Source: an uncultured Phycisphaerales bacterium (lineage in GTDB: Bacteria; Planctomycetota; Phycisphaerae; Phycisphaerales; UBA1924). Taken from it: a DNA stretch of 64,000 bases. The DNA is taken from positions 124,001-188,000 of the forward strand of contig CALKJW010000005.1 in NCBI GenBank assembly GCA_937995595.1, written 5' to 3'. Positions within the stretch are counted from its first letter, which is position 1. Every line of letters begins with the position of its first letter. Positions 1 to 64,000 of this stretch are shown here, in pieces. The position numbers and the translations under genes were made by a program. Below the pieces are notes generated by a model. It was not told the DNA's origin and made no database searches. It saw nothing but the letters and a program-made list of their open reading frames with translations.

Positions 1-255
1 CGGCGTGAGCAGCGCCACCGCCGTGATCGTGAACGTCGCGTTGGGAACGTCCGGTGCGGCCAAGCCCGGCGTTTCGAGCAGCAGGCCCGAACCGGACCAC
101 CCGCCGGTCAGTTGGTTCGTGACAGTGTTCACGTCGAACAGCGGGGTCGCAGGTCCCATCGAGGGGTCGGCGAAGGTCACGATCGTCGCGCCTTGGGCGG
201 CGCCGGCGAGGGCAACCAGAGAGGTCAGAGCGGCAGCGGCAAACACACGTGCCAT
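1..255 (-). CDS. Secreted protein, N-terminal part (runs off the left edge)
   Basis: The first 85 codons of a gene whose 3' end lies outside the window. The reading frame is open to base 1. It begins with ATG at 255, preceded by a GGAG about 8 bases upstream. Residues 1-23 form a typical Sec signal peptide (MARVFAAAALTSLVALAGAA, cleavage near AQG-AT). The mature part is rich in Thr, Gly and Pro with no recognisable domain in what is visible. Phycisphaerae often have extracellular proteins of this style with a C-terminal anchor, but the C-terminus cannot be seen. Function unknown. Confidence 0.7.
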   Translation of the reverse strand, partial: MARVFAAAALTSLVALAGAAQGATIVTFADPSMGPATPLFDVNTVTNQLTGGWSGSGLLLETPGLAAPDVPNATFTITAVALLTP

Positions 256-409
256 GGGTCGGATCTCCGCGAGAGGGTTGAATGCGGAGAAACCATACCT
301 TGGCTCTAAAATCTTGCCAGTGATCGACTTAGAATCGATTTCGAGTTCTGGTTACCGGTCGTGGCCGGCGCGGCTTACCGGCACTTGGCGCGCCCGATAA
401 CAGCACGTG

Positions 410-1273
410 TCATGGGAACACGCGCGGCGGGCCGTCGGGCTGGTAATCCAGATCGTCCCACCGGGAGACCGTGGTGATCTCACGCGCCGGCACAAGAACG
501 GCGTGACCATCCAGAAAGACGGCGTTGGCCCCGCGGCCGTGCCGGCGAGGGGCGACCCGCTGCGATCCCTGCGCGGTTGAAGAGCCGCCGGTCACGTTGG
601 TCGCGTGGTGCATGTCGTAGGCCACGGCCACCGACCAGTTGGTCGCGCCGGGGCCGTACCAGCCGTTGGCGTGGATCTCGGCGGGGTCGTCGGTGAAGCA
701 CGACAGGTACAGCGTGTCGTGGGGACGCTGGTACTTGCTCAGTTTCGTGGGGCGTTTGGCGAAGTCGTTGATGACGTTCGGCGCCCGGAACGACAAGCCG
801 TTGTTCACGTAGTGAATGTTGTGCCGGTCCCGGCGCCGTGCCGGGTCGCGGTAGTACAAGGCGTGCATGTACAGGTCGCCGATGCCGCCGGTCATGTCCA
901 CCTGCGGGTCAACAATACCGACCTTGTCGTCCATGAACGGGCGAAGGACGTATGCCCAAGGCGGGTAGTACATCTGCAGTGGGGTCTGCGGCACGCGGGG
1001 CTCCGAGAAACCGCTCTCGCGCGGCGTGAACTCCTTGTACGTGTCCGCGTAGAGCATCAGGGCCGCGCCGATCTGACGCTGGTTGGAGAGGCAGACCGCC
1101 GCGTGGGCGGCCCGGCGCGCGTCGCGCAGCGCGGGCAGCAGCAGGCCGACCAGCAGCGCGATCAGTGCGATGACGACCAGCACCTCGATGAGCGTGAAGC
1201 CCGCTCGGGGACGTGCCCCGCGCCGTCGCTGGTTGGAACCCTGCGCCCGGTCCACGGTTTGAGCATACACCAT
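410..1273 (-). CDS. Prepilin-type N-terminal methylation domain protein (DUF1559-like, H-X9-DG type)
   Basis: A pseudopilin-like envelope protein of the kind that is very abundant in planctomycetes; role unknown. A basic leader ends in G-FTLIEV, the prepilin peptidase site, followed by one hydrophobic helix and the ALRDARRAA segment. The C-terminus has the motif MHHAT...VFLDGHA, like the H-X9-DG signature of this family. ATG at 1273 gives a 27-residue leader. An alternative is GTG at 1255: a TATGCT box (minus strand, 1267-1262) lies exactly 6 bases before it, which would fit a leaderless transcript and a leader of about 20 residues. No two-component genes adjoin this copy, unlike the two similar proteins at 21.4 and 26.9 kb. 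Confidence 0.85.
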
Positions 1274-1317
1274 GTTCGGCCTCGCAACCTACAGTTTCGG
1301 ACCTTCGAGAGGTGTCC

Positions 1318-1725
1318 GTGCAGCAGCAGACCCAGACGGCGTGCAGAGGTTCGGAACTGGCCACCCGGGGCATCCGCGTGCGGGTGACGCCGTCGTTCGT
1401 GCGCGAGCAATCGGACCCTGAACAGAGCCGCTTTGTCTTTGCCTATCGCGTGCGGATCCACAACGAATCGCCGCGGCAGGTGCAACTGCTCTCGCGTGAA
1501 TGGCGGATCGTCGACGCCGACGGCGAGTGCAACATCGTCCGCGGCGAGGGCGTGGTCGGCCAGCAGCCGGTGATCCTGCCGGGACAGTCGTTCGAGTACT
1601 CCAGTTTCTGCCCGCTGATCACGTCGTGGGGCACGATGGAGGGGCGTTACACGTTCCGCGCCGAGGACGGCGAAGAGTTCGAGGTGCCGATCGCCCGCTT
1701 CTATCTGGTCGCGCCGCCGCTCTGA
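1318..1725 (+). CDS. apaG: ApaG family protein
   Basis: ApaG is a small fibronectin-III-like beta-sandwich protein, linked in proteobacteria to Co2+/Mg2+ efflux phenotypes; its biochemical role is unsettled. The family hallmarks are present: TRGIRVRVTPSFV near the N-terminus, FAYRVRIHNES, the REWRIVDADG strand, the VVGQQPVILPG loop and the PLITSWGTMEGRY segment. The frame is open back to 1213, but that would overlap the divergent prepilin gene. GTG at 1318 has GAGAGG 5 bases upstream and gives 135 residues, close to the family's usual 125-130. GTG at 1312 is a second possibility. The next gene follows after 55 bases. Confidence 0.9.
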   Translation: MQQQTQTACRGSELATRGIRVRVTPSFVREQSDPEQSRFVFAYRVRIHNESPRQVQLLSREWRIVDADGECNIVRGEGVVGQQPVILPGQSFEYSSFCPLITSWGTMEGRYTFRAEDGEEFEVPIARFYLVAPPL

Positions 1726-1780
1726 CGTCCGGCTCGGCGGGCCGTGAATCCCCGCGGTCGGTCGTGTCGAACACGTCGCC

Positions 1781-2272
1781 GTGAAGGTGTTCGAACTCCA
1801 CACCGAGGTCCGTGTTCCCGGCTCGCTCGAAGCGGTGTTCCCGTTCTTCGCCGACGCGGGGAACCTCGAACTGCTCACGCCGCCGTGGCTCAGTTTCCGC
1901 ATCCTCACCCCGCGGCCGATCGTCATGCGCGTCGGCGCGCTCATCGACTACCGCATCAGCCTGCGCGGCCTGCCGATGCGGTGGCGGAGCGAGATCACCG
2001 CATGGGAGCCGCCGTACCGGTTCATCGACGAGCAGCGCCGCGGGCCGTACCGGCTCTGGGTGCACGAGCACACGTTCCGTCAGGACGGCCCCGAGGTCGT
2101 CGTCCGGGACCACGTTCGGTACGCCGTGCCGGGCGGCCCCGGTATCGAGCGGGTCCTCCACGCGCTGTTCGTGCGTCCCGACCTGAACCGGATCTTCAGA
2201 TACCGCGTGGACGCGATGCGCCGCCTGCTGCCCGCCGCGCCCGGCCCGAAACCCGCCGCGGCGGCGGCGTGA
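1781..2272 (+). CDS. SRPBCC superfamily protein
   Basis: A START/Bet v1-like fold protein (163 residues). The N-terminus (FELHTEVRVPGSLEAVFPFF, then NLELLTPPWL) is the typical first strand and helix of the SRPBCC cyclase/dehydrase-like group, and the core has paired strands such as MRWRSEITAWEPPYRF and GPYRLWVHEHTF. It ends with an Ala/Pro-rich tail. Start is GTG at 1781. Ligand unknown; related proteins bind lipids or polyketides or are of unknown role. It lies 41 bases before the next gene on the same strand, so co-transcription is possible. Confidence 0.8.
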   Translation: MKVFELHTEVRVPGSLEAVFPFFADAGNLELLTPPWLSFRILTPRPIVMRVGALIDYRISLRGLPMRWRSEITAWEPPYRFIDEQRRGPYRLWVHEHTFRQDGPEVVVRDHVRYAVPGGPGIERVLHALFVRPDLNRIFRYRVDAMRRLLPAAPGPKPAAAAA

Positions 2273-2301
2273 ACGGCCGTGCGGGCGCCGGGCCGATCCG
2301 C

Positions 2302-2307
2302 TACCAT
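2302..2307 (+). promoter_or_regulatory. Putative -10 box (leaderless start of the 2314 gene)
   Basis: TACCAT ends 6 bases before the ATG at 2314, which has no Shine-Dalgarno sequence. That spacing puts the transcription start at or next to the start codon. Inferred from sequence only. Confidence 0.4.
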
Positions 2308-2313
2308 CGCGGC

Positions 2314-2952
2314 ATGCAGGTGCTTCTCGACGGCGAACCGATCAGCGTTCAGCAGCCGACCATTGCCGCCGCGCTCGTCGCGGCCAAGCGCGAGGCCGAG
2401 CGCCGCCGACGGGTCGTGATCGAAGCGACGATGGACGGTGCGCCGCTGGCCGATTCCTGGCTCGAACACCCGCCGACCGACGCCCGGCCCGGCGCGGAGG
2501 TGCGATTCGTCTCCGCCGATCCGCTCTCGCTGGTGCGGGTGACCTACCTCGAACTCGCGGAAGAACTGGGCGCGGCGGCACGCGAGCAGACCCTCGCGGC
2601 ACAGGCGATGCAGCAGGGCCGGCTCGACGAGGCGATGCCGCGTGTGTCGGCGGCGCTGGGCGTGTGGCAGAGCGTGCGCGAGGGCGTCGTCAACGGCGCG
2701 ACGCTGCTGGGGATCGACCCGGCCGCGATGCGCGTCCGCGCGACCCCCGGCGAGCCGGAGCGGACGGTCATGGAGCACATCGACGCGCTGGCCCGCGCGC
2801 TGGCCGAACTCAAGCGGGCCATCGGCGATTCGGACTGGCCCGGCGTCGCCGACGCGCTGGAGTACGACCTCAAGGAGCAGGCCGATCGCTGGCGCGCGGT
2901 GATGAACGCGCTGGCCGACGAGATCGGCCGTCGCGCCGCCTCCGGCGCCTGA
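2314..2952 (+). CDS. Hypothetical protein with ubiquitin-like N-terminus and helical C-terminus
   Basis: 212 residues, not recognised. The first 70 or so residues look like a small beta-grasp fold (MQVLLDGEPISV, then a helix, then ending in GAEVRFVSADP). The rest is predicted long helices (LELAEELGAAAREQTLAAQA, and a Glu/Arg-rich C-terminus) that could form a helical bundle. No catalytic motif, signal peptide or membrane segment. A TACCAT box 6 bases before the ATG and the lack of a ribosome-binding site suggest a leaderless transcript. It is followed 27 bases later by another unrecognised gene, so the two may act together. Codon bias at third positions supports coding. Confidence 0.75.
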   Translation: MQVLLDGEPISVQQPTIAAALVAAKREAERRRRVVIEATMDGAPLADSWLEHPPTDARPGAEVRFVSADPLSLVRVTYLELAEELGAAAREQTLAAQAMQQGRLDEAMPRVSAALGVWQSVREGVVNGATLLGIDPAAMRVRATPGEPERTVMEHIDALARALAELKRAIGDSDWPGVADALEYDLKEQADRWRAVMNALADEIGRRAASGA

Positions 2953-2979
2953 GCGCGAGGTTCTCAGGAGGCCCGCAGC

Positions 2980-3720
2980 GTGCCGCCCACGCAGGTCAGC
3001 ACCAACGGACGCATCGACCCGATGATGGAACGTGCCAGCGAAGCGCTGGTCCGCGGGGCGTACTTCGAGTGCGAGCGGCTGAGCGCCGAGGCTCTTCGAC
3101 GCGCGGTGGCCGTGGGCGACTTCGAGCGCGCCGCGCGCATCGCGCTGCCGCTGCAGGAATCACGGCGCATGATCCGCGACATGGCGTTCGACACGCGCGC
3201 CGTGTTCGTCATCGACGGTGAGTTGCCCAAGGGGCGGGACATCCGGCCGGGCATGTATCTTGTCTGCCCGCCGCGGGTCGGTGTGGAGGGCCGCCTGCTC
3301 CGCGACGACGCCCTGGCCCATGACGTGCCGGTCATCGTGGTGGTGCGTGAGCCGACGACGCGCGACGGCCTGTGGCCCGTGGTGGCGGTGGGGCCGGTCA
3401 CGGTCCGCTGCAAGGTGCAGCCCCCGGCGCCGCAGCGGTCGCGTGCGGGTCGATCGACCGCCAAGGCCGCGCCGCCGCCACCGCCGGAGTGGTTCATCAG
3501 CACCAACGAGCGTCTCGGCGACGTGGCGATCGCGAGCGTGCCCCCCGGTTCGACCGGCGTGTCGCGGGCCATGGCCCTGTACGACCGTCTGTGCGCCATG
3601 CCGGACCACGAAAAACTGCACCAGCGCTTCGCCGAAGCGGCGCACGCGGCGGCCAAGAAACCCCGTCCGGTCGCCGGCAGGCCGCACGGCGCGACCGCTG
3701 GTCTTCACCCCGGCGAGTGA
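2980..3720 (+). CDS. Hypothetical protein
   Basis: 246 residues, unrecognised. Residues 10-60 look like a helical repeat (MERASEALVRGAYFECERLS, then AALRRAVAVGDFERAARIA). The middle is beta-rich (VFVIDGELPKGRDIRPGMYL; PVIVVVREPTTRDGLWPVVA). A Pro/Ala linker near residue 160 precedes a shorter C-terminal domain (EWFISTNERLGDVAIASV) and a disordered basic tail. GTG at 2980 is preceded by CAGGAGG with 8-base spacing, a clear start. It sits 27 bases after the previous gene and probably shares its transcript. No function is proposed. Confidence 0.75.
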   Translation: MPPTQVSTNGRIDPMMERASEALVRGAYFECERLSAEALRRAVAVGDFERAARIALPLQESRRMIRDMAFDTRAVFVIDGELPKGRDIRPGMYLVCPPRVGVEGRLLRDDALAHDVPVIVVVREPTTRDGLWPVVAVGPVTVRCKVQPPAPQRSRAGRSTAKAAPPPPPEWFISTNERLGDVAIASVPPGSTGVSRAMALYDRLCAMPDHEKLHQRFAEAAHAAAKKPRPVAGRPHGATAGLHPGE

Positions 3721-3823
3721 ACACGCCGGCATGGCCGCCGTGCGCCGGCACCGAACCGGTCAGGGTTGGGTCCGCTGCCCGACTCCGATGCTGACGATCT
3801 GCGCCGCGTCGCCTGCACCACAG

Positions 3824-3829
3824 TACACT
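3824..3829 (+). promoter_or_regulatory. Putative -10 box (leaderless start of dtd)
   Basis: TACACT ends 7 bases before the dtd ATG at 3837; there is no ribosome-binding site. The -35 region is not convincing. Confidence 0.4.
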
Positions 3830-3836
3830 CGCGCCC

Positions 3837-4322
3837 ATGCGTGCCGTTGTCCAACGCGTCAGCCGCGCGACGCTCACCGCCGACGGCCGGGCCGTCGCGT
3901 CGTTCGACGCGCCCGGCGGACTGGTCGTGCTGGCCGGGCTGGAGGAGCGAGACACCGCCGACGATCGGCGCTGGATGGCGGAGAAGATCGCCCATCTGCG
4001 CATCTTCCCCGATGACGAGGGGCGCATGAACCGCAGCGTGCTCGACGCGGGCGGTTGGGTGCTGCTGGTGCCCAACTTCACCGTGGCGGGCGACGCGGCC
4101 AAGGGCCGGCGGCCGTCGTTCGACAACGCCATGCGCCCGCCGCGCGCGGCCGAGGAGTTCGCGCTGCTGGCCGCGGCCGTCCGCACGCTGTGCCCGCGCG
4201 TGTCCGAAGGGGTGTTCGGCGCGCACATGCACGTCGAACTGGTCAACGACGGTCCGGTAACGATCCTGCTGCAATCGCCCGGCAAGGCCGGCACGCCGCA
4301 GACCGGCACGCCTCGCCGCTGA
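3837..4322 (+). CDS. dtd: D-aminoacyl-tRNA deacylase
   Basis: DTD hydrolyses D-amino acids (and glycine wrongly attached to tRNA-Ala) from charged tRNAs in the cytoplasm, using main-chain atoms and tRNA itself rather than a classical catalytic residue. The protein starts MRAVVQRVSRA as most DTDs do, and keeps KIAHLRIFPDDEGRMNRS, KGRRPSF, GVFGAHMHVELVNDGPVT; the Gly-cis-Pro of NDGPVT is the chirality selector. The other signature, usually SQFTL, reads PNFTV here (Pro79, Asn80). Length is 161 residues, about 15 longer than usual because of a disordered C-terminal tail. No ribosome-binding site; see the TACACT box. Confidence 0.9.
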   Translation: MRAVVQRVSRATLTADGRAVASFDAPGGLVVLAGLEERDTADDRRWMAEKIAHLRIFPDDEGRMNRSVLDAGGWVLLVPNFTVAGDAAKGRRPSFDNAMRPPRAAEEFALLAAAVRTLCPRVSEGVFGAHMHVELVNDGPVTILLQSPGKAGTPQTGTPRR

Positions 4323-4393
4323 TTCAGTGCCCGCGGGTTCGTGTCGATGGCAGAGCGACGCAACCGCACCCGACCCCGATCCGAGCACAACCC

Positions 4394-5572
4394 ATGACCT
4401 CACCCCGGACTGGAAAGCCCGCGCTGCCGAAGGAGGCACCCTGCACGCTCCGCCTCTCGCCCATGGAGATCGACCGCGTCAAGCGGGAACTGGACGCCGA
4501 GTGCAACGGTCGGGCCTCCGCCAAGCGTGTCTACCAGCGGTGCGCGTTGAACGCGCGTGCGGTGCGGATGGAGGTCCAGCACCCCGGCGGCGCGAACACC
4601 ACGCTCAACTACGTGCCGCGCAACCTTTCTCGCGAGGGCATCGGCGTGCTGCACAGTTCCTTTGTGTATCCCGGCACGCGTTGCACCGTCTTTCTTCCTC
4701 ACTCCACGCGGGGCGAAGTGCCCGTGGTCGGAACGGTCGTGCGCTGCCGGCACTTCCGCGGCAAGGTGCACGAACTGGGCGTGAAGTTCGATCAGCCCAT
4801 CGACGTGCGCGAGTTCGTCGGGCCCGACGAGGCCGAGGGGTGTTTCGCCCTTGAAAACGTCGCACCCGAGTCGCTCGCGGGCGCTTTGCTGCTCGTCGAA
4901 CCCGGCGCGATGGACCGGGCGCTGATCCGTCAGCACCTGAAGGAGACGAACGTCACGGTCACGTCGGTCGAGTCGGCCGCCGAGGCGCTCACGCGCGCTT
5001 CGGAGGGGTACGACCTGGTCGTCTCGGCGCTCAAACTCCCGGACGGCGACGGGCTGAGACTGCTGGAGGACCTGCGGAACGCCGGCCTGCAGGCGCCGTA
5101 CCTGCTGCTGTGCGGGACCGACACCACCGCGGCCGAGCGCGAACGGGTCCGCGCGAGCCAGCCCGACGGTGTGCTGTGCAAGCCGGTCGCGGCTCAGACC
5201 ATGCTCGCCGCGGTCGGAGAGTTCCTGATCGTCCGCGGTAAGGACTTCGGCGGCGGCGGCGCGGCGGTGTTCAGCACGCTCTCCCCGCGTGACCCGCTCG
5301 CCGTGCACGTGCCGGAATACGTCCGCGAACTCCGGCTCCTGGGCGACCAGTTGTCCAAGGCGCTGGCGTCGCTCGACGCCGGGGAGTGCCGGCGCATCGC
5401 GCAGCAGATCCGCGGCTCGGCCCCGACCTTCGGCTTTGCCGGAACGGCCGACGTGGCCAGCCAGGCGCTCGGCGCGCTGCAGGCGACCTCGAACATCAGC
5501 GAGGCCGCGGCCGCGTTCCGCAAGCTCGTCGCGTCGTGCCACCGCGCGCAGGTCAAGCGCGCCGCCGCGTGA
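4394..5572 (+). CDS. PilZ domain protein with degenerate receiver and Hpt-like domains
   Basis: 392 residues in three parts. Residues about 45-150 resemble a PilZ domain (RCALNARAVRMEV; YVPRNLSREGIGVL; VPVVGTVVRCRHF; ELGVKF), the type that binds cyclic di-GMP. Residues 160-280 have the fold pattern of a response-regulator receiver (ALLLVEPGAMDRAL; LPDGDGLRLLEDLR; LCKPV), but the phospho-acceptor Asp is Ala212 and the acidic pair is Glu-Pro. Residues 300-385 resemble a histidine phosphotransfer bundle, in which the His of the AHxLKGSA motif is Gln337 (AQQIRGSA). The domains may therefore work as protein-interaction modules without phosphotransfer. Start ATG at 4394; the frame is open further upstream but would run into dtd. 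Confidence 0.8.
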   Translation: MTSPRTGKPALPKEAPCTLRLSPMEIDRVKRELDAECNGRASAKRVYQRCALNARAVRMEVQHPGGANTTLNYVPRNLSREGIGVLHSSFVYPGTRCTVFLPHSTRGEVPVVGTVVRCRHFRGKVHELGVKFDQPIDVREFVGPDEAEGCFALENVAPESLAGALLLVEPGAMDRALIRQHLKETNVTVTSVESAAEALTRASEGYDLVVSALKLPDGDGLRLLEDLRNAGLQAPYLLLCGTDTTAAERERVRASQPDGVLCKPVAAQTMLAAVGEFLIVRGKDFGGGGAAVFSTLSPRDPLAVHVPEYVRELRLLGDQLSKALASLDAGECRRIAQQIRGSAPTFGFAGTADVASQALGALQATSNISEAAAAFRKLVASCHRAQVKRAAA

Positions 5573-5581
5573 GTCGCGCGC

Positions 5582-5965
5582 TCAACGCCCGCGATACTCC
5601 GGCGGCACCTCGCCGAAGTCCGCGCGGACGACCGAGCGGATGCCCCCGCGCCCGCGCCAGTTGGTCAGCACCTGCAGCCATACCGGCTTGGTCGCCGCGA
5701 CCAGATGATCGCGGATCGTGCCCGTCACCGCTTCGTAGAAGATGCCCTCGTTGCGGAAGGACTGGTAGTACAACTTCAGGCTCTTGAGTTCGACGCAACC
5801 GTGAGCCGAGCCCGCCGCGGGCTGGTAGCGCAGCGTCACCTCGCCGAAGTCCGGGTGCCCGGTCTTGGGGCAAAGCGACGTGAACTCCTCCGCGACGTGC
5901 TCGATCACGATCGGCGCGGACGAGGGCGGGGTGGCGAACGTCTCGAGCAGGCGCGGGTCGGGCAT
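5582..5965 (-). CDS. queF: NADPH-dependent 7-cyano-7-deazaguanine reductase
   Basis: QueF reduces preQ0 to preQ1 with NADPH in queuosine synthesis for tRNA wobble positions. At 127 residues it is the short, unimodular form. The nucleophilic Cys and general-acid Asp lie in SLCPKTGHPDFGEV; the E-x-KS-x-K-x-Y motif is ELKSLKLYYQSFRNEG; and an FYE follows where many family members have FHE. No other queuosine genes are present in the window. It starts 16 bases after the stop of the TPR lipoprotein gene and is probably co-transcribed with it. It converges with the PilZ gene (9 bases between stops). Confidence 0.92.
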   Translation of the reverse strand: MPDPRLLETFATPPSSAPIVIEHVAEEFTSLCPKTGHPDFGEVTLRYQPAAGSAHGCVELKSLKLYYQSFRNEGIFYEAVTGTIRDHLVAATKPVWLQVLTNWRGRGGIRSVVRADFGEVPPEYRGR

Positions 5966-5981
5966 GGTCCGGGATTGTTGC

Positions 5982-7031
5982 TCAGCGCCCGTACCGCGTC
6001 ATCAGGTCCACGATCTGCGGCTGGTCGCGCCGGATCTGCAGCGAGCGCCGAAGGGCGGCCAGCCCCTCCTCGCGCGCGGCGCTGTCCTGCCGTCCCGACC
6101 ACAGCCAGCGGTTCAGCAGGCACACGCCGCGGCCGTTGAGCGCGGGGAAGTAGTCCCTGTCCAGCGCCAGCGCGGCGTCGAACGAGGCGAGCGCCTCGTC
6201 GTAGCGGCCCATCTTGAACTGGGCGAAGCCCGTGCGTTCGTGGCTGGCGGCGGTGGGGCTGACGCGGTTCACCTGCGCCAGCGCGTTGAGCATCTCCTCG
6301 TAGCGTTCGAGTTTGCCGAGGCTCTCGGCCAGGTTCATCAGCAGCGGGGGGGTCAGGTCCAGCAGTTCGGCCGCCTGCTGGTACTCCTGCACCGCCTCGC
6401 GGTGCCGGCCCATCGCGGCGTAGACCGCGCCGAGGTTGAACCGCGCCGATCCTTCGCGCGGCTCGATCTCCACCGCGCGAACCGCGTAGGGCAGGGCCAG
6501 CGCGTTCTCGTCCAACTGGTAGTAGGCGGTCGCAAGGTTGAGATTGGCGCGGAAGTCGTCCGGCCGGATCGCCAGGGCGCGCAGGTACGCCTGCACCGCT
6601 TCGGCCACGCGGTCCAGCAGGTGCAGCATCAGGCCGTGGTAATACTGCGGGTCGAAACTCCGCGGCTGCAACTTCGCCGCCTGACCATACGACTCCTCCG
6701 CCCGCGCGTAGTCGCCGCGCATGCGGTAGATGTCGGCCATGCCCATGTGCGCGGACGTCAGCCTCGGGTTGACCTCGATCGCCCGGGCGAACGCCGCGAG
6801 CGCGCGGTCCAAGTCACCGTCGCGCACCGCCGACTCGCCGGCGACGAGGTACACCTCGGCCGCGCTGCGCGTCGGCTGGGCCTTGGGCGCGGTCTTGGCC
6901 GGCTCGCGCCCGGGGATTGTCGCGCAGCCCGCTGCGGCCAGCAGCCCCGCGGTCACCATGGCGCGGGCCGCTGGGACAAGGAGCATCGCTGCGCGCCGGC
7001 GGGTTCGGTTCAGTCTGGTTCGATGCATCAT
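5982..7031 (-). CDS. TPR-repeat lipoprotein
   Basis: 349 residues. An Arg-rich N-terminus and hydrophobic stretch end in the lipobox LLAAAGC (Cys about residue 36), so the protein is probably anchored in a membrane facing the periplasm. A short linker is followed by at least seven tetratricopeptide repeats (for example GDLDRALAAFARAIEVNP, GDYARAEESYGQAAKLQP, GRYDEALASFDAALALDRDY), which normally form a protein-binding solenoid. No enzyme domain. Two consecutive ATGs (7031, 7028) are possible starts behind a GAGG. A TATGCT box on the minus strand at about 7110-7105 is a candidate -10 element, giving a leader of some 70 bases. QueF follows directly. Confidence 0.85.
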   Translation of the reverse strand: MMHRTRLNRTRRRAAMLLVPAARAMVTAGLLAAAGCATIPGREPAKTAPKAQPTRSAAEVYLVAGESAVRDGDLDRALAAFARAIEVNPRLTSAHMGMADIYRMRGDYARAEESYGQAAKLQPRSFDPQYYHGLMLHLLDRVAEAVQAYLRALAIRPDDFRANLNLATAYYQLDENALALPYAVRAVEIEPREGSARFNLGAVYAAMGRHREAVQEYQQAAELLDLTPPLLMNLAESLGKLERYEEMLNALAQVNRVSPTAASHERTGFAQFKMGRYDEALASFDAALALDRDYFPALNGRGVCLLNRWLWSGRQDSAAREEGLAALRRSLQIRRDQPQIVDLMTRYGR

Positions 7032-7120
7032 GGTCCTCGGTCACCTGCCCGCCGGCCCGTTGGTCGTCCCGAAACGGGAGGCCAAGGGGTGGTGGGGGCG
7101 GGGGTGAGCATACACCAACC

Positions 7121-8089
7121 TCAGGACGCCCGCACGCCGCCACGGGTTCGTCCACCCGACCGCAAGCCCGCCAGTTGCCGGAGTTTCCGGAGGTTGAGCG
7201 AGTCAAGCGGGGTGCCCCCGGGCGTGTCGCCCTTGGGCGTCTCCATGATCATCGGCCGGTCGCGGAGCCCCGCGTGATTCACGACCGCCGCGAAGCCCGC
7301 CGCGCCGATCGTCCCCTTGCCGATGTGCTCGTGCCGGTCGCGTCGGCTGCCGCAGGGGGCCTTCGAGTCGTTCAGATGCAGCACGCGGACGTTGGCCAGC
7401 CCGCACGCCGCGTCCAGTTCCGCGATCGCCGTCGCGGCCGACTCGGCCCGCGAAAGGTCGTACCCCGCAGCGTGCGCGTGGCAGGTGTCGATGCAGAAGC
7501 CGACCCGCCGCTCCTCCCCGGTGCGTTCGATGATCGAGGCGCGGAGGGCGGCGATCTCCTCGAACCGCCCGCCGAGGTTCGACCCGCTGCCGACCGTGTT
7601 CTCCAGGCAACTCACGGTGCCGAACCCGCGCGTCCGCCGGAACAGTTCCGCGTAGGCGTCGATGATCCGCGACAGCCCAGCCTTGCGCGTCGAGGTCGTG
7701 TACGCGCCGGGGTGGTGCACCAGGAACGCGATCCCCAGCGCCTCGCACCGCTCGATCTCGATGGTCATCAGGTCGACCGACCTGGCCCACAACTCGTCAT
7801 CGGGCGAGGCGAGGTTGATCAGGTACGACGCGTGCGAGACCGTCCGCGCGCCGTCCCAGCCCAGTTCGGCCACGCGCGACCGCCACGCGCGCACGTCGCC
7901 CTCGTCCAGCGGCCGCGCCTTCCATTGCTGCTGGTTCTTGGTGAATACCTGCACGCAGTCCATGCCGAGGCGCTCGGCCTCGTCGAGGGCGTTGGTCATG
8001 CCGCCCGCGACCGAGAGGTGCGAGCCCAGCAGCAGCCTGCCGGGCGCGCCGGCCGCGGCCCCGGTTCCGTTGGTGCTCCGCGTCTTCAC
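7121..8089 (-). CDS. nfo: Deoxyribonuclease IV (AP endonuclease)
   Basis: Endonuclease IV cuts the DNA backbone 5' of abasic sites in base-excision repair, using three zinc ions. It begins LLGSHLSVAGGM like most Nfo proteins, and all nine metal ligands can be traced: His of VSHASYLINL, His of LVHHPGAY, Glu of CLENTVG, Asp and His of CIDTCHAHAAGYD, His of LHLNDSK, Asp and His of RRDRHEHIGKG, Glu of IMETPKGD. About 322 residues with a basic tail. GTG at 8089 is preferred: TAGTGT on the minus strand (8100-8095) ends 5 bases before it, suggesting a leaderless transcript. GTG at 8098 is the alternative. The next gene is divergent. Confidence 0.93.
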   Translation of the reverse strand: MKTRSTNGTGAAAGAPGRLLLGSHLSVAGGMTNALDEAERLGMDCVQVFTKNQQQWKARPLDEGDVRAWRSRVAELGWDGARTVSHASYLINLASPDDELWARSVDLMTIEIERCEALGIAFLVHHPGAYTTSTRKAGLSRIIDAYAELFRRTRGFGTVSCLENTVGSGSNLGGRFEEIAALRASIIERTGEERRVGFCIDTCHAHAAGYDLSRAESAATAIAELDAACGLANVRVLHLNDSKAPCGSRRDRHEHIGKGTIGAAGFAAVVNHAGLRDRPMIMETPKGDTPGGTPLDSLNLRKLRQLAGLRSGGRTRGGVRAS

Positions 8090-8146
8090 CGGCAACACTA
8101 TCCCGCCACTTGCCCGCCGCCCTCGGGCGTGCTTTCGTCTGGCGCC

Positions 8147-8812
8147 ATGCGAACGCTGCTCGCGTCCATCCTGACGGCGGTGCTCTGCGCGTGCACGTCC
8201 ACGCCCGCGCCCGCGATGCGCAACGTCCCCGTCGAGTTCCGCTTCGAGAACGTGCGCGAGGTCAAGGGGGGCGTCAACGAGTGGCAGGACATCCAGAGCG
8301 TCCTGCAGGTCCGGCTCAGGCGACCGGTCACGGGCGAGGTGGTGCGCGAGCGCACCGTCGCCGACGGGTTTGTCCGCACCTACCGAGTGCAGATCCTCGC
8401 GCCCGACCTGGCGACGGTCGAGTCGATCCACGCCGACATCGAGTCGCTCCGCCGGCGCGCGGCGACGTCGAACCGGCTCGACCTGAACTTCGCCGGTCTG
8501 GCCGCGACCTACCGCTCGAGTTTCGTCACCGCGGGCGTTTCCACGCTCGTCAGCGGGCAGACCGTCGAGGGCAACCGCGTGAGGGTCTACACGCGGCCCG
8601 GCGGCGAGGCCGTGGACGCCAAGGTCGATCGCGGCGTCTGGCACGTCCGGCTCGAGGCCGTGCCCGAGGACCGCTGGGTCTACGGCGTCTCCGAGCACCC
8701 CACGAACCTGCTCCCGCGACGCTACTTCCGCGTCAACGCCACGACGCTGCGCGTCGAGAATCTCGACGAGTCGGAGTTCGTCGGTTGGTACGGCCGCGCG
8801 CCGGCCAGGTGA
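8147..8812 (+). CDS. Hypothetical lipoprotein
   Basis: 221 residues beginning MRTLLASILTAVLCACTS, a lipoprotein signal with the lipobox LCAC around residues 13-16. The rest is beta-rich (VEFRFENVREVKGGVNEWQD, VLQVRLRRPVTGEVVRER, NRVRVYTRPGGEAVDAKVDR) with no recognised domain. The frame is open far upstream but only this start gives a signal sequence. It lies 57 bases from the divergent nfo gene and 49 bases before the SDR gene on the same strand. Probably an envelope protein; function unknown. Confidence 0.75.
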   Translation: MRTLLASILTAVLCACTSTPAPAMRNVPVEFRFENVREVKGGVNEWQDIQSVLQVRLRRPVTGEVVRERTVADGFVRTYRVQILAPDLATVESIHADIESLRRRAATSNRLDLNFAGLAATYRSSFVTAGVSTLVSGQTVEGNRVRVYTRPGGEAVDAKVDRGVWHVRLEAVPEDRWVYGVSEHPTNLLPRRYFRVNATTLRVENLDESEFVGWYGRAPAR

Positions 8813-8861
8813 AGTCGCAATCCCGCCGCGCCCGCTCGCCCCGCGCCGGCAACAATCGCCC

Positions 8862-9659
8862 ATGAGCAACGAACTCTCCGGCCGCGTCGCCGTCATCACC
8901 GGGGCCAGTTCCGGCATCGGCGAAGCCATCGCCCGCGCCATCGTTCTCCGCGGCGGTCACGTGGTCATCAACGCCCGCCGCGCCGAGCGGCTCGGTGCGC
9001 TGGCCGCGCAACTCGGGACCGGGCGTGCCGCGTGCGTCCCCGGCGACGCGGCCGATCAGCGGACCATCGACGCGCTCTTCGACGCCGCGCAGCGGACATT
9101 CGGCCGTGCCGCCGACGCCGTTGTCGTCAACGCCGGCCGCGGCCTCGCCGGCTCGCTCACCACCAGCGACCAGACACAGTGGGACGAGATGTTCCGCACC
9201 AACTACCTCGGCGCGGCCCGGCTGATGCGGACCGCGGCGGAGCGGTTGCTCCGGTCGCTCGACGCCAACCCCGAGGGTGAAGGCGGCAGGACCGGCCCGT
9301 GGCTCAGCCGCCCGCGCGACATCGTCGTCATCGGTTCCAGCGTCGGCCGCAACATCTCGCCGTTCTCCTCGATGTACGGCTCGACGAAGTTCGCCGTGCA
9401 CGCGCTGGCCGAGGCCCTGCGCCGCGAGATCGGCCCAAGGGGCGTCCGCGTCACCACCATCGAGCCCGCGATCGTCGCCACCGAGTTCCAGTCCGTCGCG
9501 GGGTACGATCCGGGCACGTTCGGCGCGTTCATGGACCGCATCGGGCCGGTGCTCTCGCCCGACGACGTTGCCCGCTGCATCGCCTTCGCCATCGCCCAGC
9601 CCGCGCACGTGCACCTGAACAACATCGCGCTTCGCCCCACGCGGCAGGATTATCCGTGA
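8862..9659 (+). CDS. SDR family NAD(P)-dependent oxidoreductase
   Basis: A classical short-chain dehydrogenase/reductase of 265 residues. The Rossmann motif TGASSGIGEA is at about residue 14-23, the NAG motif is VNAGRG, and the catalytic Ser-Tyr-Lys are in IGSSVGRN and YGSTKFAVHA. The cofactor-specificity segment reads INARRAERL, whose Arg residues after the second strand favour NADP(H). Substrate cannot be told from sequence; the closest broad group contains oxidoreductases acting on small alcohols and ketones. Insertion of a charged loop (EGEGGRTGPW) before the catalytic Ser is unusual. Start ATG at 8862. Confidence 0.88.
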   Translation: MSNELSGRVAVITGASSGIGEAIARAIVLRGGHVVINARRAERLGALAAQLGTGRAACVPGDAADQRTIDALFDAAQRTFGRAADAVVVNAGRGLAGSLTTSDQTQWDEMFRTNYLGAARLMRTAAERLLRSLDANPEGEGGRTGPWLSRPRDIVVIGSSVGRNISPFSSMYGSTKFAVHALAEALRREIGPRGVRVTTIEPAIVATEFQSVAGYDPGTFGAFMDRIGPVLSPDDVARCIAFAIAQPAHVHLNNIALRPTRQDYP

Positions 9660-9770
9660 GCCCGTGCCGCGGAACCGAGGAGGATCTGCACGCGCTGCGC
9701 GACGGTAAGGGCTGGGTCGTGCCGGCGACTCGGCCCGCACGTGGTACTCCGAGTCACGGTGCTGTTCGAG

Positions 9771-9801
9771 AAAAGGAACCGCGGCGATCAAATCGCCGCG
9801 G
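9771..9801 (-). terminator. Intrinsic terminator of the 9850-11127 gene
   Basis: A perfect 10-base-pair hairpin (arms CCGCGGCGAT at 9779-9788 and ATCGCCGCGG at 9792-9801, loop of 3) followed on the minus strand by TTCCTTTTCTC. It lies 49 bases after the stop of the secreted dockerin-type gene. Confidence 0.7.
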
Positions 9802-9849
9802 CTCCGGTGCGCGTCGCGAGAATGAGGAGGGAGGTTCACAACCGCGAAA

Positions 9850-11127
9850 TCAGCAGCCCACAAGGTACGCCGTGATGAACATGAACAGGTCGGCGATCTC
9901 CAGAGTGCCGTTGCCGTCCCAGTCGGCGGTCGGGCTGCCGGCAAAGTACGCGGTGATGAAGCCGAAGATGTCCGCGATGTTCAGGACGCCGTTCCCGTCG
10001 AAGTCGGCGCGGCAGCAGGAGGCGGGGAGGCATGTGGTTCCGACTCCCGCGAACGCACCGCCGGCGGCGGCGCAATCGCCGGCGGTCAGCGTCGAGCACA
10101 CCGAGCCGACGCAGCATGCGCCCGTTTCGGCCGGGGGCGGCGGCGGGGTGATGGAGCCGGCCCGGACGGTGTCGACACCCGAGATCGCGCCCGTGCCCTG
10201 CGTGCCGAACTCGTTGTCCGAGCCGATGCCGGGGTTCGGCGAGCCGGCCTCGATCGCCGTGAACTTGTCGTTCCACAGGCCGAGGCTCGGATCCGCGACC
10301 GAGCCCGTCTGGGCCTCGAAGTGCAGGTAGGTGATCGCCTCAAGGTCCGCGCGACGCAGGCCGGCGGCGACATAGTCCAGGGCCAGTTCGACGATCGTGT
10401 TGTCCGACGGGTTCACACGCTGCCACAGCACGGGGATCTGCCCGTTGAGCAGCAGCCCGTCGGTCTGGATGAACTGCTCGTCGTACCCGTTGAGACCCTG
10501 CTCTTCGAGATGGTTGTCCACCTTGGTGACCGTGAGCCCCGACGGGCCGGGCCGGCCGTGGATGGGACCGCCGCGACCCCCGACGTCCTGGTCGGTGTCG
10601 CGGAAGCCCTCCGTCTTGGCGAGCGTCCACGCGGTGTTGGGGATCGCCGCCGACTCGGGCTGGTCGGCGATCAGGTAGATGCTGTTGCGCCCGTCCGCGT
10701 TGGTGCCGAACCGCACGCCGTAACGGCCCTGCAGGCCCTCGATCGTGTTGACACCGTCCTGCGTCCGCTTGTCACGGCCCACCAGGTCGATCTGCACGTA
10801 CACGAACCGGTCATCGAAGCCGAACCGGGCGAGCTCGATGTCGATGTACGCGAGGTACTCGTTGACCGCGTAGCGGCCGCCGACGGGCTGGAAGCCCTGA
10901 GCGGTCGGGCGTTCGTAGATGTCGTTCTGGTACGAGTCGGCCCCGGGATCGACATCCCAGTACCGGAACTGGCCGAACATGAACGCGTTGTCGCCGGTGA
11001 CCGCGTCCACGAGGGTGGTGCTGTACACGGGCGGGTTGGTCGGCTGGGCGAGCGCGGCGCCCGCAAGCCCGGTCAGCACGGCGCTGGCCGCGATGCTCGA
11101 GACAAGTTTGGATGAACTCATACGCAT
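9850..11127 (-). CDS. Secreted protein with C-terminal GC-type dockerin-like repeats
   Basis: 425 residues. A Sec signal peptide (KLVSSIAASAVLTGLAGAAL, cleavage after ALA) is followed by a beta-rich domain of unknown function (about 26-320), a Pro-rich linker, a Cys-rich section (ETGACCVGSVCSTL... CLPASCC) and a C-terminal pair of calcium-type loops, DFDGNGVLNIADIF and DWDGNGTLEIADLF, ending YLVGC. Proteins with this ending are typical of Phycisphaerales and are annotated as GC-type dockerin domain-anchored; what they bind is unknown. ATG at 11127 has GGAG upstream with good spacing. Diverges from the sigma factor gene; a 7-base-pair inverted repeat lies between them at 11159-11177. Confidence 0.85.
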   Translation of the reverse strand: MRMSSSKLVSSIAASAVLTGLAGAALAQPTNPPVYSTTLVDAVTGDNAFMFGQFRYWDVDPGADSYQNDIYERPTAQGFQPVGGRYAVNEYLAYIDIELARFGFDDRFVYVQIDLVGRDKRTQDGVNTIEGLQGRYGVRFGTNADGRNSIYLIADQPESAAIPNTAWTLAKTEGFRDTDQDVGGRGGPIHGRPGPSGLTVTKVDNHLEEQGLNGYDEQFIQTDGLLLNGQIPVLWQRVNPSDNTIVELALDYVAAGLRRADLEAITYLHFEAQTGSVADPSLGLWNDKFTAIEAGSPNPGIGSDNEFGTQGTGAISGVDTVRAGSITPPPPPAETGACCVGSVCSTLTAGDCAAAGGAFAGVGTTCLPASCCRADFDGNGVLNIADIFGFITAYFAGSPTADWDGNGTLEIADLFMFITAYLVGC

Positions 11128-11277
11128 GGCTGGATCTCCGATCTGAGGATCACTGGATGAAGGCGACGCCCGCCTTCGTCTGACCACTCAGAGCCCGCGT
11201 TGCCTGTCGAAATACGCTCTCCAACGGTTTTGTCGTCGCGCCGTTCTGACGCGTACGAATCGAGGAGGCCGAGAGGG

Positions 11278-11811
11278 GTGTCGAAGCACGCGTCCGATCT
11301 TGTTCAGAGGTGCCTTGCCGGCGACCAGCGCGCGTGGAGCGCGTTGATCGACACCTACGCCGGCGTGGTCTACGCCGTCGCTCGGGCGCACCGGCTGGAC
11401 GAGGCGACCGCCGACGATGTCGCGCAGACGGTGTTCGCCAGACTCGCTCGATCTCTCCCCACGCTCGAGAAGCCGCAGGCCCTTGCCGGCTGGCTCGCCA
11501 CCACCGCGCGGCGCGAATGCTGGCGCCTGCTTCGAATCGATCAGCGTGACCGAAAGGCCGTTCGGCACGCGCCGACGGAGGCGGAACTGGATGACGCCAT
11601 GCGGTCGATCGAGTCCGCCGCTCGAGTGCGCGAGGCCCTCGTCGAACTGGGGGGCCGATGCCAGGAGTTGCTCACCGCCCTGTTCCTCTCTGCCAGCCCG
11701 CCGGACTACGAGGCGATCTCAAGGAGCCTCGGTCTGCCGGTCGGCAGTGTCGGACCGACTCGCGCGCGGTGTCTCGCCAAACTCGCGCGGATTCTCAAGG
11801 AGGATTCCTGA
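11278..11811 (+). CDS. ECF-type RNA polymerase sigma factor
   Basis: 177 residues with the sigma-70 region 2 (YAGVVYAVARAHRLDEATAD, DDVAQTVFARLARSL, GWLATTARRECWRLLR) and a region 4 (YEAISRSLGLPVGSVGPTRA), as in group 4 sigma factors. Start GTG at 11278 behind GAGGAGG and AGAGGGG. First gene of a four-gene same-strand unit: an anti-sigma-like protein (78 bases on), a TPR-CHAT protease (55 bases further) and a subtilase (overlapping by 4). It probably drives this unit and perhaps other genes. A TACGCT box at 11212-11217 is a weak promoter candidate. Confidence 0.9.
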   Translation: MSKHASDLVQRCLAGDQRAWSALIDTYAGVVYAVARAHRLDEATADDVAQTVFARLARSLPTLEKPQALAGWLATTARRECWRLLRIDQRDRKAVRHAPTEAELDDAMRSIESAARVREALVELGGRCQELLTALFLSASPPDYEAISRSLGLPVGSVGPTRARCLAKLARILKEDS

Positions 11812-11889
11812 CCCCGAACCCGAAGGGGTGTCATACTCAAACTCGAAGAGAACTGTATCTGAACGCCACTTCCAGACTCCAGAGAGCGC

Positions 11890-12543
11890 ATGAGCACGCC
11901 GAGCCCCATCTCCGATGAAGACCTGTTCGCCTACGCCTTGGGCGAAGGCACGCCGGAGCATCGCGGCCAGATTGAGCGCGCCGTCCGCGAATCCGCCGAG
12001 GTGCGTGCACGCCTGCAGGGGTGCACAGACGTGATCACGCAGATCCGCGCGGCGGGTGCGTTGGTTCCGGCGTTCGCGTTGTCGCGTGATCAGGCGATGG
12101 CGCTCCGTCGGCTCGCGCCGCTCATGCCGACCGCGGCCCCCGAGCCTGTCGGGGGCGTGATCGACGCGATCTCGCGGGTTGCCCGGCTGGTGTACGACAG
12201 TTGGGCCACCCCGGCCGTTGCCGGCTTGCGTGGCGTCGCAGCGGATCGTCTGCTCCGATTCGAGTTCCCCGGCGGCGAAGTGGACGTCCGCGTTGCGCCC
12301 GACTTGGAATCGCCGGGCAGGTTCTGGATCACCGGAGAGGCCGGAAACCTCGGACCGGGAGAAGTGCTGGCTCGCCCGGCATCGGGCACCGGATCACCGG
12401 CGGCGGCCTCGGCGCCGATGGCCGACTCCGGGTACTTCGAGATGTGCATCGACTCGGGCGTCTACACCCTCGAGTTGTCCGTGCCGACCGGTCGCATCGT
12501 CGTGGGGCCGATCGAGATCGAACGCCGGGACCGAGGCTCGTGA
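11890..12543 (+). CDS. Putative anti-sigma-like protein
   Basis: 217 residues. The N-terminus (ISDEDLFAYALGEGTPEHRG, then helical EVRARLQGC) resembles the sigma-binding helices of anti-sigma factors, but there is no HxxxCxxC zinc motif and no clear membrane segment. The C-terminal half is beta-rich (FEFPGGEVDVRVAPD, GRFWITGEAGNLG, SGVYTLELSVPTGRIVVGPI), like a carbohydrate-binding or FN3-type sandwich. Its position right after the sigma gene is the main reason for the proposed role. Some planctomycete operons have a similar beta-domain protein before a CHAT gene, but that is from general memory, not checked. Confidence 0.55.
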   Translation: MSTPSPISDEDLFAYALGEGTPEHRGQIERAVRESAEVRARLQGCTDVITQIRAAGALVPAFALSRDQAMALRRLAPLMPTAAPEPVGGVIDAISRVARLVYDSWATPAVAGLRGVAADRLLRFEFPGGEVDVRVAPDLESPGRFWITGEAGNLGPGEVLARPASGTGSPAAASAPMADSGYFEMCIDSGVYTLELSVPTGRIVVGPIEIERRDRGS

Positions 12544-12598
12544 GCCGTTCGCAGAGGAGCGCGAGGGTGCCCGAACGTACCCAGCATTCCGGCCGGGC

Positions 12599-15358
12599 AT
12601 GGATCGTTGCGCCGACCCCGTCGACGAACTACGACCCGGCTTTCTCGCCGAGTCTGACCGGATCAAGTCCCTCGCGGTTCACGACGTGCGAGCGGCCATC
12701 GCCGCGGCGGACCGGCTCGTCGAATCGGCGCGGACGCATCGAGAGCGCGTCCGCGCGCTGTCGGCATGCGCGCACGCGAGGGCCTGTGCGAACGAGTTCG
12801 TGGCGGCTTCGGCCGACCTGCACGAGGCGACCGCGGTCGCGGAGACCCACGCCCTCAGCGACGAGATCGGCCCGCTGTTGCTCGTGCAGGTCCAGCCGCT
12901 CGCGCGCGCCGGGAGGCTCGAACAGGCCGAACAAGCCGCCGAACGGGCCTGCCGCGAGTTCGCGGCGTCGGGACACGACCTCATGCACGGCAAGGCGCTG
13001 GTGAACCTCGGGATCGTGCGCCGCATGCGGGGCGGTGCGGAGGCGGCGCTGCGGTGCTTTGACGAGGCGGCACGGCTTCTGGAGGGCGATGTACTGTCGC
13101 TCGCCGCGGTGCACAGCAACCGCGCGGTCGCGCTTTTGGAGCTGGACCGGTTCGACCCGGCCATGGACGCATTCGTGTCGGCCATGAGCCTCCTGCAGGC
13201 GGCGGACCGGGGTCATGCCGCGGCCATCGTGAAGGGGAACATCGCCGATCTCCTCGCGCGGGCAGGACGCATCGACGATGCCCTCGTGCGTTTCGACGAA
13301 GCCCGGGAGCTGTTCGTCAAGGCTGGCGCGGAGGCCGACCTTGCGCGCCTCGACGCGGAGGAAGCCGAAGCACTCTTTGCGGTCGGCGCCCATCTCAAGT
13401 GCGTCCGCCTGCTGGACGGTTGCCGGGAGGCCCTCCGGCGGAGCGGGCTGGTCCGCGAGTACACCCGCGCAACTCTGGTGTACGGGCTGGCCAGCATGCG
13501 GGCGGGCAACCTTTCCGCGGCGGCAACGGCGCTCGACGAGGCCAAGACGCACGCCGCGTCCATGCGGTCGAGCCTGATTCTCGCCGAAGCAGGCATCGCG
13601 CTCTGCGAACTCGCCGCCGCGAGGGGTGAGATCGAACAGGCCCGTCGGTTCGGCGCCGAGGCCGTGGCTCTGCTGGCGGAACGGCCAGTCCGCAGGGCCG
13701 TGGCCCGCATTGCGATGGCTTCCGTTGAACTCGACGCCGGCCGCACTCGGGACGCACGCGTGCTCCTCGACGCCGCCGACGCCGACCTCGGGGACGCGGG
13801 CGCCGCGCCGCTGAGGGCTCGGGCGCTGCATCTTCGCTCGCGCGTTGCGCGTCAGGAGGGCGACGCCCGTCGCGCCCTCGACCTGGTCTGTGAGGCCATC
13901 GCGGTTGTCGAACGCTTCCGCGGCGAGATCCGGGCCGAGCAGATCCGAACGGCCTACCTCGAATCGACGCAGCGGCTGTTCATGGACGCGTGCGAACTCG
14001 CACGAGTGACGCTCCCGATCGAGAGGCAGGGGGCGGTTGTGTTCGATGCGACCGAGCGGATGCGAAGCCGGACACTTCTTGACTCGCTCGGCAGCGGCGG
14101 TCGGCGACCCTTGGAAGACAGCAATACCGACACGCCGACCACGGTCGAGATGAACGCTCTGTATTCCTCTCTGGGACCGACGAGCGCCGATTCGCCAGAC
14201 GTCCTCGAACGCCGACGCGCACGCCTGCGGGCCTTGGAAGCCCGGCGTGACGCCGCGCAGGACCGCGCGGCGGCGCGTCGATCGATCGATGCGGCGTCGA
14301 TGCTCTTCAGCGAGCCGCTGACGCTCGATGAAGCCATCGGCAGGATACCGGAGGGGGAGGCGGTCGTCTCGTTCTACCCGGATGGGCCGGACGTGCTCGC
14401 CCAAGTGATCCGCGCTGGCCGGCGAGCCGAGATCCGGCGGCTCGCGTCCCGTGCCGAGGTCTCGACGCAGTGCCGGCGCTTCCGCCTGGCGGTTGCACGC
14501 TGCATCGCGGGGATCAACCGCCGCGCAGAGGCCGCGGCCGTGGCCGCCCTCTCCGAGTTGCAGGGCCTGCTGCTCCGCCCGCTCAACGATCACCTTTCCG
14601 TGAGCCTGCACGTCCGGCTCATGCCCTTCGGCGATCTGCACGGAATCCCGCTGCATTGCGCCCCCCGGGCGCATCTTGCCCTCGGCGATGACTCGCCGAC
14701 GGCGGTCGTGTCGTACCTGCCGGGTGTGACGATCGGCGCCGCGCTGGCCGAGATGTCGCGTGCAACCGACGCGTCGTTGTCGGACAGGGTGGTCGTCGTG
14801 GGCTTGGGCGACAGCGTCGCGCCGCACATCGAAGCCGAGGCGCGGGAAGTCGCGTCCTGCCACCGCGGGGCGACTGCCCTGGTCGGCGGACGGGCAACGG
14901 CCGACGCGGTACTCGGGGCGATCCGGGGGGCCGCGCTCGTTCATCTTGCCTGCCACGCCGTCTTTGACGCCGAGTTCCCCATGTCCTCGCGCATCAAACT
15001 CGCTGATCGCTGGGTGACCGCGCGCGAACTGGTCGGTCGGTTCCGCCCGGGGGCTGCCGTCGTGGTCGCCGGCTGCGACACGGGGCGGACCAGCGACATC
15101 GGCGGTGAGGACCGCCTCGGGATCGTGAGGGCGATGCTCGCCTCCGGTGTCGGCGCGGTGCTGGCGGCGGCGTGGCCGCTCCACGACGCCAGCGCAGCAG
15201 GTCTCATGGTCGGCGTCCACCGCGGACTGGCCGAAGATCCGGCCGGCTTTGCGCGCGCGTTGCCGCGGTGTCTGGCGGGCGTCCAGCGTCAGATGCGGGA
15301 TCGTGCCGAGCCCATCGACCGGTGGGCGGGTCTGTATGTTCCCGGAGCGCTCCTATGA
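12599..15358 (+). CDS. TPR-CHAT caspase-like protease
   Basis: 919 residues. About 30-430 is an alpha-helical repeat array of TPR type (GRLEQAEQAAERACREFA, GNLSAAATALDEAKTHA). A spacer with Glu/Arg-rich helix (DVLERRRARLRALEARRDA) leads into a CHAT domain at about 600-919. The catalytic pair of this caspase/separase-like clan is intact: His786 in LVHLACHAVF and Cys826 in VVAGCDTG; the GVGAVLAAAWPLHDASA segment is also typical. No signal peptide, so cytoplasmic. CHAT proteases act in peptide cleavage and, in several bacterial systems, in regulated proteolysis or cell death. ATG at 12599 has only a weak ribosome-binding site; the frame is open upstream into the previous gene. Its stop overlaps the start of the subtilase (ATGA). 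Confidence 0.88.
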   Translation: MDRCADPVDELRPGFLAESDRIKSLAVHDVRAAIAAADRLVESARTHRERVRALSACAHARACANEFVAASADLHEATAVAETHALSDEIGPLLLVQVQPLARAGRLEQAEQAAERACREFAASGHDLMHGKALVNLGIVRRMRGGAEAALRCFDEAARLLEGDVLSLAAVHSNRAVALLELDRFDPAMDAFVSAMSLLQAADRGHAAAIVKGNIADLLARAGRIDDALVRFDEARELFVKAGAEADLARLDAEEAEALFAVGAHLKCVRLLDGCREALRRSGLVREYTRATLVYGLASMRAGNLSAAATALDEAKTHAASMRSSLILAEAGIALCELAAARGEIEQARRFGAEAVALLAERPVRRAVARIAMASVELDAGRTRDARVLLDAADADLGDAGAAPLRARALHLRSRVARQEGDARRALDLVCEAIAVVERFRGEIRAEQIRTAYLESTQRLFMDACELARVTLPIERQGAVVFDATERMRSRTLLDSLGSGGRRPLEDSNTDTPTTVEMNALYSSLGPTSADSPDVLERRRARLRALEARRDAAQDRAAARRSIDAASMLFSEPLTLDEAIGRIPEGEAVVSFYPDGPDVLAQVIRAGRRAEIRRLASRAEVSTQCRRFRLAVARCIAGINRRAEAAAVAALSELQGLLLRPLNDHLSVSLHVRLMPFGDLHGIPLHCAPRAHLALGDDSPTAVVSYLPGVTIGAALAEMSRATDASLSDRVVVVGLGDSVAPHIEAEAREVASCHRGATALVGGRATADAVLGAIRGAALVHLACHAVFDAEFPMSSRIKLADRWVTARELVGRFRPGAAVVVAGCDTGRTSDIGGEDRLGIVRAMLASGVGAVLAAAWPLHDASAAGLMVGVHRGLAEDPAGFARALPRCLAGVQRQMRDRAEPIDRWAGLYVPGALL

Positions 15359-16746
15359 GCAGTCGCAGTCATCCAACACTTCCGTCTCTGTTCCTGGCAT
15401 TGCTGGTCCTGGCGCTGCACTGGCTCGCGCCCGCCGCTCGTGCCGACGATCCCGCGTTTGTCCCGCGGCAGGCGCTGGTTCGACTCGCACCCGGGGCGTC
15501 GATCAACGACCTGACGGTCGAGTACGGCGTCCAGACCCTTGTCAGCCTCGGGTCTAGGAACATCCACCTGCTGCAACTCCCGGAGAACCCGGACGAGCAG
15601 ACGTTTGTGGACCTGTTCGCGGCCGATCCGCGGGTGATCTACGCCGATCTCAACTTCTACGCCGAGGACACGGACGCGGACGGTACGACCCAGGACATCT
15701 TTCTCGCCCGGACGTTCCAGCAGTATCTTGCAGACCCGACGTTCGTGATCGTGCGGTCGGCCGCCGCCCACGCCGTCTCGCGCGGCGAAGGTGTGACGCT
15801 CGCCGTCATCGACTCGGGTATCGACTGGACGCACCCCGCGTTCGCGGGCCGAGTCGCGCCGGGTGGATACAACTTCATCGAGAACAACACCGATGTCAGC
15901 GACGGGGGTGTCGGCCTGTTCGCCGGGCACGGAACCGCGGTGTCGGGAATCGTGCTCCGGGTGGCGCCCGATTCCCGAGTGCTGCCGCTGCGGGTGATGG
16001 ACAGTGACGGTTCGACGACAACGTTCAGGCTTGCGCAGGCGATCTTCCACGCTGTCGATCAGGGCGCCAGAGTCATCAACATCAGCCTGGGCACGCTCGC
16101 CGACCCGTTCCTGCTCCGGGACGCGGTGAGCGAGGCCGTCTCGGCGGGGGTGGTCATCGTCGCCGCGGCAGGCAATGACGACGCCGAATCACCGCCGCGC
16201 AGCCCCGCGGGCCTGAGCGACCTCGGTGTCATCGCCGTGACAGCAACCGATGCGCAGTTGGTGAAGGCCCCGTTCAGCAACTTCGGGACGTGGGTGTCCG
16301 TCGCCGCGCCGGGCGTGTCCGTGCACGGGCCCTTCCTCGGAGGCGGGTACGCCGAAGCGACAGGTACGAGTTTCGCTGCGCCGCTGGTTTCCGGAACCGT
16401 GGCGCTCGCGTTCTCGGCGTGTCCGAACGCCGCCGCGTCCGACGTTCGGGCCGCGGTGCTGTCCGCCGCGCTCCCGATCGACGCGGAGAACCCCAGTTAC
16501 ACCGGGATGCTCGGCAGCGGGCTGCTCGACTGTGCGGCAACGGTTGCGTTGGCCGCTCAGTTGCCGACCTGCCACGCCTGCCCCGCGGACTTTGACGGCT
16601 CCGGCGAACTCACGGTTGCGGACGTCTTCGCCTTTCTCGGGTCGTGGTTCTCCGGCGATCCGAGGGCCGACGCGAATGGCGACGGTCTTCTGAACGTCTC
16701 GGACGTGTTCGCGTTCCTCTCGGCGTGGTTCGCGGGTTGCGCGTGA
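15355..16746 (+). CDS. Secreted subtilisin-like serine protease with dockerin-type C-terminus
   Basis: 463 residues, family S8. A Sec signal peptide (FLALLVLALHWLAPAARA, cut near residue 28) precedes an inhibitor-like pro-region (FVPRQALVRLAPGASINDL). The catalytic triad is complete: Asp153 in AVIDSGIDWTHP, His192 in GHGTAVSG, Ser339 in GTSFAAP; the oxyanion Asn is in AAAGNDDAES. After a CHACPADF junction come two dockerin-like loops (DFDGSGELTVADVF; DANGDGLLNVSDVF) ending WFAGCA. The start ATG overlaps the CHAT stop by 4 bases, so the two proteases are translationally coupled, one kept inside and one exported. Converges with the next gene, only 5 bases between stops. Confidence 0.92.
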   Translation: MSSRSHPTLPSLFLALLVLALHWLAPAARADDPAFVPRQALVRLAPGASINDLTVEYGVQTLVSLGSRNIHLLQLPENPDEQTFVDLFAADPRVIYADLNFYAEDTDADGTTQDIFLARTFQQYLADPTFVIVRSAAAHAVSRGEGVTLAVIDSGIDWTHPAFAGRVAPGGYNFIENNTDVSDGGVGLFAGHGTAVSGIVLRVAPDSRVLPLRVMDSDGSTTTFRLAQAIFHAVDQGARVINISLGTLADPFLLRDAVSEAVSAGVVIVAAAGNDDAESPPRSPAGLSDLGVIAVTATDAQLVKAPFSNFGTWVSVAAPGVSVHGPFLGGGYAEATGTSFAAPLVSGTVALAFSACPNAAASDVRAAVLSAALPIDAENPSYTGMLGSGLLDCAATVALAAQLPTCHACPADFDGSGELTVADVFAFLGSWFSGDPRADANGDGLLNVSDVFAFLSAWFAGCA

Positions 16747-16751
16747 GCAGG

Positions 16752-18263
16752 TTACGGAGGGCAGCCCACAAACCAGACGCTCAGGAACGCGAACAGATCG
16801 TTCGGGGTCGTGAACCCGTCGCCGTCGAAGTCCGCCGCGCCGGCGAACCACGCGTTCAGGAATGAGAAGATGTCCAGCGTGTTGTGCTGCCCGTCGCGGT
16901 TCCAGTCGGCCGGGCACTCGGCGATCGATTCAAGGAGCAGTTCGAGATCCTCTTCGTCGATGTACCCGTCGGCGTTGAGGTCGTAGAAACTCCACGAGCC
17001 TCCGAGCCCCACCTGCACGCGCCCGTTCACAACACCGTCGAGATCGCGCGGCCCGCCGTCGTTGGAATCGATGATGCCCTCGAGCAGCGCGTAGTCGGCC
17101 GGGCCGGCTTCGCCGTCGGCGTCGCAGTCGCCGAACGTGTCCTCGAACCCCGTGTCGGTCCACACGTAGAGCGCGGCACCGTCGGCGCACGTCGTGCCGA
17201 ACAGCGCGGTCACGCGCCAGCGGGTGGGGTCGAGCAGCTGCTCGTCGGTGTGGGACTGGTCGGCCCACTGGCTCGTCAGCGTGTGCACCGGCCCGGTCAG
17301 TGCGCCCCCGTTCCCGCCCTGGGCACCGATGATCAGGTCACGCAGGCCCTCGGCGACGCTCGCGTGGTTGCCCGGGCCGATTGACTGGTCGTACGGCTGC
17401 GCGGCCTGCCCGGTCAGTGCGGCCGCGCCCGCGGCGTTGAGCGCCCAGACCAGCGAGATCGTGGTGCGGTTGGTCTGCGTGTCGTGCGAGAAACGCAGGT
17501 TGACCAGCGGGTCGTACAGCCCCGGCGCGGACCCGCCGAACATCCCGCTCGCGCCCTGGTAACCCCCGCTGCGCTTGAAGAACCGGCTCCGGACGGTCCA
17601 CGTCTCGCCGGCTTCGAAGACACCGTTGCCGTTGCCGCCCTCGCTCACGACCGTGACAGTGTTGCAGCCGCAGAGCGTCAGGGCCCAGTCGGCGCCGCTG
17701 CGTTCGATCTGCGGGGCGGTCGCGAAGTCCAGATCGACTTCGTCACTCCACCGCGCGACACGAAGGCTGATCGAACCCTCGGGCATGCGGCCGAACCGTC
17801 CGACGTTGGCAAGGTAGCGCGAGTGCGCGCTGCCGCCGAGTTCGCCGCCGGTGTCGCGGTTTCGGTCCATGTCCAGTTCGAGGAAGCCGTACACGGGCCT
17901 GGGGCCGAACGCGAACGGGTCGAACGCGGTCCCGCCGACACCCAGCGTTCCCGGCGGGTTGACCACCCCGTCGAAGGTCACGTCGAGCCGGAACAGGTTC
18001 GCCCCGCGGCCCTGTCGCGGCGTGCCGTTGTAGGGGTTGGTCACGGGCGTCGGTGTCTCCCAACCCATGAGCCGCGCTTCGAGCAGGTCGGGGATCGCGG
18101 CGTTCGCGTCGAGCGGGCAGTTGCTCTGGGCGTCGGTGCGGCGGATGGCCGCGTCGCCGGCGGGGTCGCTGTAGACGGCGACGGAGTCCGAGGCCAGCGT
18201 GCGCGCCGCGGCGACGAGCGCCGCCGCGACCGCACAACCGGGATGGAGCCGCGTCCGGTTCAT
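16752..18263 (-). CDS. Secreted protein with calcium-loop (dockerin-like) repeats, cassette copy 1
   Basis: 503 residues, fourth gene of the first cassette. A signal-like N-terminus (MNRTRLHPGCAVAAALVAAA) precedes a large domain with conserved blocks SDPAGDAAIRRTDA, GRPVYGFLELDMDRNRDTGG, WALTLCGCNTVTVVSEGGN and YDPLVNLRFSHD. Four EF-hand-like loops follow: DCDADGEAGPAD, DLNADGYIDEED, DWNRDGQHNTLD and DFDGDGFTTPND, ending FVGCPP. The protein at 22.3-23.8 kb is a clear paralogue, block for block. The function of the large domain is unknown. Its ATG overlaps the stop of the NtrC-type regulator gene by 4 bases, so expression is coupled to the regulator. Confidence 0.85.
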   Translation of the reverse strand: MNRTRLHPGCAVAAALVAAARTLASDSVAVYSDPAGDAAIRRTDAQSNCPLDANAAIPDLLEARLMGWETPTPVTNPYNGTPRQGRGANLFRLDVTFDGVVNPPGTLGVGGTAFDPFAFGPRPVYGFLELDMDRNRDTGGELGGSAHSRYLANVGRFGRMPEGSISLRVARWSDEVDLDFATAPQIERSGADWALTLCGCNTVTVVSEGGNGNGVFEAGETWTVRSRFFKRSGGYQGASGMFGGSAPGLYDPLVNLRFSHDTQTNRTTISLVWALNAAGAAALTGQAAQPYDQSIGPGNHASVAEGLRDLIIGAQGGNGGALTGPVHTLTSQWADQSHTDEQLLDPTRWRVTALFGTTCADGAALYVWTDTGFEDTFGDCDADGEAGPADYALLEGIIDSNDGGPRDLDGVVNGRVQVGLGGSWSFYDLNADGYIDEEDLELLLESIAECPADWNRDGQHNTLDIFSFLNAWFAGAADFDGDGFTTPNDLFAFLSVWFVGCPP

Positions 18264-19750
18264 CGCTGCGCCGTCTCCTTCACAAACTCGGCAAGGCCGA
18301 ACTGCTCGACGCGGTAGCGCATCCCGGCGCGGGTCAGGCCGATCAGCCGAGCCGCGCGCGAGACGTTGCCGTGCGACTTGCGCAGGGCCTCCATGACCAG
18401 TTCACGCTCGAGGTCCTCGGCCTTGGGCAGTTCGCCGGTGACCAGCCGCGCCAGCGAGGGTACCTCCGCCGCGATCTCGTCGCGCGAGAGTTCGGGCGCC
18501 AGACCCAGGTCCTCGGCGTCCACCGTGTCGCCGTCGAACAGCATCGATACCCGCTGCATGGCGTTGACGAGTTCGCGCACGTTGCCGGGCCAGCGGCACG
18601 CCGCGATCGCGGCGCGGGCGCATTCCGACAGGCGCGGGGCCTCGCGCCCGTACCGTCGCGCGAAGTTCGCAAGCGCCGACTCGGCGATCAGCACCGCGTC
18701 GCCCGCGCGCTCGCGCAGCGGCGGGATGGTGATCGTGAACGCGTTGAGCCGGTACAGCAGGTCGCGCCGGAAACGGCCGTCGGCGGCGCGCTGCGCGAGG
18801 TCCTGGTTCGACGCGGCGATCACGCGTGCACGCACGCGCTTGTCCCGCGCTCCGCCGATCCGCCGGTACCGGCCCTGCTCGACCACGACCAGCAGTTTGG
18901 TCTGCAGTTCCGGCGGCATCTCGCTGATCTCGTCGAGAAAGATCGTGCCGCCCTCGGCCATCTCGAAAAGGCCCGGCCGTGTCTCGCGCGCGTCGGTGAA
19001 CGCGCCCCGCTCGTGCCCGAACAACTCCGACTCCACCAGCGTTGCCGGCAGCGCCGAGCAGTTCACGTGCACGAACGGCGGGTGGTCGTTCGGATCGGCG
19101 CTCCCGTTGCGACGGGCCTTCTCCGCCGCGACCGCGCGCTGGTGCAGGTACCGGGCCAGCACACCCTTGCCGACGCCGGTCTCGCCCAGCAGCAGCACGG
19201 TGGGAAGGGCGGTGCCGGATTCCTCCGACGCGCCGTCGTCCGGCAGCGGCATCGTGGCAAGGCGGTCCGCGAGTCGGAGGCACTCGGTCCACGCGGGGCT
19301 GGTTCCCACGATGGACCTGCCGTCGTCGCGGCTTTGTTCCAGGCGCTCGTACAGCCTCAGACGCCGCGCGACCTTGCGCTGCTGCAGCCACTTCTCCGTC
19401 TGCAGCGGCAGTTCCTCCATCTTGAGCGGCTTTTGCAGGAAGTCGTCCGCGCCCTGCTTCATCGCGGCCACAGCCGTCTCGATGGTGCCGAAGGCGGTCA
19501 CGACCACGGCCGTTCCCTCGTACCCCTCGGCCCGTACACGCTGCACAAACTCGATGCCGTTGCCGTCCGGGAGATTGGCGTCCGTGATGATCAGGTCGAA
19601 CTCGCTGGCGGCCATCGCATCCGCGGCCTCGCCGATCGTCGCGCACTCCGTCACCGTGTGCGAAACCGAGGGACGCGTGCCGCGGCGGAGCATCTTCGCC
19701 ATGGGAATCCGCAGGGCGGTTTCATCCTCGATGAGCAGAATCCGTGCCAA
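18260..19750 (-). CDS. NtrC-family sigma-54 activator-type response regulator, cassette copy 1
   Basis: 496 residues. Receiver domain 1-120 with phospho-acceptor Asp57 (DLIITDANLP), acidic pair EDE and Lys in LQKPL. AAA+ domain about 160-400 with Walker A GETGVGKG and Walker B GTIFLDEI. The sigma-54 contact loop, usually GAFTGA, reads GAFTDA. A Fis-type helix-turn-helix closes the protein (GNVSRAARLIGLTRAGMRYR). Start codon is TTG at 19750 with GGAGG 8 bases before it. Presumed partner is the kinase 35 bases upstream. The GAFTDA form leaves it open whether it really works with sigma-54. Confidence 0.92.
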   Translation of the reverse strand: MARILLIEDETALRIPMAKMLRRGTRPSVSHTVTECATIGEAADAMAASEFDLIITDANLPDGNGIEFVQRVRAEGYEGTAVVVTAFGTIETAVAAMKQGADDFLQKPLKMEELPLQTEKWLQQRKVARRLRLYERLEQSRDDGRSIVGTSPAWTECLRLADRLATMPLPDDGASEESGTALPTVLLLGETGVGKGVLARYLHQRAVAAEKARRNGSADPNDHPPFVHVNCSALPATLVESELFGHERGAFTDARETRPGLFEMAEGGTIFLDEISEMPPELQTKLLVVVEQGRYRRIGGARDKRVRARVIAASNQDLAQRAADGRFRRDLLYRLNAFTITIPPLRERAGDAVLIAESALANFARRYGREAPRLSECARAAIAACRWPGNVRELVNAMQRVSMLFDGDTVDAEDLGLAPELSRDEIAAEVPSLARLVTGELPKAEDLERELVMEALRKSHGNVSRAARLIGLTRAGMRYRVEQFGLAEFVKETAQR

Positions 19751-19785
19751 TCAGAAGACCTCCGTATCCGGTTTGTGGGCCATTC

Positions 19786-21297
19786 CTAGCCGCCATGGTG
19801 GTCGTTTTCAGCCACCAGTTTCGTGCCAGTCTGTGCGGGCGAAACCGGAAGTCGGATCCGAAAAACCGCACCGTGGGACTCGGAGCCGTTCTTAGATGCC
19901 TCATCAAGGGTTATAAGCCCGCCGTGTGCCTTGACAATCTGTTGAGCGATTGCAAGGCCGATGCCAGTTCCGTGCGCCTTGGTCGTGAAGTGGGGCTCAA
20001 AGATCCGTTCACGCAACTCGGCGGGCACCCCCGGGCCCTCGTCTTCGATTCGAACCTCGAACCGGCGTTCGGGGGCCGCACCGGCGATGACGACACGGAC
20101 AGCGGAGCCACCGGGGGCGGCGTCGATGGCATTGGCCAGCACCGCCGCGAGCGCGTGGTCCAAGTGCCGAGCATCGATCTCCACCGACTCTGGAGCCCGC
20201 TCGGCGCTGATCTCGATGCTCACGCCCTTGGATCGGGCGGCCGGAAGGTGGGTCTGCACGACGCCCTGCACCCACGCCGACAGCGGCACCGGGCGCGGGC
20301 GCAGTTCGAGCGGACGGGTGGACTCGAGCAGGTCGTTGAGCCACTTCTCGAACGAATCCACGGTGTTGACGATCAGGGTCAGGTTCTCGCGGCCCTCGGT
20401 CCCGGCGGGCATGTCCAGGCGCGTGACCTCGGCCAGACCGCGGATGCCCGCCAGCGGGTTGCGGACGTTGTGCACGATTCGCCGCACCATCTGCCCGACC
20501 GCCGCGAGGCGCTCTCGTTCCACGGCCTCTCGCTGCAGGCGGTCCACCATGCCCGCCATGTGGTTGACCTCGCCCATGAGTCTCGACATCTCGTCGGCCC
20601 CCTCGGGCGCGAGGCGGTACGTGAAGTCGCCGGAAGCGATCCGCGCCGCCGCTTCCCGCAACTGCCCGACGGGACGCTGCACCCACCGCCGCAGGAAAAT
20701 GACCGCCAGCGTGCCCGCCAGCGCCGACGCGAGAAACACCGACCCCAGCCACCATGCCAGCGTCGAGCGGACCTGGTCGGAATACTCCAGCGCCCGGCCG
20801 GCGTCGTCGATGATCCGCGCCTCGGTGTTCTCGATGAGTTCGCGCAGGTCCCGGCACTCCCGCAGCGCGGCGAGCCGCGAGCGTTCCTCCCCGCTCGCGG
20901 CCCAGTCGCTCGCATCGACGAGCGCGGCGTTCAGCCGCGAGCGGATCGCGCCCCACGTCGAGAGGCCGATGCGCTGCCGAAGCCGGTCGTCGCGCTCAAG
21001 GTTCGACACGTGCGCCCGTGCACGCTGGGCCGCTTCCGCGATCGCTCGTGCTTCTTCAGCGGTCGGAGCGCGAGCCGCGCCCGACGGCCCGTTGGCGCCG
21101 TGGTCCAGCACCGCGGCGACGTCTCCCACGCGCGCATCGATCCGGCCCAGCTCGCCCAGCGTCTGCGTCACGCTGCGGAACGGCGTGGCAACCTCGGAAT
21201 GCACCAGCCGCAGCGACCACCACGCCGCGGCAACACTGCCCACCACCGCCAGGAGCAGCGTGCCGATCAGCAGCAGGAACTTCAACTGCAGTGACAT
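19786..21297 (-). CDS. Sensor histidine kinase, cassette copy 1
   Basis: 503 residues. Membrane helix at about 6-28, a periplasmic helical region of about 150 residues, a second membrane helix near 183-203, a HAMP linker ([20 protein letters not shown]), then the kinase core: phospho-accepting His276 in [18 protein letters not shown] box [11 protein letters not shown]1 DEGPGVP, and G2 GTGIGLAIA. NtrB/ZraS-like order. Probably senses an envelope signal and phosphorylates the NtrC-type regulator encoded next. ATG at 21297. Its paralogue at 25.2-26.9 kb shares the same architecture including the opening MSLQxKF. Confidence 0.92.
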
Positions 21298-21366
21298 CGC
21301 ATGACCCGTACGCCCGACGCCGGCGCCGAGCCCACCGGCAGACCTTTCGCCGGCGCGTTCGGTGCG

Positions 21367-22143
21367 TCAGGAACCCGGCACGAACGCCCACAGCCAGCCC
21401 GACTCCGAGAGCGGCCGGCGCGTCGACAGAACGTGCCCGCCGACAAAGCCGACGTTCATCACGCCGCGATGGTGGAGCCCGGGCCACCAGTACTGATCGC
21501 CCGCGAACACCGCCGGGCTGTCCAGCGACGGGCCGGAGTAGAACGGCGCGACGTCCGACGCGACCGCCGCCGGCGCGTCCACGTCCCACACCAGAGGCAC
21601 GGTCGCGCCGCCGGCCGCGAGCGCGGCCGCCGACAGGCGCACCGGGGTCGCCGCGGGCGCGGGCGAGACCACCTCGCGCACGTGCAGACGGATGTTGAAG
21701 GCGAACGAGACGTTCTGCCACGGGCTCACCCCGCCCGAGTCGCACGGCATGCTCGCCCGGACGGTGATCGGCCCGCGGACCTCCGGGCACCGCATCGGGT
21801 TGGCGCCCCGCGCGTCCGGAAGCACGTGCGGATCGTTCGGCCACGCCCAGAACTCGTTGAGGCCGTACACGCTGTCCTGGAACGACGCGAGGGTGAACGT
21901 CTGCGACGTGCTGTCGCTGCCGCGCGGGCCGTGCAGCACGTCGTCGGCGAAGACCGTGAAGTCGAAGGCGGTCGCGCGCAGGCCCATCTGACACGTGAAG
22001 CCGCGGGCCGAAGCCATCGCGCCGCGCGACATCGGCAGCACGAGCGACAGCAGCACCGCCACGATGGCGACAACAACCAGCGCTTCGAGCAGCGTGAAGC
22101 CCGCCGCGCCGCGCCCGGGGGTTGTCGAGTGAGCAGTCTTCAA
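21367..22143 (-). CDS. Prepilin-like protein, cassette copy 1
   Basis: First gene of the first cassette. The prepilin cleavage site and helix read GFTLLEALVVVAIVAVLLSL, followed by SRGAMASARGFTCQMGLRA. The C-terminus NVGFVGGHVLSTRRPL matches the H-X9-DG type ending, with Gly-Gly where the second copy has Asp-Gly. The start is uncertain: the frame is open to an ATG at 22287, which would give a 63-residue leader; TTG at 22143 gives a 15-residue leader and leaves about 150 bases for a promoter, so it is given here. Its product is likely inserted in the inner membrane and processed by a prepilin peptidase not encoded nearby. The kinase gene begins 69 bases downstream. Confidence 0.8.
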   Translation of the reverse strand: MKTAHSTTPGRGAAGFTLLEALVVVAIVAVLLSLVLPMSRGAMASARGFTCQMGLRATAFDFTVFADDVLHGPRGSDSTSQTFTLASFQDSVYGLNEFWAWPNDPHVLPDARGANPMRCPEVRGPITVRASMPCDSGGVSPWQNVSFAFNIRLHVREVVSPAPAATPVRLSAAALAAGGATVPLVWDVDAPAAVASDVAPFYSGPSLDSPAVFAGDQYWWPGLHHRGVMNVGFVGGHVLSTRRPLSESGWLWAFVPGS

Positions 22144-22291
22144 GCCGTCTGTCCCCGCCGGAACTCTGGATAGAGACAGTATGACGCCTCCGCGGTCGAA
22201 GTTCAACCCGCCCGAGCAGGCCCGCCCGCGTGACAGAAGGGGTCGCGGAGTGTACCCGAAACAACGACACAAGTCTCGGTTGGGCAAACAA

Positions 22292-23791
22292 TTACGCGCA
22301 GCCCTGGAACCACGCCGTCAGGTACGCGAAGATGTCGCTCACGTCCGTTTCCCCGTCGCGGTTGAAGTCGGCCAGACCGGCGAACCAGTCGGCCAGGAAC
22401 GCGAAGATGTCCGGAACGTTCACCTGCCCGTCGCCGTTCCAGTCCTGCGGGCAGGACGAGGGGAACGTGAACCACGCGACGTCCGCGGTCGAGAGCGTGC
22501 CGTCGCCGTCGATGTCGTAGATGCTGAAGTTCGTGCCGGGGTCCGAGAGTTGCACGATCCCGTTGATCTCGCCGTCGGCGTCGAGCGCCGATCCGTCGAG
22601 TTGGGCAATCGCCGAAACCACCGCTTCGCGGTCGGCGTGCGTGACCGACCCGTCGCCGTTCAGGTCGCCGCGGGTCATGTTGAAGCCGACGTCGGTCCAC
22701 GCGTACCACGCGCCCGACCATTCGGCGTAGGTGGTACCGACGGCGAACATGACGGTCCACGCCTGCGGGTTCAGGTAGTCGGCCGGGTCCTTCTTGGTCC
22801 ACCGCCACATCAGTTCGGCCTGCAGCCCGCTGAGCGAGCCGTGCGCGGTGGCGACAACGTCGGTGAGCGCCTCGATGAGGCTGTGGTGCGAGCCCTGCTC
22901 GTCGATCAGGTTGTCGATCGGCTGCTCCGGTTCGCCCGCCAGCGCGGCCGCGCCGGCCATCGTCAGCGGGTACACGAGCGACACGACGGTGAGGTTGGAG
23001 GTCGGCTCGTGCTTGAAGCGGATGTTCACCAGCGGGTCGTACGCGCCCGGCGTCGAGCCGCCGTGGATGTTCGAGCCCCAGCGGTAGCCGCCGGCGCGCT
23101 GGAAGAACCGCCCGCACACGATCATCGTTTCGCCGGGATCGAGCCGTCCGTCCATGTTCCCGGTCTCGCTGACGATCACGGCGTCGAAGCAGCCGCACAG
23201 CGTGAGGGCGAAGTCGGTCCCCGTTCGTTCGAAGAACGGCGGCGACTGCCAGTCGTAGTCGAGGTCCGCGGCGGACTCGGGCACTCGCCCGGCCAGGAAC
23301 GGGTCCGCCGGGCGTGCGCCGTACCGCGCGCCCACGGTCAGGCTGCGCGAGCGCGCCGCCGCGGCGCCCTCGCCGCCCGTGTTCCGGTCGTTGTCCACGT
23401 CGATTTCGAAGAACCCGTACACGGGGCTGGGGCCGAAGCGGTCGGGCGCGAACTCGGTGCCGTTGGCGCCCAGCGGACCGGGCGGGTTCACCAGCCCGGC
23501 GAACACGACGTCGATGCGCGCCATGTCCGGCGGGTTGGCCGAAGAGGGAAGGCCGACATACGGGTCGCAGTCGGGCTGCAGCGGCGCCCACGGCATGATC
23601 GAGACCGAGACCACGTCGGGCAGCGTCGCGTTGGGCAGAATGGGCGCGACCGCCCCCGCGTCGGTCCGACGCAGCAGGGCGTCGCCGATCGGGTCGAGCC
23701 AGATGGCGCGATCCGTCGCCGCCGCGATGACCGCTCCCGACGCCGCCGCCAGCGCCGCACACCCCGTCACGTTGCGGATGACGCGTTTCAT
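22292..23791 (-). CDS. Secreted protein with calcium-loop (dockerin-like) repeats, cassette copy 2
   Basis: 499 residues, paralogue of the 16752-18263 product. Signal peptide at the start (NVTGCAALAAASGAVIAAA), then the same blocks: LDPIGDALLRRTDA, PSPVYGFFEIDVDNDRNTGG, FALTLCGCFDAVIVSETGN, YDPLVNIRFKHE. Four calcium-type loops follow (DLNGDGSVTHAD, DIDGDGTLSTAD, DWNGDGQVNVPD, DFNRDGETDVSD), ending WFQGCA. ATG at 23791 overlaps the regulator's stop by 4 bases, the same junction as in the first cassette. The conserved LCGC pair may form a disulfide. Function unknown; the fixed link to a two-component system suggests an output or a sensed envelope component. Confidence 0.85.
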   Translation of the reverse strand: MKRVIRNVTGCAALAAASGAVIAAATDRAIWLDPIGDALLRRTDAGAVAPILPNATLPDVVSVSIMPWAPLQPDCDPYVGLPSSANPPDMARIDVVFAGLVNPPGPLGANGTEFAPDRFGPSPVYGFFEIDVDNDRNTGGEGAAAARSRSLTVGARYGARPADPFLAGRVPESAADLDYDWQSPPFFERTGTDFALTLCGCFDAVIVSETGNMDGRLDPGETMIVCGRFFQRAGGYRWGSNIHGGSTPGAYDPLVNIRFKHEPTSNLTVVSLVYPLTMAGAAALAGEPEQPIDNLIDEQGSHHSLIEALTDVVATAHGSLSGLQAELMWRWTKKDPADYLNPQAWTVMFAVGTTYAEWSGAWYAWTDVGFNMTRGDLNGDGSVTHADREAVVSAIAQLDGSALDADGEINGIVQLSDPGTNFSIYDIDGDGTLSTADVAWFTFPSSCPQDWNGDGQVNVPDIFAFLADWFAGLADFNRDGETDVSDIFAYLTAWFQGCA

Positions 23792-25260
23792 GTCCGGGCC
23801 GCCTCCTCGTCTTTCTTGACCAGGTCCGCCAGTCGGTACCGCTCGATGCGGTAGCGGAGACTGCTCCGCTGCATCCCGATCAGCCGCGCTGCGCGGGAGA
23901 CATTCCCACGAGTGAACCGCAGCGCCTGGACGATCAACTCTTTCTCGACATCGGCCGCGCGGTGCACGCCGCCGACAAAATCGAAGGTCAGTGCGCCGGC
24001 CCCCGCGCGCGCGGGCACGCCCTGCGCCGAGGCCCGCGCGGGCGCCAGGCCAAGGTCCGCCGGCCCCGCCTCGCCGCCGGCGCACAGCATCGCGGCACGC
24101 TGGCAGGCGTTGACCAGTTCGCGCACGTTGCCCGGCCAGTCGTGCGACAGCACCGCCGCGCGGCCCGCGTCCGACAGCGAAACCGGCTGGCGTCCGAACT
24201 GCCTGCCGAACCGATCCAGCGAGGCCTCGGCGATCAGCGCGGCGTCGTTGCCGCGCTCGCGCAGCGCCGGGATGCGCACCGTGAACGCGTTCAGGCGGTA
24301 CAGCAGGTCGCGCCGGAACCGGCCCTCGGCCACGCGCTGGGCCAAGTCCTGGTTCGAGGCGGCGACGACCCGCACGCGCACGCGGCGTTCCTTGGTGCCG
24401 CCCACGCGACGGAACCGACCGCTCTCGACCACCAGCAGCAGTTTGGACTGCAGTTCCAGCGGCATCTCCGAGACCTCGTCGAGGAAGATCGTGCCGCCGT
24501 CGGCCATCTCGAACAGGCCGGGCCGCGCGTCGCGCGCGTCGGTGAACGCGCCCCGCTCGTGGCCGAACAACTCGCCCTCGACCAGCGTCGCGGGCAGCGC
24601 CGAGCAGTTCACGTGCACGAACGGCGGCTCGCCCTCGGTCGCCAGCCTCGCCGCTTCGGCGTGGATGTGCCGCGCGAGCACGCCCTTGCCCGCGCCGGTC
24701 TCGCCCAGCAGCAGGATGCACGGCAGCGTCGAAGGGCCGACCGACTCGGACGCCGGGGGGAGGGGGATCCGCGCCAGCCGCGTCGCCATGTCCAGCGCGG
24801 CCAGCCACTCGGGGCTGTTGCCCAGGGCTGCAAAGTCCTCCGTGCGAGACCGCTCCAGCCGCTCGTACAGCCGCACGCGCTGCCGCAGGCGGCGCTGCTC
24901 CAGCCAGCGCGGCACGCTGAGCGCCAGTTCCTCGAACAACAGCGGCTTGGTCAAGTAGTCGTCCGCGCCGTTCTTCATCGCTCGGACCGCGGACTCGATC
25001 GACGCGTTCCCCGTCATCGCGACGACCACGCCGTCGAACGCTTCCGCGCCCTCGCGCAGTTCGCGGATGTACTCGATGCCGTCGTCGTCGACCGACAGCC
25101 GGAGGTCGGTGAGGATCAGGTCGAAGGCCGTTTCGGCAACCTGCTCTCTGGCATCGCCGATGTCGGTCGCCTCGGAGACATCGTGCCCGCCCTTGCGAAG
25201 GGCTTTCACGACCGCGAACCGGGTCGTCACATCGTCTTCAATGACCAGAATTTTGGCCAC
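23788..25260 (-). CDS. NtrC-family sigma-54 activator-type response regulator, cassette copy 2
   Basis: 490 residues. Receiver with EDD acidic pair, Asp52 (DLILTDLRLS) and Lys in LTKPLLF. AAA+ core with GETGAGKG, the loop GAFTDA in place of GAFTGA, and GTIFLDEV. Fis-type helix-turn-helix at the end (GNVSRAARLIGMQRSSLRYR). GTG at 25260 has GGAGG 6 bases upstream. The start lies inside the end of the kinase gene (23-base overlap), so the pair is tightly coupled. Close paralogue of the 18.3-19.8 kb regulator, but the helix-turn-helix recognition parts differ (TRAGM versus QRSSL), so the two probably bind different sites. Confidence 0.92.
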   Translation of the reverse strand: MAKILVIEDDVTTRFAVVKALRKGGHDVSEATDIGDAREQVAETAFDLILTDLRLSVDDDGIEYIRELREGAEAFDGVVVAMTGNASIESAVRAMKNGADDYLTKPLLFEELALSVPRWLEQRRLRQRVRLYERLERSRTEDFAALGNSPEWLAALDMATRLARIPLPPASESVGPSTLPCILLLGETGAGKGVLARHIHAEAARLATEGEPPFVHVNCSALPATLVEGELFGHERGAFTDARDARPGLFEMADGGTIFLDEVSEMPLELQSKLLLVVESGRFRRVGGTKERRVRVRVVAASNQDLAQRVAEGRFRRDLLYRLNAFTVRIPALRERGNDAALIAEASLDRFGRQFGRQPVSLSDAGRAAVLSHDWPGNVRELVNACQRAAMLCAGGEAGPADLGLAPARASAQGVPARAGAGALTFDFVGGVHRAADVEKELIVQALRFTRGNVSRAARLIGMQRSSLRYRIERYRLADLVKKDEEAART

Positions 25261-26911
25261 TCATAGCCTCCGTGTGGCCAGCCTTGGCCACTCCATTCGA
25301 TCCCCTCGCCGCGTTCTGCAACGGAACGCGGAGCGAGAACACAGCGCCGTATCCCGGCGATGGGCCCTCCGGTCCGGATCCACCCGAATGGGTGGATTCC
25401 AGGAGACGCAGCTCGCCGCCATGCGCGCGGACGATCTGTCGGGCAAGAGCAAGGCCGATGCCGGTGCCTTCCCGCTTCGTTGTGAAGTATGGCGCGAATA
25501 TCCGCTCACGCAAACCCGCGGGCACGCCGGGGCCTGTATCGCTGACACGAAGTTCCCAGAACTGCCCCGCCTGCCCGGGTTCACATTCGACGGTCGATCG
25601 AACCTGCACCTCGCGCTGGCCGCTCGCGGCCAAGCCCGCTGCGTCCAGCGCGTTGGCGATCACCGCGCCCATGGCCAGTTCCATCTGCGCCGGGTCGAAC
25701 ATCGCCGCGTGCGGCGCGTTGTCCTGTTCCAGACGCACCGCGACGCCGCGCGCCTGCGCGGCGGGCAGATAGGCCTTGACGATCCGTTCGAGCCACTCGC
25801 GCGGGTCGCCGGGCGCCGGCGCGACGCTGGTCGGGCGGGTGGCTCCGAGCAGGTCGCGCAGCCAGGCTTCGAACCGGTCCACCGCCTCGATGATGCGCGA
25901 CTGGTTCTCGATCAGGTCCGCCTTGAGCGACGGCGGCGCGGCGGCGTCGTCGAGTTGAGAGCGGCTCATCTCCGCCAGACCGCGGATGCCGGTCAGCGGG
26001 CTTCGGAGGTTGTGCGCGATCTTCCGGACCATCTCGCCGACCGCCGCGAGCCGCTCGCGCTCGACCGCCTCTTCCTGGAGCGACTTGACCATGCCCGCCA
26101 TGGTGTTGACCTCGGCCGAGAGCCCGGCCAGTTCGTCGCGTCCGCGGACGGCGACGCGGTGGGCGAAGTCGCCCGCGGCGATGCGTGCCGCGGCGGTCCG
26201 CAGGTCGGCCACGGGCCGCAGCACCCACCGCCGGACGAGCATGACGCCCAGCGCGCAGGTCAGCACGGTCGTGAGCATGATGAACGCCGCGACGTTCCGC
26301 AGGCGCGCGCGGATGTCGGTCGCGTGGGCCAGCAGTTCGTGCGTCTCGCGGACGACGCGCGACTCGGTGCGCCGCACGAGGTCGAACGCGCTCAGCAGCA
26401 GCGCGGCGGCGTCCTCGCGTGCGGCGTGCTCGCCGTCGTGGAGCCAGGCGTCGGCGCGGTCGCGCGCCGCGCTGAGCCGGTCGCGGAGGTTGGCCAGCGT
26501 GGTCCCGCCGGTGACCATCCGCGACCACTCGTCGCCGGCCAGTTCATCCAGCGCCGTCTGCATCGCGGCGCGGGACTGGGTCATCTCGGTCCGGTCGCGC
26601 TCGGTCGGCGCCCGCGGCGGCAGCCGTTCGGTCGCGTCGAGGCGCGACGCCATCGCGGCCCGCTGCGCCTCGCGCGCCGCGGCGAGTTCGTCGCGCTCGG
26701 CGTCGTCGCGGGCGCGCGTCAGGATGTGCCGCTGCCACTCGATCGAGAGTTTGACGCGCTCCAGTTGCAGCAGCGCGCCCGACATGCTCTGGAACGGCGT
26801 GCGCACCTCGTTGTGCATGAAGTTCAGCGACAGCAGCCCGCCCCCGAGCGCCAGCGCCACCGCCAGCCCGAGCATCCCGAGCATCAGCGCGAACTTCGCT
26901 TGCAGCGACAT
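25238..26911 (-). CDS. Sensor histidine kinase, cassette copy 2
   Basis: 557 residues from the ATG at 26911 (MSLQAKFALM). Membrane helix 6-28, a long helical periplasmic part (about 30-210, with many Arg/Glu/Ala heptads), a second membrane helix near 213-233, HAMP (VLRPVADLRTAAARIAAGDF), then His300 in VRKIAHNLRSPLTGIRG, N box ANALDAAG, DTGPGVP, and GTGIGLALA. The frame is open about 28 codons further upstream, but that would run into the prepilin gene and lacks a signal. The periplasmic part is longer and different in sequence from copy 1, so the input signal may have changed. Confidence 0.92.
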   Translation of the reverse strand: MSLQAKFALMLGMLGLAVALALGGGLLSLNFMHNEVRTPFQSMSGALLQLERVKLSIEWQRHILTRARDDAERDELAAAREAQRAAMASRLDATERLPPRAPTERDRTEMTQSRAAMQTALDELAGDEWSRMVTGGTTLANLRDRLSAARDRADAWLHDGEHAAREDAAALLLSAFDLVRRTESRVVRETHELLAHATDIRARLRNVAAFIMLTTVLTCALGVMLVRRWVLRPVADLRTAAARIAAGDFAHRVAVRGRDELAGLSAEVNTMAGMVKSLQEEAVERERLAAVGEMVRKIAHNLRSPLTGIRGLAEMSRSQLDDAAAPPSLKADLIENQSRIIEAVDRFEAWLRDLLGATRPTSVAPAPGDPREWLERIVKAYLPAAQARGVAVRLEQDNAPHAAMFDPAQMELAMGAVIANALDAAGLAASGQREVQVRSTVECEPGQAGQFWELRVSDTGPGVPAGLRERIFAPYFTTKREGTGIGLALARQIVRAHGGELRLLESTHSGGSGPEGPSPGYGAVFSLRVPLQNAARGSNGVAKAGHTEAMSGQNSGH

Positions 26912-26942
26912 GCTCTTCCCCGAACCCGCCCCCGCGGCCCGC

Positions 26943-27767
26943 TCAACGCACCGGCTCGAACCCCCACGCCCAGTCGCCCTGCTCCAGCGGTGCACGCGTC
27001 GAGGCGACGTGCCCGTCCACGAACGAGACGTTCAGCCCGCCGTTGTGCCGCAGGCCGGGGTACCAGTACCGGTTGTTCGCGAACATCTGCTGGCTCTCGA
27101 GCGAGGGCGTCGAGAACAGCGGGTTCGAACTTACCTGCACCGCCCGCGCCCCGTCCACGTCCCACGAGAGCGGCACCTGCGCCGGTGAGACCGACCCGTT
27201 GCCCTCCAGGATCCGGCTGGTCAGCACCACCCATTGCGACCCGCCCGCCGCCAGTTGCCGCTCGCTGCGGCGCAGCCGCTCGTTGAAGCCGAACGAGACG
27301 TTCCGCGGCGGGCCGATCGCGCCCTGCGAGCACGGCAGGCCGCGCGAGAGCACGATGTTGCCCTTCACCTCCGGGCACCGCAGCGGGTCGTTGCCGCGCA
27401 GGTCGGGCAGGGTGTAGGTCTCTTCCGGTCCCCACGACCAGAACTCGTCCACGCTGTACTCATACTCGACGAACGTCTCGAGCCTGAACGCGCGGCCGCC
27501 GCCGAGCGACTCATCGTCGCCGCGGTTGGGGTGCAACTGGTCGTCGGCGAAGTTGGCAAAGTCGAACGCGACGCCGCGCAGGGCCATCTGGCAGCGGAAC
27601 GACCGCGCCGAGGCGATCGTGCCGCGCGCTGCGGGCAGCAGCAGCGAGAGCAACGTCGCCAGAATGGCGATCACGACAAGGATCTCGATCAACGTGAAGC
27701 CGCCGCGGGCGCGGCGCAGGCGCCGACTCCCCCCACGTGCCGCCGCGATGGCCAGCGCTACGTTCAT
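26943..27767 (-). CDS. Prepilin-like protein, cassette copy 2
   Basis: 274 residues from the ATG at 27767, which has GGGAG 5 bases upstream; the frame is open to 27989 but without signal. A basic leader (RRLRRARG) ends at G-FTLIEILVV, the prepilin cleavage site and helix, followed by ARGTIASARSFRCQMALRG as in copy 1. The C-terminus NVSFVDGHVASTRAPL is the H-X9-DG type. Shared blocks with copy 1 (AFDFANFADD versus AFDFTVFADD; RCPEVKGNIV versus RCPEVRGPIT; YWYPGLRHNGG versus YWWPGLHHRGV) show common descent. The kinase gene starts 31 bases downstream. Confidence 0.87.
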   Translation of the reverse strand: MNVALAIAAARGGSRRLRRARGGFTLIEILVVIAILATLLSLLLPAARGTIASARSFRCQMALRGVAFDFANFADDQLHPNRGDDESLGGGRAFRLETFVEYEYSVDEFWSWGPEETYTLPDLRGNDPLRCPEVKGNIVLSRGLPCSQGAIGPPRNVSFGFNERLRRSERQLAAGGSQWVVLTSRILEGNGSVSPAQVPLSWDVDGARAVQVSSNPLFSTPSLESQQMFANNRYWYPGLRHNGGLNVSFVDGHVASTRAPLEQGDWAWGFEPVR

Positions 27768-28096
27768 TCCGGCTCCCACTCCGCGTCCGAGGCAGAACGC
27801 CCGGACGAGGCCCCACGCTGCCAAGAGGCTAGCGGATAGCACCGACCGCTTCAAGTCGGCACGCCGAACAAAGTGCGACTCTGCGACCGACCTGCGGCAC
27901 GGCGACGCGACGGAGCCACTCGCAGCCTGCACCGGCGGGCGACCCACCAACGAGGTTGTTTGCCGATGGAGAATCACGGACCGTCCCACTCAGCAAGAGA
28001 TTCGCCGCCGGATGGCCCCGGGTTTCCTCGGGCCGGCGCGGAGCGACGTTCTCGACCCTTCGGGCCGGTCAACCGGGCGAACTTGGGCAATGTGGG
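27768..28096. other. Intergenic region before cassette 2
   Basis: About 330 bases between the tRNA-Leu terminator and the prepilin gene, all to be read on the minus strand. It should contain the promoter of the second cassette. No clear sigma-54 (-24/-12) or sigma-70 box stands out, and no gene is supported in it. Confidence 0.5.
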
Positions 28097-28120
28097 AAAA
28101 GGGCACGCGGTCGCGTGCCC
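28097..28120 (-). terminator. Intrinsic terminator after tRNA-Leu
   Basis: A perfect hairpin, arms GGGCACGCG and CGCGTGCCC with a 2-base turn (28101-28120), followed on the minus strand by TTTTCCC. It begins 7 bases after the tRNA 3' end. Confidence 0.8.
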
Positions 28121-28126
28121 AGTCAA

Positions 28127-28211
28127 TGCCGGAGACAGGAATCGAACCTGCACGGGTTTTGAGCCCGGCGGATTTTGAATCCGCTGCGTCTGCCAGTTCC
28201 GCCACTCCGGC
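28127..28211 (-). tRNA. tRNA-Leu (anticodon CAA)
   Basis: 85 bases with the long variable arm of class II tRNAs. Acceptor stem GCCGGAG/CTCCGGC, anticodon loop TTCAAAA (CAA, reads UUG), T loop GGTTCGATTCC, discriminator A. CCA is not encoded. A terminator follows directly. Confidence 0.95.
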
Positions 28212-28244
28212 GAGTGTGGAGGCACAGTTTAGCCGCCCGATCTC

Positions 28245-29351
28245 TCAGCGCGCGCCGGAGGACTGCATCTCGGGCCGTTCCCAGATGCCGACCTCGAGCC
28301 GGCCGGTCGAATCGGCCGCGGCACGGAACATGCCGTCGGAGTTGAAGACCATGGCGATCTCGCCCGAGCGCGAGACGGCGATGATGCCGCCGTCGTCGGG
28401 CCTGAGGACGCCGTGGACGACCTCTCGCGCGGCCTGATTCAGCGAGACGCCCTTGTACAGCATGCGGTCGGAGATGTCGCGCGCGACGCCGTGGCGGATG
28501 AACTCCTCGCCCGTGCCCGTGCCCGAGACGGCGCACGACGCGTTGTTGGCGTAGTTGCCCGCGCCGATGATCGGCGAGTCGCCGATGCGCGCCCAGCGCT
28601 TGCCGCTCATGCCGCCCGTGCTCGTCGCCGCGGCGAGGTTGCCCGAGCGGTCGAGCGCGACGCAACCGACGGTGCCGAACGTCGCGTTGCGCGTGTCACG
28701 GACACTCTGCGTGGCGGGCGGCGCATCCCCCGCGGAGAGCGACGCGCCCTTGGGCAGGGGCGGCATCGGCTCGCCCCGTTCCTTCAGCACTTCTTCCAGC
28801 ACGCGCCAGCGGCGCGTGGTGAAGAAGTAGGACGGTTCGACGCGCGCGATGTCCGGGCCGAGCGAGTCGGCGAACGCCTCCGCGCCCTCGCGTGAGAGCA
28901 GGACGTGCCGGGTGCGCTCCATCACGCGGCGGGCCAGACGCACGGGGTTCTTCACCGTCGTCACCCCCGCGACCGCGCCGCACCGCAGCGTTGCGCCGTC
29001 CATGATCGACGCGTCGAGCTCGTTACGGCCCTCGGCCGTGAAGACCGCGCCTCGGCCGGCGTTGAACTTCTCATCGTCCTCGAGCGTCATGACGACGGCC
29101 TCGACCGCGTCGAGCGCGGGCCGGCCGGATTCGAGCATCTCGATGCCGACCGCCAGCGCGCGGGCCAGCGAGTCGGTGTACTCGCGCACGCGCTCGGGCG
29201 GCGTGTCCTTGTCGATCACGCCCGCCCCGCCGTGCAGCACGATCGCCCACTCGGCTCTGGGTTGCATGGTGCACCGCTCCTGCGTGCCGCGGCAGGCCTG
29301 CAGGCACAGGGCGCACACGACGCACGCGAACATCGCGAGGACTCTGACCAT
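28245..29351 (-). CDS. Isoaspartyl peptidase/asparaginase family lipoprotein
   Basis: 368 residues of the plant-type (Ntn-hydrolase) asparaginase family, which removes asparagine amide or isoaspartyl peptide bonds after self-cleavage. The opening AIVLHGGAGVIDKD and the FNAGRGAVFTAEGRNELDAS block are diagnostic; the nucleophilic Thr that becomes the new N-terminus is in ATFGTVGCVALD, and TSTGGMSGKRWARIGDSP completes the site. Unlike most cytoplasmic relatives it begins with a lipoprotein signal (lipobox LCLQAC at about residues 14-19), so it should act in the periplasm. ATG at 29351 with GGAGG 7 bases upstream; TACACT on the minus strand about 20 bases before that is a possible -10 box. Confidence 0.92.
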   Translation of the reverse strand: MVRVLAMFACVVCALCLQACRGTQERCTMQPRAEWAIVLHGGAGVIDKDTPPERVREYTDSLARALAVGIEMLESGRPALDAVEAVVMTLEDDEKFNAGRGAVFTAEGRNELDASIMDGATLRCGAVAGVTTVKNPVRLARRVMERTRHVLLSREGAEAFADSLGPDIARVEPSYFFTTRRWRVLEEVLKERGEPMPPLPKGASLSAGDAPPATQSVRDTRNATFGTVGCVALDRSGNLAAATSTGGMSGKRWARIGDSPIIGAGNYANNASCAVSGTGTGEEFIRHGVARDISDRMLYKGVSLNQAAREVVHGVLRPDDGGIIAVSRSGEIAMVFNSDGMFRAAADSTGRLEVGIWERPEMQSSGAR

Positions 29352-29439
29352 CGACGGGCCTCCGGGTTGAGGGGCCAGTGTACAGCGCGGCACGGGCGGT
29401 GTGCCGTGGCCGTGGGCCGATCCCGCGGTTCGCGACAAC

Positions 29440-30840
29440 TCACACCAGCAGCGTCGCCGGCTTCTCGAGGAACTCCTTGACCGTCGCGAGATACGCCGCG
29501 GCCATGGCCCCGTCGATGATGCGGTGATCGCTCGACATGGTCATCTGCATCTCGGTGCCGATGACGAGTTTCTTCTCGCCGGTCTTGGCATCGCGACCGA
29601 CAACGGGCTTCTCGACAGCCGCGCCCACAGCGAGGATCGCGGCGTTGGGCGGGTTGATGATCGCGGTGAAGTGCTCGACGCCGAACATGCCGAGGTTCGA
29701 GATGGTGAAGGTCGAGTCGGACATCTCTTCGATCGAGAGGCCCTTGGCGCGGGCCTTCTCCGACAGGCGCTTGGTGTCGGCGGAGATCTGCCGCAGGCCC
29801 ATGCGGTCGGCGTTGCGGAGCGTCGCGACGACGAGCCCGCCGCCGGAGAGGGTGGCGGGGTCGATGGGCAGCGCGACGGCGACGCCGATGTTGACGTCGG
29901 GCAAGATGTCGATGCTCGGCTGCCCGCCCTGCGCCTCCGACCAGCGCGCGTTGACGAACGGGTGCTGGTGCATCGCCAGCGCGCAGGCGCGGACGAGGAA
30001 GTCGTTCACGCTCAGTTTCACGCCCTGCGAGGCCAGTTGTTCGTTGAGTTGCGCGCGGAGCGCCAGCAGCGCGTCCATCCGCGCCGTCACCGTCACCTGG
30101 TAGTGCGGGATCGTCGCCTTGCTCTGCACCAGTCGCTTGGCGATGGTCTGGCGCATGTTGGACAGCGCGACCTTCTTCGCCGCCAGCAGCGGGGCTGTGG
30201 GGGGCATCGCCACGCCCGGCACCGCGCCGGCGGATAGGCCGGAGATCTTGGCGGGTTCGCGTGAAGCGGGGCGAACGCCCGGCACGGAGTGCCGGGCCAC
30301 CTCGGACCGCCCTTCCAAGGCCGCCTCGACATCCTTCCGCACGATGCGGCCCGAAGGGCCCGTGCCCTGGATCGCGCCAAGGTCGATCCCCGACTCGTCA
30401 GCGATCTTGCGCGCCAGCGGCGAGGCGAAGACGCGCTCGCCGGCGTGGTGCCCGTTGGTCCCCGCGACTGGTTGCGCTGCCCCGGTCTGCGCGGCGACCG
30501 TCGCCGACGCGGACGAACCGCCGCTCGCGGCAGCCTTGGCCGGCGCAGCCGGCGCGCCGGCGGGCGCCGAGGCCGTCGCGGGCTTGGCCGCGGCGGGTTC
30601 CCCGGCTCCGACCAGCGTCATGATCACCGTGCCAACGGGGACCTGCTGCCCTTCGGCAACGACCAGTTCGCCGACGGTGCCCTCGTCGAACGTCTGCAGT
30701 TCCATCGTCGCCTTGTCGGTCTCGATGTCGGCGATGACGTCGCCCGCGGCGACCTTCTGGCCGGGCTTGACGGACCATTTCACGATAGTGCCTTGCTCCA
30801 TCGTGTCCGAAAGGCGGGGCATTTTGATTTCGATGGCCAT
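29440..30840 (-). CDS. pdhC: Pyruvate dehydrogenase E2 (dihydrolipoamide acetyltransferase)
   Basis: 466 residues. Lipoyl domain 1-80 with the modified Lys in ETDKATMELQ; an Ala/Pro/Gly swinging-arm linker; a peripheral subunit-binding domain near 140-175 (ASPLARKIADESGIDLGAIQ); and the catalytic acetyltransferase domain ending in the active-site motif SSDHRIIDGAMAA. E2 passes acetyl groups from pyruvate to CoA as the core of the complex. Third gene of an operon after E1-beta and a sulfotransferase; 14 bases separate it from the latter. An E1-alpha gene and E3 are not in the window. A branched-chain 2-oxoacid dehydrogenase role cannot be excluded. Confidence 0.9.
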   Translation of the reverse strand: MAIEIKMPRLSDTMEQGTIVKWSVKPGQKVAAGDVIADIETDKATMELQTFDEGTVGELVVAEGQQVPVGTVIMTLVGAGEPAAAKPATASAPAGAPAAPAKAAASGGSSASATVAAQTGAAQPVAGTNGHHAGERVFASPLARKIADESGIDLGAIQGTGPSGRIVRKDVEAALEGRSEVARHSVPGVRPASREPAKISGLSAGAVPGVAMPPTAPLLAAKKVALSNMRQTIAKRLVQSKATIPHYQVTVTARMDALLALRAQLNEQLASQGVKLSVNDFLVRACALAMHQHPFVNARWSEAQGGQPSIDILPDVNIGVAVALPIDPATLSGGGLVVATLRNADRMGLRQISADTKRLSEKARAKGLSIEEMSDSTFTISNLGMFGVEHFTAIINPPNAAILAVGAAVEKPVVGRDAKTGEKKLVIGTEMQMTMSSDHRIIDGAMAAAYLATVKEFLEKPATLLV

Positions 30841-30854
30841 GATCTGGTGGGTCG

Positions 30855-31793
30855 TCAGAACTGCACGGGCGGCGAGTCGAGGTCGAAGCCCGGCGTGGCC
30901 CGGGCACGTTGGTAGGCGTCAATGTCCGCGGCGAGGCGGCGCGTGAGCATCCGGCGGAGTTCGTCGTCGAGCAGCGCGTCGGCGGTGGGCGTGATGCCGC
31001 GCCGGCGGATGTCGCCCGAGGGTTCGTCGGCCAGACAACGGCCGTCCCACGGCGAATAGCGGACCGAGTTGTGCCGCGAGTTGACCGGCGCGGGCAGGCC
31101 GAGGTGCGCCGACAGGCCGGGCAGGGCGGAAGTCAGGTGCTCGACGCGCCCGACGAAACCGAACCTCTGGCCGGCGATGAACGCGCTCTGGGGGCGCCAG
31201 TGGCTGTCGAGTTGCGAATCGTCGCACTCGCACAGGTAGCGGACGAACTCGCGGAAGGTCACGCCGCGCGAGTAGTTTACGGCCGACGACGCGGGGACCC
31301 TGGTGGGGCTCTCGGGGTGCCCAATGAGCGCGGTGGTGTCGAGCCGGACGTCGACGCCCGCCATGCGCGCCATCGCCTCCATCGCCTCGCGCGCCGGGTG
31401 GAAGCACCCCAGAGTCGCGCCGCAGACGAACTTCTCGGTGAACGCGGAGACGATGCGGTCGATCGGCTCGCGGAGAAAGACGACGCCGAAGAACTCGCTC
31501 AGGCACCGTCGCGCGGTGGCGGCGTCGCGCGTGGCCAGCGAGTGGGCCCGCCGGCAATAGGTGTGCGGGTCGGGCACTTCGGCCGACTGCGGGTCGATGC
31601 CGGCCAGCAGCCAGCGCTTGATCGTCGTGCACCCGCTCTTGGGAAGCGCGCACACGAACGCGCGCTGCACCGGCAGCACGAGGTAGTAGGACAGCGGGAA
31701 CGATCGGTTCTCCTGCTGGACCAGCGGCGGGACGATCCGGCGAGAGTCGGTCGGGGACTGCGTCTGGTCTGTCGCGAAGGCGGACCGGGTCAT
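30855..31793 (-). CDS. Sulfotransferase family 2 protein
   Basis: 312 residues. The phosphosulfate-binding loop is PKSGCTTIKRWLL (about residues 51-63) and the 3'-phosphate loop is FLREPIDRIVSAF, both as in PAPS-dependent sulfotransferases of the family that sulfates carbohydrates. No signal peptide or membrane segment, so cytosolic. It lies between the E1-beta (15 bases) and E2 (14 bases) genes of pyruvate dehydrogenase and has its own ribosome-binding site (GGAG, 5 bases before ATG), so it must be co-transcribed. There is no obvious metabolic link. Acceptor substrate unknown. Confidence 0.85.
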   Translation of the reverse strand: MTRSAFATDQTQSPTDSRRIVPPLVQQENRSFPLSYYLVLPVQRAFVCALPKSGCTTIKRWLLAGIDPQSAEVPDPHTYCRRAHSLATRDAATARRCLSEFFGVVFLREPIDRIVSAFTEKFVCGATLGCFHPAREAMEAMARMAGVDVRLDTTALIGHPESPTRVPASSAVNYSRGVTFREFVRYLCECDDSQLDSHWRPQSAFIAGQRFGFVGRVEHLTSALPGLSAHLGLPAPVNSRHNSVRYSPWDGRCLADEPSGDIRRRGITPTADALLDDELRRMLTRRLAADIDAYQRARATPGFDLDSPPVQF

Positions 31794-31808
31794 GCGTGCT
31801 CCGACGCG

Positions 31809-32855
31809 TCAGGAAAGCCCGAGTGTAGACCGCACCGCGCGGATGATCTTGCCCTTGTGCGGCAGGTACTCGGCCTCGAGGTTCTTGGCGTAGGGCGTGG
31901 GCACGTCGTCGGTGTTGACACGCAGCGGCTGGTGGTCGAGGTAATCGAACGCGCGCTCGCACACCTGCGTGATCACCTCGCTGGCGACGCTCGCGAAGGG
32001 CCAGCACTGGTCGACGACGACCACGCGGTTGGTCCGCTTCACGCTCTCGATGATCGAGTCGATGTCGAGCGGGCGGATGGTCCGCATGTCCAGCACGTCG
32101 CACGCGACGCCGTCCTTGGCCAGTTCGTCCGCCGCGTCGAGGCAGAAGTTCACCGGGCGGCCGAACGAGACGAGCGTCACATCGCTGTTCCGCTCGCCGC
32201 TCCACGTGCCGCGTCGCAGCGCGGCCTGCCCGAACGGGATCGCGTAGTCGCCCTCGGGGACCGGCCCCTTGTCGCTGAGCATGCGCTCAGATTCGAGGTT
32301 GAAGTACGGGTCGTCGTCGCGGATGCCGGTGGTCAGCAGGCCCTTGGCGTCGGCCGGGCACGAGGGGATGCCGATCTTCAGCCCCGGCACGTTGGCGTAG
32401 AGCGCCTCGACGGTCCATGAGTGCGTGGAGCCGAGTTGCCCGCCCGCGCCGTTGTTGCCGCGGAAGACCACCGGGCAGCCCCACTGCCCGCCGGACATGT
32501 ACAGCATCTTGGGGACGTTGTTGAGGATCTGGTCCGCCGCGACCAGCGAGAACGACCACGACATGAACTCGATGATCGGGCGAAGGCCGTACATCGCCGC
32601 CCCGACCGCCAGCCCCGCAAAGCCGTTCTCGGAGATGGGCGCGTCGATTATGCGCTTCTCGCCGAACTCGTCGAGCATGCCCTGGCTGACCTTGTACGCG
32701 CCGTTGTACTGCGCGACCTCCTCGCCCATCAGGAAGATCCGCGGGTCCTTGCGCATCTCCAGCGTCATCGCCTCGCGCAGGGCCTCGCGAAAGGTGATCT
32801 CCCGCGTGCCTTCGGGGAGGATGTGAGCGGTCGCGGCGTCGGTGAGTGTGGACAT
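31809..32855 (-). CDS. pdhB: Pyruvate dehydrogenase E1 component, beta subunit
   Basis: 348 residues. The family blocks ITFREALREAMTLEM, FLMGEEVAQYNGAYKVSQGM, RIIDAPISENGFAGLAVGAA, FRGNNGAGGQLGSTHS, and VVVVDQCWPFASVASEV are all present; Glu of GEEV contributes to thiamine diphosphate activation. Works with an alpha subunit, which is not encoded here (upstream is polA). ATG at 32855 is chosen because the protein starts 20-25 residues before the conserved core; there is no good ribosome-binding site, and the frame is open to 33071. First gene of the operon with the sulfotransferase and E2. The upstream 210 bases contain a run of GGGGGC repeats near 33045-33065. Confidence 0.92.
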   Translation of the reverse strand: MSTLTDAATAHILPEGTREITFREALREAMTLEMRKDPRIFLMGEEVAQYNGAYKVSQGMLDEFGEKRIIDAPISENGFAGLAVGAAMYGLRPIIEFMSWSFSLVAADQILNNVPKMLYMSGGQWGCPVVFRGNNGAGGQLGSTHSWTVEALYANVPGLKIGIPSCPADAKGLLTTGIRDDDPYFNLESERMLSDKGPVPEGDYAIPFGQAALRRGTWSGERNSDVTLVSFGRPVNFCLDAADELAKDGVACDVLDMRTIRPLDIDSIIESVKRTNRVVVVDQCWPFASVASEVITQVCERAFDYLDHQPLRVNTDDVPTPYAKNLEAEYLPHKGKIIRAVRSTLGLS

Positions 32856-33067
32856 GATGAGTGGTTCAACTGAAAAGTTCGAGACCCTCCAACCCTGCCG
32901 GGCATGTTCGGGGTCCGGAAGGTGATTGGTCGAAGATCGAATGGTAGGCTCAGGACGCTTGGGGTTTCCGAAGCGCGGGCGCCGCGGCGCTTGGCCGGCC
33001 AATCCACCGCGGGAGTGCCACAGCGAGGGGAGTGATGTGTGCAGGGGCGGGGGCGGGGGCGGGGGGG

Positions 33068-36000
33068 TCACTTGCCGTCAAACCAGTTCTCGCTGACGTT
33101 CGTCTCGACCTTCAGCGGCACGCTCAGTTTCATCGCGTGTTCCATGCGGTCCTTGATGAGCGCCCTCGCATCCTCGGCGCGCTCGCGCGGGCACTCGAAG
33201 ACCAGTTCGTCGTGGATCTGCAGGAGCATGCGCAGTCCCTCCGGCGCTGCGCCGGTCGAGATCGCCCCGTGCAGGTCGACCATGGCGAGTTTGATGAGGT
33301 CCGCCGCGGAGCCCTGCACGACGGAGTTGATCGCGACGCGTTCGGCCAGCGCGCGCCGCTGCGGGTTGTTGGACCGGATGTCGACGATCGGCCGCCGCCG
33401 GCCGAGCATCGTCTGCACGTACCCGAAGCGCACCGCCTGGTCGATGCACTCCTGCAGGAAGGTCGTGATGCCCGCGAAGCGCCGCTTGTAGTCGTCGATG
33501 ATCTTCGCGGCCTCGGTGTTGCTGACGCCCAGCCGGCGCGCCAGCCCGAAACTCGTGATGCCGTAGACGATGCCGAAGTTCACCATCTTCGCCCCGTTGC
33601 GCTGCGCCTTGGTCACCTTGTCGAGCGGGACGCCGTGGATCTGCGCCGCGACCGCGGTGTGGATGTCGCGGTCCTGCTCGAAGGCCTCGATGAGCCCCGG
33701 GTCGCGCGACAGGTGCGCCAGCAGGCGCAACTCGATCTGCGAGTAGTCGGCCGAGACCAGCACGTGCGGCGGCGACGGTTCGGCGACGAACGCCCTGCGG
33801 ATCTCGCGGCCGATGTCGGTGCGGATGGGGATGTTCTGCAGGTTGGGGTCGGACGAACTCAGCCGCCCCGTCGCCGCGACGGTCTGGTTGAACGACGCGT
33901 GGATGCGCCCCGTGTCGGGGTTGATCTCCGCCGCCAGCGCGACGAGGTACGTGGAGACGAGCTTGGTCAGTTCGCGGTACTCGACGATGAGCGCGGGGAT
34001 CGGCGTGTCGATCTCCGGGTCCGCGGCGAGTCTGTCGAGCACTTCCGCGTCCGTCGAGTAGCCGGTCTTGATCTTCTTGATCGGCCGCAGGCCGAGGCCC
34101 GGCCCGCCAAGTTCGTCGCCCTCGTCGGGCTTGTTGAACAGCGCCGCGGCCAGTTGTCTGGGCGAATCGGGGTTGAACGTCCGGCCGATGGTGTCCTTGG
34201 CGACGCGCTCGATCTCGGCCTTGAGTTCGTCGATGCGCTTCTGCAGGCGGGCGCGCTGTCGCTCGAGTTCGGCCCGGTCGACGCGGATGCCGTTCCACTC
34301 CAGTTCGGCCAGGACCTCGACCAGCGGCATCTCGACGGTCTCGAACAGCGGCGTCAGGTTCATCGCGCCCAGTTGCGGGAGCATCATGGCGCGCAGTTGC
34401 AGCGCCACGTCCGCGTCCTCGGCCGCGTACTGCGTGGCCTGCTCGAGCGGCACCTGATCGAAGGTGCGCTGCCCGGGCCCGGACCCGATCAGGTCCTTGA
34501 TGGAGATGTTGGTTCGGCCGAGCAGCGCCATCGCCAGCGCGTCGAGGCCGTGCGACGAGCGGGATGCGTCGATGAGGTACGAGGCGACCATCGAGTCGAA
34601 CGCGGTCGAGGTCGCGAAGCGCGGCGTGGCGAAGGTCGCGTGCGACGACGCCGCCGGTGCGTCCGCCACCGCCGCGCCGCGCTCGCGCGCGGGAGTCGGG
34701 ATGCACACGCCGCCCAGGCGGATACCGGCCTTGCGCAGCACCAGCATGTCGAACTTGAGGTTGTGCCCGCACTTGGGCTTGGCGGGGTCTTCGAGAACGG
34801 GCTTGAGCGCGGCGACGACGGTCGCTTCGTCGAGGTGCGACGACGGGTCGGGCGAGCGCACGGGGACATACACGCCGGTGCCGATCTTCGTCGACAGGCA
34901 GATGCCGCAGAGTTTGGCCCGCCGCGGCGAGAGGCCGGTGGTCTCGGTGTCGATGGCGATGCACTCGGCCGCGTGCAGGTCCTTCACGAGCGCGTCGAGT
35001 TGCTCGCGGTTGACGACGGCGCGGTACTCGCCCGACTGCGGCGTGATCTGCGCCGCCGCGCTCTGCGCGCCGTCGAACAGGCCGCCGAAGATCGGCGTTG
35101 TCCCGGCGTCCCTCTTCGCCGCGGCGTTGGCGCCGGCCGAAGCGGGGGGCATCTCGATGGGCGAACGTTCGGGGAACAGCCCGCCGTGGCGCGCACGCGG
35201 TTCGAGGGAGGCCGGCAGCGCCGGCTCGCTCGCGGGCGCGCCGCCGATGAGCGCCTTGAGTTCGTCCTGGTAGCGGTTGAAGCCGAGTTCCTTCAGCACC
35301 GGGCCCATCGCGGCGAGGTTCAGGGCGTCGGTCCGCGCCGCCTCGAGCGGGAGATCGATCGGAACGTCGTGCCGCAGCGTGACGAGTTGGCGCGACAGTT
35401 CGAGTTGCCTGCGGTCGATCGCGCGCAGACGCTCGCCGAGTTTGCCCTTGATCGTCCCCGCCGCGGCCAGCACGCCCTCGAGCGACCCGTGCTCGGCGAT
35501 GAGTTTCGCGGCGGTCTTCGGGCCCACGCCCTCGACGCCGGGCACGTTGTCGACGCTGTCGCCCATGAGCGCGAGCATGTCAACGACCTGGCGCGGCTCC
35601 AGCCCGGTCTCGGCCTTGAGCGTCTCGGCGGTGATGAGTTCGTCGTTGTGCACGTCGTACAACTCGACCGCGCCGCCGCCGTCCTCCAGCAACTGCTTGA
35701 GGTCCTTGTCCTTGGAGATGATTCGGATCTTGAGGTCGGGGTGCTTGGCCCGCAGTTTCGTGACCAGCGTGGCGATCACGTCGTCGGCCTCGAAACCCTC
35801 GGCGCCGAGGATGGGCACGCCGATCTGCCGGAGCGTCGCCAGGCACCGCTCGACCTGCGGCGCAAGGTCCTCGGGCGGCTCTTCCCGCGTGGCCTTGTAC
35901 TCGGGGTAGATCTGGCTGCGGAACGTGCCGCGGTCGCCCGAGACGTCGAGCGTGACGCACACGTAGTCGGGCCTGCCGCCGTCGGCCCCGATCCTGCCCT

Positions 36001-36148
36001 GCCCGCGCAGCAGTTTGAGGAGCATGCCGATGAAGCCGAACGTCATGTTCGTCGGCTCCTTGGTGACCGGGCTGGTCATCGGCGTGCGGATGGCGTGGTA
36101 GGCGCGGAAGAACTGCGCGTAGCCGTCGATGATGTAGAGGGTGGGCAT
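33068..36148 (-). CDS. polA: DNA polymerase I
   Basis: 1026 residues with all three activities. 5' nuclease domain 1-300 (YIIDGYAQFFRAYHA; ADDVIATLV; MGDSVDNVPGVEGVGPKTA). 3'-5' proofreading domain about 370-590 with its acidic residues kept (AIDTETTG, HNLKFDML, AAEDADVAL). Polymerase domain with motif A (SADYSQIELRLLAHL), motif B (AQRNGAKMVNFGIVYG) and motif C (QIHDELVFE). The proofreading domain carries about 60 extra Ala/Pro/Ser residues. ATG at 36148 lacks a ribosome-binding site; TACGCT (minus strand, 36162-36157) ends 8 bases before it. Confidence 0.97.
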   Translation of the reverse strand: MPTLYIIDGYAQFFRAYHAIRTPMTSPVTKEPTNMTFGFIGMLLKLLRGQGRIGADGGRPDYVCVTLDVSGDRGTFRSQIYPEYKATREEPPEDLAPQVERCLATLRQIGVPILGAEGFEADDVIATLVTKLRAKHPDLKIRIISKDKDLKQLLEDGGGAVELYDVHNDELITAETLKAETGLEPRQVVDMLALMGDSVDNVPGVEGVGPKTAAKLIAEHGSLEGVLAAAGTIKGKLGERLRAIDRRQLELSRQLVTLRHDVPIDLPLEAARTDALNLAAMGPVLKELGFNRYQDELKALIGGAPASEPALPASLEPRARHGGLFPERSPIEMPPASAGANAAAKRDAGTTPIFGGLFDGAQSAAAQITPQSGEYRAVVNREQLDALVKDLHAAECIAIDTETTGLSPRRAKLCGICLSTKIGTGVYVPVRSPDPSSHLDEATVVAALKPVLEDPAKPKCGHNLKFDMLVLRKAGIRLGGVCIPTPARERGAAVADAPAASSHATFATPRFATSTAFDSMVASYLIDASRSSHGLDALAMALLGRTNISIKDLIGSGPGQRTFDQVPLEQATQYAAEDADVALQLRAMMLPQLGAMNLTPLFETVEMPLVEVLAELEWNGIRVDRAELERQRARLQKRIDELKAEIERVAKDTIGRTFNPDSPRQLAAALFNKPDEGDELGGPGLGLRPIKKIKTGYSTDAEVLDRLAADPEIDTPIPALIVEYRELTKLVSTYLVALAAEINPDTGRIHASFNQTVAATGRLSSSDPNLQNIPIRTDIGREIRRAFVAEPSPPHVLVSADYSQIELRLLAHLSRDPGLIEAFEQDRDIHTAVAAQIHGVPLDKVTKAQRNGAKMVNFGIVYGITSFGLARRLGVSNTEAAKIIDDYKRRFAGITTFLQECIDQAVRFGYVQTMLGRRRPIVDIRSNNPQRRALAERVAINSVVQGSAADLIKLAMVDLHGAISTGAAPEGLRMLLQIHDELVFECPRERAEDARALIKDRMEHAMKLSVPLKVETNVSENWFDGK

Positions 36149-36156
36149 GGAACCCA

Positions 36157-36162
36157 AGCGTA
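36157..36162 (-). promoter_or_regulatory. Putative -10 box of polA
   Basis: TACGCT on the minus strand, 8 bases before the polA ATG and with no ribosome-binding site between. It fits the leaderless pattern seen at several genes in this window. Confidence 0.4.
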
Positions 36163-36201
36163 CCGCGTCACGTGACCGCGACGAAAGTCATGAGGGCCGG
36201 G

Positions 36202-36588
36202 TCACGCCGGCCCGAGCCGCCCCGCCAGCCACGCGCCCGCCCACACCGCCAGCAGGCCCACCGCGACGTTGAGCACGATGTTGCCCAGCGCCCAGCCCGC
36301 CTGCTGGCCCGCGGCGAGGGCGAAGGTCTCGCGCCCGAACGCCGAGAACGTCGTGAACCCGCCGAGGAAGCCGACGATGATGCCCAGTCGGTACTCCTCG
36401 CGCACGTTCCATGTGGTCGCGAACATCCCCGCCAGAAAGCCGACGAGCAGGCAGCCGACGACATTCACCGCCAGCGTTCCCCACGGGAAGTGCTTGCCGA
36501 ACTGCCGCGCGCACGCCTCCTGCACGCCCCAGCGGGCCAGCCCGCCCGCCCCCGCGCCCAGAAAGACCAGCAGCACCTTGAAGAGCAT
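36202..36588 (-). CDS. crcB: Fluoride exporter CrcB/Fluc
   Basis: 128 residues and four membrane helices, the size of a single Fluc subunit; the channel is a dual-topology dimer that lets fluoride leave the cell. Motifs: GAGAGGLARWG at the start, WGTLAVNVVGCLLVG, and VGFLGGFTTFSAFGRE, which carries the Phe residues lining the pore. ATG at 36588; the frame is open upstream, but only this start matches the family. No fluoride riboswitch could be recognised upstream. It diverges from the sigma factor gene. Confidence 0.93.
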   Translation of the reverse strand: MLFKVLLVFLGAGAGGLARWGVQEACARQFGKHFPWGTLAVNVVGCLLVGFLAGMFATTWNVREEYRLGIIVGFLGGFTTFSAFGRETFALAAGQQAGWALGNIVLNVAVGLLAVWAGAWLAGRLGPA

Positions 36589-36680
36589 TCCCTGTGATAC
36601 GCCGACAGTGATCAGATTGCAACCGCTGTGGGCGCGTCCCGGGGTCCGCCCGCCGATCCCGCGCGCCCGGACCCGTCCCA

Positions 36681-36686
36681 TACACT
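36681..36686 (+). promoter_or_regulatory. Putative -10 box of the 36693 sigma gene
   Basis: TACACT ends 6 bases before the GTG start at 36693, with no Shine-Dalgarno sequence. Suggests a leaderless transcript. Confidence 0.4.
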
Positions 36687-36692
36687 CCCGCC

Positions 36693-37517
36693 GTGACGAC
36701 GACGCACGCATCTCCCAGGACCCCCGCGGCCGAGGCGATCCCGCCGCTGATCGAACGCCACGGCCCGCGGATCTTCGCGCTCGCGTTGCGCCTGTGCGGC
36801 AACCGTGCCGACGCCGAGGACATGGTGCAGGACGTCTTCCTGCAGGCGTACCGCAAGTGGCATACGTTCCGTGGCGAGTCCGACCCCGGCACGTGGCTCT
36901 ACAGCATCGCCGCGCGGTCGTGCAAGGCCCGGATGCGCCGCAGGGGCGGCGTCGACCGGCGCATGCCCGCGATGTCGCAACTCATGCCCTGGCGCGAGAC
37001 GAGCGTCGCGGCGATCCCCGTGCCCGCCGAGGACGGCGAGGCCGCGCCCGTGCGGGCCAGCATCCGGCGTGAGGCCGAAGAAGCCGTGCACCGCGCGATC
37101 CTCACGCTGCCCGAGCAGTTCCGCGTGCCGCTCATCATGAAGGAGATGCTCGAATTGCCCATCGAACAGGTCGGCGCGGCGCTGAACATCAAGCCCGAGA
37201 CGGTCAAGACGCGCGTGCATCGCGCCCGCCTGCTGCTGCGGCAGGCCATGCTCAAGCGCGTGCCGCGCCGCGCCGCGCCCGACCCGACCTACGACAAGCG
37301 GGTCTGCCTCGACCTGCTCAAGGCCAAACTCGACGCGATGGACCGCGGGCGCGGGTTCCCGATCGGTCAGGACGTGCTGTGCGAGCGGTGCCGGTCGGTC
37401 TTCGCCGAACTCGACCTTGCGCAAAGCGCCTGCGCCAGTCTGGCCGAGGGCCAGATGCCCGCGGGCGTCCGCCGCGCGATCCTCGACGCGATCAGGCGCG
37501 AGTCGCTCAGCCCTTGA
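36693..37517 (+). CDS. ECF-type sigma factor with Cys-containing C-terminal extension
   Basis: 274 residues, about 90 longer than a plain ECF factor. Region 2 is GPRIFALALRLCGNRADAED, DMVQDVFLQAYRKWHTF, GTWLYSIAARSCKAR; region 4 is LTLPEQFRVPLIMKEMLEL and EQVGAALNIKPETVKTRVHR. The extension (about 205-274) contains VLCERCRSVFAELDLAQSAC (Cys230, Cys233, Cys247), which looks like the zinc-binding end of an anti-sigma factor fused to the sigma factor, perhaps a built-in redox or metal switch. No separate anti-sigma gene follows. Its 3' end overlaps the convergent DUF2892 gene by 11 bases. Confidence 0.88.
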   Translation: MTTTHASPRTPAAEAIPPLIERHGPRIFALALRLCGNRADAEDMVQDVFLQAYRKWHTFRGESDPGTWLYSIAARSCKARMRRRGGVDRRMPAMSQLMPWRETSVAAIPVPAEDGEAAPVRASIRREAEEAVHRAILTLPEQFRVPLIMKEMLELPIEQVGAALNIKPETVKTRVHRARLLLRQAMLKRVPRRAAPDPTYDKRVCLDLLKAKLDAMDRGRGFPIGQDVLCERCRSVFAELDLAQSACASLAEGQMPAGVRRAILDAIRRESLSP

Positions 37518-37728
37518 CCTTGCAGGTCGACATCTTCAGCGGCAGGTAGGCCGGGCAGAAGCCCAGCGCGGCGGTCAGCAGCAGCACCGCGCCGGCAGCC
37601 ACGGCGATGATTCCGCCCGCCGAGCCCTCCGCCGCGCCGAGCATGGCGAAGGCGAGCACGATCAGGACGATGCCCACGACCAGTCGCAGGGCACGGTCCA
37701 CGGGTCCGACGTTCTTGCAGCCGCACAT
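37507..37728 (-). CDS. DUF2892 (YgaP-like) small membrane protein
   Basis: 73 residues: MCGCKNVGPVDRALRLVVGI, then two membrane helices, ending in CPAYLPLKMSTCKVKG. This matches the DUF2892 family, whose members are often fused to or beside rhodanese-type sulfur-transfer proteins. The Cys-Gly-Cys near the start and Cys near the end are noteworthy. It follows the two YeeE-type genes after 58 bases, consistent with a role in sulfur handling. GTG/ATG choice is not in doubt: ATG at 37728. Confidence 0.85.
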   Translation of the reverse strand: MCGCKNVGPVDRALRLVVGIVLIVLAFAMLGAAEGSAGGIIAVAAGAVLLLTAALGFCPAYLPLKMSTCKVKG

Positions 37729-37786
37729 GACGAGGTTCCTTTCAGAGTGTGTTGGGCGCGTGCATCGTGTTGCACGGTTCGCCGCG

Positions 37787-38359
37787 CTACGCCGGACGCG
37801 GCGCGGTGTGCTCGCGGCGTTCGAGCCAGAAGAACAGCGCCGCCGCGCCGACCGCCAGCGGCACGATGAACACCCACGGCGTGACGTGCGCGACTCCGGG
37901 GAACGTGATCTTGCCGTAGTTGGCGATCGGCTCGATGTGCTTGCCGATCCACGGGTAGGCCTCGGCGTACGCCACCGCGCCGACCAGCCCGCCCGCGATG
38001 CCGACCAGCGCGTCGCGCGAGCCCTGGCCCGCCGCGGCGACGGCCGTCCCCGGGCAGTAGCCCAGCAGCACCATGCCCACGCCGAAGATGGCCCCGCCGA
38101 GGGCGTTCATCATGAGCGCGGCGGTCTTGACGTGCAGGCCCTCGATCATGCCCAGCGCGAGCATCGCGTAGACGCCGATCGCGCCGACGACGATCGCCGT
38201 GAGCATCGTCTTGAGCACCGTGAAGTCGCAAAAGAGGAACTGGTTGACGATCACGTTGTAGCGCGTCACGCCGCCCTTCTGCAGCAGGAAGCCGAAGACC
38301 AGCCCGGTGACCGCGCCCAGCGCGAGCGTCTTGGGATCGGCGAAGAAGTTACTGAACAC
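37787..38359 (-). CDS. YeeE/YedE family membrane protein (second half)
   Basis: 190 residues with five or six membrane helices. The family motif with the functional Cys, GYCPGTAVAAAGQGS, and the opening GFLLQKGGVTRYNVIVNQF identify a YeeE/YedE half-transporter (the group includes thiosulfate carrier TsuA and PmpA/PmpB). Such proteins pass thiosulfate or related sulfur groups across the inner membrane. It overlaps the companion half-gene by 11 bases, so both are made together and probably form one transporter. Confidence 0.88.
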   Translation of the reverse strand: MFSNFFADPKTLALGAVTGLVFGFLLQKGGVTRYNVIVNQFLFCDFTVLKTMLTAIVVGAIGVYAMLALGMIEGLHVKTAALMMNALGGAIFGVGMVLLGYCPGTAVAAAGQGSRDALVGIAGGLVGAVAYAEAYPWIGKHIEPIANYGKITFPGVAHVTPWVFIVPLAVGAAALFFWLERREHTAPRPA

Positions 38360-38915
38360 GCGTCACCTCCTTCGGGCCGCGCCCGTACAGAACCAACGCG
38401 GTGAGGATGCCCGTCGCGAACATCGCGACGAAGAACGTCCAACTCGAGACCGCCAGTTGCAGGCCGCCGCTGATGCCGTGCCCGCTCGTGCAGCCGTCGG
38501 CCATGCGCGCGCCGAAGATCAGGATGACGCCGCCGACGAACGCCGCGGCGTAGCGCTTCGCGACGCTCGGCCCGAAGCGGCTCTGCCACAGCGTGGGCAC
38601 GCGTTCGACCTTGAACGTGCGGCCGAACCAGGCCGAGATGAACGCGCCCAGCGCCATCGTGAACACCAGCGCCATCTGCCAGTCGAAGACCGGCTTGAAG
38701 CCCCCGCCCTTGGCGCCCAGCGTCTTGGCGAAGTACGCGTTCTGCTCGACGTGCTCGCACGCGACGGTGCACAGCAGCGCGCCCGATGCGCCGACGAACG
38801 ACGTGCTCGTGCCGAGGGCCTTGTTCATGAAGTAGAACGTGACCCACGACAGGACGCCGATGCCCGCGCCCACCACGTAGGGCGACCAGCGCGGGAGTCT
38901 GATGGGGTTGGTCAT
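38349..38915 (-). CDS. YeeE/YedE family membrane protein (first half)
   Basis: 188 residues with about five membrane helices and the motif MADGCTSGHGISGGLQL, where the Cys is the one expected to contact thiosulfate-like substrates. It is followed without a gap by the second half. ATG at 38915 has AAGGAG 7 bases upstream, a good start; the frame is open further but without support. First gene of a three-gene unit with the second half and the DUF2892 protein. The divergent carboxymuconolactone-decarboxylase-like gene may belong to the same pathway. Confidence 0.88.
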   Translation of the reverse strand: MTNPIRLPRWSPYVVGAGIGVLSWVTFYFMNKALGTSTSFVGASGALLCTVACEHVEQNAYFAKTLGAKGGGFKPVFDWQMALVFTMALGAFISAWFGRTFKVERVPTLWQSRFGPSVAKRYAAAFVGGVILIFGARMADGCTSGHGISGGLQLAVSSWTFFVAMFATGILTALVLYGRGPKEVTRVQ

Positions 38916-39056
38916 GGCCCGACTCCTTGTTTCGCCGCCGCGCTTCGATCGCGCGACGTCGCATGTTGAGAGTCGGTCCGCCCGCTCGAAGTTCCCGAAA
39001 TCTTGATGCGCCAATCGCGGAACCCGGCACCGCCCACGCGCCTCCAACTATGCAGA

Positions 39057-39072
39057 TGCCCCAAAGTGGGCA
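39057..39072 (+). promoter_or_regulatory. Possible operator between the YeeE and CMD genes
   Basis: Inverted repeat TGCCC-N6-GGGCA, placed just after a TATGCA box (39050-39055) and 16 bases before the start of the 39089 gene. A repressor bound here would cover the transcription start. No ArsR-type regulator is encoded next to it. Confidence 0.3.
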
Positions 39073-39088
39073 GTGAAAGGGATTCCGC

Positions 39089-39454
39089 ATGACCAACAAG
39101 GCACAGGCGTTCTTCGAGTCGCACCCCGCATTGCAGGCCGCGATGAAGGATCGCGGCGGCGAGATCGGCCGCGCGTTCGGACCGTTCTTTCAGGGCCTGA
39201 TGAAGCAGGGCGCGCTGACCGTCCGCGAGAAGGAACTCGTCGCGCTGGGCATCGGCATCGCTTTGAGGTGCGAGCCGTGCATCTTCCTGCATACCAAGAA
39301 GGCGCTCGAGGCCGGCGCCAAGCCCGAAGAGATCATGGAGGTCGCGGGCGTCGCCGTCATGATGGGCGGCGGACCGGCGTACACCTACGCGCCGCTGGTC
39401 GCGCAGGCGCTGGACCACCTCCGGGCTGCAAAGCCGGGCTGTCCATCGTGCTGA
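39089..39454 (+). CDS. Carboxymuconolactone decarboxylase-like protein (AhpD fold)
   Basis: 121 residues. The helical core EKELVALGIGIALRCEPCIF, LHTKKALEAGAKPEEIME is typical of the AhpD-like group, with the redox pair CEPC followed by a conserved His. Related proteins transfer electrons to peroxiredoxins or act as thiol-dependent peroxidases. A further pair, CPSC, ends the protein. Its place opposite the sulfur-transport genes suggests thiol or sulfur redox chemistry. ATG at 39089 with AAAGGGA upstream. Confidence 0.87.
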   Translation: MTNKAQAFFESHPALQAAMKDRGGEIGRAFGPFFQGLMKQGALTVREKELVALGIGIALRCEPCIFLHTKKALEAGAKPEEIMEVAGVAVMMGGGPAYTYAPLVAQALDHLRAAKPGCPSC

Positions 39455-39457
39455 GCG

Positions 39458-41227
39458 TCAGTCATACCAGAAGAGCATCAGCAGCGGCACCGCCACAAGC
39501 ACGATGCCCACCTCCAGCGCAAGGCCCAATCGCCAGTAATCGCTGAAGCGATACCCGGCCGGGCCCATCACCAGCAGGTTGCTCTGGTGTCCGATGGGCG
39601 TGAGGAACGCACACGATGCGCCGATCGCCACCGCCAGCAGAAACGGGTCCGCCGATGCGTCCAACCCGCTTGCGACACCGAGGGCGATCGGGCACATCAT
39701 CACCGCCGCCGCGGCGTTGTTGACAAGGTCCGACAGGAACATGGTCGCGACCAGCACTGTGCAGACCATCGTCCACGCGGGCAGCACCTTCGATGCGCTC
39801 AGCGCGCCCGCGGAGATGATCTGGGCAAGCCCCGTCGACTCAATGGCCATCCCGACGGGGATCATGGCAGCCAACAGAAGCAGCACCGGCCAGTCGACCG
39901 CGCTGTATGCCTGGCGCACCGAGACAACACGCGAAACGACCATCAGCAGCGCGGCGATCATGAACGCCACGGCCGCGCCCAGAAGTCCCGACGCGACGCA
40001 CGCGATGGCGCCGACGAAGATCGCCAGCGCGGTCCAACGCCTCGCGGCCATGCCGATGCCCAGCGCGCGGTCCGCCAGCGGCAGGCAACCAAGTTCCTCA
40101 AGTTCTCCGTACAGTTCCTTGCGCTCTCCCTGCACCAGCAGCACGTCGCCAGCGCGGAAACGCGTCTGCCCCAACCGCGTGCCGAGCCGTGCGCCCTCGC
40201 GCGCGATGCCGATGAGATTGATCCCGTGCCGCTCGCGCAGGCGGAGCGAGATCGCCGTGTTGTTGATCAATCTCGAGCCCGGGCTGACTACGGCCTCGGC
40301 CAGGCCGGACTCATCATTCTCGATGAGCGAGGACTCGACGCTGCCCTGCTGGCCGATCAGCTCGAGTTGCTGTTCATTGACGAACTTCTCGATCGCCTCG
40401 CTCTCGCCCATCATGACCAGTTGGTCGCCTTCCTTCAGCAGGCGGAAGGGCGAAGGCGCGATGATCCTACCATCCTCGCGCACGATCGACAGCACCTGCA
40501 CATCAACCGGCGCAAGGGAGCGGATCGTCGCGCCCGCGGCACGGCTCTTGGCCGGGATCGCGGCCTCGGTCAGATATCGCCCGACCTTGAAGAGTTCGTC
40601 GCTGCTCACCGCGCCGGAGCGCATCGGCACCAGCCTGCCTCCCAGCACAGCGATCAGCACGATTCCCGCCGCGGCGACCGGAACGCCCACACATGCGAAG
40701 TCGAAGAACCCGAACTGCGCGGCGACCGATTCGGCGCGAAAGCCCGACACGATGAGGTTGGGCGGTGTGCCGATCAGGGTGGTCATTCCACCGAGCAGCG
40801 AGGCAAACGCCAGCGGCATCAGATAGGCCGAAGCGGGGCGGCCGCTGTCGCGCGAGAGCCGGATCGCGGCGGGCATCAGCAGAGCCAGCGCGCCGACATT
40901 GTTCATGACGCTCGACATCAACGCAACCGTGACCATCAACCCAATGAGCAGAAGGAACGGATGCCCTTTGACGCGCTCCAGCGGGCGCGTCACGGTTTCA
41001 ACCACCCCGGCTCGCGTCAGTCCCGCGCTCACGACCAGGATCGCGCCGACCGTGATCACCGCCGGGTGCGCAAAGCCACTAAACGCGGTATCGGTCGGAA
41101 CGATGCCCGCGGCGGTGAGCCCCAGCAGCAGTGCCAGCGCCACCACCTCCGGCTTCCACTTCCCCCAGACAAACATCGCCAGCGCCAAGATGAGCGCCGC
41201 GCCAAGCACGGCGGTCTGAATCGTCAT
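39458..41227 (-). CDS. SLC13/DASS family permease with RCK_C domains
   Basis: 589 residues. A first membrane half (1-190; FAHPAVITVGAILVVSAGL, MSSVMNNVGALALLMPAAI, GGMTTLIGTPPNLIVSG), two cytoplasmic TrkA-C type domains (about 205-375; LAPVDVQVLSIVREDGRIIA, RLRERHGINLIGIAREGARL) and a second membrane half ending in VPLLMLFWYD. The repeated SNT/TPPN-type motifs are MSSVMNNVG, GTPPNL and LVNNAAAAVMM. Transports anions such as dicarboxylates or sulfate with Na+; near the sulfur locus sulfate is attractive but not shown. Converges with the previous gene (3 bases). Confidence 0.88.
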   Translation of the reverse strand: MTIQTAVLGAALILALAMFVWGKWKPEVVALALLLGLTAAGIVPTDTAFSGFAHPAVITVGAILVVSAGLTRAGVVETVTRPLERVKGHPFLLLIGLMVTVALMSSVMNNVGALALLMPAAIRLSRDSGRPASAYLMPLAFASLLGGMTTLIGTPPNLIVSGFRAESVAAQFGFFDFACVGVPVAAAGIVLIAVLGGRLVPMRSGAVSSDELFKVGRYLTEAAIPAKSRAAGATIRSLAPVDVQVLSIVREDGRIIAPSPFRLLKEGDQLVMMGESEAIEKFVNEQQLELIGQQGSVESSLIENDESGLAEAVVSPGSRLINNTAISLRLRERHGINLIGIAREGARLGTRLGQTRFRAGDVLLVQGERKELYGELEELGCLPLADRALGIGMAARRWTALAIFVGAIACVASGLLGAAVAFMIAALLMVVSRVVSVRQAYSAVDWPVLLLLAAMIPVGMAIESTGLAQIISAGALSASKVLPAWTMVCTVLVATMFLSDLVNNAAAAVMMCPIALGVASGLDASADPFLLAVAIGASCAFLTPIGHQSNLLVMGPAGYRFSDYWRLGLALEVGIVLVAVPLLMLFWYD

Positions 41228-41388
41228 GGGCAGGTTCCCGGCGGACCAGTGGTGCCCGCGGCGGCAGTCTACACGGTCTCACGCTGCGCGCAGCAGCGAG
41301 CCGACGGCACCGGGGACCGATCAGTGAACACAGCGCGCGGAATAAGCGGGAGCGAAGTCGACGGGCGCGGGCCGGGGCGGCCGCCCGA

Positions 41389-41610
41389 TCACTTCTTCTT
41401 GGGCGTGAAGTAGTTCCCGCCGAACTTCTTCTGGAACCTCTCGACGCGGCCCGCCGAGTCGACGAACGTCTGCTTGCCGGTGAAGAACGGGTGCGAGCCG
41501 GACCACACTTCGACGTGCAACTCGGGCACCGTCGCGCCGCAGGTCATCACGACCTCGCCGTTGTGGTAGACCTTGCACGGGTAGTACTTAGGGTGAATCT
41601 TGTCCTTCAT
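41389..41610 (-). CDS. rpmE: 50S ribosomal protein bL31
   Basis: 73 residues. [10 protein letters not shown] and [20 protein letters not shown] are diagnostic of bL31. The four zinc-ligand Cys of the zinc-dependent form are missing (the usual Cys-Ser-x-Cys-His-Pro is Trp-Ser-Gly-Ser-His-Pro), so this is the zinc-free type. A possible -10 box TACTTT (minus strand, 41643-41638) precedes the ATG at 41610 by 28 bases. Confidence 0.93.
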
Positions 41611-41785
41611 GGCTCGTCTCGTGCAGGGCGGGCGGAAAAAGTAGGGGCGGCAGGGATCATCGGGCCGCACGGCGGTTGAACCGATCGCGGCGGGCCTCCA
41701 TCGGCAGGAGGGAAAGAAGGATACCGGCCCGATGCCAGAATTCCAGTTGCCCCGAGGGCGGTGGGGGGCGGATCGGTGTGGTTCC

Positions 41786-42022
41786 CCTCTCCCCATCGCA
41801 GATGGGGAGAGGTGCCTGAGCGCAGCGAGGGCGGAGAGGGGCGCATGGTCAATCGAGAAGCACCCCTCACCGGCTCGGCCTGCGGCCTCGCCACCTCTCC
41901 CCGCTGGCGCGGGGAGAGGGGAGAGAGCGCAGCGAGGGCGGTGAGGGGCGACTCACAAACCACCCCTCACCGGCTCGGCCTGCGGCCTCGCCACCTCTCC
42001 CCGCTGGCGCGGGGAGAGGGGA
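41786..42022. repeat. REP-like intergenic repeats (three related units)
   Basis: A gene-free stretch of 565 bases (41611-42175) contains a 62-base sequence in two direct copies at 41861-41922 and 41961-42022, 100 bases apart. Each copy holds an 11-base-pair hairpin (arms CCTCTCCCCGC and GCGGGGAGAGG, loop TGGC) inside a wider palindrome (CCCCTCACC ... GGTGAGGGG). A third, diverged unit at 41786-41812 has a 12-base-pair hairpin (CCTCTCCCCATC, loop GCA). The GCGCAGCGAGGGCGG tract is shared by all. Looks like a mobile palindromic (REP/MITE-like) family. Confidence 0.8.
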
Positions 42023-42175
42023 AGGCGGGTTGCGTTCCACGACGCCGCGGCCTGCAACACCCCCGCTTCGCGGCCGTTCGGCGCTCTACGATTCGTCTTT
42101 GACCCCGGGCCTCTGGTCCCCTTGAATTGCCCGAACCGCAGCGGACGCGGATTGAGCCCGCCAGAGGAGCGCGAC

Positions 42176-42466
42176 ATGTTCGGACTCGGAACCTGGGAAC
42201 TGCTGATCCTGCTGGCGCTGGGCCTGTTGCTCTTCGGGCGTCGCCTTCCCGAGGTGGGCCGCAGTCTCGGCAAGGGCATCGTCGAGTTCAAGAAGGGCAT
42301 CCGTGGCATCGAGGACGAGGTCGAGCAGGGCACGCGCGCCGCGCCCTCGCGGCCCGCGACAACGCTCCCGCCCGCGGGCGACACCGCTCCGCCGCCGCCG
42401 CGCGTCGAGCAGCCGACAATCGCGGGGCAGGATGTGCGCGTGAGCCGTTCGGATTCGGTCAACTGA
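42176..42466 (+). CDS. tatA: Sec-independent translocase protein TatA
   Basis: 96 residues. One membrane helix (WELLILLALGLLLF), the FGRRLPEVGRSLGKGIVEFK amphipathic helix, and an acidic, Pro-rich tail, the TatA/TatE layout. It forms the pore for folded proteins. TatB and TatC are not nearby. ATG at 42176 has GGAG 7 bases before it. It follows the repeat-rich spacer and precedes the tRNA cluster. Confidence 0.93.
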   Translation: MFGLGTWELLILLALGLLLFGRRLPEVGRSLGKGIVEFKKGIRGIEDEVEQGTRAAPSRPATTLPPAGDTAPPPPRVEQPTIAGQDVRVSRSDSVN

Positions 42467-42795
42467 ATCGGCGTGCTTCCCGCTTTTCAGAGCCGCGCGG
42501 CGCAGTGCCTGCCTTGACGGGCAATGTGTCCGGCTGCGTATGGTGAGGCAGGCGTCCCGCCTGCCCGATCGGCGGTCGAGGCGGTGCGAACGCCCGTTCC
42601 TGAGTCGCCGAACGCTTCCCCGCGCTCACGCCGCGGGAAGCCGATCTCTCGGCGAGCGTCGTACCGAAACGCCGTCGGGTTGGCGAACGCCGCGCTCGCC
42701 GAGTCTCGATTTCGCGGCTGGGCATGCCGCTCGACCTCATCGCGTCTCCCCGATTGGCCGATTCCCATTCGGGTGCGTAAACTCGTTGGACCTTC
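42467..42795. other. Intergenic region with hairpin and tRNA promoter
   Basis: 330 bases without a supported gene. A perfect 8-base-pair hairpin at 42547-42565 (GGCAGGCG, loop TCC, CGCCTGCC) could end tatA transcription or be a dispersed palindrome; there is no T-run. A promoter for the tRNA cluster lies at its right end (separate entry). Confidence 0.5.
42754..42783 (+). promoter_or_regulatory. Promoter of the tRNA cluster
   Basis: TTGGCC (42754-42759), 18-base spacer, TAAACT (42778-42783). It places the start about 6 bases before the first tRNA. Confidence 0.5.
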
Positions 42796-42870
42796 GCCGA
42801 GGTAGCTCAGCTGGTTTAGAGCGCTGGATTCATAACCCGGAGGTCGTGGGTTCGAGTCCCACCCTCGGCA
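42796..42870 (+). tRNA. tRNA with CAU anticodon (Met elongator or Ile2)
   Basis: 75 bases. Acceptor GCCGAGG/CCTCGGC, anticodon loop TTCATAA, T loop GGGTTCGAGTCCC, discriminator A, no CCA. The first pair is G-C and the anticodon stem lacks three G-C pairs, so it is not the initiator. Whether it is tRNA-Met or the lysidine-modified tRNA-Ile cannot be told here. Confidence 0.93.
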
Positions 42871-42917
42871 CTTTCGGATTGTGGGCGGCCGCGGCCCGCC
42901 GCGCGGCAGCCCGACAG

Positions 42918-42989
42918 GCCGCCATAGCTCAGCGGTAGAGCAACGGTTTTGTAAACCGTAGGTCGTGGGTTCGATTCCCACCGGCGGCT
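42918..42989 (+). tRNA. tRNA-Thr (anticodon TGT)
   Basis: 72 bases. Anticodon stem ACGGT/ACCGT around TTTGTAA, T arm GTGGG/CCCAC, discriminator T, no CCA. The last acceptor pair appears as an A-C mismatch. Confidence 0.93.
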
Positions 42990-43159
42990 CTTGACGCGGT
43001 CAACCGGCGTGCTTCGCTGTGTCGCCGGGTGCCGGCAGGTCGCCCTCGGCCCGTGCGGGGCAGCAATTCTGGGACCACTCGCCGCCGCACGTCCAGCCCC
43101 GGCGCGAAGACTCTCCGTGTGGACTCGGCCCGCCGCGGCCGATACAGTCCGCACCTTCC

Positions 43160-43242
43160 GGGCGTGTACCGAAGTGGCCAAACGGGTCAGACTGTAAATC
43201 TGATGGCTTATGCCTTCGCTGGTTCGAATCCAGCCGCGCCCA
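43160..43242 (+). tRNA. tRNA-Tyr (anticodon GTA)
   Basis: 83 bases, class II with a long variable arm. Acceptor GGGCGTG/CGCGCCC, anticodon loop CTGTAAA, T loop TTCGAATC, discriminator A, no CCA. Confidence 0.95.
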
Positions 43243-43368
43243 CTTCATCGGCCCATCTCGATTGCGTGACCTTGCCGCGGGCCGTCGGCATCGGTGGTCG
43301 GAGGTTTGCCCGTGCGGTGATCGGCGGGGCGAGGGGGCGTCGGTGCATGCCGCGGTGGCGCGGTGAAT

Positions 43369-43398
43369 CGTGTGCTGCGGTGCAGCACACGCTATCCT
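43369..43398 (+). promoter_or_regulatory. Perfect palindrome next to a -10 box before the 43407 gene
   Basis: A 10-base-pair inverted repeat (arms CGTGTGCTGC at 43369-43378 and GCAGCACACG at 43382-43391) stands directly before TATCCT (43393-43398), which lies 8 bases from the ATG. It covers the -35 and spacer region, as an operator would. It could instead be a terminator of the tRNA cluster, but there is no T-run. Confidence 0.45.
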
Positions 43399-43406
43399 CT
43401 CCGCCG

Positions 43407-44282
43407 ATGTCACATCTGCTGCGGCGATGGATCGTTCTGCTCGCTTCGCTCCTCGTGCTGGGGCCCGTGGCCGGGCTGCTGGCCGCGACGCTTCGCGCGC
43501 CCGATGGCGGCGCGGACGCGAGTCTGTTCCTCAACACGAGCCCTCTGTGGGGCGCGATGGTCGGGTTGCTGGTCTTCGCCTTGGCCGCCGCGGCGGGCGT
43601 CCCGGGCGCGCGTATCGGCGGCGTCGGTCACGGCTATATCTGCGCGGGCCTGGTGCTGGCGTGGGCGGCGTGGGCGACGGGGCAGATCGACCGCATCCTG
43701 CATCGCACGCAGTCGGTTTCGACGATGTACGCGCTGACGGGCGAGGGGGTGTTCGTCGGCGTGCTCGCGCTTGGGCTGGGCGTGCTGCTGCTGCGCGTGT
43801 CGAAGGACCCTGCGCCGCACGGCGCAGGGCAGGATCACGCGCACCACCGGCACCACGTCGAGCCGCGAGCGCTCTGGAACCCCGCAACACCACAGGCGCT
43901 GATTATCGGCGCGGCCATCGGCGGGGTGGTCGCGTGGCTGGTCGCGCAGGACACGCTCAAGGGTCAGACGTTCGCCGCGGCGGCGTTCGCGGGCATGCTG
44001 GGCGCGACGGCGGGACGCATGAGCGCGCCGAGCGCATCGGCGGTAACGTTTGTCGCGGCGATCGTGCTGCTGGCGGTTGTTTCGCCGCTCGCGGCGACGT
44101 TCGTGCACGCGGGCGACCTTGGCCCGACGCGTGCCGCGCTCGCGGGCCGCTTGTTCCCGCTGGCGCGGCCGCTGCCGCTGGATTGGGCCGCGGGCGCGTT
44201 CTTCGGCATCCCGCTGGGGCTGTCGTGGGCGGCGTCGATGATCGACCGGCACGCGCCCAAGGGCGACGAACAGCCGGCGTGA
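43407..44282 (+). CDS. Hypothetical membrane protein with His-rich loop
   Basis: 291 residues with about eight predicted membrane helices (for example LLRRWIVLLASLLVLGPVAG, AMVGLLVFALAAAAGV, IIGAAIGGVVAWLV, AVTFVAAIVLLAVVSPLAA). A cytosolic loop near residue 140 reads QDHAHHRHHVEP, a cluster that could bind a metal ion. No family recognised. No ribosome-binding site: a TATCCT box lies 8 bases before ATG. The palindrome upstream suggests repression. Neighbours are tRNA genes and a convergent DinB-type gene. Confidence 0.75.
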   Translation: MSHLLRRWIVLLASLLVLGPVAGLLAATLRAPDGGADASLFLNTSPLWGAMVGLLVFALAAAAGVPGARIGGVGHGYICAGLVLAWAAWATGQIDRILHRTQSVSTMYALTGEGVFVGVLALGLGVLLLRVSKDPAPHGAGQDHAHHRHHVEPRALWNPATPQALIIGAAIGGVVAWLVAQDTLKGQTFAAAAFAGMLGATAGRMSAPSASAVTFVAAIVLLAVVSPLAATFVHAGDLGPTRAALAGRLFPLARPLPLDWAAGAFFGIPLGLSWAASMIDRHAPKGDEQPA

Positions 44283-44297
44283 GGCGGCAGCGCGCCT

Positions 44298-44924
44298 TCA
44301 GATGATGCCCTTGAGTCCGAGCGCGCGGCGGAGCGAACTGAGCTGGCCCGCGTGCCAGCCCTCGTGCCACGCGGCCTTGTCGAGCACGTCGGCGCGGTCG
44401 CGGCAGAATCCGTGCGAGTCGCCGATCGTGGGCTTGGCGGCGTCGGCCGGGCGGATGCGTGCGGCCAGATCGACGAGCCGCTCGTACGCGCGGTCGAAGT
44501 GGGCGCGGACGTCGGCCGCGGGCGGGTAGGCGGCGGGGTCGGCGACGGGCTTCGACCCCGTGCCGAACAAGGCGTTGTAGTTGTCGGGCAGCGGCGCGCG
44601 CGTGCCGTCGAGCAGTGTCGTGAACCACTGATAGGTGGCGGCGAGGTGGCCGATGGTCCACAGCGCGTGGTTGTCGGTCGGTGACGGCTGGAAGGTGAGT
44701 TTGTCTTCGGGCCAGTCGGCGAGCAACGCGGTGGTGGAGCCGTGCGCGAAGGTGAGCAGTTCGAGCGCGCGGCGCACAGGGTTCTGCGTTGGGGCGGCGG
44801 CTCGTACGGGCTTGGTCGCGCGGCGGGGGGTCTTCTTGGCGGAGGTCGTCGTGCGGGTGCTCGCACGCTTCCTGTTTGCGGGTTTGCTTGCGGACTTTCG
44901 GGCTGCTGCGGGTTTGCGGGCCAT
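44298..44924 (-). CDS. DinB-fold protein with a basic N-terminal tail
   Basis: 208 residues. The C-terminal 160 form a DinB-like four-helix bundle with the usual metal-binding His: HALWTIGHLAATYQWF and AAWHEGWHAGQLSSLRR (a third His earlier, FAHGSTTAL). Such proteins include thiol transferases and damage-induced proteins of unknown role. The first 47 residues are Lys/Arg/Ala/Thr-rich (RKSASKPANRKRAST and similar), like the tails of bacterial H1-type proteins, and could bind nucleic acid. ATG at 44924; a TAGCAT box lies about 40 bases upstream. Confidence 0.82.
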   Translation of the reverse strand: MARKPAAARKSASKPANRKRASTRTTTSAKKTPRRATKPVRAAAPTQNPVRRALELLTFAHGSTTALLADWPEDKLTFQPSPTDNHALWTIGHLAATYQWFTTLLDGTRAPLPDNYNALFGTGSKPVADPAAYPPAADVRAHFDRAYERLVDLAARIRPADAAKPTIGDSHGFCRDRADVLDKAAWHEGWHAGQLSSLRRALGLKGII

Positions 44925-45124
44925 GGGCGCGTTCCCGTTGGGGATTGGTGAGGTATTGCCTGACGATGCTACGGCGTTCGGCCGATGACTCGAGTGGGTC
45001 GTTGGCGATACTAGAAGGAAGTGATGTACGCTTGTGCACCTGCGTCGCAGTAAGCCGGTAGTGTCAAGGTGATGGCAACGCTGCGGCGGGGGATGGTGGG
45101 TGTGTGGGGGCGAGGCGTCTGACG

Positions 45125-45634
45125 ATGATCGCTCGAGTTCCGATTGTGATCGCCTTGGTGCTCCTTGTCAGCGGCGTTCTGCCGTTGAGGGTGGTGTGCG
45201 CGCCGGGCTGTTGCGAACAACCCGCCGCGACGCCGACCTGCTGCGCCGGACAGTCGGAGCCGGAGTCGGCCACGTGTTGCGGGCCGTCTGCCTGTTGCGA
45301 TGCCGAACCGCAGGGGAGTGGCTACGAGCGTGAATCGAACGGCTGCACGGGTTGCGGGGTCGGTATCCAGCCAGAGCAGGGGAGTTCGTGCCTGTGCGTC
45401 TTCGGGCCGATGCGGCCGTGTGAGGGGTGCGATTTCCTGAAGTTGCTGGTTTGGGCTCCTTGGAAAGAGTCGCGAGAGAACAGCGAGACCTGCGGGACCG
45501 TTTCGGCGGCCGGTGCGATCGATATGCTTGTTCCGCGGGCCGAGCGGGTGCTGCGGTCCAGCGCACCGATTCGGCCGCCGTGGCGGCCTGCGGAATCGGC
45601 GTTGCTGAACCGCATCTGCGTGTGGACAATCTAG
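45125..45634 (+). CDS. Secreted cysteine-rich protein
   Basis: 169 residues, not recognised. A signal peptide (ARVPIVIALVLLVSGVLPL, cut near residue 25) is followed by 17 Cys, many in pairs: APGCCEQ, PTCCAGQ, ATCCGP, ACCDAE, then single Cys (NGCTGCG, SCLCVFG, PCEGC). The C-terminal third has few Cys and no known motif. ATG at 45125 is chosen; ATG at 45104 is a second option. A nine-codon open frame with a good ribosome-binding site lies 70 bases upstream (see findings). Disulfide or metal binding is likely; function unknown. Confidence 0.6.
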   Translation: MIARVPIVIALVLLVSGVLPLRVVCAPGCCEQPAATPTCCAGQSEPESATCCGPSACCDAEPQGSGYERESNGCTGCGVGIQPEQGSSCLCVFGPMRPCEGCDFLKLLVWAPWKESRENSETCGTVSAAGAIDMLVPRAERVLRSSAPIRPPWRPAESALLNRICVWTI

Positions 45635-45816
45635 CAGAAGCTGCGAGCGGGTGCACTTTGCGTGGTGCGGTGCGCGCCTGCCCCGATCGGTCGTGTTTTC
45701 ATGTGTTCAAGTGCTGAGACCTTGCGGTCGTCGCGGCGCGTGCCGCGCTGGCGCAGGATGCTCAGCGATCGTTCAGACAAAGACCCTTTATGGCGCGATG
45801 CGCCAGGAGATAGAAC

Positions 45817-46038
45817 ATGTTTGCTGCATTGATCATGATGACGTCGGTTGCCTTCGGCGGCGCGGCCAACAACTCGGGCCCGTGCTGCGACTGCCGCTGC
45901 GGGTGCGAGTGCTGCGCGGCGGGTTGCTGCGCCGGCGGCTGCTGCGGCGGTGCGTGCTGCGACCAGTGCGAGTGCGGGCCGGACTGCTGCCCGGCCGGGT
46001 GCTGTGCAGCCCCCGTTTCGTCGTGCTGCTCGAAGTGA
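45817..46038 (+). CDS. Small secreted metallothionein-like cysteine-rich protein
   Basis: 73 residues. A short hydrophobic start (MFAALIMMTSVAFGGA) looks like a signal peptide; 21 of the remaining 56 or so residues are Cys, mostly in CC pairs separated by three residues (ECCAAGCCAGGCCGGACC). A clear CAGGAGA stands 6-7 bases before the ATG, and a strong terminator follows, so this is a real gene. The spacing of Cys differs from classical metallothioneins. It may bind metal outside the cytoplasm or form a disulfide-linked structure. The preceding gene is also Cys-rich with CC pairs. Confidence 0.7.
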   Translation: MFAALIMMTSVAFGGAANNSGPCCDCRCGCECCAAGCCAGGCCGGACCDQCECGPDCCPAGCCAAPVSSCCSK

Positions 46039-46092
46039 TCGCGCTGAGGTGGCCAGATTGACCGCCATGAGCGCGTTCTGAGTCCCGATCCT

Positions 46093-46129
46093 GCCGGCCC
46101 TGCCCTTGCGGCGGGGCCGGCTTTCGTTT
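46093..46129 (+). terminator. Intrinsic terminator after the Cys-rich gene
   Basis: Arms GCCGGCCC (46093-46100) and GGGCCGGC (46114-46121), then TTTCGTTT. It lies 55 bases after the stop. Confidence 0.75.
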
Positions 46130-46285
46130 CCGGTGCCCGGGAAGCGCCGCGATACGACCGAAGGTCGGTCGCGAATCCGCCGATAATCCAGCGATAAAGC
46201 GTGACGCGAGCGGGGGTTGACCGCACTACGCTTGCCGCCCCGGCGCACAAGATGTACGCACCCCAACATTCGACGAAAGAGCACC

Positions 46286-47791
46286 ATGTCCGTCTCCACT
46301 TCCAAACTCCGCATCGCGCTGGCCAACGGCGACGGCATCGGCCCCGAGATCATGGCCGCGACGCTGGACCTGTTCGACGCGGCGGGCGTGCAGAAGCACG
46401 TGGAGTTCGTGCCGGTGGAGATGGGGCGGTCGGTGTTCGAGCAGGGCAACACGCGCGGCATGACCGACCAGGCGATCGCCACGGTCGAGGACTGCGGGAT
46501 CCTGTTCAAGGGCCCGATGGAAACGCCCAAGGGCAGCGGGGGCAAGTCGATCAACGTCACGGCGCGCAAGATGTGGAACGCGTTTGCGAACCTGCGGCAC
46601 TTCCAGTCGCTGCCGGGCGTGAACACCGTGTACTCGCAGGCCGGCATCCCGGTGAACTTCTACGTCGTGCGCGAGAACATCGAGGACACGTACGGCGGCG
46701 TCGAGCACCGGCTGACCAACGACATGATCCAGTGCAAGCGGCTGATCTCGGCGCCGGGTTCGGACCAGGTGCACCGGTTCGCGTTCCAGACGGCGCGCCG
46801 GCTGGGCCTCAAGAAGGTGCACTGCGGGCACAAGGCCAACATCATGAAGATGACCGACGGCCTGTTCCTCGATCGGTTCAGGGCCGTCGCCAAGGACTTC
46901 CCGGAGATCGAGACCGCGGACGTGATCATCGACGCGTTGTGCATGAACCTGGTGCTCAAGCCGCAGCAGTACCAGATGGTGGTGCTGCCGAACCTGCAGG
47001 GCGACATCGTGTCGGACCTCGCGGCGGGCCTCGTCGGCGGTCTGGGCTTTGCGCCCAGCGCGAACATCGGCCGGCACATCTCGATCTTCGAGGCGGTGCA
47101 CGGGACCGCGCCCGACATCGCCGGGCGCGGCATCGCCAACCCGACCGCGTTGATCCTCTCGGGACTGATGATGCTCCGGCACATCGGGATGATGCGCCAG
47201 GCGGCGCTGATCGAGAACGCCGTACTGTGCGCGCTGGAGGACGGCGTGCGCACCGGCGACTTCGGCGACCAGAGCAGACCCGCGCTCTCGACGCGCGACT
47301 ACACCAGCGCGATCGTCGACCGGCTTGGCAGGTCGCCCGGGTCCGGCAAGGGCACGCCGGTGCCGCCCGAGGGGACCGAGGACCGACCGACGTTCGTCAA
47401 GCCGCCGCGGCCCATCCACCAGGAGATCATCCGCACGTTCACCAACGTGGTCTCGCACGTGGTGGGGTGCGACATCTATCTCGACACGCCGCTGTCGCCG
47501 ATCGCGGTGGCGGACGAGATGACGCGGGCCGCGGCGGACACGCCGTTCAAACTGACGCTCATCTCGAACCGCGGCACGCAGGTGTGGCCGACGGGCTCGA
47601 TCTACACCGAGTGCGTGGACTACTACCGCGTGCGGTTCGAGATCCGCGACGGCGTGCGTCCGGGCGAGTTCGGCCAGAGCCGGGCGATCGCGCTGCTCGA
47701 CAAGATCGCGGAGAAGTTCAGCGTGTGCTCGTACGAGTTGCTGCGCACGTTCGACGGCGTGAAGGGGTACAGCCTGGCGCAGGGGCAGTGA
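46286..47791 (+). CDS. icd: NADP-dependent isocitrate dehydrogenase (long, Thermus-like form)
   Basis: 501 residues. Oxidative decarboxylation of isocitrate to 2-oxoglutarate in the citric acid cycle. The N-terminal NGDGIGPEI, the substrate block RENIEDTYGGVEHR, the catalytic Lys/Asp region VIIDALCMNLVLKP and the cofactor block AVHGTAPDIAGRGIANP identify a beta-decarboxylating dehydrogenase. A C-terminal extension of about 130 residues after residue 360 is the mark of the long IDH subfamily. NADP use is inferred from the family. ATG at 46286 with GAAAGAG upstream; the frame is open to 46217. Confidence 0.9.
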   Translation: MSVSTSKLRIALANGDGIGPEIMAATLDLFDAAGVQKHVEFVPVEMGRSVFEQGNTRGMTDQAIATVEDCGILFKGPMETPKGSGGKSINVTARKMWNAFANLRHFQSLPGVNTVYSQAGIPVNFYVVRENIEDTYGGVEHRLTNDMIQCKRLISAPGSDQVHRFAFQTARRLGLKKVHCGHKANIMKMTDGLFLDRFRAVAKDFPEIETADVIIDALCMNLVLKPQQYQMVVLPNLQGDIVSDLAAGLVGGLGFAPSANIGRHISIFEAVHGTAPDIAGRGIANPTALILSGLMMLRHIGMMRQAALIENAVLCALEDGVRTGDFGDQSRPALSTRDYTSAIVDRLGRSPGSGKGTPVPPEGTEDRPTFVKPPRPIHQEIIRTFTNVVSHVVGCDIYLDTPLSPIAVADEMTRAAADTPFKLTLISNRGTQVWPTGSIYTECVDYYRVRFEIRDGVRPGEFGQSRAIALLDKIAEKFSVCSYELLRTFDGVKGYSLAQGQ

Positions 47792-47812
47792 GGCGTCGCG
47801 GGCGTCTCGGGA

Positions 47813-50455
47813 TCACTCATTCCATGCCTTGCGCATTCGTTCCACGCGGTCGAGCACCGTTTCCGTCGAGAGGTGCGCGCCGATGCGCTCGACGATGAGC
47901 GGCAGCGCCAGCGGCGTCGGCCGCGCCGTGCGCACGATCCGCAGCGGGCCTTCCGACACGCGCGACAGGGCGCGCGCCAGCCTGCTGTGCTCGAACATCC
48001 GCTCGAGCACCTCGCGTCGGGATTGCACCATGAGCAGGTTGTCGGGGTCGAACTCGCGCATCACGTCGTAGAGCAGGCTCGAACTCACCTGCAACTGCCG
48101 GCCGGTCTTGGGCGCGCCGGGGTAACTCTGCACCACCAGCCCGGCGACGCGCGCGACCTCGCGGAACTGCCGGCGCGCCATCTCGCCGAGGTTCACGCTC
48201 GCCGCGGCGTCGTCGGCGAGGCGCGCGGGGCACAGCGCGGCCCGCAGGTCGCCTTCCGATACCTCGATCGGCTCGGACGAGAGCAACTCAAAGCCGTAGT
48301 CGTTCGCCGCGGTGGTGAACGTGCGCGGCCGGACGCGGGACAGCCTGAACGCCAGCAGCGCGGCCGTGCCGCCGTGCACCAGCCGCCCGTCGAACGGGTA
48401 GACGAACAGGTGGTGCCCCTCGCGCGTGTGCGCGATCTCGACGAGGGTTTCGTCGCTGCGCGGCAGCGCGCTGAGCCGCTGCTGCACCGCCGCGACCGGC
48501 GCGAAGCACGCCAGTTCGGGCTCGCGCGCGTCGGTCGATCCCGCCGCGGTGAGGGCCTCCCGCACCGCTTCGCCGAGTGATTCGGAGATCGGCAGGCGCG
48601 TGCCGCCCCAGATGGGCGTGAGCGTCGCGCGGCCGCGGGCGGGGCGCACCAGCGCGTCGGCGTCTTCCATGCGCACGAACTCAACGACCCTGCCTGCGCA
48701 GAAGAACTTGTCGCCCTCGCGGAGGCGCGACACGAATCCTTCCTCGATGCTGCCCAGCCTTCGTCCGCTGAGGTAGCGCAGGTTCACCGTCGCCTCGGCG
48801 GTGATGGTGCCGATGTTGAGTTTGTGGATCTGCCCGATGCGCGCGTTCGGCACGTGGTACACGCCGGGTCGCGCGGGGTCGGGCGCGACACGGTGGAACA
48901 TCGGATAGGCGCGGAGCGTTGCGCCGCCGCGCTCCACGAGGTCGAGCGCCCAGTCAAACTCCTCGCGCGAGAGACGCTCGAACGCGGCGGTGGTACGCAC
49001 CTCGTTGTACAGGCTGTCGGGCGAGAACCCGCCGCCGAGAGCGCACGTCACCATGTGCTGCGCGAGCACGTCGAGCGGGCGGTCGATCGGCCGGCGCGGC
49101 TCGACGTGCAGGTCGCGCACCGCACGCCTCGCCGCGGCGATCTCGAGAAGTTCCAGCGCGTGCGTCGGCACGCACAGCACGCGGCAGGTCTCGCCGGGGC
49201 GGTGGCCGCTGCGCCCGGCTCGCTGCATGAGGCGTGAGACGGCCTTGGGCGAGCCGATCTGCACCACGCGTTCGACGGGCGCGAAATCGACGCCGAGGTC
49301 GAGCGACGATGTGGCGACGACGATGCGCACCTCGCCGCTCTTGAGGCCCGTCTCGACGCGCTCGCGCTCGGCGCGGTCGATCGAGCCGTGGTGCAGCCGG
49401 ACCCCCCCGGCGCCGTGCCACTCCGGCCGCGCCCAGCGGATCGCCTGGTACCACCTCTCCGCCTGCGAGCGCGTGTTGGTGAAGACCAGCGTCGAGCGCG
49501 CCGGGTCGAGCCACTCCAGCAGCGGCTCGAGCATCGACAGACCCATGTGCCCGGCCCACGGGAAGGTGCGCACGTCGGGCGGCAGCAGGCTGTCGATGAC
49601 GATGGGCCGGTCGATCGCCGCGCGGATCACGGTGGGCGTGGCGCCGGGGCGCGTCCCCGCGGCGGCCCGCGCGGCCTCGTCGATGTTGGCGATCGTCGCC
49701 GAGAGCGCCCACGTCCTCATGCCGGGGCGGAAGCCGCGCAGGCGCGCCAGCGCCAGTTCCACCTGCGTCCCGCGCTTGCTCGACAGCAACTCGTGCCACT
49801 CGTCGACGATCACGCAGCGCAAATCGGCGAACAGCGCGGGCGCGTTCGCCTGCGCCAGCAGCAGCGAGAGCGACTCGGGCGTGGTGACGAGCACGTTGGG
49901 CAGCCGCTCGCGCTGCCGCGCACGAACACCCGCCTTGGTATCGCCGGTGCGTGAGCCGATGGTCACCTTTGCCGCAAGATCGTGCACCGGTTCGCGCAGC
50001 GCCAGTTCGATGTCCCGCGACACGGCCCGCAGCGGCGTGACAAACAGCACCGCCAGGCCTTCCGCCGGTCGGTCCAGCAGTTCGGCCAGCGGGCCGAGGT
50101 ACGCGGCGTAGGTCTTGCCCGCGCCGGTGGGGACGTTGATCAGCCCGCTCTCACCGCGGGCGTAGGCCGCCCATGCCTGCCGCTGGAAGTCCCACGGCGT
50201 CCAGCCGCGGCCGGCCATCCACGCGAGCACGCGCTGCGTGCCGGGTGCGTGCGCGGGGACGGTGTCTTGACTTGGATTCCGCGTGCCGATCGCACGGCGC
50301 TTCGGAGACGCGTGGCGGCCGCGCTCGGCCGCATCTGGATTTGCGGATTGCGTGCCCTCCTCTCGCCGCAGACGCCGCAACTCGCTGCGAAGATCCGGCA
50401 CGCCCAAACTCTCGTTCTGTTCTGCGGGCAGGCAGGAAGCCCGTATTACGGGCAT
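47813..50455 (-). CDS. Lhr-like / ligase-associated DEXH-box helicase
   Basis: 880 residues. Motor domains with Walker A PTGAGKTYAA, motif II VDEWHELLSSKRG, motif III LSATIANID, and motif VI QRAGRSGHRPG, then the winged-helix and core C-terminal domains typical of Lhr-type enzymes (YLSGRRLGSIEEGFVSRLR). This group includes ATP-dependent DNA/RNA translocases active in repair, often encoded with an ATP-dependent ligase and an exonuclease; none are beside it here. ATG at 50455 overlaps the end of the preceding secreted-protein gene; GTG at 50401 is a plausible later start, since the first 80 residues are not conserved. Confidence 0.9.
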   Translation of the reverse strand: MPVIRASCLPAEQNESLGVPDLRSELRRLRREEGTQSANPDAAERGRHASPKRRAIGTRNPSQDTVPAHAPGTQRVLAWMAGRGWTPWDFQRQAWAAYARGESGLINVPTGAGKTYAAYLGPLAELLDRPAEGLAVLFVTPLRAVSRDIELALREPVHDLAAKVTIGSRTGDTKAGVRARQRERLPNVLVTTPESLSLLLAQANAPALFADLRCVIVDEWHELLSSKRGTQVELALARLRGFRPGMRTWALSATIANIDEAARAAAGTRPGATPTVIRAAIDRPIVIDSLLPPDVRTFPWAGHMGLSMLEPLLEWLDPARSTLVFTNTRSQAERWYQAIRWARPEWHGAGGVRLHHGSIDRAERERVETGLKSGEVRIVVATSSLDLGVDFAPVERVVQIGSPKAVSRLMQRAGRSGHRPGETCRVLCVPTHALELLEIAAARRAVRDLHVEPRRPIDRPLDVLAQHMVTCALGGGFSPDSLYNEVRTTAAFERLSREEFDWALDLVERGGATLRAYPMFHRVAPDPARPGVYHVPNARIGQIHKLNIGTITAEATVNLRYLSGRRLGSIEEGFVSRLREGDKFFCAGRVVEFVRMEDADALVRPARGRATLTPIWGGTRLPISESLGEAVREALTAAGSTDAREPELACFAPVAAVQQRLSALPRSDETLVEIAHTREGHHLFVYPFDGRLVHGGTAALLAFRLSRVRPRTFTTAANDYGFELLSSEPIEVSEGDLRAALCPARLADDAAASVNLGEMARRQFREVARVAGLVVQSYPGAPKTGRQLQVSSSLLYDVMREFDPDNLLMVQSRREVLERMFEHSRLARALSRVSEGPLRIVRTARPTPLALPLIVERIGAHLSTETVLDRVERMRKAWNE

Positions 50456-51804
50456 CCGGCAAACCAGGCGGCAAGGAAGGCAAAGATGTCCGAGACGTCG
50501 CGCGTGCCGTTGCCATCAAAGTCCGCCGCGCACGAACCGGTTGTTCGCACGGCCAGCACGCCGGAAGGGGAGTGGACGACCCCGCACGCGCCTGTTGCTC
50601 TGAGGACGTATTCGCCGACATCGGCGGCACTGGCGGAACTGATGTGAAGTGTCGGGGTCAGCGAACCAGTGACGCGACCGTCGTCGGTAAGCGGCACGCC
50701 GTCTCGCAGCCATTGGAAGGCGGATGCAAAGCCTGTCGGGCACGAAAGCGACACTGGGTCGCCAAGGCCGACGACGACGCAGGCGGGTGCGCCGAGGATC
50801 GGGTTGCCCCCGGCGTATCCCTGCGCTTCGGCCGCTGGTGACTGGCCGCAGGCATTCTCGGCACGAATCCGGAAATAGCGCTGGGGGCCGTGGTTACCGC
50901 CGTTGGTTGGATCCTGATAGACGTCCGTGTAGATGCCGCTGGTAGGCACGGGCTCGGCGATGACTTGGAACGAGTCGGAAGGAATCACCTGTTCCGGCGT
51001 CAGGAACATATCGACGGTGTAAAACTGCGCACCCGGAACCGCGTGCCAAGTGAGGATGATCGCGTCGCACACGCTGCCGCTTGTCGCCGCGAAGTCTGAG
51101 GGCGCGTCAGGGGGTGCCACGAAAGGACGTTGGACGGAAAAGGGGGGGGGCACGTGACTTCCACAGGCGTTGTGCCGCCGGAACCAATACGTGCTCTGCC
51201 CGGCCGGCGCTCCGGTGTCGGTAAACGTGAATCCCTGCGGAGCCTGTTGCGTAGTCCAGGAGGCGATCAGCACGGCATCCGCGAAGTTTTCGCTCGGCGG
51301 GACGTTGCGGTACAGCTCAACCGTACCCCGGTTGCTTGCTGTGAACGTTATGACCGGGGCGCAGCCGCTCGCGTCCACGTCCTCCCCTGGGTCAAAGACC
51401 AACGACGGCGGCGCTCCCGCCGACCAGCCCGAGTCGCTCGGGCCCCAGGTGCCGTACCCCACCAGGCAACCGAAGGGACTCGGCGTGACTCGGACCCGTA
51501 CGAAGTAGTAGTAGGTCTCCTGCGAACTGACGTTTGTGTCGGTGAAGATGTTGAACGGATGGACGGTGGCGATCTCCGTTCCGCCGGAGAGTGAGTTGAT
51601 TGTGTTTCTCACGATGTCATAACCGACCGCGCCCTGCACAGGGTTCCAGACCAACTGGATCACTCCGCACAGTCCATCGCTCGCACTGACAGGCGGTCCG
51701 GGTGGGCAGTCGGCCCGCGCGACCCCCGGGGCCGTGATCAACGCGAGCGCGACGATCGCGGAAACGCGAAAACGCAGCGTGAACACATGTGGTGCAGGGA
51801 GCAT
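50446..51804 (-). CDS. Secreted FN3/Ig-type protein with one dockerin-like repeat
   Basis: 452 residues. Signal peptide (FRVSAIVALALITAPGVARA) at the start. Two fibronectin-III-type domains (LCGVIQLVWNPVQGAVGYDI; VCDAIILTWHAVPGAQFYTV), an Ig-like domain (GDPVSLSCPTGFASAFQWLR, ASAADVGEYVLRATGACG), and a single dockerin-type loop pair remnant, DFDGNGTRDVSDIFAFLAAW, ending FAGCP. ATG at 51804 with GGAG 7 bases upstream. The last codons overlap the helicase start by 10 bases. Extracellular; ligand unknown. Confidence 0.85.
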   Translation of the reverse strand: MLPAPHVFTLRFRVSAIVALALITAPGVARADCPPGPPVSASDGLCGVIQLVWNPVQGAVGYDIVRNTINSLSGGTEIATVHPFNIFTDTNVSSQETYYYFVRVRVTPSPFGCLVGYGTWGPSDSGWSAGAPPSLVFDPGEDVDASGCAPVITFTASNRGTVELYRNVPPSENFADAVLIASWTTQQAPQGFTFTDTGAPAGQSTYWFRRHNACGSHVPPPFSVQRPFVAPPDAPSDFAATSGSVCDAIILTWHAVPGAQFYTVDMFLTPEQVIPSDSFQVIAEPVPTSGIYTDVYQDPTNGGNHGPQRYFRIRAENACGQSPAAEAQGYAGGNPILGAPACVVVGLGDPVSLSCPTGFASAFQWLRDGVPLTDDGRVTGSLTPTLHISSASAADVGEYVLRATGACGVVHSPSGVLAVRTTGSCAADFDGNGTRDVSDIFAFLAAWFAGCP

Positions 51805-52453
51805 GTCTCATCTCCGGATTTTGGGTCGCGGGGCCCTCGTGAAGAGTGTACCGCAAAAAACAACGACTGTCAGGTCATCAGGACATCCACGTCATGGGCA
51901 GGATCGATCGGAACCGGGGGGAGGCAGAGGCGTGAGGCACAGGAATGGGACAGCGGTCGGACCGGCTGATCATGGGGTGGCTTGAGCCAGCCCCGGCGTG
52001 CCGTCGGCCGCTGGCCGCCTGAGGCTTGGCCGACGCAAGGCGGCCTTCCTAACAGGGGCCGGTCAATGGGTGTAGGCAATCGTCCGAGCAGGCGGCGGTG
52101 CGAGCCGCCCGAACGGTGGTACACGACGCTGATACTGCAAGGTGCGCACACGGGGTCCCTTGGGCAGGCGTGCTGTCCGCGTGTGGCCCCCGGCATGTAC
52201 CGTTGCCCGGGCATGGCCGTGACCTCCGCCCGGGGCGCTTCGGCGACGCCTGCGCGCGAATACCGAGCCCGAGCCTCTGTACAAAGCCCGGATAGACAAA
52301 TCCCCTGTTCTGAAGGATTCGCCGAGGTATGGTCGATCCGCCCCTGCGAACATACGGCGCGGCACGCCCAGCCCTGCTACGCTCTGCTTTCGCCGATACC
52401 GCGCACGGATGCGCGTCAGGCTGGACCGGTTCGAGATTCAGAGGCTCTTCCGA
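51805..52453. other. Gene-free region with strong secondary structure
   Basis: 650 bases with no supported gene. It contains the divergent promoters of the FN3/dockerin gene and the desaturase. A hairpin with arms CGTCGGCC (52002-52009) and GGCCGACG (52028-52035) stands out, as do other paired GC-rich segments between 52120 and 52290. A TACGCT box at 52378-52383 could serve the desaturase. Signatures of RNase P RNA, tmRNA, 6S or SRP RNA were looked for and not found. Confidence 0.5.
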
Positions 52454-53452
52454 ATGACGCAGATTGCTCCGCCCGTCCCGCTGGCCACCAAACTCTCACT
52501 CGAACTGGAGCAGCCCGCCGCGCCGTACGAAGGCGATGGCGACACCGACACGCTCGAACTTGCCCCGTTGCCGGTCCGTCTGGCGACGCTGGTCTCGATC
52601 CTGCTGCCGTTTGCCGGGCTCATCATCGCGGTCGTCCTGCTCTGGGGCGTGGCGTTCAACTGGGTGTATCTGGCGATGTTCCTCGGCGGCTACCTGCTGA
52701 CGGGGCTGGGCATCACGGTCGGGTTCCACCGCTACTTCACGCACAAGTCGTTCGAGGCGCCGCGTGCGGTGCAGGCGACGCTCGGCGCCCTTGGGTCGAT
52801 GGCGGTTGAGGGCCCGCTGCTGACCTGGGCCGCGACGCACCGGCTGCACCACCAGCACAGCGACCGAGACGCCGACCCGCACTCGCCGCACACGCACGGT
52901 GAGGGGTTCACGGGCTTTGTCAAAGGCCTGGTGCACTCGCACTTCGGCTGGCTGTTCATGAAGGAGCCGGAGAACCTCGCCAAGTACGCGCCGGACCTTG
53001 CGAGGGACCCGTTGGTCCGGTTCCTCGACCGCACGTTCGTGTGGTGGATGCTGCTGGGCCTTGTGCTGCCGGCGGTCGTCGGCGGGCTGGTCACCATGTC
53101 GTGGGCCGGCGTCGGGCTGGGCTTCCTCTGGGGCGGGCTGGCCCGCGTGTTCTTCGTGCACCACGTGACCTGGAGCGTGAACTCGGTCTGCCACCTCTGG
53201 GGCTCGCGGCCGTTCCGCAGCCACGACCACAGCCGCAACAACGCGCTGTTCGGCATCCTCGCCTTCGGCGAAGGCTGGCACAACAACCACCACGCCTTCC
53301 CCGCGTCGGCGCGTCACGGGTTGAGGGCCTGGCAGTTCGATCTGAGTTACCTCGTCATCCGCGCGCTGGGGCTGGTGGGCCTTGCGTGGGACATCCGCGT
53401 GCCGACGGCCGACCGGCAGAAGGCCAAACTTCGAGCCGCGCGGGCCGAGTGA
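52454..53452 (+). CDS. Acyl-CoA/fatty-acid desaturase
   Basis: 332 residues, membrane-bound di-iron desaturase. The three His boxes are present: HRYFTH near residue 92, HRLHH near 130 and HNNHH near 275, between four membrane helices (LVSILLPFAGLIIAVVLLWG and others). It introduces a cis double bond, probably at C9, into membrane fatty acids. Start ATG at 52454 with GAGG about 9 bases upstream; ATG at 52409 is the alternative. Likely expressed from its own promoter after the long spacer. Confidence 0.92.
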   Translation: MTQIAPPVPLATKLSLELEQPAAPYEGDGDTDTLELAPLPVRLATLVSILLPFAGLIIAVVLLWGVAFNWVYLAMFLGGYLLTGLGITVGFHRYFTHKSFEAPRAVQATLGALGSMAVEGPLLTWAATHRLHHQHSDRDADPHSPHTHGEGFTGFVKGLVHSHFGWLFMKEPENLAKYAPDLARDPLVRFLDRTFVWWMLLGLVLPAVVGGLVTMSWAGVGLGFLWGGLARVFFVHHVTWSVNSVCHLWGSRPFRSHDHSRNNALFGILAFGEGWHNNHHAFPASARHGLRAWQFDLSYLVIRALGLVGLAWDIRVPTADRQKAKLRAARAE

Positions 53453-53473
53453 AGCTCGCATTCGCGGCATCCG

Positions 53474-54760
53474 CTAGCGGGGCGGAATCTCCCGCCCGTG
53501 CGGGTCGGGCTGGTCGCCGATCTCTGCCGCGAGTTGCTCGCGCATGTCTTCGGGCATGAAGTGCTCGAACCGCTCCGACGGGTCGTGCAGGTGGTCGAGC
53601 GGCAGGGGCAGGTTCTGCGAGAGGTAACTCTCCCACAGTCGGTGAGCGCGGACGATTCGGCGCGCCGCGTCGACGCCTCGGGGCGTGAGCGCCAGTTCGT
53701 CGCCGCGCTGTTCGACCAGCCCGCGCCGGCGGAGTTGCGCGCACGCGAGCCGCGCGGCCCACGTCGCGCCCGCGGCCCGGACGGCCTGCGCGTGCTGCAG
53801 AACGGCGTGCGCCCCCGTCGGCCCGCGTTCGCCGAGTCGGTAGAGCACGCCCAGCACGTCCTCGCGCGCGATGCGCAGCGACAGGGCCGCGTGGCGGAAG
53901 GCCCGCGCCGCCACGCCGTAGCGCGGCGCGAAAGCCGCGGCGAGCAGGAACTGTGCGCCCGCGGCGACGGCGATCATCCCGGCGATGTTCGCGTTGAGCG
54001 CGACCGCGCCGAGGTAGCCCAGCGTCGCGGCGGAAGCGCCCAGCCCGGCGGCGAGCGCGACCATCCTTCCGAGTCGGTCGGAGAGCAACTGCGCCGTTGC
54101 GCCCGGCGCGACCAGCAGCGCGACCACGAGGATCGAGCCGACGGCCTCGAACGACACCACGGTCGTCGCCGCGACGGCGGTGAGCACCAGCGCCTGCACC
54201 GCGCCCGCGTGAAACCCCAGCGCGGTCGCCAGGTGCGGGTCGAACGACGCGATGCGCAGTTCCTTGAACAGCAGCACGATCAGCAGCAGGTTGCCCGCGA
54301 ACAGCCCCGCCTGCCACGGCAGAGCGCGCGGGACGGACACGCCCAGCACCTCCACGCGGTCGAGCGACACCAGTTCGAGCAGGCCGTAGAGCACGCAGCC
54401 GGGGTCGAGGTCGATGCTCTGCGCCACCCACGTGACCATCAGCACGCCGACGGCGAACAGCGATGTGAACACCACGCCCAGCGCGGCGTCGTATGGCAGT
54501 CGCCCGATTCGCTTCACGCCCGCGGCGAGCGCGGCCGTCAGCACGCCCGCGGCCAGCGCGCCGGCCATCATCGCCGCGGGGCTGCGCGTGCCGGTGAGGA
54601 TGAACGCCGCGCCAAGGCCCGGCAGCACCGAGTGCGAGATCGCGTCGCCCATCAGCGACAGCCGGCGGACGACCAGGAACGTGCCGATCATGCCGCACGA
54701 CGCGGCGCACAGCGCGGCGATGCAGAGCGTCCACCAGTCGATGAGCGAGAAGACGTTCAC
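53474..54760 (-). CDS. Metal ABC transporter permease fused to a DtxR-like repressor domain
   Basis: 428 residues. Residues 1-285 are a permease of the zinc/manganese/iron type with about eight helices (VVRRLSLMGDAISHSVLPGL and VGSILVVALLVAPGATAQLL are typical). From about residue 300 a winged-helix segment (EDVLGVLYRLGERGPTGAHA; LRRRGLVEQRGDELALTPRG) and a DtxR metal-binding/dimerisation domain (AHRLWESYLSQNLPL; ERFEHFMPEDMREQL; DPHGREIPPR) follow. The same order of domains occurs in chlamydial YtgC/YtgR, where the repressor part is released by cleavage. GTG at 54760 overlaps the stop of the other permease (GTGA). Last gene of a four-gene operon. Confidence 0.88.
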   Translation of the reverse strand: MNVFSLIDWWTLCIAALCAASCGMIGTFLVVRRLSLMGDAISHSVLPGLGAAFILTGTRSPAAMMAGALAAGVLTAALAAGVKRIGRLPYDAALGVVFTSLFAVGVLMVTWVAQSIDLDPGCVLYGLLELVSLDRVEVLGVSVPRALPWQAGLFAGNLLLIVLLFKELRIASFDPHLATALGFHAGAVQALVLTAVAATTVVSFEAVGSILVVALLVAPGATAQLLSDRLGRMVALAAGLGASAATLGYLGAVALNANIAGMIAVAAGAQFLLAAAFAPRYGVAARAFRHAALSLRIAREDVLGVLYRLGERGPTGAHAVLQHAQAVRAAGATWAARLACAQLRRRGLVEQRGDELALTPRGVDAARRIVRAHRLWESYLSQNLPLPLDHLHDPSERFEHFMPEDMREQLAAEIGDQPDPHGREIPPR

Positions 54761-55689
54761 GGCGGCGGGGCCTCCACGGCGCGGCGGTGGCGGGCCTGCG
54801 CCAGCACGCCCCTTCGCGGCGAGAAGAACGCGCCGAGCACGAACACCGCCGCGGCCACAAGCACGATCAACGGCCCTGTCGGCCAGCCGCGGGTGAGCGC
54901 GCCGCGCGGCGCGGGCAGCGTCGCGCTCAGGCCGACGCCGACCGCCGCCGCGAACAAGCCGATGCCCCCGGCGAGCAGCAGCACGACGCCGAGCCGGTCG
55001 GTCCAGCAGCGGGCCGCGGCGGGGGGGATGACCAGCAGCGCGACGACCATCACCACGCCGACGGCGGGCAGGCCCGCGACCGTGCACGCGCACACCAGCG
55101 CCATCACGACCAGATCGAGCGCGACGGTGGGCCAGCCCTGTGCCGCGGCGAACTCCTCGTCGAACGCGAGCGCCTTGAACTCCTTGTAGAGCAGCGCCAC
55201 GACGCCGAGGCACGCCGCGGCGACGGCGGTGATGGCGACAACGTCGGCCCTGGTCATGCTCGCGGCCTTGCCGAAGATGAACCCGTCGAGGCCCGCGCCC
55301 GCGCCCTGCGGGCGCTGGCTGATCAGTCCCGACCACACGACGCCGAGGCCGAAGAACGAGCCGATGGCGATGCCGATGGCGGCGTCTTCACGCACGCGCG
55401 TCCATGCACGCACGAGCGCGACAAGCCCCGCGGCGAGCGCGCCAAAGACCAGCGCGCCGAGCATGAGCGCGGCGAAACTGCGCGACTGCACGATGAAGAA
55501 CGCCGCGCACACGCCGGGGAGCGCGGCGTGCGCCACCGCGTCGCCGAGCAGAGCGCGGCGCCGCAGCGTCGCGAGGCAGCCGACCACGCCGCACGCGACG
55601 CCGAGCGCGCACGCGCCGAGCACGACGGTGCGCGTGTTCGCGTCCTGAAGCGAGAGGAATCGGGCAAGGTCGGAGAGGAAGGTGTTCAC
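54757..55689 (-). CDS. Metal ABC transporter permease
   Basis: 310 residues with about eight to nine membrane helices. Family blocks: RRRALLGDAVAHAALPGVCA, GFIFGKAASMTRADV and PAVGVVMVVALLVIPPAAA. It pairs with the fused permease downstream to form the membrane channel. Start GTG at 55689; 88 bases after the ATPase gene. Belongs to the manganese/iron/zinc (A-I) uptake class. Confidence 0.9.
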   Translation of the reverse strand: MNTFLSDLARFLSLQDANTRTVVLGACALGVACGVVGCLATLRRRALLGDAVAHAALPGVCAAFFIVQSRSFAALMLGALVFGALAAGLVALVRAWTRVREDAAIGIAIGSFFGLGVVWSGLISQRPQGAGAGLDGFIFGKAASMTRADVVAITAVAAACLGVVALLYKEFKALAFDEEFAAAQGWPTVALDLVVMALVCACTVAGLPAVGVVMVVALLVIPPAAARCWTDRLGVVLLLAGGIGLFAAAVGVGLSATLPAPRGALTRGWPTGPLIVLVAAAVFVLGAFFSPRRGVLAQARHRRAVEAPPP

Positions 55690-55777
55690 GGGAAGATCAA
55701 CAGATCAGCAGATCGGCACGGCAGCAAACGGAAGGTGCATCGCGACGTGAACGGAGCAGAACATCGGGGCGAGGGGG

Positions 55778-56599
55778 TCAGGTGTGCGTCGTTCGGACGG
55801 CTTCCGCGGCCTGATCGAGGATCGTGAGCCGGCCGCCGTAGGTGCGCTGCAGGTTGGCGGTGGTGAAGACCTCGGCCACCGGCCCCGAGGCGACCAGGCG
55901 CAGGTTGAGCAGCACGACGTCGTCGAAGTACTCCTCCACGGTCTGCAGGTCGTGGTGCACGGCGACGACGGTGCGGCCGCGGGCGCGCAGGTCGCGAAGC
56001 ACGTCGATGATGGCGCGTTCGGTCGCGGCGTCGACGCCGGCGAACGGTTCGTCCATCAGGTACACGTCGGCGTCCTGCGCCAGCGCGCGGGCCAGGAACA
56101 CCCGCTGCTGCTGCCCTCCCGAGAGCTGGCCGATCTGTCGGTGGGCAAAGTCGGCCATGCCGACGCGCTGCAGCGCGGCCATGGCGCGGTCGCGCTCGGC
56201 ACGCCCGGGGTGGCGGAACCACCCCAGTGCGCCGTACGTGCCCATCAACGCGACGCCCAGCGCGTCGATGGGGAAGTCCCAATCGACCGACTCGCGTTGC
56301 GGCACGTATCCCACGCGCCGGCGCACCTCGCGCAGCGGCCGGCCCAGCACCCGCACGTGCCCCGATGCAGGCGGCGCCAGCCCGAGGATCGCCTTGATCA
56401 GCGTGGACTTGCCCGCGCCGTTGGGGCCGATGATCGCCGTCAGCCGCGCGGGCGCGACCGACACGTCAACATCCCACAGCACGGGCTTGCGGTGGTACGC
56501 GACGGTCAGGTCGTGGACCTCGATCGCCGGCGCGGCGGGCGCGGGCGACGCCGCCGGGGCGAGAGCCGTCGCGGGACCATCGGCCGGGCCGGTTCTCAT
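55778..56599 (-). CDS. Metal ABC transporter ATP-binding protein
   Basis: 273 residues. Walker [14 protein letters not shown] loop PQRES, signature [15 protein letters not shown], Walker [14 protein letters not shown] and switch His (VVAVHHDLQ) are all present. Energises metal import. It overlaps the binding-protein gene by 4 bases (ATGA), so it is translationally coupled. Confidence 0.94.
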
Positions 56600-57546
56600 G
56601 GGGCCGCGGTCTCCTTGGCGGGCGTGCGCGACGGTGCGTCGGGCGCGCCCGGCGCGAGCGCCGAAACGATCGTTCGAACGTTGTGCCGCATCATGCCGAT
56701 GTACGTCCCCTCGCTCGTGCCCGGCGGGCCGAGCGCGTCGCTGAACAGTTCTCCGCCGATGCGGACGGTGTGGCCGCGGGCCCTGCAGCCTTCGACCAGC
56801 GCGTCAACCGCCTTGCGCGGGACGCTGGACTCGATGAACACCGCGGGGATCCGGCGCTCGACCAGCAGGTCCACCAGCGCGTTGATGTCCTTGAGCGCGG
56901 CCTCGGAGTCGGTCGAGATCCCCTGGATCGCGTGCACTTCGAGGCCGTAGGCGCGGCCGAAGTAGCCGAACGCGTCGTGCGCGGTGACGAGCACGCGGTC
57001 GGTCTCGGGGATGCGGGCGATCTCGGCCTTGCACCACGCGTGCAGCTCGCGAAGCTGGGCGATGTGCTTTGCGGCGTTGGCGGTGTAGGTCTCCTTACCC
57101 GCCGCATCGCGCTCGATCAATGCGTCGCGTGTCCGCTCGGCGACGGTGATCCAGAGCTCGACATCGAACCAGACGTGCGGATCGAAGTGGCCCTCGAACT
57201 CCGGCGGCTCGCGGAGGCGCGATTCGTCGATGGTCTCGGTCACCTGCACGGTGGGCTTGGTTCGCGCCAGGCGGACCAGCACGTCGGCCAGGCGGCCCTC
57301 CAGGTGCAGGCCGTTGTAGAGGATCAGGTCGGCCGACTGGAGCGAACGCACATCGCCGGGTGTCGCCTTGTACAGGTGCGGGTCGACGCCGGGGCCCATC
57401 AGGGCCGTGACCTGCGCCCGTTCGCCCGCGATGTTCCGTGCCGCGTCGGCGATCATGCCGGTGGTGGCGACGACCCTGAGCGGCGGAGCGCCGGAAGCGA
57501 AGGCGACGGGGAGAAGCAGACACGCGAGCAAAGCGAGCGGGCGCAT
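56596..57546 (-). CDS. Metal ABC transporter substrate-binding protein (cluster A-I)
   Basis: 316 residues. Signal sequence ([17 protein letters not shown]) then the two-lobed fold with the metal ligands typical of MntA/PsaA/TroA: His in [11 protein letters not shown], His in [10 protein letters not shown], Glu in [10 protein letters not shown], and Asp in [10 protein letters not shown]. The absence of a long His-rich loop argues for Mn or Fe over Zn. ATG at 57546 with GGAGG 9 bases upstream; the frame is open further but the extra part is not signal-like. First gene of the operon; its promoter is covered by a palindrome. Confidence 0.92.
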
Positions 57547-57617
57547 GCGCGGTTTCCTCCTCGGCCGGCCGGGTCCGGGAATGTGACCCGTGCTGCCGAA
57601 CGAATACGAACCTGCAA

Positions 57618-57646
57618 AGTGTAGCATGTGCTACACGCTTTGTCCA
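57618..57646 (-). promoter_or_regulatory. Metal-operon promoter with MntR-type palindromic operator
   Basis: On the minus strand TGGACA (57646-57641), 17-base spacer, TACACT (57623-57618): close to the sigma-70 consensus. A perfect palindrome of two 8-base arms with 2 bases between (GTGTAGCATGTGCTACAC, 57619-57636) lies over the spacer and the -10 box, so a bound repressor would block the polymerase. The divergent mntR gene starts 58 bases away on the other side. Confidence 0.75.
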
Positions 57647-57680
57647 CCCCTCTGCGCTTGCCGCGGGGGCCACGGCCCGG

Positions 57681-57686
57681 TACGCT
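57681..57686 (+). promoter_or_regulatory. Putative -10 box (leaderless start of mntR)
   Basis: TACGCT ends 7 bases before the mntR ATG at 57694; no ribosome-binding site. The operator is about 45 bases further upstream, so it may not act on this promoter. Confidence 0.4.
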
Positions 57687-57693
57687 CGGGCCC

Positions 57694-58164
57694 ATGCCCC
57701 AAGGCAAGAAAGGGCGAAAGCCCGCCGCGCCTACGCGCCGAACCGCCTCGGACACCGCCCGCGCCCACCAGGCGACCCGCAAGGCCCACGCGCAGGAGAC
57801 CGCCGAGGACTACGCCGAGGCGATCGCCGACCTGATCAGGACCGTGGGCGAGGCCCGCGTGGTGGACCTTGCCGACCGGTTGGGCGTGTCGCACGTCACG
57901 GTCGTTCGGACAGTCGCACGCCTGCAGCGGGAGGGTCTGGTCGTCACGCGGCCGTACCGGTCGATCCACCTGACCGACCGCGGCCGCCTGCTGGCCGAGG
58001 ACTCGGCCCGCCGCCACGAGGTCGTGGTCCGGTTCCTCCGCGCGCTGGGGATCAGCGAACCGACGGCGCAGGCGGACGCGGAGGGGATCGAGCACCATGT
58101 GAGCGAGGAGACGCTGGCAGCCTTTGCGCGATTCGCCGACGGGCGGCGGCCGCGTCGGGCGTAA
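57694..58164 (+). CDS. mntR: Manganese-responsive transcriptional regulator MntR
   Basis: 156 residues. A basic N-terminal tail of about 35 residues precedes a DtxR-type winged helix (GEARVVDLADRLGVSHVTVV, TVARLQREGLV) and a helical dimer domain without the SH3-like extra domain. The metal-ligand pattern of MntR is present: Asp/Glu in ETAEDYAEAI, His in RRHEVVVRFL and Glu-Glu-His in DAEGIEHHVS. With Mn bound it should repress uptake genes; the divergent ABC operon with its palindrome is the obvious target. Confidence 0.92.
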   Translation: MPQGKKGRKPAAPTRRTASDTARAHQATRKAHAQETAEDYAEAIADLIRTVGEARVVDLADRLGVSHVTVVRTVARLQREGLVVTRPYRSIHLTDRGRLLAEDSARRHEVVVRFLRALGISEPTAQADAEGIEHHVSEETLAAFARFADGRRPRRA

Positions 58165-58342
58165 CAAGCCGGGCCTCCCGGGTCGGTGCGGCGGGTGCAC
58201 CGTAAAGTTGCAAGAATCGGGCAACCGGCCGACCCGGGCATCGGTCAAAGGACGTATATTGAACCGCCGGGCAGGCGCGACAGTGGGCGGGATACGGGCT
58301 TGGGGCGGCGGTGCGAGTGCGCGGCGAGACGGAGTGACATGT

Positions 58343-59389
58343 ATGCACCCAGCGGAAGCGGTCGGGGCGGCGGCGGGCAGGGGCGCGGGGCACCAACAGG
58401 CCAACGGGGCGGCCGGCTCGGCGCGGCAGGCGCCGATGGCCGAGCGCGTCCGCGCCCGCGTGGCCCGCACGGTCGTCGGTCAGGACACGGTCGTGGAGCG
58501 CATCCTGATCGCGCTGCTGACGGGCGGGCACCTGCTCCTGCAGGGCGTGCCGGGACTGGCCAAGACGCTGCTGGTGCACAGCGTCGCCCGGGCGATCGAC
58601 CTGCAGTTCGGGCGCGTGCAGTTCACCATCGACCTGCTGCCCTCGGACATCGTGGGCGCCGAGATCCTCGACGAGGCGACGCGGCAGTTCCGCGTGCACA
58701 AGGGGCCGATCTTCACCAACCTGCTGCTGGCCGATGAGATCAACCGCGCCACGCCCAAGGTGCAGTCGGCGCTGCTCGAAGCGATGCAGGAGCGGAAGGT
58801 GACGATCGGCAACACCACGCACCGCCTGCCGGTGCCGTTCCTGGTCATCGCGACGCAGAACCCGGTCGAGCAGGCGGGCACCTTCGAACTCCCCGAGGCG
58901 CAACTCGACCGCTTCATGCTCTGCCACCGGCTGGACTACCCGACCAAGGAGCAGGAGGAGGAGGTCGTCCGCCGGAGCCTGAAACTCGGCCTGAGCAAGT
59001 CGGCCGAGGGCGGGGCGGTTCCCCGCAGCGCGTTCGACGCGGTGGACGACGGGCCCGAGTTGCACGTGCAGGACCTGACCCGCGCGATGGAGGCGGTGCA
59101 GGGTGTGCACGTGTCGGACGTCTTCCTGCGGCACTGCATCGACCTTGTCGACCGCACGCGCCACAGCCCGGACCTCGACCTTGGGTGCAGCCCGCGCGCG
59201 GGGATCGCGCTGGCGCAGGCCGCGCGGGCCCGCGCGTTCATCTTCGGACGCGACTACGTGATCCCCGACGACCTGTTCGCGCTGGCCGAGGACGTGCTGA
59301 TGCACCGCATGCGCCTGACCTACGAGGCGATGGCGCGCGGCCGTACGACGCGCCAGGTGCTGCGCGAACTGATGGAGCAGGTGTCCTGA
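58343..59389 (+). CDS. MoxR-family AAA+ ATPase
   Basis: 348 residues. Walker A GVPGLAKTLL, Walker B FTNLLLADEINRATPKVQ, sensor 1 LVIATQNPVE and the PEAQLDRFML arginine-finger block are standard for MoxR ATPases, which act as chaperones for VWA-domain partners. ATG at 58343 has GGAG 8 bases upstream. It heads a tightly packed run: DUF58, membrane protein, two VWA proteins and a TPR-like protein, the layout of Bat/aerotolerance-type operons. TATATT near 58254 is a weak -10 candidate. Confidence 0.93.
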   Translation: MHPAEAVGAAAGRGAGHQQANGAAGSARQAPMAERVRARVARTVVGQDTVVERILIALLTGGHLLLQGVPGLAKTLLVHSVARAIDLQFGRVQFTIDLLPSDIVGAEILDEATRQFRVHKGPIFTNLLLADEINRATPKVQSALLEAMQERKVTIGNTTHRLPVPFLVIATQNPVEQAGTFELPEAQLDRFMLCHRLDYPTKEQEEEVVRRSLKLGLSKSAEGGAVPRSAFDAVDDGPELHVQDLTRAMEAVQGVHVSDVFLRHCIDLVDRTRHSPDLDLGCSPRAGIALAQAARARAFIFGRDYVIPDDLFALAEDVLMHRMRLTYEAMARGRTTRQVLRELMEQVS

Positions 59390-59486
59390 TCGGGTTCGCA
59401 CGCCTTGAGCCGGGAGCACGCGCCTGACGCCGCACCCCGACATTCTCGCCACGCCGGCCGAACTGGCCGCGGATCAGTTCGAGCTG

Positions 59487-60305
59487 GTGCTGCGCCGTCT
59501 GGCCGACGACCTGACGTACGGCACCGACGCGTCGCGCTTTGTCGGCGCGGGCGTGGACTACGCGCAGACGCGCCCGTTTTCCTACGGCGACAACGTGCGG
59601 AGCATCGACTGGAAGGTGACGGCCAGGACGGGGCGGTTCCACGTCAAGGAGTACGAGGCGACGAAGCGTTCGCCGCTGTTCGTGCTGGTCGATACCAGCG
59701 CGTCGATGGCGGTCAGTTCGCTCGGCCCCGGCAGGCCCAGCAAGCACGACCTGGCGGTGTGGCTGGGCTCGGCGCTGGCACTGGTGGGCCTGCGGCGGCG
59801 CAGCCCGGTGTCGATCCTCTCGTGCGGCGAGCGCGACACGGGGGCCGAGGGCGCGCCGACGCTCTCGACCGGGAGAGTGTGGCGGCGGATCGAGCAACTC
59901 CGCGGCTCCTCGCGCGTCGAGGGGACCACGCTGGCGCGCCAGGTGGACAAGGTCGAATCGTTCGCGATGCATACCGGCGTGGTCGTCGTGCTGAGCGACC
60001 TGCACGAGCCGGGCGCGGTCGAGGCGGTCAAGCGACTCGGCCAGCGGCACGACGTGATCGTGATCGAACTGCGCGACCCGTCGGAGGACGCTCCTCTGCA
60101 CGCGGGGTTCGTCCGTGCGCGGGAGGCGGAATCGGGCCGCGAGTTCCTGCTGCCGCGTCGGGGTCTGGCGGGGGCCGACGTGCGGGCCGAACTCATCGGC
60201 GCGGGCGTCGATCACCTCTTGCTGCGGACCGATGAGCCGGCGATCCCGGCGGTGCGGCGGATGCTCACGCTGCGCGGCGGCGGGTCGAGAAGGGGCGGGC
60301 GATGA
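59487..60305 (+). CDS. DUF58 domain protein
   Basis: 272 residues. SYGDNVRSIDWKVTARTGRF and HVKEYEATKRSPLFVLVDTS (the MIDAS-like DTSASM) are the family signature; it has a VWA-like core. GTG at 59487 is the only standard start, but the conserved first helix seems to begin about 20 codons earlier (from CTG at 59424), with only a stop upstream; the true start is uncertain. Partner of the MoxR ATPase. Its stop overlaps the next start by 4 bases. Confidence 0.88.
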   Translation: MLRRLADDLTYGTDASRFVGAGVDYAQTRPFSYGDNVRSIDWKVTARTGRFHVKEYEATKRSPLFVLVDTSASMAVSSLGPGRPSKHDLAVWLGSALALVGLRRRSPVSILSCGERDTGAEGAPTLSTGRVWRRIEQLRGSSRVEGTTLARQVDKVESFAMHTGVVVVLSDLHEPGAVEAVKRLGQRHDVIVIELRDPSEDAPLHAGFVRAREAESGREFLLPRRGLAGADVRAELIGAGVDHLLLRTDEPAIPAVRRMLTLRGGGSRRGGR

Positions 60306-61165
60306 CCCGGCGCCTGACGCTCATGCTGGCGGTGCTGGCGGTGGGTCTGTGCGCCGCCGGGGCTCTTGCGCAGGTCCGCCGCGAGGCCGTGCGCACGACG
60401 ATCGGTATCGAGGGGCGCGCGGTCTTCCGCCACCCGGCGAGCGAGCCGGTGCAGGCCGTGCCCGTGGACGACAGGGCGCCGGTGGTCGTGCGCATCGCCG
60501 ATCAGACGCGCGACGGGGAGTTCGTGCTGTACGACCTTCGCTTCATCGCGCAGTACGCCGGGGAGTTTGACCTGCGCGACTGCCTGCGCCGGCCCGATGG
60601 CGCGCCGCTGACCAACGCGGAGCCGTTGCCGGTCTCGATCGGCAAACTCCTACCCGATGACCACCAAGGCGCGCTGTTTGAGATCGGTGGCGGCCGCCTG
60701 CCGCGGCTCGGCGGGTATCAGGTCGCGCTGCTGGTGATCGGCGCGCTGTGGCTGGCGGTGCCGGTCGTTGTGCTGGCGCGCCGGCTGGCGCGTCGACGCC
60801 CCGCGCCCCCGGCGCCGGAGGCTCCGCCGCGGACACTGGCCGACCAGTTGCGGCCGCTGGTGGAGATGGCCGAGCGCGGCGAGATGTCGGTCGCCGACCG
60901 GGCGCGGCTCGAGATGCTGCTGCTCGCGTACTGGCGCGAACGGCTGGGGCTGGGCGCGGGCATCGACCAGGCCGCGGCGGTGCGCGCGCTGCGCGAGCAC
61001 GCGGAGGCCGGCGAACTGCTCGCGACGCTCGACCGCTGGCTGCACATGCCGCGACGGCAGGGCGAGCGGATCGTGGAAGTGTCGGCCGTGTTGAAGCGGT
61101 ACCGCGACGCGCGACCCGTGGACCTGTCGGCACGTGCCGCGGCGGCGGCGGGGTGGAGAGCATGA
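60302..61165 (+). CDS. Membrane protein of the MoxR operon (DUF4381-like)
   Basis: 287 residues. Signal peptide (LMLAVLAVGLCAAGALAQ), a beta-rich periplasmic part (about 25-130), one membrane helix (GYQVALLVIGALWLAVPVVV) and a cytoplasmic helical tail (LADQLRPLVEMAERGEMSVA; YWRERLGLG). The layout resembles the DUF4381/BatD-type proteins of such operons. It overlaps both neighbours by 4 bases (ATGA), so translation is coupled. Confidence 0.8.
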   Translation: MTRRLTLMLAVLAVGLCAAGALAQVRREAVRTTIGIEGRAVFRHPASEPVQAVPVDDRAPVVVRIADQTRDGEFVLYDLRFIAQYAGEFDLRDCLRRPDGAPLTNAEPLPVSIGKLLPDDHQGALFEIGGGRLPRLGGYQVALLVIGALWLAVPVVVLARRLARRRPAPPAPEAPPRTLADQLRPLVEMAERGEMSVADRARLEMLLLAYWRERLGLGAGIDQAAAVRALREHAEAGELLATLDRWLHMPRRQGERIVEVSAVLKRYRDARPVDLSARAAAAAGWRA

Positions 61166-62091
61166 GCATCGGCTTCTCGCACCCGTGGGTGATGCTGCTG
61201 CTGATCGTCCCGGCGGCGCTGGCGGCGTGGGAGCTCACCCGGCGCGGCGTGCGCGTGCCGGTGCCGGTCGATCACCGCGAGCACCGGCCGCGGCGGTGGG
61301 CGTCGCGCCTGCTGGCGGCCGCGTCGGTTCTGCCCGCGGCGGTGCTGGCGCTGGTGCTGGTGCTGCTGGCGGGCCCGCAGCGCATGAGCCCGCCCTCGCA
61401 GGAGCGCGTGCTGACGAACATCGAGATCGTGCTCGACGTGTCGGGCAGCATGGGTTGGCCGATCGGCGGGCAGGAGGGCGTGACTCGGTTCAGCGCGGCG
61501 ATGAACGCCATCTCGGAGTTCCGCAGGATGCGGAAGAACGACGCCTACGGCCTGACGGCCTTCGGCGGCGAGGTGATCCGCTGGGTCCCGCTGACGCGCG
61601 ACCTGTCGGCGATCGAGAACGCGCCGAGGTTTCTGGACCCGGCGAGCAACCCGCACCACCTGATGTCGACCCGCATCGCGCACGCGCTGAAGTTCACCAT
61701 GGGGACGCTGGCCAAGCAGCCCGAGGGCGACAGACTGATCGTGCTGATCTCCGACGGGGAGAGCCCGGACCTGAACGGCGGCGTGGCCCAGCAGATCGGC
61801 AACCAGCTGCGCGACGAGGGCATCGTCCTCTACGCCGTGCACGTGGGCAGCGAGCAGGTGCCGGCGCAGTTGTACGAGGTGGTCTCGCCGACGGGCGGGC
61901 AGGTCTTCAGCGCCAACAACCCGCGCTCGCTGGTCGGCATCTTCGAGCACATCGACCGCATGGTGCCGGTGCGCATCCGCTCGACGCAGCCCGAGCCGAT
62001 CGATTTCTTCTTCCCGTTCGCCGCGGCGTGCGCGGCGGCGCTCGCGCTGCACGGGCTCTGCCTGTTCGGCCTTCGGTACACGCCATGGTGA
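61162..62091 (+). CDS. VWA domain membrane protein (BatA-like)
   Basis: 309 residues. Two membrane helices near the start (WVMLLLIVPAALAAW; AVLALVLVLLAGP), a VWA domain with the MIDAS residues DVSGSMGW, then LIVLISDGESP, and a final membrane helix (FFFPFAAACAAALALHGL). VWA domains bind Mg2+ and partner proteins. Coupled to the preceding gene (ATGA) and overlapping the next by 7 bases. Confidence 0.92.
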   Translation: MSIGFSHPWVMLLLIVPAALAAWELTRRGVRVPVPVDHREHRPRRWASRLLAAASVLPAAVLALVLVLLAGPQRMSPPSQERVLTNIEIVLDVSGSMGWPIGGQEGVTRFSAAMNAISEFRRMRKNDAYGLTAFGGEVIRWVPLTRDLSAIENAPRFLDPASNPHHLMSTRIAHALKFTMGTLAKQPEGDRLIVLISDGESPDLNGGVAQQIGNQLRDEGIVLYAVHVGSEQVPAQLYEVVSPTGGQVFSANNPRSLVGIFEHIDRMVPVRIRSTQPEPIDFFFPFAAACAAALALHGLCLFGLRYTPW

Positions 62092-63155
62092 CGCCGCTGC
62101 CCATCGTCATCGCCCTGTGCGCCGCGGCCGTCGTCGGGCTGGCCGAGTGGCTGCACGCGCGGCGCATCGGGCGGGTGCGCGGGTTGCTGCTCGGCAACGC
62201 TGCGCCGTCCGTCGTGGCGCTCGCCGCACCGTGGGTGCGCGTGGCGGGCTTCGCGATCCTGACATGGGGTCTGGTCACGCTGCTGACGATCGACGGTGCG
62301 CCGCGCGGCGACGCCGCGGCGGGCAAACCCGTCCGTCGCGTGCTGATCTGCCTGGACGTCTCGCCGAGCATGCACCTGGAGGACGCCGGGCCCGGCGGCC
62401 TGATGTCGCGCGGCAAGCGAGCGCGGGAAGTGCTGCAGTCGGTTTTGGACCGGCTCGACATGACGACGACGCGCGTGAGCGTGGTCGCGTTCTACACCGC
62501 CGCCAAGCCGGTGGTCGTGGACACGTTCGACCTCGAAGTCGTCGCGAACATTCTGGAGGACCTGCCGCTGGAGCACGCGTTCAAGGAGGGCATGACGAAC
62601 ATGTACTCCGGCGTGCGCGAGGCGGCGCGGATCGCCGAGCCCTGGCCGCCCGGCAGCGCGATGCTGATCGTCGTGTCCGACGGCGACACGCTGCCGGACT
62701 CGATGCCGCCGACCATGCCGCGGTCGATCGTCGATTCGCTCGTCATCGGCGTGGGCAACCCGCACCGGGGCTCGCAGATCGCGGGGCGGTCGTCGCGTCA
62801 GGACGCGGCGTCGCTCAAGCATTTGGCGGCGCGGCTGCGGGGCGTCTATCACGACGGCAACGCCCAGCACCTGCCCACGAGCGTGCTGGCCGGGCTGCGG
62901 ATGCTGCGGAACGAGGGAGATCAACGCGTCGCGCAGCGGACCGTTGCGCTGGCGGCGACGGGCGTTGGCGGTCTGTTCGTATGCGGTGTGTCGCCGCTCC
63001 TTGCGGCCTTTGGCTTGCCCCGTGGCGTGCGGCGCGCCGAGCGAGCCGTCGCGAGCCGGCTCGCCGCGCGGTCCGATGAACAGCGGCGGAACACCAGTGG
63101 CCCGCGGGCGGTATCACGTACACTGGTGGGGAGCACCTCGGGAGCCGACACATGA
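62085..63155 (+). CDS. VWA domain membrane protein (BatB-like)
   Basis: 356 residues. Two or more membrane helices at the start (IVIALCAAAVVGLAEW), a VWA domain with LICLDVSPSMHLED (DxSxS in the form D-V-S-P-S), the loop GMTNMYSG and IVVSDGDTLPDS, and a C-terminal membrane helix (VALAATGVGGLFVCGV) plus a basic tail. Probably pairs with the preceding VWA protein. A TACACT box at 63119-63124 inside its end may start transcription of the next gene. Confidence 0.9.
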   Translation: MVTPLPIVIALCAAAVVGLAEWLHARRIGRVRGLLLGNAAPSVVALAAPWVRVAGFAILTWGLVTLLTIDGAPRGDAAAGKPVRRVLICLDVSPSMHLEDAGPGGLMSRGKRAREVLQSVLDRLDMTTTRVSVVAFYTAAKPVVVDTFDLEVVANILEDLPLEHAFKEGMTNMYSGVREAARIAEPWPPGSAMLIVVSDGDTLPDSMPPTMPRSIVDSLVIGVGNPHRGSQIAGRSSRQDAASLKHLAARLRGVYHDGNAQHLPTSVLAGLRMLRNEGDQRVAQRTVALAATGVGGLFVCGVSPLLAAFGLPRGVRRAERAVASRLAARSDEQRRNTSGPRAVSRTLVGSTSGADT

Positions 63156-63880
63156 AGTCCAAGGTCTTCTGGAGCATCTGGGCTCTGGTGCCGGTGGCGG
63201 TCGGCGCGTGGCACTTGGGGCCGGGCCAGTGCATGATGAAGCGCGACCGCGCGGGCGAGTGCCTGCAAGACGCGGCGTCGGCCGTGGCGAGCGAGGACTG
63301 GGCGGCGGCGGCGGCGGCCTACGCCGCAGCGCGCGACGCGCTGCCCGAGGGCGCGAAGGCCGAGGCGCTGCGTCTGTCGATCGAGGAGGCCAAGGCCCGG
63401 ATCGAGGCGGGCGAGTTCGTCGAGGGCGCTCGGCAACTCGAGCAGTTGATCGCCGAGCAGGAGGCCGCGGCCGAACCGGACGCGGCGGCGGTCGAGGAGA
63501 TGCGCGCCAAACTCGGCGAGGTGGCGTACCTGACCGCGTGGATGATGCGGATCGAGGGCGCGACGGCGGACGAATGGAAGCCGGAGACCGAGAAGGCACG
63601 TCAGCAGTTCCGCCTGCTGGCCGAGACGACCGAGGACGCGGCCAGCGCGGAGACCTACAGCAGGAACCTCGAGGCGGCGATCCGGCTTGAGCAGATGGAC
63701 CTGAGCGAACTGCTCGCGCTGCCCCTGCCGAAGAAGTGCTGCGGCAACTGCAAGAACCTGTGCGACAAGAAGCGCAAGCAGCGGATGAGCCAGTGCAGGA
63801 ACCCGGGCGAGAAGGACGCGCGCGAAGAGATCAGGAAGGACGCGTCGGACACCGCCAAGAAGCGCGGCAACGGGTCGTGA
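63152..63880 (+). CDS. Hypothetical helical protein with Cys-rich C-terminus
   Basis: 242 residues. A short hydrophobic start (VFWSIWALVPVAVGAW) may be a signal anchor. About 35-160 is helical and repeat-like (AAAAYAAARDALPEGAKAEA; EFVEGARQLEQLIAEQEA), perhaps TPR. The C-terminus has KKCCGNCKNLCDKKRKQRMS followed by another Cys, a possible metal site, and a very basic tail. It overlaps the VWA gene by 4 bases. Function unknown. Confidence 0.75.
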   Translation: MKSKVFWSIWALVPVAVGAWHLGPGQCMMKRDRAGECLQDAASAVASEDWAAAAAAYAAARDALPEGAKAEALRLSIEEAKARIEAGEFVEGARQLEQLIAEQEAAAEPDAAAVEEMRAKLGEVAYLTAWMMRIEGATADEWKPETEKARQQFRLLAETTEDAASAETYSRNLEAAIRLEQMDLSELLALPLPKKCCGNCKNLCDKKRKQRMSQCRNPGEKDAREEIRKDASDTAKKRGNGS

Positions 63881-63914
63881 GCCGCGCGCCGTTCGAGCCA
63901 CACACGAGGCACGC

Positions 63915-64000
63915 ATGAGAGACACAACGATCTTCCGGGCCCCGTGCTGCGCGCTGCTGGTCGCGGGCGCCGGCGTCGCGACCCTTGCGCTGACGGCCCT
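63915..64000 (+). CDS. Secreted protein, N-terminal part (runs off the right edge)
   Basis: Only 28 codons are visible, starting ATG at 63915 behind CGAGGCACGC. They encode a signal peptide (APCCALLVAGAGVATLALTA). It lies 34 bases after the previous stop and may be the next gene of the MoxR operon. Nothing more can be said. Confidence 0.55.
   Translation, partial: MRDTTIFRAPCCALLVAGAGVATLALTA

Follow-up and report, generated by a model that had tools for sequence, protein, structure and literature searches.

The type III-E systems known as Craspases offer the closest described comparison for the locus reported here. In these systems the protease Csx29 cleaves Csx30, an inhibitor that binds the sigma factor CASP-sigma (PMC10028731). 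Separase, to which CHAT proteases can be compared structurally, recognises an arginine at the P1 position of its substrates through Asp2151, and the counterpart of this residue in a Craspase is Lys670 (PMC9729208). Two other arrangements are also comparable, namely the EACC2-caspase/ECF/DUF1822 systems (PMC8195603) and the classical pairs of an ECF sigma factor with a zinc-finger anti-sigma factor (RseA, MucA and RslA type).

The locus lies in the window (i.e. the whole stretch of 64,000 nucleotides that was analysed, from an uncultured Phycisphaerales bacterium) and consists of four genes: SIG, for an ECF sigma factor; ANTI, for a predicted soluble anti-sigma factor; CHAT, for a TPR-CHAT cysteine protease that is predicted to be cytosolic; and S8, for a subtilase that is predicted to be exported. 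As in Craspase, a TPR-CHAT protein with the same fold and a His-Cys dyad is encoded beside a sigma factor and a putative soluble two-domain inhibitor (PMC10028731, PMC9729208), although cutting of the inhibitor is a feature of the CASP system that would extend to the cassette by analogy. The cassette differs from Craspase in having no Cas7-11 or CRISPR parts and in including an exported subtilase; the TPR region of its CHAT protein is also longer, and residues such as Asp803 and His782 differ in Csx29. It shares with the classical pairs an ECF sigma factor followed by a protein with an anti-sigma-domain-like helical N-terminus, as well as the zinc motif found in ANTI members from a second phylum. 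Unlike the classical anti-sigma factors, however, ANTI has no clear transmembrane segment and carries a C-terminal Ig-like domain, and the cassette encodes an apparently cytosolic CHAT protease in place of membrane proteases of the DegS/RseP type. The caspase systems appear to be set apart by the presence here of a CHAT rather than a caspase domain, a recognisable anti-sigma factor and a subtilase (PMC8195603); neither EACC2 nor DUF1822 was found for the cassette proteins among the matches listed (25 of 28 families, for ANTI members). The likeness to separase extends to a superposable catalytic domain and a helical-repeat N-terminus, but CHAT is bacterial and comes without securin or cohesin. 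We found no description of the four-gene set in the open-access papers searched, and as far as these papers go a CRISPR-free TPR-CHAT/anti-sigma/ECF-sigma cassette with an exported subtilase is undescribed.

Components of the cassette

A re-reading of the window bore out the coordinates, strand and spacing given in the original prediction. All four genes lie on the + strand, with SIG at 11278..11811, ANTI at 11890..12543, CHAT at 12599..15358 and S8 at 15355..16746. Gaps of 78 and 55 bases separate SIG from ANTI and ANTI from CHAT, and CHAT and S8 share an ATGA overlap. Genes for secreted proteins with GC-type dockerins flank the cassette on both sides, on the opposite strand (window 9850-11187 and 16752-18263), and further downstream, also on the other strand, are genes for a response regulator of the NtrC type and for a histidine kinase (window 18260-21297). 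Including the window, 5 loci have a similar kinase close to the cassette.

The SIG protein (177 aa, GTG start) matches the NCBIfam model TIGR02937 (sigma70-ECF) over residues 19-172 with 60.6 bits, against a cut-off of 42.9, and Pfam Sigma70_r2 with 45 bits; the match to the ECF model takes in region 2 and region 4, as expected of an ECF sigma factor. The genome encodes no other member of this family: SIG scores 230 bits in a search of its own genome, where the next sigma factor reaches 65. The unit had been thought to stand under this sigma factor as a dedicated regulator. A shared promoter motif was sought upstream of SIG and none was found: k-mers and dyads did no better than shuffled sequences, and a sigma-70-like scan of the same region was null. 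Control by a dedicated sigma factor, autoregulation and membership of the cassette in the regulon are consequently unsupported.

In a Pfam/NCBIfam search, no Pfam family matches the window's ANTI protein (217 aa) itself. Its AF2 model (pLDDT 85.9) contains four helices (residues 9-78), a flexible linker (approximately 79-94, disordered at 82-90) and an Ig-like beta-sandwich (95-213). The ANTI profile weakly matches the solved anti-sigma domains of MucA, RslA and RseA over the first 88 residues, and members of the family match zf-HC2 (8 of 40 members) and CarboxypepD_reg. One or two copies of the zinc motif HxxxCxxC are present in 15 of the 19 homologues from the second phylum and in none of the 41 from Phycisphaerales. 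Taken as a family, ANTI thus has the N-terminal helical domain, often bearing HxxxCxxC, that characterises anti-sigma domains. The profile matches and the model together indicate that ANTI is probably a soluble anti-sigma factor, in which a predicted helical anti-sigma domain is joined through a flexible linker to an Ig-like domain. In most ECF systems the anti-sigma factor is membrane-bound. Most ANTI members, unlike these, have no hydrophobic stretch suggestive of a membrane span and no clear transmembrane segment, so that the signal should reach ANTI in the cytosol. A fold search with ANTI returned only generic Ig-like matches, with Z under 8 and mostly to the C-terminal domain, and for this reason nothing is concluded from the fold about kinship with Csx30.

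The CHAT protein (919 aa) matches the Pfam CHAT family (PF12770) at 104 bits, where the cut-off is 24, and TPR repeats are also recognised. It consists of a TPR superhelix (approximately residues 7-456), to whose region Rap-type TPR sensors give matches, and a catalytic part (approximately 576-919). For the AF2 model (pLDDT 90.4, pTM 0.88), the best structural match found by VIA-align is Csx29 in the Cas7-11/Csx30 complex (8eey_B; Z 32.5 over 576 residues). Foldseek places Csx29 (1.1e-14) level with human separase, and the separase catalytic domain 5fc2_B superposes on CHAT with a Z of 27.2 and an rmsd of 2.9 over 311 residues. The catalytic residues proposed earlier, His786 and Cys826, are invariant in all 119 sequences, the sets checked including 41 from Phycisphaerales and 35/35 remote homologues; this invariance of the dyad argues that catalysis is under selection. 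The window's CHAT protein has no signal-like N-terminus and, judged from its sequence, looks cytosolic.

The S8 protein (463 aa) has a signal peptide, a prodomain, a catalytic triad and a C-terminal GC-type dockerin, and matches Pfam Peptidase_S8 with 148 bits and NCBIfam dockerin_GC with 54 bits. The proposed triad, Asp153/His192/Ser339, likewise stands: D153, H192 and S339, together with the oxyanion Asn N274, are invariant in 37 Phycisphaerales and 20/20 remote S8 homologues, as befits a subtilase. A signal-like N-terminus is present in 36 of the 37 homologues. The dockerin, which had been singled out as a distinctive feature, proved to be a general tag carried by about 50-76 proteins of this genome and is absent from several S8 homologues; it does not belong to the core of the cassette. 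As a common tag, it was rejected as a special link between the two proteases.

Linkage within and beyond Phycisphaerales

The CHAT protein is present in 58 of the 301 genomes of the order. We took 40 Phycisphaerales loci with flanking sequence, which together with the window make 41, and searched all of their frames with profiles for the four proteins. SIG and ANTI are directly upstream of CHAT in every one (41/41). One locus, L050, was left out of the count for S8 because its contig ends; in the 40 loci whose contig continues, S8 adjoins CHAT in 37, lying directly downstream in 36 and convergently in one (L043), and is absent from three (L051, L052 and L065). The ATGA overlap between CHAT and S8 recurs in 20 of the 36 same-strand loci. 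Since this genome has only 6 S8 genes in 3.1 Mb, an S8 gene would rarely fall beside CHAT by chance: as a rough guide, about 0.4% of genes taken at random would border one, compared with 37 of 40 CHAT genes observed. The original prediction had named, as grounds for giving up the unit, sigma and CHAT genes lying far apart in related genomes, or CHAT and subtilase never occurring together. The opposite was found, and the combination that it called unusual is a recurrent cassette in these bacteria.

A fifth conserved gene was also sought in the flanks of the 40 loci, and none recurs beyond 8 of them. With no other flanking gene above this level, the four genes can be regarded as a cassette placed in varying surroundings. 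A secreted FG-GAP protein was considered as a fifth core gene and rejected, occurring in 8/40 loci at best. In four loci a gene for a secreted FG-GAP-repeat protein lies downstream of S8 on the same strand (L040:11176-12459, L042, L049 and L056), and its product might be a target at the cell surface or a fifth member of the cassette. A scan of named genomes yielded 49 loci with the same genes, mostly labelled Phycisphaerales or Planctomycetota. The protein distances of all four cassette members correlate with one another (r 0.54-0.69). One cassette contig, L109, is filed in a Limnohabitans MAG; it has a gene layout like that of L104, a freshwater contig whose source bacterium is unassigned. 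Mis-binning of L109 is probable.

Searching the whole phylum with ANTI brought up loci from further classes of Planctomycetota, where the four genes again occur together and, in 4 loci, in the order S8-SIG-ANTI-CHAT. A second phylum was reached through L084, a record that labels itself a 'Chloroflexia' MAG, and no Planctomycetota locus met before recurred among the second-phylum records. Most full-length TPR-CHAT homologues in this phylum have SIG and ANTI as neighbours, and S8 is present in 7 of 20 loci. In two of the second-phylum loci the sigma and anti-sigma parts lie within a single open frame upstream of CHAT (L213:6187-7710 and L212:10900-12465), possibly a natural sigma/anti-sigma fusion. 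Because the association survives rearrangement, distance and apparent fusion, there is strong evidence that the four genes form a functional unit and are not adjacent by chance. The core of this unit is SIG-ANTI-CHAT, and S8 is an accessory, since it is absent from some loci and from most of those in the second phylum. Two loci depart from the full core: in L165, SIG and ANTI accompany a CHAT gene shortened to its first part (profile positions 2-182), and in L166 there is a sigma/anti-sigma-like pair but no CHAT, the ANTI protein of this locus having no residue at the Arg114 column discussed below.

Arg114 of ANTI and the relation to type III-E

The most conserved column of ANTI is Arg114 (codon 12229..12231, + strand), which is arginine in 115 of 117 homologues (98%) aligned across two phyla and in all 31 remote-group sequences that have a residue aligned there. 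In the AF2 model it is located in a coil (residues 104-119) between the linker and the beta domain, and the residue after it is usually small. Its conservation and modelled position make it look like a candidate site for cleavage or docking. The separase comparison bears on this choice. The CHAT residue equivalent to Asp2151, residue 867 as counted from a conserved Trp, is mostly Ala or Arg; as the aspartate with which separase reads P1 is not conserved there, the role of Arg114 may lie in docking or structure, and the cut site elsewhere. Other acidic residues are conserved in CHAT, Asp863 (all aligned residues) and Asp803 (95%), and either could be an alternative acidic residue for a P1 arginine.

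No gRAMP or other Cas gene is among the recurrent neighbours of the 40 cassette loci. Genuine type III-E loci do occur in the phylum (L227 and L228, with gRAMP scores of 1302 and 2342 bits). No homology is recognisable between ANTI and the Csx30 of L228 (E 0.69, one column) or between SIG and the sigma factor of L228 (15 columns, probability 1.7%). With neither Cas7-11 nor a CRISPR array, and with SIG and ANTI not homologous to the CASP-sigma and Csx30 of L228, the cassette was rejected as a member of Craspase; by analogy, it would nonetheless work like the Craspase protease arm. The protein in the Csx30 position of L227 (L227:12236-13795) contains a zf-HC2 anti-sigma finger (32.7 bits, above the Pfam cut-off) and two HxxxCxxC motifs, unlike its L228 counterpart. 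The finger can be aligned to the helices at the start of ANTI, a likeness at the level of the zinc finger only. A speculative proposal, to which we give limited credence, is that the CRISPR-free cassettes of Planctomycetota were the stock for the Csx29-Csx30-CASP-sigma arm of type III-E, with cleavage at the near-invariant inter-domain arginine of ANTI.

A proposed mechanism and its alternatives

We consider it reasonably likely that the four genes are a self-contained regulated-proteolysis cassette, in which CHAT cuts ANTI to free the sigma factor, with the exported subtilase as a likely output. In the resting cell, the helical anti-sigma domain at the N-terminus of ANTI would bind SIG. CHAT would use its TPR superhelix to sense a cue from inside the cell (probably a protein or peptide), which would switch on the separase-like His-Cys protease. 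Active CHAT would dock on ANTI at its C-terminal, Ig-like domain and cut the exposed segment between the two domains, for which the loop around the near-invariant Arg114 is the best candidate region, and the freed sigma factor would transcribe its regulon. S8 would be translated together with CHAT and probably act at the cell surface as an effector or remodeller, rather than as a partner of a cytosolic protease. Of the two schemes first put forward, the one in which CHAT cuts the anti-sigma factor and releases the sigma factor is favoured, by analogy with the Csx29-Csx30-CASP-sigma arm (PMC10028731) and because ANTI falls in a real anti-sigma family. If this is correct, the cassettes would represent a family, widespread and independent of CRISPR, whose separase-like protease activates a sigma factor through cleavage of a soluble anti-sigma factor, and the scheme used by the protease arm of type III-E would occur by itself in a phylum that also has Craspases. 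It would also provide a likely substrate for a group of CHAT proteases otherwise known by their domain alone, and the model yields a prediction at a single residue, Arg114 of ANTI.

A role in defence is somewhat unlikely, but has several points in its favour. Here infection would trigger CHAT, and the sigma factor and subtilase would execute a lethal or protective response. Type III-E defence does employ CHAT proteases (PMC10028731), caspase-ECF-DUF1822 conflict systems exist (PMC8195603), and both the patchy distribution (58/301 genomes of the order) and the varying gene contexts of the cassette are what such a system might display. However, no defence gene recurs in the flanks of the 40 loci, PADLOC has no match for CHAT, and no copy of the cassette was found on the viral contigs or plasmids searched. 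An exported S8 would also be ill suited as an effector inside an infected cell.

The comparison with separase leaves room for a mechanism that would release the sigma factor allosterically, with the uncut Ig-like domain of ANTI bound by the TPR region of CHAT and the protease acting elsewhere. Arg114 could then be the docking residue, consistent with the separase S1 aspartate not being conserved at the equivalent CHAT position. The dyad conserved in 119 sequences nevertheless indicates selection for catalysis, and ANTI is the only co-occurring cytosolic partner of CHAT besides the sigma factor, which makes this mechanism distinctly unlikely.

Very unlikely, in our judgement, is an arrangement in which CHAT processes the subtilase or some other substrate while the sigma and anti-sigma factors merely control expression of both proteases. 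The ATGA coupling in 20/36 loci would suit it, as would the observation that CHAT proteases often have their substrate encoded by a neighbouring gene (PMC9729208). Yet S8 is predicted to be exported and CHAT is apparently cytosolic, SIG-ANTI-CHAT is also found with no S8 beside it, both in the second phylum and among a few Phycisphaerales, and the unit has no shared promoter motif upstream. The suggested action of CHAT on pro-subtilase is improbable given the signal peptide in 36/37 S8 homologues, and, as CHAT begins without a signal-like N-terminus, it should not meet mature S8. We infer that S8 is more likely an exported effector or surface-reshaping enzyme during the response. Finally, the idea that four unrelated genes are neighbours through chance or mere history is almost certainly wrong, being refuted by a linkage that holds across the phylum despite changes in gene order and appears again in a second phylum.
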